Source of the DNA: Bacteroidota bacterium | GTDB lineage: Bacteria; Bacteroidota; Bacteroidia; Sphingobacteriales; Sphingobacteriaceae | Direction of reading: 5' to 3' | NCBI GenBank assembly: GCA_018828585.1 | Contig: JAHJVW010000105.1 | Span: 1 to 36,830, forward strand | DNA: 36,830 nt | Shown: piece by piece, positions 1-36,830 of the stretch | Layout: the number at the start of each line of letters is the position of its first letter | Numbering within the stretch: the first letter of the stretch is position 1 | Translations under genes and position numbers: made by a program | The notes under the pieces: model-generated | The model's input: only the letters and a program-made list of their open reading frames with translations | Database searches by the model: none | Told to the model about the DNA's origin: nothing

Positions 1-233
1 CCAAAACTTATTCTTTTAATGTGGGAAACTGAACAGAGGTTTTTAGACAGTTTGACGTCTTGCGGCTAAGGTTTAGTGCAGTATGAGCGAACAGCCTGTC
101 CCGCTATCGGGAAAACGCCTAAAACAACTCAATTCTTAGTATTAAATTCTCGTTTAAATTTATTAGCTAAAAGTTTGAAAAAGACCTACATTGTACTTGT
201 AAATTTTTTTAATCAAAACCTTAAATTAATAAC
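1..233. other. Left-edge intergenic region with repeat-like element
   Basis: No convincing gene is visible. On the plus strand a 22-codon open frame runs in from the left edge and stops at 67-69. It could be the tail of an upstream gene, but it is too short to judge. A short hairpin (TCCCG, loop CTAT, CGGGA) sits at 99-112. The block CTTGCGGCTAAGGTTTA at 59-75 recurs with two mismatches on the opposite strand at 35588-35604, so part of this region may be a dispersed intergenic repeat. Confidence 0.4.
174..199 (+). promoter_or_regulatory. Possible promoter of the DsrE-like gene
   Basis: TTTG at 174-177 is followed after 16 bases by TACTTG at 194-199. This resembles the Bacteroidota TTTG / TAnnTTTG promoter, but with a shortened spacer and an imperfect -7 box. 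It lies about 35 bases before the ATG at 234. The call is weak. Confidence 0.3.
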
Positions 234-914
234 ATGAGAAAACAATTATTTGCACTTTTGATTTTGAGTTTTTCGTTTGTTTTCGCAAATGGACAGACGA
301 TGATGAGCGAGAGCCTGCGCTTGAAAAAGGATAGTGCCTTAAAAGTGGCTATTCACAAAGATTCTGTAAAAATTGAAAAGGAATTTACTACTGCGGCAAA
401 ATGGGATAATCTTTTCAGTAAATTGGAATATCCTTTATTGAAGGGTGGGAAATTTAGTGGTGTTTTGCCTGTAAAAAAAGTTACTGAAACTCCTGATCCA
501 AAAATCGACTACAAAATATTATTTGAGATGGTTAAAGACAATCCAGATTCTATGAAAAATGAAATTTTATCAGGCTTGGATGAAGCTACTAGAGTAATTA
601 ATCTTCATTATGCGGCTGGTGTACCCATTAAAAAAATAGTTCCCATAATTGTTGCGCATGGTGGAGCAGAGTTCGCATTTATGAATAATGAAGCCTATCA
701 GAAAAGGTATAAAATGGATAATCCTAATATCAAACTGATAAATGATTTGGAAACCTTAGTTGGAGCTAAGTTTATTATCTGTGAGCAGGCCATGTTAATG
801 AAAGGAATTAAGCCTGAGGAATTTCTTCCTTCTGTTAAACTTTCACTTACTGCCCAAACTGTAATCACCTCTTATCAATTAAAAGGTTATGTATTGATGA
901 ATGTAGATCGATAA
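234..914 (+). CDS. DsrE/DsrF-like family protein, secreted
   Basis: The protein has 226 residues. A signal peptide covers about residues 1-20 (MRKQLFALLI, then a hydrophobic run ending in FANGQ), so the product is probably periplasmic. The C-terminal half resembles the DsrE/DsrF-like fold: IVPIIVAHGGAEF, a DNPNIKLINDLE segment, a single Cys in IICEQ where this family often has its reactive cysteine, and a closing LTAQTVITSYQLKGY segment. Family members carry or transfer sulfur, but periplasmic Bacteroidota versions have no assigned reaction. The gene stands alone and ends at a strong bidirectional terminator facing the convergent M1 peptidase gene. The family call is fairly secure; the function is unknown. 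Confidence 0.75.
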   Translation: MRKQLFALLILSFSFVFANGQTMMSESLRLKKDSALKVAIHKDSVKIEKEFTTAAKWDNLFSKLEYPLLKGGKFSGVLPVKKVTETPDPKIDYKILFEMVKDNPDSMKNEILSGLDEATRVINLHYAAGVPIKKIVPIIVAHGGAEFAFMNNEAYQKRYKMDNPNIKLINDLETLVGAKFIICEQAMLMKGIKPEEFLPSVKLSLTAQTVITSYQLKGYVLMNVDR

Positions 915-934
915 TTTTAAAATAGCTTTAAAAC

Positions 935-968
935 AAAAAAGATCGGTTTAATTAATCCGATCTTTTTT
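935..968. terminator. Bidirectional rho-independent terminator
   Basis: A perfect 12-bp stem AAAAAAGATCGG / CCGATCTTTTTT surrounds a 10-nt loop. It gives a T-run in both directions and serves the convergent DsrE-like (plus) and M1 peptidase (minus) genes. Confidence 0.9.
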
Positions 969-986
969 GTTAACGTAAACTATAGA

Positions 987-3326
987 TTATTTCTGATTTT
1001 TCTTGGCTTCTTGCATTGGATTTCCACCGCTGCTTGCTCCTCTAATCGTTTGTTGTTGTTTGAATAACTCGAATTTAGTTGGTTCGTAACTTCGAGGGAA
1101 GCTATTGTTTGAAACATCAATATCGGCAGTTTCTAAGTAAGGGTCTAATTTTACGGAAGCCATTTGCTTAGCTTTTGCGAAAACTTTGGTGACCTTATTT
1201 TCGTCTTTTCTCCAGATATAAGCAGGAATTCTTTCTACTTCTTTTGTTCCGTCCGTATAAGTCCATTCTAAAATGATGGGAGAAACCAAACCACCCTTAT
1301 TGGTAAAATCAATTTGATAGAAATTGGTTTTGCTATCATAAATTTTCTTTTCTTCGGGACTTAAACCTGCATAGTATTTATTGAAATCAGCTTTAGAAGC
1401 ATCAGTCACTGCGAAGCGATCCCATTTACTGTAAAAATCTACCAAAGAAGTATCAGCCTCTACAGCAAATTTAATTCCGTCTTGTCGATTACGCTCTCTA
1501 CCGATAATGTAACGGTTGTCGTCAAATTCTTTACGGGCATAAGCATTTTCTACTGCTGGATTTTTAGTATCCATTCTATAATAAGTCACATTATCTATAG
1601 AGATATCAACCGGATCAGTGCCATAAAACCAGCCTCTCCAAAACCAATCTAAATCAACTGCAGATGCATCTTCCATTGTTCTAAAGAAATCTGCTGGAGT
1701 AGGATGTTTGAAGGCCCAACGACGAGCATATTCTTTAAAAGCATAATCAAATAATTCGCGACCCATGATCGTTTCGCGTAAGACATTTAATGCCGTTGCT
1801 GGTTTTGCATAAGCATTCGGACCAAAGTTCACGATATTCTCCGAATTAGTCATGATAGGTTCTAACTGGTCTTTCGGCAATTTCATGTAATCCGTAATTA
1901 AATGAGCCGGACCACGACGAGAAGGGTAGTTGATATCAAACTCCTGCTCAGCTAAAAACTGGCAGAAAGTATTTAAACCTTCGTCCATCCAAGTCCATTG
2001 ACGTTCGTCAGAGTTGATAATCATTGGAAAGAAGTTATGACCCACTTCATGAGTGATGACTCCAATCATTCCGTATTTAGTCGCTTCAGAGTAAGTTCCA
2101 TCTTTTTCTGTTCTTCCGTAATTAAAGCAAATCATCGGATATTCCATTCCGTTTGAAGCCTCAACAGAAATTGCAACCGGGTAAGGATAAGCAATCGTAT
2201 GTTTAGAATAAACTTTTAAAGTATTGGCAATGACTTTGGTAGAATATTTACGATATAATCCATAAGCCTCTGGTCCGTAGTAAGACATAGCCATGGGTGT
2301 TTTACCTTCCACATTTACTTTCATGGCATCCCAAACTAAACGACGGGAAGTCACAAAAGCAAAATCTCTGACATCATGAGCTACATAAGTCCAAGTTTTC
2401 TTTGCAGTTGATTTTGCTTTCATCGCATTTTGTGCTTCAGCTAAAGTCACGACTTCTACAGGTTCGTTAGAACTTTGCGCTTGTTTCCAACGGTTATATT
2501 GAGCAGAAGTTAAAACAGCGCTGTAGTTTTGGCATTCGCCTGTAGCACCTATCACATGATCTGCTGGCACAGTAATGTTTACTTTAAAATCTCCGAAGGT
2601 TAATGCAAATTCACCACGACCAGTGAATTGTTTGTTCTGCCATCCCTGAAAATCAGAGTAAACTGCCATTCGAGGATACCATTGCGTAATGGTGTATAAG
2701 TAGTTGTCATCAGCTGGGAAGTATTCGTAACCTCCGCGTCCACCAACGGTCAGTCTATCTGTAATTTTATAATTCCAGTTAATTTTAAAAACGAATTTAG
2801 CGCCTGGAGCTAACGTCTTAGGCAACTCAATACGCATCATGGTTTGATTAATCGTATAAGTTAAAGGATTTCCACTGCCATCAGTTGCCTTTAAAATATT
2901 TACGCCATAATCATTAGGACCTCCAATGATACCGTTTAATTGACGCACACTCATTTTATCACTCATCTTGCTGCCATCAAAAACCTGATTGTCAGAAGTA
3001 GCTTTATGCTCATTCTCATCCAACTGTAACCATAAATAAGTCAAAGGATCAGGAGAATTATTGGTATAAGTAATCGTTTCAGAACCTGTTAAACGTTGTG
3101 TTTTATCGTCAACTTCAGCATTAATATCATAATCAGCTTCTTGTTGCCAATACTTTGGACCCGGAGCACCAGAAGCTGAACGATACATATTAGGATCACG
3201 GATAATAGTCTCCAATTGCTCAAACTTATTACCATGGTTAGAACCCGGGTTGTTTTGCTGAAACTGCGCAAAGGCGGTTCCGCATAAACCAAAACTTAAA
3301 AGGAAGGGTAAAAATTGATGTTTCAT
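987..3326 (-). CDS. M1 family metallopeptidase, secreted
   Basis: A 779-residue gluzincin aminopeptidase-type protein. A signal peptide spans about residues 1-20 (ending AFAQ), so it should act in the periplasm or outside the cell. Visible M1 hallmarks are the substrate N-terminus motif GMEYP at about 393-397, the zinc site HEVGH at 426-430 and the third zinc ligand Glu in MDEG at about 449, with the usual spacing. An N-terminal beta-saddle domain precedes the catalytic domain, and a helical or beta C-terminal part follows to residue 779. The predicted activity is zinc-dependent removal of N-terminal residues from peptides; the substrate cannot be read from sequence. The HupE-like gene lies 144 bases upstream on the same strand. 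A second, shorter M1 paralogue lies at 12553-14421. Confidence 0.92.
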   Translation of the reverse strand: MKHQFLPFLLSFGLCGTAFAQFQQNNPGSNHGNKFEQLETIIRDPNMYRSASGAPGPKYWQQEADYDINAEVDDKTQRLTGSETITYTNNSPDPLTYLWLQLDENEHKATSDNQVFDGSKMSDKMSVRQLNGIIGGPNDYGVNILKATDGSGNPLTYTINQTMMRIELPKTLAPGAKFVFKINWNYKITDRLTVGGRGGYEYFPADDNYLYTITQWYPRMAVYSDFQGWQNKQFTGRGEFALTFGDFKVNITVPADHVIGATGECQNYSAVLTSAQYNRWKQAQSSNEPVEVVTLAEAQNAMKAKSTAKKTWTYVAHDVRDFAFVTSRRLVWDAMKVNVEGKTPMAMSYYGPEAYGLYRKYSTKVIANTLKVYSKHTIAYPYPVAISVEASNGMEYPMICFNYGRTEKDGTYSEATKYGMIGVITHEVGHNFFPMIINSDERQWTWMDEGLNTFCQFLAEQEFDINYPSRRGPAHLITDYMKLPKDQLEPIMTNSENIVNFGPNAYAKPATALNVLRETIMGRELFDYAFKEYARRWAFKHPTPADFFRTMEDASAVDLDWFWRGWFYGTDPVDISIDNVTYYRMDTKNPAVENAYARKEFDDNRYIIGRERNRQDGIKFAVEADTSLVDFYSKWDRFAVTDASKADFNKYYAGLSPEEKKIYDSKTNFYQIDFTNKGGLVSPIILEWTYTDGTKEVERIPAYIWRKDENKVTKVFAKAKQMASVKLDPYLETADIDVSNNSFPRSYEPTKFELFKQQQTIRGASSGGNPMQEAKKNQK

Positions 3327-3400
3327 ATTTTTTTAGATCTGAGAACCAAGATTTAAGAATCAAGACCCTTTAATTTGTATTATTATTTTTGTTTTGAGTA

Positions 3401-3420
3401 TGTAGATATGAGTGTCTACA
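3401..3420. other. Short inverted repeat in the hupE-M1 gap
   Basis: TGTAGA and TCTACA form a 6-bp stem around an 8-nt loop in the 144-bp gap between the HupE-like and M1 genes. There is no T-run after it, so it is not an obvious terminator. A plus-strand TATTTTTG upstream of it points the wrong way for both flanking genes. Confidence 0.3.
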
Positions 3421-3470
3421 TTGTTAATATTATAAATTAGCATTTAGCTTTCCGCCTTTTGCTTTAAGCT

Positions 3471-4052
3471 TTATAAAGGCCATCTTTCTATTGCCATAAT
3501 AAGGGCTATCCCAAAAATGGCGGATGAAAGAAATAAACTCCATTCTCTTTTTTGTACTCTCACCAATTGCACTGCAATAAAAGAAACAAGTAAAACCGAA
3601 AATACAATAATTATTTGTCCAAATTCTAATCCTAGGTTAAAAGCAAGTAGCTCTGCAACAACATTGTTGCGCTTTCCTAATAAACTTTTTAAATAATTGG
3701 AAAATCCCATACCATGGATTAAACCAAACAAAAGTGCGAGGATGTAATTTGGATTAAACTTATTTTTATAAGGTCTTTTTCTGGCGATGTGTACAAAGGC
3801 TGTAATTAAAATGGTAATGGGTATCAAAAACTCAATCCATTTTGAGGGGATTAGGATTTGATGAAAAACACTCAAAGCTAAAGTGACGGAATGACCAATA
3901 GTAAAAGCGGTGACCAAAACTAAAATTTTTTTCCAATCGGCAATTAAATAAACGCCACATAATGCAGCTACAAATAAAATATGATCGTATCCTTGCCAGT
4001 CTAAAATGTGTTGCCAGCCAAGTTCAAAGTAAAGAGAGAAATCTTGCATCAA
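3471..4052 (-). CDS. HupE/UreJ-like membrane protein
   Basis: A 193-residue polytopic inner-membrane protein with about six hydrophobic helices. It starts with a short segment containing GWQHILDWQGYDHILF, has FTIGHSVTLALSVF in the third segment and FGLIHGMGFSNYL further on. These His-containing helices are typical of the HupE/UreJ family. Relatives associate with hydrogenase or urease and are proposed nickel or cobalt permeases, but no hydrogenase or urease gene is nearby, so the substrate is open. The gene is divergent from the DUF6702 gene with a 42-bp gap. The trio M1 peptidase, HupE-like and DUF6702 looks like a conserved Bacteroidota neighbourhood, which is recollection rather than something tested here. 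Confidence 0.8.
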   Translation of the reverse strand: MMQDFSLYFELGWQHILDWQGYDHILFVAALCGVYLIADWKKILVLVTAFTIGHSVTLALSVFHQILIPSKWIEFLIPITILITAFVHIARKRPYKNKFNPNYILALLFGLIHGMGFSNYLKSLLGKRNNVVAELLAFNLGLEFGQIIIVFSVLLVSFIAVQLVRVQKREWSLFLSSAIFGIALIMAIERWPL

Positions 4053-4061
4053 ATTATTTTA

Positions 4062-4069
4062 TAGTTTTG
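4062..4069 (+). promoter_or_regulatory. -7 promoter box of the DUF6702 gene
   Basis: TAGTTTTG matches the Bacteroidota primary-sigma -7 consensus TAnnTTTG exactly, 25 bases before the ATG at 4095. A TTG at 4044-4046 is nearer than the usual -33 spacing, so the -33 part is weak. Confidence 0.5.
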
Positions 4070-4094
4070 ACGTTTAATTTGCAAAATATAAATT

Positions 4095-4568
4095 ATGATA
4101 AATATTCTATTCGTTTTTCTAAGTTTTTTTCATCCCTTCTATGTCTCCGTCACAGAAATCAAGCATAACGCTAAGAATAAAACCATTGAAATTAGCTCCA
4201 AAATATTTTTTGATGATTTAGAACAACAAATAGAAAATGAAAATCACGTTCAAATAGACATTATCAAACCTAAGGATAAAGCAAAAGTTGATTTGCTAAT
4301 TGCCAATTATGTTAAAAGACACCTGCAAATTAAAGTAGACGGAAAGGTTTTGGCAATGAATTATGTGGGTTACGAAATACAAGAAGACGCTGCTTGGTGT
4401 TATTTCGAAATCCCCAAAGTAAATAAGGTAAAAGAAATTGAAATAAATGATAACATCTTATTTCAATTACATAAAGAACAAATCAATATGCTGAATGTGG
4501 TGGTGGAGGGTAAAAGGCAAAGCACCAAATTAGATGCGCCAGAAGGTAAGGTTGTTTTTAAGTTTTAG
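4095..4568 (+). CDS. DUF6702 family protein
   Basis: A 157-residue protein with a hydrophobic N-terminus (INILFVFLSFF) followed by HPFYVSVTEIKHN. This looks like a signal peptide and the start of the mature domain of DUF6702-type proteins. The motif EISSKIFFDDLE follows at about residues 30-42. The rest is predicted beta-rich with no catalytic motif that I can see. It is probably periplasmic or surface-exposed. It is transcribed divergently from the HupE-like gene, and relatives of the two seem to sit together, suggesting linked roles. An alternative start at 3962 would overlap hupE on the other strand and lacks this signal peptide, so I prefer 4095. Function unknown. Confidence 0.8.
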   Translation: MINILFVFLSFFHPFYVSVTEIKHNAKNKTIEISSKIFFDDLEQQIENENHVQIDIIKPKDKAKVDLLIANYVKRHLQIKVDGKVLAMNYVGYEIQEDAAWCYFEIPKVNKVKEIEINDNILFQLHKEQINMLNVVVEGKRQSTKLDAPEGKVVFKF

Positions 4569-4589
4569 TTCGGCATTTAAATTGGATAT

Positions 4590-4623
4590 AAAAAAAGAGC
4601 CTCTAAACTAGGGCTCTTTTTTT
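4590..4623. terminator. Bidirectional rho-independent terminator
   Basis: A 12-bp stem, AAAAAAAGAGCC paired with GGCTCTTTTTTT, sits around a 10-nt loop. It lies between the convergent DUF6702 gene (plus) and the lipoprotein gene (minus) and serves both. Confidence 0.9.
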
Positions 4624-4660
4624 ATAAGTTCACAAATGAGAACTCAAAACGCTCAATCGA

Positions 4661-5713
4661 CTATTGAAATTGTATATAAACAGGTTTAGGTGTTAATTTT
4701 AATAATTCAACAGGTGTCATCAAATGGTTTGGAGCTTGCGCAATATCGTTAATATAGAACAATTTAAAACCTACAAATTGAACAGGTTCTCTATATAAAT
4801 AATGAAGATAAGTTCCTTTTTTCAAATCAGGAGGACCGAATCCATCCATATGCATCACTATTTGTACCTCTTTATGTAACTTAATATTTTGATAATTAGT
4901 AACCATACCTTGTGTAAAGCGGTGAACTACCAAAACCTTACAGGGTAGATTATTTTCTTTCACTAATTTCACTAAAAAATTAGCTGCGTAATTGATATCT
5001 GCTGCATCATAAACACCAATCTTTGTCCCAGGTCTAGCTCCAGTTTTCATAGAGAATTCAGGGTCAATTCCTAAATGGACGTTGGGTAATTTTAGATATT
5101 TCTCTAATCTTGGTAATTCATTTTTTAGTTGACTTAGCGCCACTTGAACGTCTAAAAAAACAATAGCATCATGATGATACATTTTAGCTATTTTTAATAC
5201 AGAATCTATTTGGCTGTCAGGCATACGGTTAATATATAGGCCATCTTTACCGGGTGTGCCACTAGCGACAGTAGCAATGTAATGTAAAGCAGGTATTGAT
5301 TTAATTACGGTATCAGCTTTATTCCATTTGGCGACCTCCTCATCTAATTTTCGCCACATTTCTTTAGGTTCATACTTCCCTAATGGACCCATTTTCTTCA
5401 CATAAAGGTTACCATAGTAAGCGATGATTCTGTTAAAAGGTAAAATTGCTCCTTGTATAGGCAAGACATCTTTTTTTATAGGCCATTTACCAGTGGTATC
5501 GCCATTGGCAATATATTTTTGTAGTTGAAAATATTTGGCAGAATCTACCGGTTTGAAGGGATTTTCTTTTACCTCAGTTATGGTTTCAGTTTTGGTAGAA
5601 TCTGATCCGCCCATTTGACCAGAAGTTTTGCTGTCTGCACCTGAGCAAGATGAAAATATATAAGCCGCGAACACAAGGTGCGGAACAATCAGAAAGTTTT
5701 TCATTATCGACAT
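4661..5713 (-). CDS. Unrecognised lipoprotein, possibly TIM-barrel-like
   Basis: A 350-residue protein with a lipoprotein signal: a hydrophobic stretch to about residue 20, then the lipobox FSSC with the lipidated Cys at residue 23. A Ser/Thr-rich linker follows. The body has alternating strands and helices (HHDAIVFLDVQV, NVHLGIDPEFSM, PCKVLVVHRFTQGM, VQIVMHMDGFGPPD), consistent with a TIM-barrel-like fold. Acidic residues at strand ends (DVQ, DPEF, DGFG) could form an active site such as that of a glycoside hydrolase. I do not recognise the family. The start may instead be the second Met (residue 4, MKNFL), which gives a more typical signal peptide. It is a single gene between a terminator and the methyltransferase gene. 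Confidence 0.7.
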   Translation of the reverse strand: MSIMKNFLIVPHLVFAAYIFSSCSGADSKTSGQMGGSDSTKTETITEVKENPFKPVDSAKYFQLQKYIANGDTTGKWPIKKDVLPIQGAILPFNRIIAYYGNLYVKKMGPLGKYEPKEMWRKLDEEVAKWNKADTVIKSIPALHYIATVASGTPGKDGLYINRMPDSQIDSVLKIAKMYHHDAIVFLDVQVALSQLKNELPRLEKYLKLPNVHLGIDPEFSMKTGARPGTKIGVYDAADINYAANFLVKLVKENNLPCKVLVVHRFTQGMVTNYQNIKLHKEVQIVMHMDGFGPPDLKKGTYLHYLYREPVQFVGFKLFYINDIAQAPNHLMTPVELLKLTPKPVYIQFQ

Positions 5714-5776
5714 TCAATATAAATTTGGGTGAAAATAGAGTTAAGCTTTGGAGTTTTTATAAAAAGATTTCAACAT

Positions 5777-6667
5777 CTAAACAGAGCTAAATTTACCAAA
5801 AACACCTAGCGGGAGATTAACTCCACTGCGGGCTTTTAAGTAAAGCTCTCCAATGTTTAAGTTTTGAGCTTTAGGATAAGCACCTTTTATTAAATTTTCT
5901 ACAATGATAGATGAAAATCCAAGTGAGTAGGTGTTTAGGATTAAAAAATGTTCTTCAGGATCTAATAATTGAACCACATCACGCATCATTTCTTTAATCA
6001 GATCCTCCAATTTCCACTTTTCGCCTTTTGGCCCATGTCCATATGCTGGGGGGTCTAAAATAATGCCATGATAAGTTTTGCCTCTTTTTAATTCGCGTTG
6101 GACAAACTTTAAAGCATCTTCTACCACCCAGCGAATATCTTTCAAATTAGATATTTCCTGATTTTCGTTCGCCCAGCTTACCACTTGTTTAATAGAATCT
6201 ACATGTGTAGTATCAGCTCCTGCAGCTTTAGCAATTAAAGAGGCTCCTCCAGTATAGGCGAAAAGATTTAAAATCTTTGGGTTTGGGTTTTTGAATGCTT
6301 TGGTTTTTTGTGAGATGAAATCCCAGTTGACCGCTTGCTCTGGAAAAATACCAACATGCTTAAATGAGGTCAAAGCTAACCTAAACTTAATGGCTACCTC
6401 ATTATTTTTATATTCGATATGCCAACGATCAGGAGTTTTTGGATTTTTTTTAACCCACTCCCCACTGGTTGCTGATTTTCCTTTGAACTTGATATGATGC
6501 ATTTTCTGCCATTCACTTTCGGGTAGAAGTTTGCTCCAAACGGCTTGTGGTTCAGGTCTGATGAGGATAACCTCCCCAAACCGCTCCAGCTTTTCAAAAT
6601 CTCCACAATCTATTAATTCGTAATCTTTCCAGTTCTCAGGAGTTAAAGCTTGTATTTTTGGATGCAT
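5777..6667 (-). CDS. Class I SAM-dependent methyltransferase (RlmK/RlmI-like)
   Basis: A 296-residue protein with the Rossmann-type methyltransferase signature. Motif I is ILNLFAYTGGASLIAKAAGA (about 133-152), followed by the acidic THVDSIKQVVSWANEN for SAM-ribose binding. The motif IV-like LDPPAYG (about 205-211) is characteristic of RlmI/RlmK-type rRNA cytosine or guanine methyltransferases. It lacks the PUA domain of RlmI and has an N-terminal region of its own (to about residue 115). The probable substrate is rRNA, inferred from the DPPAYG motif only. It lies 76 bases downstream of mlaF on the same strand; that gap contains a 13-bp inverted repeat. Confidence 0.85.
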   Translation of the reverse strand: MHPKIQALTPENWKDYELIDCGDFEKLERFGEVILIRPEPQAVWSKLLPESEWQKMHHIKFKGKSATSGEWVKKNPKTPDRWHIEYKNNEVAIKFRLALTSFKHVGIFPEQAVNWDFISQKTKAFKNPNPKILNLFAYTGGASLIAKAAGADTTHVDSIKQVVSWANENQEISNLKDIRWVVEDALKFVQRELKRGKTYHGIILDPPAYGHGPKGEKWKLEDLIKEMMRDVVQLLDPEEHFLILNTYSLGFSSIIVENLIKGAYPKAQNLNIGELYLKARSGVNLPLGVFGKFSSV

Positions 6668-6686
6668 AGTTTTTTGTTGATAGGTG

Positions 6687-6741
6687 ATAGATTATGGTTC
6701 ATGGTAAAGCCATAAACTATGATCCATCAACCATAATCTAT
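6687..6741. repeat. Intergenic inverted-repeat element
   Basis: ATAGATTATGGTT at 6687-6699 is perfectly complementary to AACCATAATCTAT at 6729-6741. The 29-nt interior contains a smaller ATGG/CCAT inverted repeat and further ATGGTTxATGG-type words. No T-run follows on either strand, so it is not a standard terminator. It fills most of the mlaF-methyltransferase gap. Confidence 0.7.
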
Positions 6742-6743
6742 TA

Positions 6744-7493
6744 TTATTTCTTCAAAAGGGTTTCCATTAGTTTGGTGGCAAATACAAAGTTATTTAATTC
6801 TGGATTATCAGTAGAGGTGATTTCTTTATTAGAACCTTCCCACCATTTTTTGCCTTCATGCAAGAAGATGATATGATCTCCAATTCCCATTACCGAGTTC
6901 ATATCATGGGTGACCACTACAGTGGTGATGTCATACTCCACAGTAATTTCTTTGATGAGCTCATCAATAATAATCGCACTTTTAGGGTCAAGGCCCGAGT
7001 TAGGTTCATCACAAAATAAATATTTTGGACGCATCGCAATAGCTCTTGCAATACCTACTCTTTTCATCATCCCGCCAGAGAGCTCAGTAGGATATAATTT
7101 ATTTTTGCCAGCTAGATTTACTCTTTCCAACACAAAATTCACACGATCTAATTTTTCAGCTTTGGATTGATCAGTAAACATGTCCAACGGAAAACGAATG
7201 TTTTTCTCTACAGTCATAGAGTCAAAAAGTGCAGAACCTTGAAAAAGCATTCCTATTTCTTTTCGGATTTCTATTCGCTCATGCATGTCCATAGAGGTAA
7301 AATCCCTCTCATTATAGGTTACAGTTCCGCTATTTGGTTCGTGTAAACCCACCATATTTTTCATCAAGGTGGTTTTTCCAGAGCCCGAACCTCCTATAAT
7401 CAAACTGGTTACGCCGGGCTTAAAAGTGGCGGAAATGCCTTTGAGAACCTCGTTATCTCCAAAACTTTTGTAAATATCTTTAACCTCAATCAT
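6744..7493 (-). CDS. ABC transporter ATP-binding protein, MlaF-like
   Basis: A 249-residue ABC ATPase with all motifs intact: Walker A GGSGSGKT (34-41), signature LSGGMMKR (from 138), Walker B YLFCDEP with catalytic Glu at 163, and the switch His in VVVTHDM. The GGMMKR signature and the partner permease place it in the Mla (MlaF/MkL/Ttg2A) family, which powers phospholipid movement between inner and outer membranes for outer-membrane asymmetry. Its ATG overlaps the last codons of the permease by 4 bases, so the two are translationally coupled. No MCE-domain (MlaD) gene is in the window; it may lie elsewhere. Confidence 0.9.
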   Translation of the reverse strand: MIEVKDIYKSFGDNEVLKGISATFKPGVTSLIIGGSGSGKTTLMKNMVGLHEPNSGTVTYNERDFTSMDMHERIEIRKEIGMLFQGSALFDSMTVEKNIRFPLDMFTDQSKAEKLDRVNFVLERVNLAGKNKLYPTELSGGMMKRVGIARAIAMRPKYLFCDEPNSGLDPKSAIIIDELIKEITVEYDITTVVVTHDMNSVMGIGDHIIFLHEGKKWWEGSNKEITSTDNPELNNFVFATKLMETLLKK

Positions 7494-8224
7494 AGTAAAA
7501 GTTGTGCGATGATATAATCAGAAACTAAAATAGCAATACAGCTGATCACCACGGCTTTTGTGCTTGATTGACCAACCTCCAAAGCGCCCCCTTTGGTATA
7601 AAACCCTTGGTAGGCAGAAATAGTAGTGATCTCAAAAGCAAAAATTAGTGCTTTAATCAGGGCTACAAAAACAGTAAAAGGAACAAATCCTGTACTTAAA
7701 CCTTGTATAAATTCTGCCGCAGTAACAGCTCCAGAGGCTACACCAGCAAAATACCCTCCTGTTATACTTAAAAAGATGGCAACGATGACCAACATAGGGA
7801 TCATAATCACACCGCCCAATAATTTAGGGAGTATGAGATAACCTGGGGCATTAATGCCCATGATTTCCAATGCATCAATTTGCTCGGTAACTCGCATGGT
7901 CCCAATTTGGGAAGCAATGCTAGACCCTATTTTACCCGCTAAAACCAGTGAACATACTGTAGGACTTAACTCTAAAATGGTAGAGTCTCTGGTGATACCA
8001 CCAATGATAGATTTAGGGATTAAATCACTTGTTAACTGAAAAGCGGTTTGAACAGTGGTTACAGCGCCAATGAAAATTGAAATGATACTGATAATGCCCA
8101 AAGAGCCTAAGCCAATACTTACCATTTCTCTAAAAATCTCGTTTTTATAAATGCTGAATTTTTCAGGTTTTCTGAAAACCGCCTTGAGCAATAAAATATA
8201 ATTCCCGAAATGGTAAAATATCAT
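7490..8224 (-). CDS. MlaE family ABC transporter permease
   Basis: A 244-residue inner-membrane permease with about five transmembrane helices. It carries the MlaE/YrbE signature segments: FRKPEKFSIY near the N-terminus, SIFIGAVTTVQTAFQL, the long helix LVLAGKIGSSIASQIGTMRV followed by EQIDALEIMGINAPGYLI, and a C-terminal GALEVGQSSTKAVV segment. It forms the membrane channel of an Mla-type lipid transporter with the MlaF-like ATPase encoded directly downstream (4-bp overlap). It is divergent from the SDR gene across an 81-bp gap. Confidence 0.92.
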   Translation of the reverse strand: MIFYHFGNYILLLKAVFRKPEKFSIYKNEIFREMVSIGLGSLGIISIISIFIGAVTTVQTAFQLTSDLIPKSIIGGITRDSTILELSPTVCSLVLAGKIGSSIASQIGTMRVTEQIDALEIMGINAPGYLILPKLLGGVIMIPMLVIVAIFLSITGGYFAGVASGAVTAAEFIQGLSTGFVPFTVFVALIKALIFAFEITTISAYQGFYTKGGALEVGQSSTKAVVISCIAILVSDYIIAQLLL

Positions 8225-8305
8225 AGATTTAATTTTCCGTAAAAATAAGCTTTTTTATCTATTGCAAATATTAAACCTAAATTGGTAAATTAAATTTAAA
8301 ATTTC

Positions 8306-9007
8306 ATGAATGTATTAATTACAGGAGCATCAAAAGGAATGGGCGAGTCTATTTCGATGAATATGGCAGGGCAAGGTCATCATTTATGTATATGCGCTAG
8401 AAAACTTAGCGATCTAAATCTTCTCAAAGCGAAAATTCATAGCAATTATCCTGATGTGAGTGTTTATGTAAAAGTAGTTGATTGCAGCGTGGAAGCTGAG
8501 GTTTTGGCTTTCGCCGATTTTGCCATGGAGCAAATGGGTACAGTAGATATTTTGGTGAACAATGTTGGTGTATTTAAGCCATCTTTTATTTTAGATGAAA
8601 GCTTTGATGCGCTTGATGATCACATGAGAACCAATGTTTATGCAGCGTATTTTCTATACAAAAAACTAGGTCCAGGAATGAAAGAACGTAGAAAAGGATC
8701 TATTTTTAACATCTGTTCTGTGGCCAGTAAAGATACAATTGCAAATGCTGGTTCTTATTGTGTAACTAAATCTGCTTTACTCAGTCTAAACCATATAATG
8801 AGAAAGGAAATGATGGCACATGATGTAAAAGTTACCGCCATTTTGCCGGGATCGACCCTCACCAGTTCGTGGGAAGGAACCAGCATTAACCCTGACGAAT
8901 TTATACAACCGGAAGATGTGGCCTTAGCTATTGAAAATGTAATGAAAATGAGTGTAGGTGCAAATGTGGAAGAAATCATGATCAGGCCACTTCACGGACA
9001 AATTTAG
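8306..9007 (+). CDS. SDR family oxidoreductase
   Basis: A 233-residue classical short-chain dehydrogenase/reductase. The nucleotide-binding motif TGASKGMG is at 6-13, NNVG at about 85-88, and the catalytic set is Ser138, Tyr151 and Lys155 (YCVTK). It is annotated in many genomes as a 3-oxoacyl-ACP reductase-like protein, but the substrate cannot be deduced. The usual Rossmann-fold discriminator for NADP is not clear here. The PspC gene starts 20 bases downstream on the same strand, so the SDR probably heads that transcript. A near-consensus TAAATTGG at 8278-8285 may be its -7 box. Confidence 0.9.
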   Translation: MNVLITGASKGMGESISMNMAGQGHHLCICARKLSDLNLLKAKIHSNYPDVSVYVKVVDCSVEAEVLAFADFAMEQMGTVDILVNNVGVFKPSFILDESFDALDDHMRTNVYAAYFLYKKLGPGMKERRKGSIFNICSVASKDTIANAGSYCVTKSALLSLNHIMRKEMMAHDVKVTAILPGSTLTSSWEGTSINPDEFIQPEDVALAIENVMKMSVGANVEEIMIRPLHGQI

Positions 9008-9027
9008 AAAGGAAAGGAAAATAAAAA

Positions 9028-9582
9028 ATGGAAAAGAAATTAACAAGAGACACCCAGGATAAGATGGTTGCTGGTGTTGCGTCAGGTTTAGCAAAGTATT
9101 TTCAATTAGAGGTAACTTGGGTGAGGGTAGCTTTTGCTTTAGCAGCATTTTTTGGCGGAGGAGGTTTATGGATATATATTATCCTTTGGATAGCTGTTCC
9201 TCAAGAAATACATAATCCATTTACTTACACGGATTATACAGTAGATCCTAGTAAAGCACCTTCAGATAATTTCGGGTCTACATTTAAATCCAAAAAAAAC
9301 ACCAACATTACGGCAATCGCAGGTATGGGATTAATTGCTGTGGGGACTTACTTTTTATTAAATGAGTTCGGAATCATTCCTTATTGGTTTAATTTAGGAA
9401 AGTTATGGCCTTTAGTTTTTGTAGTTATTGGCTTAAGTATTCTTTTTAAGGGTAAAAAGGAGGCTGAAAGCAGGGATTTTAACGCTAAAGATTTTAAACA
9501 AAAGTCTGAAGATTCGACACCAAAAGAAGAAAAAGAACAAGAATCAACTGATCATCAAGAACAAGAAATTAAAAAAGATTAA
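9028..9582 (+). CDS. PspC domain-containing membrane protein
   Basis: A 184-residue protein. Residues 1-60 are a PspC domain (KLTRDTQDKMVAGVASGLAK, then VTWVRVAF and a glycine-rich helix ending LWIAVPQE). After a linker there are two more helices with LiaF/DUF5668-like content (MGLIAVGTYFLLNEFG and LWPLVFVVIGLSILF) and a highly charged Lys/Glu/Gln tail. PspC proteins sense or respond to membrane stress. The gene is followed after 3 bases by a DUF5668 gene with a similar helical pair, so the two products probably interact in the inner membrane. The start is supported by the match of the domain's N-terminus. Confidence 0.9.
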   Translation: MEKKLTRDTQDKMVAGVASGLAKYFQLEVTWVRVAFALAAFFGGGGLWIYIILWIAVPQEIHNPFTYTDYTVDPSKAPSDNFGSTFKSKKNTNITAIAGMGLIAVGTYFLLNEFGIIPYWFNLGKLWPLVFVVIGLSILFKGKKEAESRDFNAKDFKQKSEDSTPKEEKEQESTDHQEQEIKKD

Positions 9583-9585
9583 ATC

Positions 9586-10548
9586 ATGAAAAGCGATAAA
9601 ATATTTTGGGGAATTCTCTTTGTCTTTGTTGGAGGGATATTTCTTTTAGAAAACTTCGGAGTTATAGATTTTAGCTGGCATTATGTATGGCGTTTCTGGC
9701 CGGTTATCTTAATTTTAATGGGAGTAAACATCCTGTTTTCACGAAGTAATTCAAAAATTGGCGTTTTAGTTACGGTCATCATTACCGTACTTACTTTGGG
9801 TTTATTGACCTTTAAAGGATTACAAAAAGGTCAGGAACATGACCATTGGGATTTTGGCTTTTCTGATGGCGTTAAAGATGGTTGGGGTAACAGGGATGGC
9901 GATAATAATAACAATACAGATAGTACAGTAAATTACCAAGAAGCCTTCGAAGACGGCACCAATCATGCCGTTTTAAATATTAAGGGTGGTGCAGCAAAAT
10001 ACATTTTAAACAGCGGAACATCCTCACTATTTACTGCAAACACTAGAGGCAATAGGCGCCCATTTTATGTGCTGAGGACGGAAAAGGTAGATCGTACGAC
10101 CACTGTAAATTTTATTGCTAAAAGCGCTAAAACAATGCATTTTGATAGCGATGAAAGCAATGACATCACCATGTCTTTAAATCCTTTGCCTACATGGGAC
10201 TTAAACCTAACAATGGGCGCTGGAAAAGCTGATTTTGACTTAAGTGTTTTCAAAATGCAAAACATCAATATAAAAGGAGGAGCTGCGGAGTTTGATATTC
10301 GCTTAGGTGATTTATCCCAATTAGTGAATTTAACGGCCGAGACTGGTATAGCAGACGTGACCATTGAGATACCAACAGGTGTAGGTTGCCGAATTAAAAC
10401 AGCTACAGGTTTATCCTCTAAAAGCTTTGAAGATTTTATAGATAAAGGGGATGGCAATTACGAAACCTCAAACTATAACTCTTCTGCTAAAAAAATCAAT
10501 ATTAGTTTTAAAGGTGGATTAAGCGATATTAAGGTCAAAAGGTATTAA
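9586..10548 (+). CDS. LiaF-like membrane protein (DUF5668 and beta-rich domain)
   Basis: A 320-residue protein. The N-terminal ~80 residues hold the LiaF-type membrane region (WGILFVFVGGIFLLENFGVI, then FWPVILILMGVNILF and a third helix). A linker rich in Asp, Gly and Asn follows. Residues ~130-320 are a repetitive beta-strand domain with glycine-anchored turns (INIKGGAAEFDIRLG, LTMGAGKADFDL, ISFKGGLSDIKVK), resembling the LiaF C-terminal or DUF4097 beta-helix. LiaF proteins modulate envelope-stress two-component systems in Firmicutes; Bacteroidota homologues have no such partner here. The stop overlaps the next start as TAATG, implying coupling to the RDD gene. Confidence 0.85.
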   Translation: MKSDKIFWGILFVFVGGIFLLENFGVIDFSWHYVWRFWPVILILMGVNILFSRSNSKIGVLVTVIITVLTLGLLTFKGLQKGQEHDHWDFGFSDGVKDGWGNRDGDNNNNTDSTVNYQEAFEDGTNHAVLNIKGGAAKYILNSGTSSLFTANTRGNRRPFYVLRTEKVDRTTTVNFIAKSAKTMHFDSDESNDITMSLNPLPTWDLNLTMGAGKADFDLSVFKMQNINIKGGAAEFDIRLGDLSQLVNLTAETGIADVTIEIPTGVGCRIKTATGLSSKSFEDFIDKGDGNYETSNYNSSAKKINISFKGGLSDIKVKRY

Positions 10549-11156
10549 TGGAAAATGCCATTTATACCTTAGTTATTAAAGGGAAACCAGCAGGGCCTTT
10601 TACTTTAGCTGATCTTAAAGAACAAAAAATTCAACCTGATTCCTTCCTTCGTAAACCAGGAATGGACGATTATAAAGAAGCTCACGAATTTGCTGAAATT
10701 CGTGAGCTTCTTCATTTTAACCAACAATTTACCGAACCCCAATATTTCGCTGGTTTCGATTTACGAATGCTGGCAGATGCCATTGATTGGTTTGTGATTT
10801 TTGGTATGATGGCCATTGTGGAGTTACTGATCGTCATGTTCTTAAACAATCAGACTAAAACTTTAATTACCATTGGCTCTGGCTTATTACTGATGCCTTT
10901 TTTTAAGTTTTTCTATCACCTATATATGGAGTATCACCGTCAAGCGACCATCGGTAAAGGATTAATGAATATCAAAGTCACCAATATGCAGGGTTTAAAA
11001 CCCAGCTTACAGGAGGTCTTCCTAAGAAACCTTGGTAAGGTCCTCAGTACCCTCACCCTTTTCTTTGGCTATTTTTATTTGTTTCTGAACAAAAAGCAAC
11101 AAACCCTACACGATAAAATGGCTAATACATTAGTGATTAAAGAGCGCTTAATGTAA
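10548..11156 (+). CDS. GYF_2-like and RDD domain membrane protein
   Basis: A 202-residue protein. The first ~50 residues resemble a GYF_2 domain (YTLVIKGKPAGPFTLADLK, with a PDSFLRKPGMDDY segment). Residues ~70-195 form an RDD domain: FDLRMLADAIDWFVIFGMM (first helix with Arg and Asp), a second helix pair, and the ATIGKGLMNIKV segment typical of RDD proteins. RDD proteins are small transporters or accessory membrane proteins of uncertain substrate. The gene ends the SDR-PspC-DUF5668 run, just before a strong terminator. The sequence encoding the linker (10675-10712) contains a perfect 17-bp inverted repeat. Confidence 0.85.
   Translation: MENAIYTLVIKGKPAGPFTLADLKEQKIQPDSFLRKPGMDDYKEAHEFAEIRELLHFNQQFTEPQYFAGFDLRMLADAIDWFVIFGMMAIVELLIVMFLNNQTKTLITIGSGLLLMPFFKFFYHLYMEYHRQATIGKGLMNIKVTNMQGLKPSLQEVFLRNLGKVLSTLTLFFGYFYLFLNKKQQTLHDKMANTLVIKERLM
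10675..10712. repeat. 17-bp perfect inverted repeat inside the RDD gene
   Basis: AAGAAGCTCACGAATTT at 10675-10691 pairs perfectly with its complement at 10696-10712 across a 4-nt loop GCTG. It is fully in frame and encodes the linker between the GYF-like and RDD domains. Confidence 0.9.
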
Positions 11157-11169
11157 AACTTACCAAACA

Positions 11170-11199
11170 AAAAAAAGAGGATGAAAATCCTCTTTTTTT
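11170..11199. terminator. Bidirectional rho-independent terminator
   Basis: A 12-bp stem AAAAAAAGAGGA / TCCTCTTTTTTT encloses a 6-nt loop TGAAAA. It lies between the convergent RDD gene (plus) and ferritin gene (minus). Confidence 0.9.
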
Positions 11200-11217
11200 G
11201 CTATAGTTAAGTATTTC

Positions 11218-11760
11218 TTAGAATTTTTCTTCTTGTGGGATGGTAGCTCCTTGGGGGGCACTACTTAGATCTTTATCCATTTCATAAAGATTAGCGTTGT
11301 TACCAACTACTTTTGAGGCTAAACTAAATTTGTCTAAAAGATCATTAGCTAAAGATTCTTCTTCAATCTGTTCTTTCACAAACCATTGTCCGAAATTGAA
11401 AGTAGCCCAATCTTTTTCTTCATGTGCTAAATTTACAATGGCATCAATAGCGGCTGAATTATCAATTTCATGCTTCAATACATTTTTTAAACATTCTTCC
11501 ATATCCTTAGGGTCGGCAGGTGGTGCTTTAATGGCTTCTATTTTTGTTTTTCCACCTCTGTCATTAATGTACTTGATAAACTTAAACATGTGTTCGCGTT
11601 CTTCATGTGCATGTTTGTATAAAAAAGTAGCTATACCAGCGTAACTATTACATTCTGCCCAAGAGGCATAAGATAAATAAACCTGTGCCTGATAGGCTTC
11701 ACGTGTCATTTGATCATTTAATGCTTTTTCTACTTTATCGGATATTCTTTTAGTTTTCAT
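11218..11760 (-). CDS. Ferritin (non-heme iron storage)
   Basis: A 180-residue four-helix-bundle ferritin of the bacterial FtnA type. Visible ferroxidase-site residues include Glu21 (REAYQAQVYLSY), the EEREH motif with Glu54 and His57, and further Glu in the third and fourth helices (HEEKDWATFNFGQWFVKEQI). Ferritin oxidises Fe(II) with oxygen or peroxide and stores it as a mineral in a 24-mer cytoplasmic shell. It stands as a single gene with its own 163-bp upstream region and a downstream terminator. I see no clear Fur or PerR-type site there, though the gene is likely iron- or oxidant-controlled. Confidence 0.95.
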   Translation of the reverse strand: MKTKRISDKVEKALNDQMTREAYQAQVYLSYASWAECNSYAGIATFLYKHAHEEREHMFKFIKYINDRGGKTKIEAIKAPPADPKDMEECLKNVLKHEIDNSAAIDAIVNLAHEEKDWATFNFGQWFVKEQIEEESLANDLLDKFSLASKVVGNNANLYEMDKDLSSAPQGATIPQEEKF

Positions 11761-11884
11761 CTTGTAATCTTTGGTTTATACGATTAAACAAACAGAAAAC
11801 ATGCCAAGAAATTGATTGATTTCATAGAATGAGTATGAAAAATCATATCGGTGTAAAAACTAACTATCAATAAAAAATCGGTCT

Positions 11885-11920
11885 TAAAAAATTAAGTCAT
11901 GTTAGATTGATAAGACTTAA
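11885..11920 (-). terminator. Probable terminator of the M1 peptidase operon
   Basis: Read on the minus strand, TTAAGTC and GACTTAA form a 7-bp stem around a 15-nt loop, followed at once by a run of T. It starts 3 bases after the stop of the gene at 11924-12550. The stem is AT-rich and modest. Confidence 0.45.
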
Positions 11921-11923
11921 ATA

Positions 11924-12550
11924 TCATCCTTCCAAATAGTAAATTGCTTCTAGGAATTTTTTCGAGGGTTGATCTCCTTTTTTATTGGGTTTTAATTCTT
12001 TGATCAATCCAGCAATGGTGAGGTGTTGCTCAGGTAATTTTTGTTCTCCCTTTGCATGGGCAATAAAGAATTGCTCTCCGTTATGTTCATCCCTTAGTTC
12101 ATATACCTCATATTTATCCATGATTGGAATCATGACCATCGTCATGGTTTTACCTGCCATAATCGGTACCATTACAAAGCCACTTAGTTCCGTTTTAGCA
12201 TCGGTTAGTTTTGGAATACCCTTAAGGATCACATTATTCCCCAAAACACCATTTTGTTCTGCTGCTGAGGGAAGCAGATATTGGGGCCTATATTTTTCAT
12301 AGTTCTGTAGCAACTCGGGCGTTAATTTGCTAAGCAAAATAGACTTCATTCCGGGAGATAAGTTACGAATCGCCAGCTCCAAGTAAAGCATCATCTTTTG
12401 TTTATCGTTAAAAAGCCCTGCTACCTTACCCAGCTCTGCCTGAGTGATGACTTTGTTATTGGCTTTGGCGAGCAGGTTATAAAACCTGCCGCCATTGTCA
12501 AGTGTTCGCATCGCCGTCTCGATATTAGGATAGGCTTCAATCTTTTTCAT
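11924..12550 (-). CDS. Conserved hypothetical protein coupled to the M1 peptidase
   Basis: A 208-residue soluble protein without signal peptide or membrane helix. The N-terminal half is helical (IETAMRTLDNGGRFYNLLAK, QKMMLYLELAIRNL). The C-terminal half is beta-rich (FVMVPIMAGKTMTMVMIPIM, YEVYELRDEHNGEQFFIAHA). The sequence suggests a small accessory protein and I do not recognise the family with confidence. It starts 2 bases after the stop of the M1 peptidase gene, so co-translation is very likely. The product is presumably cytoplasmic while the peptidase is exported. Confidence 0.7.
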   Translation of the reverse strand: MKKIEAYPNIETAMRTLDNGGRFYNLLAKANNKVITQAELGKVAGLFNDKQKMMLYLELAIRNLSPGMKSILLSKLTPELLQNYEKYRPQYLLPSAAEQNGVLGNNVILKGIPKLTDAKTELSGFVMVPIMAGKTMTMVMIPIMDKYEVYELRDEHNGEQFFIAHAKGEQKLPEQHLTIAGLIKELKPNKKGDQPSKKFLEAIYYLEG

Positions 12551-12552
12551 GC

Positions 12553-14421
12553 TTATTGATTGGTCCAGGTATTATTTTTTAGATCAGCATCCATAAAAAT
12601 ACCACCATCTAAAGTGATACTTTTCACTTCTTTAGAAAGATTGATTTTTACAGAAGTTTCTTTTTGATTTTTTTCCCAAACGGCAGGCGTTTGATGGAAA
12701 CTTTGGGTGGTGCCATCGGTATAATTTGCAACCACATCAAATGGAACTGCAAAACCACCCACATTTTTGATCTCCAGTTCATAGGTTTTGCCTGAATGGT
12801 CTACATCTTCTAAATTTAAATCGATATAAGAAGGAGTGAAGAACCAATTGTAAAAGAACCAGTTAAGATTTTTACCCGATCCGCTTTTCATCGAATTAAA
12901 ATAATCCCAAGGCATTGGATGTTTACTATTCCAGTTAGCCATATAAGTATGTAAAGCTTTTTTAAATAAATCATCACCTAAATAATCTTTTAGTGCCAAA
13001 TAACTTAAAGAAGGTTTGCCATAAGAATTATTACCACTGCCAAACTTCACCTCTGGCGAAGGGGTAATGATGGCTTCCTCTTTTTCATGCGGCCCATTGA
13101 TCCAACGATTTACCCTAAACTGTCTATAAAATTCATCGGCAGCTGCCTTCCCTTTTTCCTGAATACCAATTAAATACTCTAAAGTGGTGGCCCAGCCTTC
13201 ATCCATAAAAGCATAGCGACTTTCGTTAATTCCCATATAAAATGGAAAATAAGTATGCGCTTGCTCATGGTCTTGTACCAATTGAGCGAAACCTAAATCT
13301 TTTTCATGACTATCGTTCACCATCATTGGGTACTCCATATCGGCATAACCCTGTACGGCAGTACTTTTAGAAAAAGGATAAGCTATGCCCGGCCAATTGT
13401 GAGAGAACCATCCTAAAGCATATCGGCTAAACTGTACCGAATGATGAAAATCTGCAGAACTATCTGGAAATGCTGCTTGTACGCTAGTCCGACGATTTTT
13501 TACGTTGTCTACCAAAACACTGGCTCCATCCCAAACGTAAGCGTCACTAATTGCAGTGGTGACATCAGTAATGTTTTTTGCTGTAAAAGTCCAAGTATTG
13601 GTATTGTTTTGTGTGGTAATATTTTTCGCATTTAAATCCTGCTGCGTCACAATATGTATCGTAGAATCGCTTTTCAAAGAAGCCTGCAGTTTTTTAGCAA
13701 AAGCAGGCTGCAAAACCTCATTTGGGTTTTTTAAATCGCCCGTTGCCCAAACCACAAAGTTTTTAGGAACAGTCACCTGTAGTTGATAATCGTTAAAATC
13801 ATTATAAAACTCTAAACCTCCAGTGTGTGGTTGCGTATCCCATCCACGGTAATCGTCATAAACGGATACCCTTGGGTAAAAATAGGCTAGAAAAAAAGTG
13901 GTAGAATCTATCACCCCATCACGTCCCGGAGATTTGCTCAACAAGTAATGCCAGTTGATATCCAATTGAACCGAATCATGTGGCATCAAAGAGCGTTTCA
14001 ACGGAAACATATAATTGGTGGTAGTCGCTTGGCTATTATCCCAACTTGCCATGGCACCATTTACCTTAATCTGGTCAACCATGATGCCCAATGTTGGGTC
14101 GGGCGTTTGCCCTCTTCTGCCATTACGGTGAACATTCACAATCAACTTCATGTTTAAGCTGTCTAATTGATCTGGACTATTGTTAAAATAGGTGATGTGT
14201 TCAACTCCCGATATGGTGCGGTCTGGTGGAGATACTTTGATTGAAATATCATAGTGCGCATGGTTTTGCCAATAGTTTTTGCCTGGTTTGCCTGATGATT
14301 CACGGGTATTTTTTTTAAATGCCGCTTGTATTTCGGGCGGCATCGTCAAGTCTTGCGCTTGTACGCCTAGCCCTATAAAAGCGAGCCCTATAACAGTCAG
14401 TAGCGATTTTGATGAGATCAT
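12553..14421 (-). CDS. M1 family metallopeptidase (second paralogue), secreted
   Basis: A 622-residue protein with a signal peptide to about residue 22 (ending VQAQ). The M1 elements are present: DMEYPMM at about 361-367, the zinc motif HEQAH at 385-389, and the third ligand Glu in MDEGW at 408, with the same 23-residue spacing as in the larger paralogue at 987-3326. It shares the PGKNYWQ and HYDI N-terminal segments with that paralogue. It probably cleaves N-terminal residues from peptides in the periplasm or outside. It is followed after 2 bases by the 208-residue unknown gene. Confidence 0.9.
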   Translation of the reverse strand: MISSKSLLTVIGLAFIGLGVQAQDLTMPPEIQAAFKKNTRESSGKPGKNYWQNHAHYDISIKVSPPDRTISGVEHITYFNNSPDQLDSLNMKLIVNVHRNGRRGQTPDPTLGIMVDQIKVNGAMASWDNSQATTTNYMFPLKRSLMPHDSVQLDINWHYLLSKSPGRDGVIDSTTFFLAYFYPRVSVYDDYRGWDTQPHTGGLEFYNDFNDYQLQVTVPKNFVVWATGDLKNPNEVLQPAFAKKLQASLKSDSTIHIVTQQDLNAKNITTQNNTNTWTFTAKNITDVTTAISDAYVWDGASVLVDNVKNRRTSVQAAFPDSSADFHHSVQFSRYALGWFSHNWPGIAYPFSKSTAVQGYADMEYPMMVNDSHEKDLGFAQLVQDHEQAHTYFPFYMGINESRYAFMDEGWATTLEYLIGIQEKGKAAADEFYRQFRVNRWINGPHEKEEAIITPSPEVKFGSGNNSYGKPSLSYLALKDYLGDDLFKKALHTYMANWNSKHPMPWDYFNSMKSGSGKNLNWFFYNWFFTPSYIDLNLEDVDHSGKTYELEIKNVGGFAVPFDVVANYTDGTTQSFHQTPAVWEKNQKETSVKINLSKEVKSITLDGGIFMDADLKNNTWTNQ

Positions 14422-14501
14422 ATGTTTTTATTTTAATGATGTAAAACGAATATAAGAAAGATTGTGTGCTTTGTCATTTATTAGACATCAGTTAATAGTT
14501 T

Positions 14502-14714
14502 TTAGTATAAATAAGGTCTAAACTCTAAAATATCTGCTGGTTGGCATTCCAGAATTTCGCAAATCTTTTCCAAGGTAGAGAAACGAATAGCTTTGGCTTT
14601 TCCTGTTTTTAAGATAGAGAGGTTTGCCTGTGTAATTTCTACTTTCTCTGCAAGGTCTGATAAAGAGATTTTTCTTCTCGCCATCATGACATCTAAATTC
14701 ACGATAATGGGCAT
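14502..14714 (-). CDS. XRE family helix-turn-helix regulator (Cro/C1, HTH_26 type)
   Basis: A 70-residue protein that is essentially a single XRE DNA-binding domain: MARRKISLSDLAEKVEIT, then QANLSILKTGKAKAIRFSTL and EKICEILECQPADILEF. This is the short Cro/C1-type HTH found next to DUF2975 membrane proteins. It starts 2 bases after the stop of the DUF2975 gene, so they form one transcript. It probably regulates that transcript; the perfect palindrome at 15370-15418 in the promoter is the obvious candidate operator. The target is inferred, not shown. Confidence 0.9.
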   Translation of the reverse strand: MPIIVNLDVMMARRKISLSDLAEKVEITQANLSILKTGKAKAIRFSTLEKICEILECQPADILEFRPYLY

Positions 14715-14716
14715 AA

Positions 14717-15328
14717 TTATACGGTTAAGCTATTTTCTTCTTCTATTTCTACGCCTCTTTGATAAACCATGGCAATAACTAAAATTATTAAGCCTGTAAT
14801 GATTCCATCACCCAAATTAGTTAACAATCTAAGTTTCGGAATTTCAAGTGAATGTTGAATTAACGCATTTATAATAAAGTAATGAATTAATCCAAATACA
14901 TCAGATAAAATGAAGATGATCGCCAATAAATTCAATCTTTTGATCAGGTCTGATTTAAAAGGCTGTTGCATGTTTATACCTTCAAAAAGTTTTTTGAAAT
15001 TCCACAATAAAATTAATCCATAAAATAAAAATACTAAAGTGGCAAGCATATAATAAAAACTTAAAGATGAGTGTGCCTCTGCATTTATTGTGAATAAGTC
15101 TGTTACTTTTTGATATTGTATTTTGTTATCTGTTGAGTAAAGATCAATTGATTTTGATGCACTTAAATCTTTATAATAAGCATTTTGATCTATCTTAACA
15201 TAGTCAGATTTTTCAGAATACAAATCGTAAACATCTTTTGCAAGAACAAAGAAGATAACTACAATTAAAAAATAGAATAGGAAGCTAGTTGCTATTCTTA
15301 AAAATGATAAAATGAGTTTTGTGTTCAT
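14717..15328 (-). CDS. DUF2975 domain membrane protein
   Basis: A 203-residue inner-membrane protein with four predicted helices: about residues 7-29, then around 88-110 (YYMLATLVFLFYGLILLWNF), around 128-150 (LLAIIFILSDVFGLIHYFII) and around 172-190 (LGDGIITGLIILVIAMVYQ). A soluble loop of about 55 residues lies between helices 1 and 2. DUF2975 proteins are commonly paired with a small XRE regulator, as here (2-bp gap). The pair is thought to be a membrane sensor with its transcription factor, but no signal is known. The promoter contains a clear -7 box and the palindrome. Confidence 0.85.
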   Translation of the reverse strand: MNTKLILSFLRIATSFLFYFLIVVIFFVLAKDVYDLYSEKSDYVKIDQNAYYKDLSASKSIDLYSTDNKIQYQKVTDLFTINAEAHSSLSFYYMLATLVFLFYGLILLWNFKKLFEGINMQQPFKSDLIKRLNLLAIIFILSDVFGLIHYFIINALIQHSLEIPKLRLLTNLGDGIITGLIILVIAMVYQRGVEIEEENSLTV

Positions 15329-15347
15329 ACTTTTTAATTTAACAAGA

Positions 15348-15378
15348 CAAACATAAGATAAAAATTTCTATTTAACAA
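15348..15378 (-). promoter_or_regulatory. Promoter of the DUF2975-XRE operon
   Basis: On the minus strand, TTG (15378-15376) and TATGTTTG (15355-15348) are separated by 20 bases, matching the Bacteroidota -33 / -7 TAnnTTTG layout. It lies 20 bases upstream of the DUF2975 start. The -33 element lies inside the left arm of the palindrome at 15370-15418. Confidence 0.6.
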
Positions 15379-15418
15379 CATATATTTATTGATTATCAAT
15401 AAATATATGTTGTTAAAT
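15370..15418. promoter_or_regulatory. 49-nt perfect palindrome, candidate XRE operator
   Basis: Two 24-nt arms (15370-15393 and 15395-15418) are exact reverse complements around one central base (15394). The left arm begins ATTTAACAACATATATTTAT. It is entirely intergenic and overlaps the -33 element of the DUF2975-XRE promoter. No T-run follows it in either direction, arguing against a terminator. A repressor binding here would block the promoter. Confidence 0.65.
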
Positions 15419-15521
15419 GATTTTAGTATGCGAAAAGCAATTTGGCGTTCTAAATGTCACAGAAATTCAAATTCTCTTTTGTAAAACAATTTTCCATCAA
15501 AACTATTTAAGATAAAACCTG

Positions 15522-15529
15522 TATTTTTG
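15522..15529 (+). promoter_or_regulatory. -7 promoter box of ispG
   Basis: TATTTTTG matches TAnnTTTG. The start codon is 18 bases downstream of the box, giving a very short leader. No good -33 TTG is visible at the expected spacing. Confidence 0.45.
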
Positions 15530-15546
15530 GGGAAAATATCATTTAC

Positions 15547-17538
15547 ATGGAGGCCGAAGTGAGCAAAGCTTTAAAAGGAGATTACTGTAATTCAATTACC
15601 CAATATTCAAGATTCAAAACTCGGGAGGTACCTATTGGTGCTATTCCGATGGGAGGAGAACAGCCGATTCGTATTCAAAGTATGACGACGGCATTCACCA
15701 TGGATACGGAAGCTTCGATTGAGCAGAGCATCCGGATGATTGATGCGGGCTGTGAGTATGTGCGGATTACGGCTCCGAGCATGAAAGAGGCGCAAAATTT
15801 GGCGGAGATTAAGAAGGGTTTGGAAGCCCGTGGTTATCATGCACCTTTGGTAGCAGATATCCATTTTACGCCCAATGCAGCAGAATTGGCGGCAAAAATT
15901 GTGGAAAAGGTGCGGGTGAATCCAGGGAATTATGCCGATAAAAAGAAGTTTGAAGAAATCAATTATACACCCGAAGCTTATGAGGTAGAGCTGGCGAGGA
16001 TCAAGAAAAAGTTTGCTCCGCTGGTAGAGATTTGTAAAGCCCACGGAACAGCGATGCGGATTGGCACCAATCATGGTTCGTTATCTGATCGGATTATGAG
16101 CTGGTATGGTGATACGCCGAAAGGGATGGTAGAATCGGCGATGGAGTTTATCCGTATTTGCCATGGAATGGATTATCACGAGCTGGTGATTTCGATGAAG
16201 TCGAGCAATCCACAGGTGATGGTGCAAGCTTACCGTTTATTGGTGAAAACCATGGTGGCAGAAGGGATGAATTATCCTTTGCATTTAGGTGTCACCGAAG
16301 CAGGTGATGGGGAAGATGGTCGAATTAAATCGGCAGTAGGAATTGGGACTTTATTAGAAGATGGCTTGGGGGATACCATTCGTGTGTCGCTAACGGAAGA
16401 ACCTGAATATGAAATCCCGGTAGCGCAGGCTTTGGCGCAACGTTACGAGAAGAGAACACAAGTAGTTGAAGAAAATATAGAAATTCCGGATTTTGATTTA
16501 CCAGCGGATTATTCACCCTATGCTTATAATAAAAGAGCTTCGGCCGAGCTGAATACTTTTATTGGCGGGCATCAGGTGCCAAGAGTGATTTTAGATTTAT
16601 CCAATCAGAATTTAAAAGATGCGAATATTCTGGTTGCAGCCGGATATATTTATTCACCGATTTTGGATAAGTATAACATGGGCGATCAATCTATTGATTT
16701 CGCTTATTTAGGTGATCAATTACCTTCTTTCAATTTCCCTGGAAACTTGAAGCAATTGTATAACCATGCAACTTGGGTGACTTTACTGAATAGGACTAAC
16801 TGCCATCCTTTATTTACTTTAAAAGCATACATCGGCGCAAGCCAAAGGGATGCTCATTTGAACCTAGTTTGTGTTTCGAATGCTGATTTAGATGGAGATG
16901 ACTTTAAAGCTATTCCTTTTGATAACACTTTAGTTTTTGTGTTAGAAACGGATGCCGAATATGGCATGATGGATCAAAGAGCTTTCTTTTTTAAACTGAT
17001 GAATGCTGGGATTGATACACCAGTGATTATTAAAAGATCTTATCATTTTGAGGATTCAACAGCTCAGGATCAAAAAGAACTGAAAGCACAATTGTATGCC
17101 GCTACGGATTTAGGCGCTTTGTTATTGGATGGTTTTGGAGATGGTGTTTGGATAGATGCCCCTCAGGTTTCTACCAAATTTAGGGTGTCTACATCTTTCG
17201 GGATTTTGCAGGCCACACGTTCCCGAATTTCTAAAACAGAATACATTTCTTGTCCAAGCTGTGGGCGCACTTTGTTTGATTTACAAGAAACGACCCAGAT
17301 GATTCGTAGTAGAACTGATCATTTAAAGGGGATAAAAATTGGGATTATGGGTTGCATAGTCAATGGTCCGGGGGAAATGGCAGATGCGGATTATGGTTAT
17401 GTAGGAACTGGTCCAGGTAAAATTACCTTATACCGAGGGAAAGAAGTGGTGAAGAAAAACGTAAGCTCTGATCATGCGCTGAACGAGATGATTGATATTA
17501 TGAAAGAAGACGGGAATTGGGTGGAGAAAGAGAATTAA
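15547..17538 (+). CDS. ispG: 4-hydroxy-3-methylbut-2-enyl diphosphate synthase
   Basis: This 663-residue enzyme is the penultimate step of the MEP isoprenoid pathway, converting methylerythritol cyclodiphosphate to HMBPP. It is the long form found in Bacteroidota, chlamydiae and plants, with an insert domain between the TIM barrel (about residues 20-310) and the C-terminal iron-sulfur domain. The cluster ligands are visible: Cys569, Cys572 (CPSCGRT), Cys603 (GCIVNGPGE) and Glu610. The N-terminal IRIQSMTTAFTMDTEASIEQ segment is typical. The first ~900 bases use more GC-rich codons (CGG, GCG, CTG) than the rest. It is a single gene, convergent with the alpha/beta hydrolase. Confidence 0.97.
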   Translation: MEAEVSKALKGDYCNSITQYSRFKTREVPIGAIPMGGEQPIRIQSMTTAFTMDTEASIEQSIRMIDAGCEYVRITAPSMKEAQNLAEIKKGLEARGYHAPLVADIHFTPNAAELAAKIVEKVRVNPGNYADKKKFEEINYTPEAYEVELARIKKKFAPLVEICKAHGTAMRIGTNHGSLSDRIMSWYGDTPKGMVESAMEFIRICHGMDYHELVISMKSSNPQVMVQAYRLLVKTMVAEGMNYPLHLGVTEAGDGEDGRIKSAVGIGTLLEDGLGDTIRVSLTEEPEYEIPVAQALAQRYEKRTQVVEENIEIPDFDLPADYSPYAYNKRASAELNTFIGGHQVPRVILDLSNQNLKDANILVAAGYIYSPILDKYNMGDQSIDFAYLGDQLPSFNFPGNLKQLYNHATWVTLLNRTNCHPLFTLKAYIGASQRDAHLNLVCVSNADLDGDDFKAIPFDNTLVFVLETDAEYGMMDQRAFFFKLMNAGIDTPVIIKRSYHFEDSTAQDQKELKAQLYAATDLGALLLDGFGDGVWIDAPQVSTKFRVSTSFGILQATRSRISKTEYISCPSCGRTLFDLQETTQMIRSRTDHLKGIKIGIMGCIVNGPGEMADADYGYVGTGPGKITLYRGKEVVKKNVSSDHALNEMIDIMKEDGNWVEKEN

Positions 17539-17571
17539 TTTCCCATTGACGAATTACGATTTTAGATTTTC

Positions 17572-18429
17572 TCAATTATCATCAAAGATAAACCCGGCGC
17601 AAGCCCAGCAAACTTTTTCTAAATCAGGAGGTAAGTTTTCTTTGTGATAAGGGTGTGAAGCCCCAAAAACATGATCGCCATTTTCTATTAACAAAAGTTC
17701 GGAGGTTTGAGGTTGGTCTTGATGGTATTCTTGAGCGACTTTGGTTTTCACTGCAGGATCGGCAGTGCCCTGAACGATGAGCCAGGGTTTTAAAATTCTT
17801 TTAGCAGCATCTTGTAAATTAAACTTTTTTTCATGGATTAAAACATCATCCAATAATGAAATATCTAAAGGCATTTGTTCTTTTGTTCTGCCGTTCAAAG
17901 TATAATTAACACCATTTTTTCGCCATTCCACTTCATCTTCTCTTTTCCAAAGATCACGAAAATCGCCAATAGCTGCCCAAGTAATTAGTTTTTCTACGCG
18001 GTTATCTTTAGAGGCTTGTAAAATACTTAGCGCCCCACCTCGGCTATGTCCTATTAAAATAATTTTTAGGTGAGGAAACTTTTTCTTGGTAAAGCTGATG
18101 ACTTTATCTAAATCATAGAGTTCTTTGGAGGGTGTATTTTTAGAAAAGAGCTCAAGATTTTTAATATCCGTTAAATCATCTGGTTTCACACCCGAATGGG
18201 AAAAATTGAATTTTAGAAAGTAGATGCCCTTTGACGCAAAAAAATTGGCTACCAAATGATGAGTCCCCCAGTCTTTAAATCCTTTGTATCCATGGACAAA
18301 AACTACCACAAAATCAGGGTAACAATTACCATAAGTAATGTCCCCGACAATTGGTAATTGATTTGATCCTATGATCTCAAATTTCTCTTTGCTAAACTCC
18401 ATTTTATGAGTGACCAATTTAGCAAACAA
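17572..18429 (-). CDS. Alpha/beta hydrolase (serine hydrolase)
   Basis: A 285-residue alpha/beta-hydrolase-fold protein without signal peptide. The nucleophile elbow is GHSRGG with Ser129, the probable acid is Asp224 (GTADPAV), and the catalytic His is probably His253 (NGDHVFG). The oxyanion-hole segment FVHGYKGFKDW precedes them. The predicted substrate class is an ester or peptide. The true start may be the internal Met at residue 10 (MEFSKEKFEI), which begins the conserved part. The gene lies 29 bases downstream of the metallophosphoesterase-barrel gene and probably shares its transcript. Confidence 0.88.
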   Translation of the reverse strand: MFAKLVTHKMEFSKEKFEIIGSNQLPIVGDITYGNCYPDFVVVFVHGYKGFKDWGTHHLVANFFASKGIYFLKFNFSHSGVKPDDLTDIKNLELFSKNTPSKELYDLDKVISFTKKKFPHLKIILIGHSRGGALSILQASKDNRVEKLITWAAIGDFRDLWKREDEVEWRKNGVNYTLNGRTKEQMPLDISLLDDVLIHEKKFNLQDAAKRILKPWLIVQGTADPAVKTKVAQEYHQDQPQTSELLLIENGDHVFGASHPYHKENLPPDLEKVCWACAGFIFDDN

Positions 18430-18458
18430 TAATTAATTTTAGCTATTAATTGAAAATA

Positions 18459-21400
18459 TCAAAATCTAAAACCTGTACTGAAAGAAAAAACCCTGCTTTC
18501 ATTAGAAAAACCATATCCTAAAGAGAGCAATATCTTATCATAAAAGTTTATCCATATTCCAGGTCCATAGCCCTGATGCCACTCTTTACCCTCAGGTAGA
18601 TTACTTCTAATTTTTGCAATATCATAAAAACCATAAACTCCAAAATCACCAGTGAAGATATAATTTCTAAAACTCGAGACTTTAAATCTGAAATCTGAAT
18701 TGGCAAAATAAGCTGTTCTACCCGAGAAGCGTTGGCTTCTAAAACCTCTTAAATACGTGTTATTTCCAATGGTGTTTGCCTGATAAAATTTATAATCCCC
18801 AATATTGGTTTGTGCGCCAATTCTCAAAGCAAATGTTACCGGAAACGAAATATTTGGTGTGCCATAAAGTGTTGCTATACTGCTCAATCGTAAATGTTGA
18901 TCTTTCTTTCCATTTAACTCTGAATAAAAGCCGACTTCATTATCCCACTTAAATCCAGTTTTAGGATTTATTTTATTATCTACAAAAGCAAGATTAAGAT
19001 AAGATTTTAAGGTGATGAATTTTTCGGGATCTATATTGGTAATATTTCGAGAACCCAAATAATTTGCTTCTGAGCGATCCAATATCTTCATATAATCAAA
19101 ACCAGGACCAATCCCAAATTTAACATCGTCTGTAACATGATATTGTAGGTAGGCATTAGTGCTAATTGAGGTTGATTTTACACGATAGAAATTAACGTCA
19201 TCACCCACATTAGGAGTGCTATTTCCCAAGCCATAATAGTTATAATCAAAGGCAGCACCATCATACTTTGCAGCTAATACCAAATCATATTTATGGGCAA
19301 ATAATGAATAGAAAGTGCCTTTATATTTTGCAAATAAGGCAGCAGTTTTCAAAGAGTGTAAAACCGATATCTTTTGCTCGTAGCTATAAGGATCCTTTCT
19401 AAAACCATAATGTTTTACATGGTAAGATAAACCCAATAAAACACCATCGCCAGAGTTTTTATAGTCAATATTGGGAGAGAGTCCTCTTTTGTCGTAGATG
19501 AAATTATTTGGTAAATATTCGTTAACCCAATCGCCTTTTGATAATACAATTTTAGTTTTACCACCATCTTTTGTCTTAGTCCCAGGTGTATCATAAAAAA
19601 TGGTTCGTCCATTTCCAGCTTCATCCGCCAAATAATCTTTTCCTTTTCCGCCTACTACTCTTATTTTAATAGGACGAGTGGATGAACCTTTAATCACTAA
19701 GCTATCATTATTATCAAGTAGATAGAAATTAAGTTCGTGTGTTAAATCATTAGCAAACACCCGTGAATAAATGATTTTATCAATTTCTCCATCCTTTTTT
19801 GTTTTGTACATTTTAACATCTGTACTATCTTTTTCTCTATTGATTTCAACGTACTCGTATTTATCAGAACCTGAAATAGTGACTTCCTTTGCTAAGACTT
19901 TATAATATTGGTCAGCTGTTTTTGTCAGCTCGTCTCTTCGTGATTTCAATTTGGCAATGATCTCTTTTCCAGTGAGGTCATAAGCAGTTGGAGGTATTTT
20001 TTTTAATGATTTTTCAATCACTGCATCGGTTAATCGCACTTTTATCGAATCGGTTACTGCCATCCAATCTTGGTAAGAGAGTTGGTTTAATAAGTTTCGA
20101 TCTAGATTTCTTGCTGCAATGGAAAGATCGGCAGGACTTTTAATATGGTAATCGAAATTTTGGATATCTGGTAAAATCGATTTTATTAAGCCCGGGATAA
20201 TTCCATCAAACTTAGTAAACACCTGGTCTCGGTCTCTTGGGATGGGTCTAAAAAGTATTCCTTTCCCTTTTTTCTTAAACTCGGCCCAGCGCCACTGATC
20301 TTCATGCCTGTCCCAATCGCCAATAAGCATATCAAATAAACGAGCTTTTAAAAAGCTTTTTTGATCTACTGAGTTATCATTGTCTTCTTTCAGTTTATCA
20401 TACATGGTCTCTGTTCCCACCGCATTTTTGGTGTATCCAAAATCTTTAAACTGCGAAAGATCTTCATCAGCTCTGATTTCTATAATACCAGCCCTTCCTC
20501 CAATATCTTGTAAATACGGACCCAACAAACGCGAGTAAGGCATATACACCACTTGTGGATTGGTATGGTAAACTCCTATTGCACTAGCTAAGTCGGGCAC
20601 TATTAAAGCACCAAATGGATGTGCAGAAGAAATTTGGTCTTGAGCTACTTGATCTGCGAAGGTTAAGCGTAAGCCCTCGGGCAATAAAGAAGAAGGATCT
20701 TTATCGATTGTTCTAAATTGATATTGGATTTTATCTTTTCCCTCTAAACGTAAGGATTTAGTTTGATGTCCACCACCCAACTGTAAGGGCGTTAAACCGC
20801 CAGCAAATTTGGTAAGATCTAAATAAGGAATCTCAATAGGCGATGCCCAAACGGAGCGGTAATGCTCTCCAAAAATAGCCCTTTTAAATGATGATGCTTT
20901 ATACCGCTCTCCAACAGCCATTACTTTTACAGAGTCGCTATAATTAATTTCTTTTTCGGCGATGATGTCTTTCTTGCTAGCAGGTAATGAATATAATGGT
21001 GAACGATAGACTAATTTCCCCTTGCTACCATCACCTACTGGCTCCCAAAACTCGACCCAACATTGGCCGTTTTTATAATAATTTAAACGGGCAAAGCCTT
21101 TGGTACCATGCCCAAAAAGCGCACCGTTTCCAGTGGTTAGTGCACTTCTTTTACTACCTGCACCACTAATTACCTGATAAATATTTTTGTACTTCGTTAA
21201 TTGAAGTGCATGTTCGTGTCCGGATGCAATGACCAGATTTTTTTGATCTGCAAAAAGTGTTAATAACCTATTTTTTAGCTCCTGATACTTTTTATTTGAA
21301 ATGTCTTCACGGGATAAGCCATATTGTCGTAATAATGGATATACTGAACCAATTACTGGCAAAGGAATATAGAGGTTATCACGAACGAGTGTTAATGGAA

Positions 21401-22208
21401 AAAAATAATCAATGAGGGTAAAATATCCACCATGTTTTCCGTTTGAAAATAAAGGATGATGTTCTGTGAAAACAATATTTTTATCTTTATTTCTTAATAA
21501 AATATCCTTTATCCGAGCAATTAACTGATCATCTGTTTCTACACTACATCCTTGTTCGTATCTATCAGAACGACTGAATTTTGTTAACCACCATTCGCTA
21601 TCTATGGCAATAATGACCAAGTTGCCATTCATTTGTACTTCTACTGGTCCTGCGCAACCATTACTAGGTAAAAATACATCAGCACTATCTAAGTAATTTT
21701 CAACGAAATCTTCTTCTCTTTTTAAAGTAGCTAAACCACCCGGACGGCTCTTGCGCCAATCGTGATTACCAGGGATAAATATTCTTTTGCCCTTAAAGTC
21801 TTTCACCACCTTCATTTGCTCAGTAATGTATTGCTCCTTTAGCTTTCGGTCAAATGCGCCAGGCTCAGGCATTCCATATTCATAAATATTATCTCCCATA
21901 AAAATGACAGCATCTTTAGGACTAGATAATTTTTGGATAATGGTGTCTCTTGAATCTTTTACTAATGTATCTGTTTTATACATTTGCGATTCCATCAACT
22001 TTAAAGTAGGTTCCTGTTCAGTTAGGGAAGGTTTACCTGCATCTCCAATGAGGAATACAGTATAGTCTAATTTTAAAGAATCGGGATTGTTTGCCTTTTG
22101 CCAGTCTTTTTCGCTTTTGGCAAAAAACGGTTTATAGGAAGTGCAAGCATTGAAACAAAAAAATATTATAAATAATCCAATGTAGCGTTGATTAGGTTTA
22201 TTTGACAT
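18459..22208 (-). CDS. Metallophosphoesterase-outer-membrane beta-barrel fusion lipoprotein
   Basis: A 1249-residue protein. It has a lipoprotein signal with the lipobox FNAC (Cys22). Residues ~45-400 are a calcineurin-like metallophosphoesterase: GDAG (55-58), GDNIYEYG (from 105), GNHDW (from 147), TEHHPLFSNG and SGHEHALQ supply the Asp, Asn and His metal ligands. A middle region (~400-850) is of unknown fold. The last ~350 residues look like a BamA/surface-antigen-type beta barrel: alternating strands, a glycine-rich YHGYGPG-like turn, and a C-terminal Phe (STGFRF), the signal for BAM insertion. The product is thus likely an outer-membrane phosphoesterase. It overlaps the upstream SdiA-regulated-type gene by 11 bases. 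The substrate is unknown. Confidence 0.85.
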   Translation of the reverse strand: MSNKPNQRYIGLFIIFFCFNACTSYKPFFAKSEKDWQKANNPDSLKLDYTVFLIGDAGKPSLTEQEPTLKLMESQMYKTDTLVKDSRDTIIQKLSSPKDAVIFMGDNIYEYGMPEPGAFDRKLKEQYITEQMKVVKDFKGKRIFIPGNHDWRKSRPGGLATLKREEDFVENYLDSADVFLPSNGCAGPVEVQMNGNLVIIAIDSEWWLTKFSRSDRYEQGCSVETDDQLIARIKDILLRNKDKNIVFTEHHPLFSNGKHGGYFTLIDYFFPLTLVRDNLYIPLPVIGSVYPLLRQYGLSREDISNKKYQELKNRLLTLFADQKNLVIASGHEHALQLTKYKNIYQVISGAGSKRSALTTGNGALFGHGTKGFARLNYYKNGQCWVEFWEPVGDGSKGKLVYRSPLYSLPASKKDIIAEKEINYSDSVKVMAVGERYKASSFKRAIFGEHYRSVWASPIEIPYLDLTKFAGGLTPLQLGGGHQTKSLRLEGKDKIQYQFRTIDKDPSSLLPEGLRLTFADQVAQDQISSAHPFGALIVPDLASAIGVYHTNPQVVYMPYSRLLGPYLQDIGGRAGIIEIRADEDLSQFKDFGYTKNAVGTETMYDKLKEDNDNSVDQKSFLKARLFDMLIGDWDRHEDQWRWAEFKKKGKGILFRPIPRDRDQVFTKFDGIIPGLIKSILPDIQNFDYHIKSPADLSIAARNLDRNLLNQLSYQDWMAVTDSIKVRLTDAVIEKSLKKIPPTAYDLTGKEIIAKLKSRRDELTKTADQYYKVLAKEVTISGSDKYEYVEINREKDSTDVKMYKTKKDGEIDKIIYSRVFANDLTHELNFYLLDNNDSLVIKGSSTRPIKIRVVGGKGKDYLADEAGNGRTIFYDTPGTKTKDGGKTKIVLSKGDWVNEYLPNNFIYDKRGLSPNIDYKNSGDGVLLGLSYHVKHYGFRKDPYSYEQKISVLHSLKTAALFAKYKGTFYSLFAHKYDLVLAAKYDGAAFDYNYYGLGNSTPNVGDDVNFYRVKSTSISTNAYLQYHVTDDVKFGIGPGFDYMKILDRSEANYLGSRNITNIDPEKFITLKSYLNLAFVDNKINPKTGFKWDNEVGFYSELNGKKDQHLRLSSIATLYGTPNISFPVTFALRIGAQTNIGDYKFYQANTIGNNTYLRGFRSQRFSGRTAYFANSDFRFKVSSFRNYIFTGDFGVYGFYDIAKIRSNLPEGKEWHQGYGPGIWINFYDKILLSLGYGFSNESRVFSFSTGFRF

Positions 22209-23109
22209 CTAATTCTTTAATTTTAATAATATTACCGATAACATTTCTTCCTTCGTTAGAGACATATAATTCTCCTTTTGAGTTAAAGCTTATACCCTCA
22301 GGCTGTCTAAATTCTTTCCCAATAAAAGGTATAACTTTTAAAAATTTACCTTGTTGATCTAAAACTACAATAATATGATTGATTGAAGATAACACATATA
22401 AGTTTCCTGATAGCGGATGATAGGCCATAGCGGATGGTTTGATGACTTCAGTTAGATTTTTGTTGCCTAAAGCCTTCAAGAATTTTTTAGACTCTTCTTC
22501 TAAAGGACTTCCTTTATAGCTGTCTTCAATATCTTTTATTTTGATTTGATAAAATGGATGCTTATCTAACTTCTTTGATTTTAAAGAAAATTGATAGATG
22601 TCTTTCTCCACATTATCTTTGTTGTCCTTATTTAAGTTGTGATCTTTAACAGCCAATAAAAGAGATTGATTTGCTGCATTGTATGCAATGCTTTCTATAT
22701 TGTTTTTCTTATCCAGTGGTGTTTTATACTTTTCAACTTTAGGATTGACAGAATCGAAATCAGTAATTTCGAAAATGGTCCCATTGCTTTCTACAACAAA
22801 TATTTTATCACCTACTCTTACCAAATCTTCATAGTCCCCATCTTTAGCAAATTCGAATTTTCTTAAAATCTCCTTCCTGTTGATGTTAAAAAAATAGAGT
22901 AATCCATGTTCATCTTCTATGGCAGCAACCACACTATCATTGATAAAAGTGATACCTGAAATTTCTTTAAGGGCTTTAGGTACTTCAATAATCTCATAAT
23001 TTTCTTTAGTAATTTCTTCTGCAACCTTAGGTTTGTTATTTGGAGACTTACCTTGACCTAAACAAGCGCAAAGAAATAAACTGAAAAAACTTAGTACTAT
23101 TTTATACAT
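22198..23109 (-). CDS. SdiA-regulated domain-like lipoprotein (beta-propeller)
   Basis: A 303-residue protein with a lipoprotein signal (FLCAC, Cys16). The body shows repeated NHL/SdiA-regulated-type blades: KALKEISGITFINDSVVAAI, GDYEDLVRVGDKIFVVESN, IESIAYNAANQSLLLAVKDH, KPSAMAYHPLSGNLYVLSSI and FRQPEGISFNSKGELYVSNE. The last is a typical propeller motif. It probably acts at the cell surface or in the periplasm as a binding or esterase-like protein. It is the first gene of a probable three-gene operon with the fusion phosphoesterase (11-bp overlap) and the hydrolase. Confidence 0.85.
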   Translation of the reverse strand: MYKIVLSFFSLFLCACLGQGKSPNNKPKVAEEITKENYEIIEVPKALKEISGITFINDSVVAAIEDEHGLLYFFNINRKEILRKFEFAKDGDYEDLVRVGDKIFVVESNGTIFEITDFDSVNPKVEKYKTPLDKKNNIESIAYNAANQSLLLAVKDHNLNKDNKDNVEKDIYQFSLKSKKLDKHPFYQIKIKDIEDSYKGSPLEEESKKFLKALGNKNLTEVIKPSAMAYHPLSGNLYVLSSINHIIVVLDQQGKFLKVIPFIGKEFRQPEGISFNSKGELYVSNEGRNVIGNIIKIKELDVK

Positions 23110-23118
23110 TTTTGGATT

Positions 23119-23126
23119 TATATTTG
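23119..23126 (+). promoter_or_regulatory. -7 promoter box of the HD-PycTM gene
   Basis: TATATTTG is an exact TAnnTTTG match, 64 bases before the ATG at 23191. The gene thus appears to have its own promoter, divergent from the lipoprotein operon. Confidence 0.5.
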
Positions 23127-23190
23127 TGTATAAAATTTAGGAATCAAATGTTATACCACAGATACTCCATTTTTAAATAAGACTTAAATT

Positions 23191-24384
23191 ATGAAAAGTT
23201 CTCATCAAATAGAAGATATTTCAAATTACGTTTTCAATCTTTTCAAGGTAGAATTACCTGAAAATTTGGTTTATCATAATTTCATTCATACTGAACAAAC
23301 AGTGAAAGCAGTGGAGGAAATTTCTTTGGAATATGATTTAAAGGATGAAGACAAAGAAGACTTAATTATTGCAGCATGGTTTCATGATACGGGGTACATT
23401 AACAATCATGTCACTCATGAAGAGGAAAGTGTTAAAATAGCTCGAAAATATTTAGCTAAAACTTTAACCGAAAGCAGATTAAAACATATCGAAAGGCTTA
23501 TTTTAAGCACTAAATTTGGTGGAGAACATCACGATTTGTCGGAAGAGATTTTGCATGACGCTGATTTCATAAATATTGGCAAAAAGAAATTTACGCAACG
23601 GGCAGAGCTTTTAAGATGTGAGTGGGAGAAGATTAATGATAAAACTTATTCAGATTTAGAATGGGCCCAATTGCAATTAGATTTTTTAATTGGTAAAAAA
23701 TTTAAAACCACAGCGGCAGTTTCTACCTATGGGCCTTCCAGAGAAAAGAATATTAAAAAACTGCGCCAGTCTATAGAAAAATTAAAAAGTGACCAGTATA
23801 AGCTACAGCTGAAGGAAGATGGTGTAAAAGCAAAAACCAATAAGGAAGGTAGAGGGATTGAAACCCTTTACAGGTCTGTATATGGTTATCACATGAATTT
23901 AAGCTCCATGGCTGATCAAAAAGCGAATATCATGATTAGTATCAATACCATTGTGGTTTCGGTAATCATTACCCTATTTGGTTCTGGTTATACATTTGCC
24001 GAGATTGGTACTTTTCAGCATGTGAGGTTTGTTTTTCCTATGGCATTTTTGGTAATCAGCAGTTTGGTTTCTGTTACTTTTGCTATCATATCTGCAAGAC
24101 CAAACATTACCACCAAACAAAAATTCGAGTTAGATAATAAAAATAGTAGTATTCTTTTTTTCGGGAACTTCGCACAACTTCAACTCAAAGAATTTGTGGA
24201 TCACATTCGGGTATTAAAAGATCAGAAAGAAGAGTTATATGATAGCATGACAGTAGATATTTATCACTTAGGAAGTGTTTTAGTTAGGAAATACAAGCTT
24301 TTGAAGTGGTCTTATAATATATTTATGATCGGATTGATCGTTTGTGCGATTAGTTTTTTGGTAATAATGGTTCTTTCTTATTGA
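23191..24384 (+). CDS. HD domain fused to Pycsar-effector-type membrane domain (DUF5706/PycTM-like)
   Basis: A 397-residue two-domain protein. Residues ~1-190 are an HD phosphohydrolase domain with a complete metal-site set: His33 (YHNFIHT), His65-Asp66 (AAWFHDTGY), His76 and the Asp in LHDADF (~123-125). A linker leads to residues ~215-397, which match the Pycsar effector family: the SSMADQKANIMISINT motif, a transmembrane helix (~240-262), a second (~280-300), a helical soluble stretch, and a C-terminal helix. In Pycsar, cUMP or cCMP activates PycTM to damage the membrane. Here the HD part could hydrolyse the signal. The gene is convergent with, and overlaps by 35 bases, a cyclase-like DUF2652 gene. 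The domain calls are good; the biological role is inference. Confidence 0.85.
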   Translation: MKSSHQIEDISNYVFNLFKVELPENLVYHNFIHTEQTVKAVEEISLEYDLKDEDKEDLIIAAWFHDTGYINNHVTHEEESVKIARKYLAKTLTESRLKHIERLILSTKFGGEHHDLSEEILHDADFINIGKKKFTQRAELLRCEWEKINDKTYSDLEWAQLQLDFLIGKKFKTTAAVSTYGPSREKNIKKLRQSIEKLKSDQYKLQLKEDGVKAKTNKEGRGIETLYRSVYGYHMNLSSMADQKANIMISINTIVVSVIITLFGSGYTFAEIGTFQHVRFVFPMAFLVISSLVSVTFAIISARPNITTKQKFELDNKNSSILFFGNFAQLQLKEFVDHIRVLKDQKEELYDSMTVDIYHLGSVLVRKYKLLKWSYNIFMIGLIVCAISFLVIMVLSY

Positions 24385-24994
24385 TATTTTCACAATCACC
24401 TATAGCAATATAAGAATACTTGGTGACTCCAAAATGCTCATATTTATCAGCGCCTCTTTTAAGATTTTTCCAGTTAAACCATTTAGAAACTACTTTTTTA
24501 TCCTTAAGTGTTTCAAGGTACTTATCCGTTAATAGAATATAATTAGGTTCTTTAATGGTATTCTTCAATAGCTTATGAACTAGAATTACATCCTCACCAA
24601 ATAGTTTAGTACGTCCTTTAATTTTTGTTCTAGTAATGTGTCCGAAATGGATGATGATTTTAATTCCCAACTCGTTGTGAGAAAGATATTTCTCATAGTT
24701 TTCAGGATCCGTTTTTTTATAGGATTCAATCACTTGGAAGAAACTGTCAATAATTGCTTTACATTGTTTAGCCACCTTGCTGATGGCAGGTAAACGCCCA
24801 GTACGATAAAAAAATATAGCGTCTCCCTCAATTTCAGCAACGTTCATCTCTAAATTATTTGATGAAATGATCTTATTTAAAATATTAGGAATTACTTTTT
24901 GAGAGAATTCAGCATCTGTAGAAGTGATAAATTTCGTAAACCCGGTAAGGTCTGGAATACAAAAATAGACAGGAACAGCTGAATTATTATCCAT
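24350..24994 (-). CDS. DUF2652 class III cyclase-like protein
   Basis: A 214-residue protein resembling a class III nucleotidyl cyclase catalytic domain. CIPDLTGFTKFI (Asp15) matches the first metal-binding motif and EIEGDAIFF (Asp58) the second. LGIKIIIHFG and LFGEDVILVHKLLK align with the later cyclase segments IGIHxG and GDxVNxAARL. The transition-state Asn and Arg of that last motif are Ile137 and Lys141 here. It has no signal peptide or membrane helix, so it is probably cytoplasmic and a homodimer if active. It lies tail to tail with the HD-PycTM gene. It could be a Pycsar-type signal producer, or a non-catalytic nucleotide-binding homologue. Confidence 0.75.
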   Translation of the reverse strand: MDNNSAVPVYFCIPDLTGFTKFITSTDAEFSQKVIPNILNKIISSNNLEMNVAEIEGDAIFFYRTGRLPAISKVAKQCKAIIDSFFQVIESYKKTDPENYEKYLSHNELGIKIIIHFGHITRTKIKGRTKLFGEDVILVHKLLKNTIKEPNYILLTDKYLETLKDKKVVSKWFNWKNLKRGADKYEHFGVTKYSYIAIGDCENINKKEPLLPKN

Positions 24995-25041
24995 ATAAGG
25001 AATTATTTTTTTAGAGATATTAATAATAATATGCTCAAATT

Positions 25042-25069
25042 AAAAAAAGCTCCCTAAAAAAGAAGCTTT
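25042..25069 (-). terminator. Terminator downstream of the tRNA gene
   Basis: On the minus strand, AAAGCT and AGCTTT form a short stem around a loop of about 14 bases, followed by a T-run. It begins just after the tRNA 3' end, ahead of the DUF2652 gene. Confidence 0.55.
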
Positions 25070-25073
25070 AAAG

Positions 25074-25147
25074 TAGCGGGGAGCAGGATCGAACTGCCGA
25101 CCTCAGGGTTATGAATCCTGCGCTCTAACCATCTGAGCTACCCCGCC
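25074..25147 (-). tRNA. tRNA with CAT anticodon (tRNA-Met, possibly Ile2)
   Basis: Read on the minus strand, the gene folds as a full cloverleaf. The acceptor stem is GGCGGGG/CCCCGCT with a terminal G-U pair. TA at 8-9, a GCTC/GAGC D-arm, an anticodon loop TTCATAA (anticodon CAT), and a T-arm GGCAG TTCGATC CTGCT with discriminator A follow. No CCA is encoded. The anticodon stem has one A-C mismatch next to the loop. CAT can belong to elongator Met, initiator or Ile2 after lysidine modification. The lack of the initiator's GGG/CCC anticodon-stem pairs and the overall sequence favour elongator Met. Confidence 0.9.
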
Positions 25148-25172
25148 ATGCAATGGTTAAAAATTCAAGTTG

Positions 25173-25180
25173 CAAATATA
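25173..25180 (-). promoter_or_regulatory. -7 promoter box of the tRNA gene
   Basis: On the minus strand TATATTTG matches TAnnTTTG exactly, 25 bases upstream of the tRNA 5' end. Confidence 0.5.
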
Positions 25181-25260
25181 GACGAAATTACTTTCCTTTA
25201 GAAAAAGAATGTGAAAAAAATATTTAGACTGATTTTTGCATTTGTCTTATAAACTTAAAA

Positions 25261-25644
25261 ATGGCTGAAAAAGTAAAATTTACATTAGAATACGAAATCA
25301 AATCTTCTTCCAAGATACTTTATAGCTTCATCAGCGAACCTAACGGTTTAGCAGAGTGGTTCTCTGATGATGTTCGCGTTAAGGACCATGTTTACACTTT
25401 CATCTGGGATGATGGTGAAGAACAAAAAGCCAAACTTTTATCATTTAAAGAGAATAGGAGCGTAAAATTTCATTGGGTTGATGATGAGCCCTATACTTTT
25501 TTCGAAATGGAAATCGTTAAAGACGAATTAACAAATGATGTTGCATTAGTAGTTACTGATTTTGCCATCGAAGAAAACTTAAAAGAACGACAAGCAATTT
25601 GGAATATTCAAATTGAAGGTCTTTTAGGGGTGATTGGAGCTTGA
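25261..25644 (+). CDS. START-like (SRPBCC) domain protein
   Basis: A 127-residue single-domain protein with the helix-grip order of SRPBCC/AHSA1-like proteins: FTLEYEIKSSSKILYSFISE, PNGLAEWFSDDVRV, a beta sheet (YTFIWDDGEEQKAKLL, RSVKFHWVDDEP, FFEMEIVKD) and a C-terminal helix (QAIWNIQIEGLLGVIG). Such domains bind small hydrophobic ligands or act as chaperone cofactors, but no ligand is identifiable. The LptF/G-type permease starts 19 bases downstream on the same strand, so they are probably cotranscribed. A near-consensus TGCATTTG at 25237-25244 may be its -7 box. Confidence 0.85.
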   Translation: MAEKVKFTLEYEIKSSSKILYSFISEPNGLAEWFSDDVRVKDHVYTFIWDDGEEQKAKLLSFKENRSVKFHWVDDEPYTFFEMEIVKDELTNDVALVVTDFAIEENLKERQAIWNIQIEGLLGVIGA

Positions 25645-25663
25645 TTTTTTCTAATTTCGCGGA

Positions 25664-27100
25664 GTGAAAAAAATCCATCTTTTGATATTTAAAGCGTTCA
25701 TTAGACCGTTTATCGTCACTTTTTTTATTGTGATGTTCTTACTGTTGATGCTTTTCTTATTTAAATATATTGATGATTTAATCGGCAAAGGATTTGAGTG
25801 GTATGTGATTTTACAACTGCTGATGTATGCTGCGGCAACAAATGTAGCGATGTCTCTCCCTTTGGCCATATTACTTTCTTCTATCATGACTTTTGGAAAT
25901 TTGGGAGAAAATTATGAATTGGTAGCTATTAAATCTGCTGGTGTTTCTTTGCAAAAAGCGATGGCTCCTTTGTTTATTTTAATTAGCTTTTTAGGAATAG
26001 CTGCATTTCTGTTTTCCGATTATATGTTGCCTGTCGCTAATTTAAAAATGGGGGCTCTTTTATATGATGTTAGAGAGCAAAAGGCAGCCTTTTTAATCAA
26101 GGAGGGGGTTTTTAACAATAGTATTCCTGGATATTCCATTAGGGTTGAGAAAAAGGAGAATGACGGACAATTACTAAAAGACATTGTAATTTATGACCAG
26201 TCTAACGGAATGGGTAACACCAATGTTCTGATGGCGCAAGAAGGCGAAATGTACAAGACAGATGATGGTAATTATCTAATTTTAAAATTAAGGAATGGAG
26301 TAAGATACGAAGAGAAGCAAGGGAAAAAAACTTATAATCCTCGACAAGAATTTACCAGGTTACGTTTTAAAGAGACTGAGCAAAAGTTTGATCTGTCTAG
26401 CTTTAAATTTAAACGAGAGGACGAAAATTTATTCAAGAATAATTACATGATGCTTAATATTAGGCAATTAAGATTGTCTGAAGATTCTGTTGCTCGTCTC
26501 AACGATAGTTTAGAAAGAACTGTATTAAAGGGTGTCAAACCTTATTTCAAAATGTATTATCAAACATCTAACTATAAGAAGGCGAAGATGTTTACGGGAT
26601 TAAACTTTAAAAAAGCAGACGTTTTTGCAGGTGTAAATTCATCTCAAAAAAATATGATCATCTCTAACGCGAAAGATAATTCAAGAGTGATTCAACAAGC
26701 TATTGCATCGGCTGAAACACAATCTCAAGATTTTATGAAAGTAATGAGGCGATATTCTTTAGAAAAACAAAAAAAATACACTTTGGCTTTCTCTTGCTTA
26801 GTCTTATTTTTTATCGGCGCTCCATTAGGTGCAATTATTAGAAAAGGGGGTTTAGGTTTACCTGTGGTTGTGTCAGTTGCTTTCTTTTTGATTTATCATG
26901 TCATTAGTACCATTGGTGAAAAATCTGTTAAAGAAGGGACGATGTCTCCTATTATTGGTACTTGGATGGCCATCATTATTTTAACACCAGTTGGTTTATT
27001 TTTGACCTATAAAGCGACTATTGATTCTGCTTTATTTGATGTTGATTTATATAAAAATCTATATAAAAAGATTTTTAAGCAAAAGAAGCGTATTCAATGA
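25664..27100 (+). CDS. LptF/LptG family permease
   Basis: A 478-residue inner-membrane permease of the YjgP/YjgQ family, part of the LptB2FG machine that extracts lipopolysaccharide for transport to the outer membrane. There are three helices near the N-terminus (KAFIRPFIVTFFIVMFLLLM; the second with AAATNVAMSLPLAILLSSIM; then LISFLGIAAFLFSDYMLPVA). A long periplasmic beta-jellyroll domain (about 130-370) follows, then three C-terminal helices with FFIGAPLGAIIRKGGLGLPV. The start is a GTG; the resulting KKIHLLIFKAFIRPF matches family N-termini, and later ATGs would cut the first helix. The next gene's ATG overlaps its TGA by 4 bases. Confidence 0.92.
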   Translation: MKKIHLLIFKAFIRPFIVTFFIVMFLLLMLFLFKYIDDLIGKGFEWYVILQLLMYAAATNVAMSLPLAILLSSIMTFGNLGENYELVAIKSAGVSLQKAMAPLFILISFLGIAAFLFSDYMLPVANLKMGALLYDVREQKAAFLIKEGVFNNSIPGYSIRVEKKENDGQLLKDIVIYDQSNGMGNTNVLMAQEGEMYKTDDGNYLILKLRNGVRYEEKQGKKTYNPRQEFTRLRFKETEQKFDLSSFKFKREDENLFKNNYMMLNIRQLRLSEDSVARLNDSLERTVLKGVKPYFKMYYQTSNYKKAKMFTGLNFKKADVFAGVNSSQKNMIISNAKDNSRVIQQAIASAETQSQDFMKVMRRYSLEKQKKYTLAFSCLVLFFIGAPLGAIIRKGGLGLPVVVSVAFFLIYHVISTIGEKSVKEGTMSPIIGTWMAIIILTPVGLFLTYKATIDSALFDVDLYKNLYKKIFKQKKRIQ

Positions 27101-28284
27101 TTCAAATAATTTTTTGGATATTAATTTTCTTAATAGCTTTCAGTTACGTTGTATATCCGCTTTTACTAAAAGTGCTATCGCTTAATCATTCAAAAAGTGA
27201 TTTCCTTATCCCTTTCGAGCCGCAAGTCTCTATTATCATTCCAGTTTATAACGAAGAGTACTTAATTGAGGATAAGATTAATTCAATATTTAAATCAAAT
27301 TATCCAACAGAAAAAATGGAAGTCATTATTTATTCTGATGGATCAACCGACAAAAGCATTGATATTATCAATCATTTAAAAAGAGTATATCCTAACCTGA
27401 GGCTGATAAAATCAGATGAAAGAAAAGGTAAATCTTTTGGGGTAAATAAATTAGTAGCCGAATCTGCGTTTCCATTGATTATGCTAACAGATGCAAATAT
27501 TATTTTTAGAGAGGATACGATTAAAGAAAATCTAAAACATTATCAAATTTCTGACATTGGCTTAGTGGGAAGTACCATCATTAATCAATCTTCAAAATCC
27601 TCAGATATCATTTTGCAAGAAAAACAATATGTTTCATGGGAGAATACCCTAAAATATAAAGAAGGCCTTTTATGGGGTACAACTATAGCTCCATTTGGAG
27701 CTTGCTTATCATTCAGGAAATCTCTTTTTGAAAAAATTCCTATGAATTTTTTAGTGGATGATTTCTTTATCGGGGCAACCATTTTGAAATCAAATTATAG
27801 ATGTATTGTTTCAAAAGAGTCTATTTGCTTTGAAGAATTGAACGGTTTATTAGAAGTAGAGTTTAAAAGAAGATTAAGGATCTCAAGTGGGAATTTTCAA
27901 AATTTGGTGTATTTCTTTCCCTTATTTTTTAATATATTCTCCGTCAAAAGTTTCTGTTTTTGGTCGCATAAAGGTTTAAGATGGATGACACCTTTTTTCC
28001 TGATAGCAGTTTTTTTTATTAATATCTTGTTGTTTAAAAACTCGAATTTTTATCAAATAAGTCTATGTCTGCAACTATTTTTTTATTGCACCCCGCTGAC
28101 GGATTATGCTACTAGTAAACTAAAGTCAGTGAATAAATTGGTTAAATTTGCGAACTATTTCTTGATCATGAATGTTGCTCTTTTTGTAGGATTTTTAAAT
28201 TATATAAGAGGAGTAAATGTTGGTTATTGGAATACCACAATAAGAGGTAAATCATATGTTGAACACGATAGAAGAAGCAATTGA
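27097..28284 (+). CDS. Glycosyltransferase family 2 protein, membrane-associated
   Basis: A 395-residue GT2-type enzyme. An N-terminal helix (~2-25) anchors it. The catalytic domain has [11 protein letters not shown] (donor binding), [12 protein letters not shown], the DxD-like LTDANI, the acceptor-site VDDFFIG and an RRLRISSGN segment in place of QxxRW. Further helices lie at the C-terminus (~295-330 and later). It probably transfers a sugar from a nucleotide donor to a polysaccharide or lipid on the cytoplasmic face; the substrate is unknown. The gene is coupled to the LptF/G permease (ATGA overlap), and ribBA starts within its last 29 bases. Confidence 0.88.
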
Positions 28285-29464
28285 AGATATAAAAGCGGGA
28301 AAAATCATTATAGTTGTTGATGATGAAGATCGTGAAAATGAAGGTGACTTTTTAACAGCCGCCCAAAACGCTACACCTGAAGTAGTGAATTTTATGGCCA
28401 CCCACGGAAGGGGTTTAATTTGTGCTCCGCTTAGTCAAAAGAGGTGTAATCAACTAGATCTAGGTTTAATGGTAGGTCAAAACACGGCCACTTTTGAAAC
28501 CAACTTTACAGTTTCGGTCGATTTAATAGGCCATGGTTGTACCACTGGAATTTCTGCATCAGACCGTTCTAAAACTATTTTAGCATTAATTGATCCTGCT
28601 ATTCATGAAGAAGACTTAGGTCGTCCCGGTCATATATTTCCTTTGATTTCAAAAAATGGAGGTGTTATCCGTAGAGCTGGGCATACTGAAGCGGCTACAG
28701 ATTTAGCTGTTCTAGCTGGATTCGAGCCTGCAGGGGTCATTTGCGAGATTATGAATGCGCAAGGAGAGATGGCTCGATTGCCAGAGCTAATGGTGATGGC
28801 TAAGGAATGGGATATGAAAATTATCTCTATCGAGGATTTGATCACTTATCGCTTAAGAACCGAGTCACTCATTAAGAAAGAAGTTTCGGTGAAATTACCT
28901 ACGGAATGGGGTGATTTTGAAATGGTCGCATTTACCCAAATAAAAACCAAGGAAAATCACATCGCGTTAGTTAAGGGTACCTGGGAAGAAAATGAACCTA
29001 TTTTAGTCAGAGTTCATAGTTCTTGTATCACAGGAGATATTTTTGGTTCTTGTAGATGTGACTGTGGTGCACAACTTCATAAATCTATGGAGATGATTGA
29101 GAAAGAAGGGAAGGGATTGATAGTTTACATGAACCAAGAAGGAAGAGGAATTGGCCTAATTAATAAATTGAAAGCGTATAACCTTCAAGAAAACGGAATG
29201 GACACTGTTGACGCTAACCTTGCCTTAGGCTTTAAAATGGATGAAAGAGATTATGGTGTTGGAGCCCAGATTTTGAGAAGCTTAGGTGTTAGGAAAATGA
29301 GATTGATGACTAATAATCCCACCAAAAGGGCAGGTCTAATTGGATATGGTTTAGAAGTAGTGGAAAACGTTGAAATAGAAATTGAGTCAAATATCCATAA
29401 CGAGCTTTATTTGAAAACTAAAAGAGATCGTATGGGACATACCATACTTAAGACTGAAAATTAA
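28256..29464 (+). CDS. ribBA: Bifunctional DHBP synthase / GTP cyclohydrolase II
   Basis: A 402-residue riboflavin-biosynthesis enzyme. The N-terminal half is 3,4-dihydroxy-2-butanone-4-phosphate synthase (RibB): [11 protein letters not shown] (22-32), [11 protein letters not shown] and RRAGHTEA. The C-terminal half is GTP cyclohydrolase II (RibA): zinc ligands in [17 protein letters not shown], followed by NQEGRGIGL and a DTVDAN segment. Together they make the two precursors for lumazine synthesis. The start at 28256 gives [15 protein letters not shown], matching the family, and means a 29-bp overlap with the glycosyltransferase gene. Its stop codon overlaps that of the convergent TamB-like gene. 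No FMN riboswitch is seen, which fits its internal operon position. Confidence 0.97.
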
Positions 29465-32400
29465 TTTGATTTCTTTTCCTCAGGAATAATTACTGGACTA
29501 GGTTTTTGTTCTTGAGGAATATCTTTTTTCTCTTCTTTTTTAGCTTTACTTCTACCAAAAGTCTTCTGGATAAATTCATTAAAAGTATCGTACTCTTGGG
29601 TATATACTAAACCAAAACCAATAATATTTACATCTGTACCCAGATTAAAAATATCCTTATTTGCGGGCCGTTGAAATAGTTTTCCTACAAAACTTCCATC
29701 TTTATTGATGTCATAAGTAATTTGGCCGTCTAAAGAAACATTGCTAAATCCTGATGTGAAGAGGTTATCACCTAATATATTATTTGAGTATTGGGTATTT
29801 ACAAAATTCGTACTAATCTTTATTCTTCCTTTTAAAAAATTAACATTGAAACCCGCTTCATTTAACGATCGAAGGTTAAAATCAAGATTTTTGATATTTA
29901 GAGATTGGGAAATGATGTTGTTTAATTTACTTACCCCTAACTCAATAACCGAACCCTGTATCGTGTTTGCATCTAGCCCTATGCCTGAACTTGAGTTTCC
30001 ATTAAAACTATTTCTAACGACCAGATTTATAACTTGTTGGGCTTCATTATCTTTATCATCTAAATAACCTTGTAATTCTGTTTTTATTCTTGAATTGTTT
30101 GGAAACTCTAAACCAAAGTTAATTTCCGGATTCAAAAGAGAACCCTTCAAAATCATTTCGGCATTTACGAGAACACGCTCTGATTTTCTATCGTCACTTA
30201 ACGTCTTTCCTGCTGCCGAATATAGAGGTTCAATGGTCGCTCGTGTGGCATAAATAGCATTCAAATTAATATCTGCATTTGCAGGATCACCCGTCCATCT
30301 GATGGTTCCACCCTTGCTTATATCAAAGGTTTTATTGATAATATTATTAGCCGTAAAATTAAATATACCCTCGGTAATGGCATAATCACCTTTCATTTCA
30401 AAATCACCTAGGCTTGTGATTCTTAAATTTAAAACTGCATTTCCTTTTCCACTCAGATTTCCAACTTCTGTTAAAATATTTGCAGTAGAATTTTCATCTA
30501 CTGTTAAATCGAACTGCATGGTTAAACCTTTAAAGAAATTCTCGGGCTCCTTATTTAGAGAGGTATCTTTGGCTACGTAAATAATAAAATCATTAGAGCT
30601 TACTGTGGCAGCCCCGTTTAAAGGAATAGTAAATACAGTTCCCGCGTCTGTCTTAGCTTTAATATTGATGTTCATGGCGTCAGTTGGTCCATTAAACCGG
30701 AAACGTCCAGTAGCAAAAGCTTTTCCGTAATAAAGTGGGTTATCTTTACCAGTGGTGTTTAATGCCATAAAATTATTTGCATCAATAGTAATGTTGATAT
30801 CAGGAATGTTAGGGTTTACCAAGTTTACATTTCCATTGGCAGTTGCAATGTTTCCTAGTTCGTCTTTAATTCTTAAATTATTTATCTTAATAATACTATT
30901 ATCTATAGTAACCTTATCATTAATGGTATAAGCAGTTTTTAAATAATTTACCGTCATCCCCGCATCAATCAAGGAAAGATCTCCATTAATTTTTGGCTGT
31001 CTAAAAATTCCGGTTAGTTTTAAATTTGATGAAATCTGACCTTTTAAGTTGGATACCAAAGTTTTTACAAATGGCTCAAAAATGACCACCTCTGTTCTGT
31101 CTAAAATTAGATTGAGGTTAAGATTGTTAGTTTCACTTTTAATATCAACATTACCTTTAATATCCATGGTTTTCAAATCATTCTTAAAAATCATGGCATC
31201 TACATCTATCTTTTGGGTGAGATTATTGTAGGTTGAGGCTATTTTTAATTGACCAATTTCTGTTTCGTTGTAGCTGAGAGAGTCTATGTTAAAATCAGAT
31301 TTGATATTTGGGGTTCCAAGAATGGCTGATAAACTTGCTGTACCATTCATCTTTCCGGTTAGGTTGACTCCAAAACCCTTGGTAAGCTGACTTAAGGAAG
31401 TCATATCTAGATTTTGAATAACCACTTCCAATCCATCGTTTTCGGATGTTGAAATGGCACCATTTACGGCAATTAGCTGTTGATTATTTGAAAGCTCGAA
31501 ATTTTCGATAATTGTTTTATTGTCTCCAAATTTTAACCTTACTTGATCTTGTAACTTCCAAACCTGGTTATCAATAATAATGTCTGAGGGAAGTAAACTC
31601 ACCTTTGCTAAAGTATCTGTTCCAAATTCAACTAAACCGTACAAATCGAGCTGGTTAGTTGCGTCTTTATCTGATAACTTAATGTTGAAAGAAAGACTAT
31701 CGTTTTTTAAAGTATTTTGGATGATGATGTTTTTGACATAAATACCACCATTAGAAAGCTCAACTTTATCCATAGATATAATTGCTTCCAAAGCTTTATC
31801 CGATGTATTCTCATCTAAAATGATATTGTTAAAAGTTGATCCTTTATAGGTTAAGGTTTTAACAAATCCGTTTAATGTAGCAACATTATTTTTTGTGTCA
31901 AACTTTCCATTAAAAGCCCCTCTTTCGGGTATTTTTAATTCTGGAATAAAAATACTAGAGATGTAGTCGAAATTCTTTAAATCAATATTGAACTCAAAAT
32001 TTTGATTTTTTGGAGTCACTATAGTCGCTTGATAAGAAGGTATATATTTCTTAACAATAGTTTTAAATGCCGATGGTAGTGTATTTAAATCGTACTCGCC
32101 TTTTATTTTTGCATCTCCAATATCAGATGTAAGAGCTAAAGTTCTCTCTTTCCCAATACCGTTAGCAACTAAATAAATCGAATCCATTACAAAGGATTTT
32201 TCTAAATTAGTAACTCTAATTTTCTTCAATGAAAAATCTCCTTGAATATTATCTAAACTATTCCCTGTAAAATTGTTTTTTAATATAGCATCAACCTGTA
32301 CGGTGTCTTTTGTGAAATTTAATTGGTGAAGGTTAGCGCCTGATACAGACGCCGCAAAATTGAACTCTGGGAGTTGAGGATTGAGATTTGCTTTACCGTC

Positions 32401-33729
32401 AAAATCTAGTTTGATATTTTTATCATTTACTTTTAGCTTCCCATTAAAAACTTGTCTGTTAATTGTTCCATTGATGTCGATATTTCTATACCTATAGTTG
32501 TTAAAGTCGAAATAGGTGGCTTTTGCCGATATTTTCTCACTTAAATTATCAATATTAAAATTCTTACCAGAAATATTGGCTGTAAATGTTGTTCGATTTA
32601 ATAATGGCTGATCAATAAGATCTCCTAAGTTAAAGTCAATAGCATTAATTTTGCCCGAGTAGGACGAAGTTCCTGAAGCTGGATAGATCTTCATATTAAC
32701 ATCGGATTTTATTTGACCTAACCGGGTTTTAAAATCGCCATAAGCCACAAAATCATTCACAAAACCTATAAACTGTCCTTTGAAATTAATGTTGCCAAAT
32801 TTGTTTAATATAGAAGGTATATTGATTGGTTTTTTACCGGTTGCCTGTTGAATAATATATTCAATATCTGCTTTATTGGTAAAAATTTGATTGAAATTGA
32901 GTTCCAAGAATGTATTTTTAATCTCAGGTAAGCCCTTAATCTTGAAATCACCTTTTAAATAAGTTGCTTTTCCGGTTTTAACCAAAAGATCTTTAGCTTT
33001 TAAGTTATTGACTTTCCCTTTCACTTCGCCACTAACAACAAAGCTTAAGTTGTTGCCTGCAAGATCCGGAATAAAAAATGCGATATCTTTTGCGTAAACC
33101 TTGGTATCTTTAAAGTGGCCTTCTAAAATGATTTTATTTGATAAATCGTTAAAGTCATTGAAGTCCTTAAACTTCATACTGAAATAATTGGTAAGCTGCG
33201 TATTTGGAGTAGTTAGTCTTAAATTTTCCAAAACAATTTGATTAGAATCTATCGTGGTTTTGGCAGTTAGATCTTTCAGAATAAACCCGCTTTTTTCTTG
33301 AAAAGATAAATGATTAATTTGTGCTTTAAAAATATGGTCCTTAATGTCAATATTTTGGATATTCGTACTCAGGTGTTTAATCAAAACATCATTATAGTTT
33401 ACTCCTTTTATTACAGTGTCTTTATGAAGGTAATTCTTATATTTAAATTCGATGTTATGTAAATTAACATCATTCAAAGCCAGATTAAATGGCTTGCTAA
33501 TATTAGTGGTATCTTTTGGGGTACGAAAGTAGGCTGTAATAAAATCTAGGTTACTGGTACTATCTTTATATGTTTTTAAATATATTTTCCCGTTTTCTAA
33601 ATCAATATTTCTCAATGTAATACCGTCTAAAGTAAAAATCGAGAAATCAGTAATATCCACCGCTAATTTTGGTGTCTTTACTAAAGTGTCCTGATCTAAA
33701 TCTTTCACATAAAATCCTTCAAGAATCAC
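29461..33729 (-). CDS. Translocation/assembly module TamB-like protein (DUF490)
   Basis: 1422 residues from a GTG at 33729. It is a giant, Asn/Asp/Lys-rich protein of repeating amphipathic beta strands (AsmA/TamB type), proposed to bridge the periplasm and move lipids or help outer-membrane protein assembly. The C-terminal part holds the conserved DUF490 domain ([61 protein letters not shown]), then a short Lys/Glu/Pro tail. The open frame continues upstream to 33931 and encodes a basic stretch, a transmembrane helix and a TamB-like start, but has no ATG, GTG or TTG. The true start is probably noncanonical (see the next entry). Its 3' end overlaps ribBA by 4 bases. Confidence 0.88.
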
Positions 33730-33930
33730 TTTACTAAAGGGTTCTATATATAAACTTTGAACGCCAATGGTGGTATGAAGTTTTTCAGAAAGGTAAGCTG
33801 CAGCTTTTTTTGCCGCCCAAGTTTGTACAGACTTAAATCGTAATGAAAATATAATGCCTCCAAAAATTAATAAGAGCGCAATTAATATGTAAAGCGTTAT
33901 TTTGAAAACTTTTTTGATAATTTTGTATTT
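33730..33930 (-). other. Upstream extension of tamB-like frame, membrane anchor without standard start codon
   Basis: In frame with the TamB-like gene, this stretch encodes KYKIIKKVFKI, a hydrophobic helix (TLYILIALLLIFGGIIF), then SLRFKSVQTWAAKKAAAYLS and [20 protein letters not shown]. Lys-rich start, helix and the SEKLHTTIGVQSLYIEPF segment are exactly what TamB/AsmA N-termini look like, so it is almost certainly translated. No ATG, GTG or TTG occurs in this frame between the stop at 33931-33933 and 33729. An ATT at 33921-33919 is the most natural start candidate. Confidence 0.6.
33918..33925 (+). promoter_or_regulatory. -7 promoter box of tsaD
   Basis: TAATTTTG matches TAnnTTTG, 26 bases before the GTG start of tsaD. 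It overlaps the start region of the divergent TamB-like frame. Confidence 0.45.
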
Positions 33931-33951
33931 TTAAATTTTAAACCCACACTT

Positions 33952-34962
33952 GTGTCAATTGTTCTTGGAATCGAATCTTCTTGTGATGAAACTTCAGCCT
34001 CCGTTTGTATTGATGGCAAAATTGTATCAAATATTATTGCAAACCAAACCATTCACGAACAATATGGTGGTGTAGTCCCAGAACTAGCCTCCAGAGTTCA
34101 TCAGCAGAATATTGTTCCTGCTGTTCATCAAGCAATTGTCGCAGCTAAAATAGATAAAAAACAGATAGATGCCGTAGCTTTCACACGTGGTCCTGGTTTG
34201 TTAGGTTCTTTATTAGTCGGAACTTCCTTTGCCAAGTCCTTTGCTTTAGCAAATGGTATTCCAATAATTGAAATAAATCATATGCAAGCGCATATTTTAG
34301 CACATTTTATTCCAGATGGTGACAAAGCACTTCCTAAATTTCCTTTTTTGTGTTTAACAGTTTCTGGCGGACATACTCAAATAGTTTTGGTAAAAGATTA
34401 CTTCGAGATGGAAATTGTTGGCGAAACTTTAGACGATGCAGCAGGCGAGGCTTTTGATAAGACTGCTAAAATACTGAACTTACCTTATCCTGGAGGGCCC
34501 TTAATTGATAAATACGCAAAAACTGGAAATCCAAATGCGTATCAATTTCCCGAGCCACAAATACCACATCTTAACTTTAGCTTTAGCGGGTTAAAGACTG
34601 CTATTCTTTATTTCATCAGAGATCATGTAAAAGCAAATCCTGATTTTTTGAAAGAAAACATGGAAGATATTTGTGCCTCTATTCAATCAAGAATTGTTTC
34701 TATTTTGCTCAATAAATTAAAAAAGGCAGCAATTGAGTATCAAATAACGGACATTGCTATTGCTGGTGGAGTTTCAGCAAATTCGGGTTTGCGTAATGGT
34801 TTAATTGAATTTGCTAAAGATAAGGGTTGGAATGTTTTTATTCCAAAATTTGAATATTGTACAGATAACGCCGCCATGATTGCCATTGCTGGGTATCATA
34901 AATTCTTAAAAAAAGATTTTGCTAACCAAGATATTTCGCCACTAGCTAGAATGCCTTTTTAA
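33952..34962 (+). CDS. tsaD: tRNA N6-adenosine threonylcarbamoyltransferase
   Basis: A 336-residue Kae1/TsaD-family ATPase fold protein that transfers the threonylcarbamoyl group to A37 of ANN-decoding tRNAs, with TsaB, TsaC and TsaE. Visible motifs are [14 protein letters not shown] at the N-terminus, the metal-binding [10 protein letters not shown] (HxxxH), [10 protein letters not shown], the [20 protein letters not shown] block and [12 protein letters not shown]. The start is a GTG. A downstream ATG would remove the conserved N-terminal strand. pth starts 10 bases downstream, so they are probably one transcript. It is an essential or near-essential gene. Confidence 0.97.
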
Positions 34963-34972
34963 AATTAAAATA

Positions 34973-35533
34973 ATGAAATACCTGATAGTTGGTTTAGGAA
35001 ACATAGGACAAGAATATGCAGATACGCGTCATAACATAGGATTTATGGTATTGGATGAAATGGCTAAAGAAGCCGGTGTCAAATTCTCTACCATGCGGTT
35101 GGCATCCTACGTCGAAATAAATTTTAAAGGGCGTTCTTTGCATCTCATCAAGCCAACTACCTACATGAATTTAAGTGGTAAAGCAGTAACTTATTGGATG
35201 CAGGACCTAAAAATCCCTATTGAAAACGTACTCATCGTTGTTGATGATCTAGCTATTCCATTTGGTTCTGTTAAAATTAAACCTAAAGGAAGTCCGGCTG
35301 GGCATAATGGTTTAAAAAGTATAGAAGGACTTTTAGGATCAAATGAATATCCACGTCTGCGTTTCGGAATAGGTGATAATTTCGCTAAAGGGCGTCAGGT
35401 TGATTATGTTTTAAGTGGCTTTGACCATGATGAAATTCCTGAACTTCCAACATTGATTGACAAGAGTATCAACATGGTGAAAAGCTTTGCTACCATTGGC
35501 ATAGAGCTGACCATGACAAATTTTAATAAATAG
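34973..35533 (+). CDS. pth: Aminoacyl-tRNA hydrolase (peptidyl-tRNA hydrolase)
   Basis: A 186-residue protein with the Pth signature: [20 protein letters not shown] with the catalytic His (RHN, about residue 20), the Asn-containing [22 protein letters not shown] with the catalytic Asp, and [12 protein letters not shown]. It hydrolyses the ester bond between peptide and tRNA on drop-off peptidyl-tRNAs, recycling tRNA. The length is normal. It lies 10 bases downstream of tsaD and is likely cotranscribed. Confidence 0.96.
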
Positions 35534-35561
35534 AAAATTGAAGCGAATACTACTATTTTCG

Positions 35562-35639
35562 GATAGTCCTGCCTTGCATTTACTTCATAAAGCTTAGCCA
35601 CAAGCCGTTATACTTGCTTGTCTGGCAGGCATTGCTGTC
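35562..35639. repeat. Repeat-like intergenic element after pth
   Basis: The gap between pth and the ArsC-like gene contains TAAAGCTTAGCCACAAG (35588-35604), the complement of a block at 59-75 with two mismatches. It also holds a nearby CTATC-GAAAA block (complement of 35558-35566) at a similar distance, and an imperfect direct repeat CTGGCAGG/CTGTCAGG around 35623-35643. It may be a second, diverged copy of the element at the left edge. No T-run hairpin terminator is clear. Confidence 0.4.
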
Positions 35640-35679
35640 AGGTTTATTTAACATTTTTCCACTTAAAAATTAAAAACCT

Positions 35680-35687
35680 TAAATTTG
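35680..35687 (+). promoter_or_regulatory. -7 promoter box of the ArsC/Spx-like gene
   Basis: TAAATTTG is an exact TAnnTTTG match ending only 4 bases before the ATG at 35692. A start of transcription at the usual distance would fall on or next to the start codon, suggesting a leaderless or nearly leaderless mRNA. Confidence 0.5.
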
Positions 35688-35691
35688 TGTC

Positions 35692-36042
35692 ATGGAAATT
35701 AAAATTTTTGGAATTCCCAATTGCGGCTCTGTAAAAAAAGCAAAGACTTTTTTCGAAGATCACGAAATGGAGTATAATTTTCACGATTACAAAAAGCTAG
35801 GAATTGATGAAGACCATTTAGAAAAATGGTGCAATCAGTTTGGATGGGAAAAAGTGTTAAACCGAAAAGGCATGACATGGAGGAATTTAGATGATACCAT
35901 CAAGCAACAAATTACAGATCAGCCTTCTGCCATTAAATTAATGAAAGATAATACCAGTACCATTAAACGCCCGGTGGTAGAAAGTCCAAAACGGAACACC
36001 ATTGGTTTTGATGAAAATGAATATGAAAATATCTTTTTATAA
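35692..36042 (+). CDS. ArsC/Spx-like (arsenate reductase family) protein
   Basis: A 116-residue thioredoxin-fold protein of the ArsC/Spx/MgsR/YffB family. The N-terminal strand and active loop read IKIFGIPNCGSVKKAKTFFE, with a single Cys at about residue 11 (NCGS, not CxxC). The family features LNRKGMTWRNL and a late MKDNTSTIKRPVVE segment, containing the conserved Lys-Arg-Pro, are present. The ArsC catalytic Arg pair cannot be confirmed. Relatives include arsenate reductases and RNA-polymerase-binding Spx regulators; with no ars genes nearby I favour a general redox protein of the YffB type. It has its own promoter. Confidence 0.85.
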   Translation: MEIKIFGIPNCGSVKKAKTFFEDHEMEYNFHDYKKLGIDEDHLEKWCNQFGWEKVLNRKGMTWRNLDDTIKQQITDQPSAIKLMKDNTSTIKRPVVESPKRNTIGFDENEYENIFL

Positions 36043-36117
36043 GATTTAAGATCATTTAAGCGTTAAAAATTGTTAAGTTTTTGCTATTTCGCAAATATTA
36101 ACTGAATTTTACAGTAC

Positions 36118-36830
36118 ATGAAGAAAGTTTGCATCATTCTTATTTTGCTTTCACCGCTATTTTTAAATGCGCAAAGTATTTTAAAAGGTACCGCCTATGA
36201 TGCGGATACGCGTAGCAAACTGTATTTAGTCTTTATTAATAACCTAACGCAAAGAGAAGCAAAGCACACGGGTTACAAAGGTGATTTCACCATCAAAGCC
36301 GAATTAGGTGATTTATTAGTATTTTCTTGTCCTGGTTATGATAATGACACCTTGATTTTGGAAAACATGAGTGATAAGATGGTGATTATGAAACCAAGTT
36401 TAATTTTGCTAGACGAAGTGATTGTAAACGCTAAAGCGAATCAAATTCCAGAAAACATTCGCTCTACCTATTCTTCGGCATATTCTTATGCGACTACAAA
36501 TGTTCTTTCGGCAGATGGTAAGGTGAGTTTGGTAAATGCCTTTAGTAGACAATCTCAACAGAAAAGAGAATTTCAGAAATTCATCGCCAACGAACTTGAC
36601 GAAAAACTAATTGATCAAAAATTTAATAAGTCTTTAATAACAGAACTAATTAAAATAAGAGGACAATTACTAGAAGATTTTATGTCTTACTATCGTCCAA
36701 CCTATTCCCAGGTAAAAAGTATGGGGGATGTTGATTTACGTACTTATATCATCAAATCATATAACGAATACATTAAGCTTCCTGCTGAAGCCAGAATTTA
36801 TCCAAGCTTGCCAAAAACTACTTTTACAGG
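36118..36830 (+). CDS. Carboxypeptidase-like regulatory domain protein (partial, cut by right edge)
   Basis: The reading frame begins at ATG 36118 and stays open to the end of the window, giving 237 residues and an incomplete codon. A signal peptide is clear (KKVCIILILLSPLFLNAQ). It is followed by SILKGTAYDADTRSKLYLVF and a beta domain with GYKGDFTIKAELGDLLVFSC, PGYDNDTLIL and LDEVIVNAK. This is the carboxypeptidase-like regulatory (peptidase-associated) domain common at the N-terminus of Bacteroidota surface proteins. The rest is helical. The remaining domains are outside the window, so its role cannot be said; it is not obviously a TonB receptor in this part. Confidence 0.8.
   Translation, partial: MKKVCIILILLSPLFLNAQSILKGTAYDADTRSKLYLVFINNLTQREAKHTGYKGDFTIKAELGDLLVFSCPGYDNDTLILENMSDKMVIMKPSLILLDEVIVNAKANQIPENIRSTYSSAYSYATTNVLSADGKVSLVNAFSRQSQQKREFQKFIANELDEKLIDQKFNKSLITELIKIRGQLLEDFMSYYRPTYSQVKSMGDVDLRTYIIKSYNEYIKLPAEARIYPSLPKTTFT

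Follow-up and report, generated by a model that had tools for sequence, protein, structure and literature searches.

The 49-bp perfect palindrome at positions 15370-15418 of the window, by which we mean the whole 36,830-bp stretch of DNA analysed here, is probably the operator through which a small XRE regulator controls its own operon. We give this reading a probability of about 0.85. Comparison of genomes backs the site itself, its conservation, its genome-wide specificity, its position relative to the promoter in part of the set, and its covariation with the class of the XRE protein.

The palindrome and its operon

The arms of the palindrome (15370-15393 and 15395-15418) have 24 nt each, are 100% complementary and surround one central base, exactly as had been read from the sequence alone. 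With loops of up to 5, this is the longest perfect inverted repeat in the 36,830 bp; the runners-up have 17 and 13 nt and the rest at most 9. An inverted repeat with 17-nt arms lies at 10675-10712, within the ORF 10548-11156. The upstream region (310 bp) is AT-rich; the palindrome score, 24 for the real sequence, did not exceed 10 in 20 dinucleotide shuffles of this region. The inner 23 bp (15383-15405) read TATTTATTG-N5-CAATAAATA, which matches 18 of 18 positions of the motif described below with a spacer of 5. We propose these 23 bp as the operator core, given the comparison across operons and the genome scans, and the 49 bp, with their matched arms and single genomic copy, as the full operator.

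On the minus strand, the start codon of a DUF2975 gene (14717-15328) lies 41 bp past the end of the palindrome. Its ORF, Pfam match and structure model indicate a membrane protein of 203 residues (PF11188, 44.8 bits for a cut-off of 27). It is followed on the same strand by the ORF of a 70-residue XRE regulator (14502-14714), the proposed binder, and the two form a two-gene unit. The XRE matches PF13443 (HTH_26) with 86 bits (cut-off 22, E 2.1e-24), and its model (mean pLDDT 82) has a CylR2-like fold, the best match being CylR2 itself (2xiu_B, E 2.7e-4, TM 0.81/0.87, 1.8 A). A sequence search of the PDB ranks the SaPI2 Stl HTH domain first (E 1.8e-4) and CylR2 third (E 0.014). The model of DUF2975 (mean pLDDT 75) shows four long helices (29-35 residues each) alongside shorter ones, and a fold search against the PDB gave no match at E ≤ 0.001. 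Among 16 aligned sequences, the conserved positions of DUF2975 are P123-F124 and, at the C-terminus, A186, G192, E194, E198, L201 and T202. Matches to DUF2975 occur in at least 145 of the 331 family-sample genomes and in 46 of the 295 class-sample genomes.

The sequence-only reading had placed the palindrome between this operon and ispG, and over the -33 element of the operon's promoter. Both placements were right. The ispG gene (GcpE, identified by ORF and Pfam) is divergent and occupies 15547-17538 on the plus strand. On the minus strand, a TTG in the right, outer arm (15378-15376, with its mirror at 15410-15412) is followed by 20 nt and then by TATGTTTG (15355-15348), which starts 39 bp from the operator centre and is an exact Bacteroidota -7 box, TAnnTTTG. 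From this spacing, the TTG is probably the -33 element of the promoter of DUF2975. TAnnTTTG is reported as the sigma-A -7 box of flavobacteria (PMC9723704).

Conservation and specificity of the core

We gathered DUF2975 loci from three sources: the family, the class and a set of named genomes. From the 255 loci with a DUF2975 ORF we removed identical protein pairs as well as seven repeat loci, and 13 loci failed the adjacency rule; this left 227 operons that encode distinct pairs and have an XRE after DUF2975. These operons are a sample (80 of 211 confirmed relatives, plus the family-sample matches listed). The core was found upstream at 15 or more of its 18 positions in 185 of the 227 DUF2975-HTH_26 (XRE) operons and in 30 of 1135 shuffled regions, a tally that does not count independent events because the set leans to Bacteroidota and includes related rows, and that uses a motif picked after part of the data had been seen. 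The perfect core (18/18) occurs in 56 of the 227 operons and in none of the 1135 shuffles. Its spacer has a length of 5 in 180 of the 185 operons. The core letters TTG and CAA are conserved in themselves, beyond mere pairing, and the G at -3 and the C at +3 are each present in 99% of 156 operators. The search upstream of DUF2975-XRE pairs elsewhere had been suggested by the sequence-only reading, and its outcome supports the XRE operator over -33 proposed there.

The other 42 operons lack the core at 15/18. At least one of them (L032) is a start-codon miscall, with a palindrome of 23-nt arms inside the called ORF, and some carry a different core. Five of the 13 loci that failed the adjacency rule do have an XRE, and also a site (16-17/18). 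In the other eight no XRE was found in the fetched stretch: six are without a site and two have one (L021, G073:C23, 17/18; L219, G297:C1, 18/18). The genome of L219 holds a complete DUF2975-XRE operon elsewhere (L243), so it is possible that the XRE of the latter controls the L219 operator in trans. In L026, the match to the XRE has shrunk to 9 residues. Finally, the record of L176 is titled Glaciecola amylolytica, which we take to be a gammaproteobacterium, and carries an 18/18 operator with a Bacteroidota-like XRE; it would be a case of transfer or a mislabelled record.

We then consider specificity, since the sequence-only reading had named a palindrome dispersed over unrelated loci as the observation that would speak against an operator. 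The 3.58-Mb genome has a single copy of the whole 49-mer. A 141-bp query matched itself and its own mirror in this genome, the next match having an E value of 0.003 over ~32 bp. The 18-position core has a single perfect site there, that of the window, and the closest others differ from it at two positions. When up to three mismatches are allowed, the core pattern has 23 sites and a reversed control pattern 12, hence the core may have weak further targets. Weak matches to the palindrome region, in other genomes and in the window's own, were scanned for palindromes only, except in G058, where the match (L017) is a DUF2975-XRE locus. We also scanned 247 Bacteroidia genomes for the exact motif, independently of DUF2975. 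This revealed eight sites in eight genomes (G000, G075, G395, G423, G484, G492, G501 and G553), all eight located 195-319 bp upstream of a DUF2975 domain match, and the reversed pattern gave no exact site in the genomes listed. The scan covers perfect sites only, and other DUF2975 operons have imperfect ones. We regard it as the strongest single result pointing to an operator.

It is thus extremely improbable that the palindrome is a dispersed repeat (MITE or REP-like) that landed here by chance. Such an element would be expected in several copies; there is one in the genome, and in the 247 genomes the exact core stands solely before DUF2975. What might favour such an element is that the protein search found a DUF2975 like that of the window in one of 18 genomes of the genus, so that the region looks gained or often lost; the PF11188 model has matches in at least three further genomes of the genus (G006, G010 and G016).

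The core is also found outside Bacteroidota. A tblastn search with the XRE matched 189 plasmid records. We read fifteen plasmid loci, of which 13 (L313-L325) are non-Bacteroidota copies with a DUF2975 annotated or scanned for. A symmetric TAT[TC]G-N5-C[GA]ATA core is present in six of these 13 (four Streptomyces, Providencia and Enterococcus raffinosus) and an asymmetric form in two (Priestia and E. faecium); no such core was seen in the copies of Klebsiella, Piscirickettsia, Niallia, E. faecalis and S. atratus (5 of 13). For five of the six symmetric loci, 0 of 500 shuffles had the symmetric core, while E. raffinosus was scanned over a looser stretch of 700 bp, without shuffles. That the core is present in Streptomyces, which are GC-rich, suggests that the protein rather than base composition maintains the site. 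The Moraxella plasmid (L326) was left out of this cross-phylum count, as DUF2975 is not annotated alongside. The Phocaeicola locus (L312) belongs to Bacteroidota and is outside the 13 copies; no core was seen in it, and no ORF was accepted ahead of its XRE.

Promoter geometry, palindrome length and other readings

Flanks were long enough in 176 operators. Counted from the operator centre, an exact TAnnTTTG starts at +15..18 in 55 of them, at +37..40 in 25 and at neither distance in 96. In the first class, it is the left core TTG that has the -33 spacing. In the second, this spacing is taken by an outer TTG at +16..18 in 21 of the 25 operators. The window is in the second class (+39), as is L019 (+38), the best homologue of the family search. 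Since the -7 box sits at two fixed distances, a TTG of the operator is at -33 in both classes. Judged by its position, the operator would cover the -33 element, as expected of a repressor.

The unusual length of the palindrome can be partly explained. The consensus is symmetric past the core to about ±17 (AATAAATATTTATTG-N5-CAATAAATATTTATT in the first promoter class, with the -7 box at +15..18), the innermost spacer positions are asymmetric across operators, and the perfect symmetry of the window reaches ±24. At the true register, 15 of 157 operators have symmetric runs of at least 7 past the core; at eight slid registers, the number was 0 or 1 of 157 each time. Three operators (the window, L028 and L145) have runs of at least 12, and none has such a run at the slid registers. 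When right flanks were permuted among operators, the expected numbers were ~3.3 for runs of at least 7 and 0.06 for runs of at least 12. Given this excess over both controls, arms match within an operator though their letters differ between operators.

These data can be read in two ways. The bound site may be just the 23-bp core or the ~35-bp consensus dyad, with the symmetry to ±24 a by-product of quasi-palindrome correction by template switching. We consider this a serious possibility, if the less probable one: it would fit the rarity of the very long extensions (3 of 157) and the outer arms of the window and L019, which differ in their letters and are each perfectly symmetric. It accounts less well for the excess of symmetry at the true register and for a consensus that is symmetric to about ±17. 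In addition, the outer TTG is probably under selection, since it has the -33 spacing in 21 of the 25 operators of the window's class. The TTG at +16..18 and its mirror CAA would fit extra half-sites, occupied by two dimers with lateral dyads 21 bp apart. For the TTG/CAA at ±16-18 we prefer extra half-sites to template switching, and the last 6 bp may be due to either. By eye, TTG-N5-YAATAA-like units seem to repeat at ~21-bp steps to either side of the core in L101, L223, L239, L241 and other loci of the +39 class, as in a series of sites spaced by two turns of the helix.

The divergent arrangement raises the question of ispG. A block ahead of this gene (15484-15546) is conserved in G015, in G017 and mostly in G007, and a protein search of these three genomes found no DUF2975 like that of the window. 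As the block persists in such relatives, ispG very likely has its own promoter, with TATTTTTG (15522-15529, plus strand), inside the block, as the likely -7 box. In G017 a gene for an M1 peptidase is directly divergent from ispG and the DUF2975-XRE operon is missing at this locus; the latter is therefore an extra piece in the genome of the window, and the alignment of the window with G017 gave no clean boundary or target duplication. In three relatives, paired palindromes with 20-nt arms (TTACTCAATRYATTGAGTAA; L049:701-742, L051:8181-8222, L063:4804-4845) lie ~1.2-1.3 kb past the 3' end of ispG.

It is unlikely that the XRE binds the palindrome as an activator, or that it controls ispG too. 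Such a reading draws on the divergent arrangement of the two units and on the symmetry of the palindrome, which makes the binding of an XRE directionless. However, the -33 TTG of the DUF2975 promoter lies inside the palindrome, where repressors often bind, and the -7 box of ispG lies in its own conserved block, 128 bp from the operator centre. A link between the palindrome and ispG is not supported by these comparisons, and the gene is probably outside the control of the palindrome. Even less likely is a structural element, whether a cruciform, a bidirectional terminator or an insulator between the divergent units. The strand of the palindrome folds very stably as single-stranded DNA (z-score -10.6), and a scanner flags it as terminator-like on the plus strand, with a weak T tail. 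This flag qualifies the sequence-only reading, which had seen no terminator tail; no plus-strand gene in the list of ORFs plausibly ends just ahead of the palindrome. An intrinsic terminator would have a GC-rich stem and a T run at a gene end, and we found 3 GC pairs of 20, a weak tail and no gene end. The palindrome is upstream of the -7 box and therefore outside the transcript of the DUF2975 promoter; the sole Rfam match, a miRNA family, scores 23 bits for a cut-off of 100. This led us to set aside an Rfam RNA and a structural hairpin. A hairpin would also leave unexplained why the letters TTG/CAA are conserved beyond pairing alone. Autoregulation by the XRE is the reading that we retain.

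The DUF2975-XRE module

The operator appears to vary along with the recognition region of the XRE (KAKG versus KAKA). We assessed this in the 191 operators with at least 14/18 positions and a spacer of 5. The operator form TAATTATTG..CAATAATTA is found in 7 of 16 operators with a KAKG recognition region and in 2 of the 175 others (Fisher exact test p = 2e-7, ignoring kinship). The MTNLSLLKTGKVKG subgroup (four rows) has another core, ATTTTATG..CATAAAAT, which is a clean palindrome in three of the four. Eight IVNL-type rows of the KAKG class have neither the TAATTATTG form nor the core of the MTNLSLLKTGKVKG subgroup. The class of the XRE is also reflected in the penultimate residue of DUF2975, which is a Thr in 197 of 200 operons where the XRE is of the KAKA type and in 0 of 24 where it is of the KAKG type (three operons are unclassified). 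This pattern hints at a docking tail in direct contact with the XRE. In a quick tree made without the tail for 93 of the 227 rows (24 KAKG, 69 others), which gave long-branch warnings, the XRE class changes five times, with two independent pairs on well-supported branches; with just these two pairs, kinship may explain the association.

We propose that an XRE dimer with a CylR2-like fold would bind the dyad TATTTATTG-N5-CAATAAATA, and that the outer TTG/CAA half-sites, 13 bp farther out on each side, would admit a second dimer or a tetramer. As the operator covers the -33 TTG, binding would keep RNA polymerase off the DUF2975-XRE promoter, resulting in negative autoregulation. On a signal, DUF2975 would capture or release the XRE, probably via its conserved C-terminal tail. 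What we infer in this scheme is that the XRE binds at all, that it represses and does not activate, that a second dimer joins and that DUF2975 plays this role. A broader version is more speculative, and we hold it to be rather doubtful as a whole: DUF2975 and its tiny XRE would form a membrane-tethered one-component switch present in several phyla, with two dimers on a palindrome of four half-sites and the DUF2975 tail pulling the XRE off the DNA.

The closest characterised analogue of the pair appears to be CylR1/CylR2 of Enterococcus faecalis. As in the window, the regulator is a small stand-alone HTH repressor (CylR2, a 66-residue chain; structures 1utx and 2xiu), and it is the best structural match of the window's XRE. 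Unlike the latter, CylR2 controls a divergent toxin operon. The likeness is drawn from the HTH fold and the described gene pair. According to PMC3709268, CylR2 is encoded with a suspected membrane protein, CylR1, which has three predicted helices and relays a signal by an unknown route. The N-terminal HTH of SaPI2 Stl (8q86, 8qe9) is the best PDB match of the XRE by sequence and the second by fold, but the matched part is one HTH domain of a protein chain that has 232-233 residues. We know of no membrane partner of this protein.

Autoregulatory repressors of the XRE/Cro-CI type commonly have palindromic operators over their own promoter. The window is like them in having a compact dyad over an element of the promoter from which the regulator itself is expressed, and its family is unlike them in that core half-sites TATTTATTG face each other across 5 bp and perfect symmetry extends over 45-49 bp in a few members. 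The pairing of DUF2975 with a YozG-type XRE presumably corresponds to the Bacillus genes YoaS/YozG; in Bacillus subtilis, one of the control genomes, the PF11188 search matched, and the gene pair is the same as in the window. We found no functional account of DUF2975 or of the Bacillus YozG/YoaS pair, operator included, in the open-licence PMC literature. Operators that lie over a promoter and serve an autoregulatory HTH protein are a known kind; the present operator and the wiring of the DUF2975-XRE module were not found in that literature.

DUF2975 genes are common and lack a functional account in the same literature, so the putative operator is a starting point for work on the module. Being sharply specific, it names a DNA target for binding work, and it offers a reporter with which to screen for the signal of the module. 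The regulon can be read from genomes: in its exact form, it comprises almost only the operon itself and a few DUF2975 genes without an adjoining XRE. Some loci (L091, L092, L097, L195, L213, L232 and L278) have three tandem DUF2975-like ORFs ahead of one XRE.
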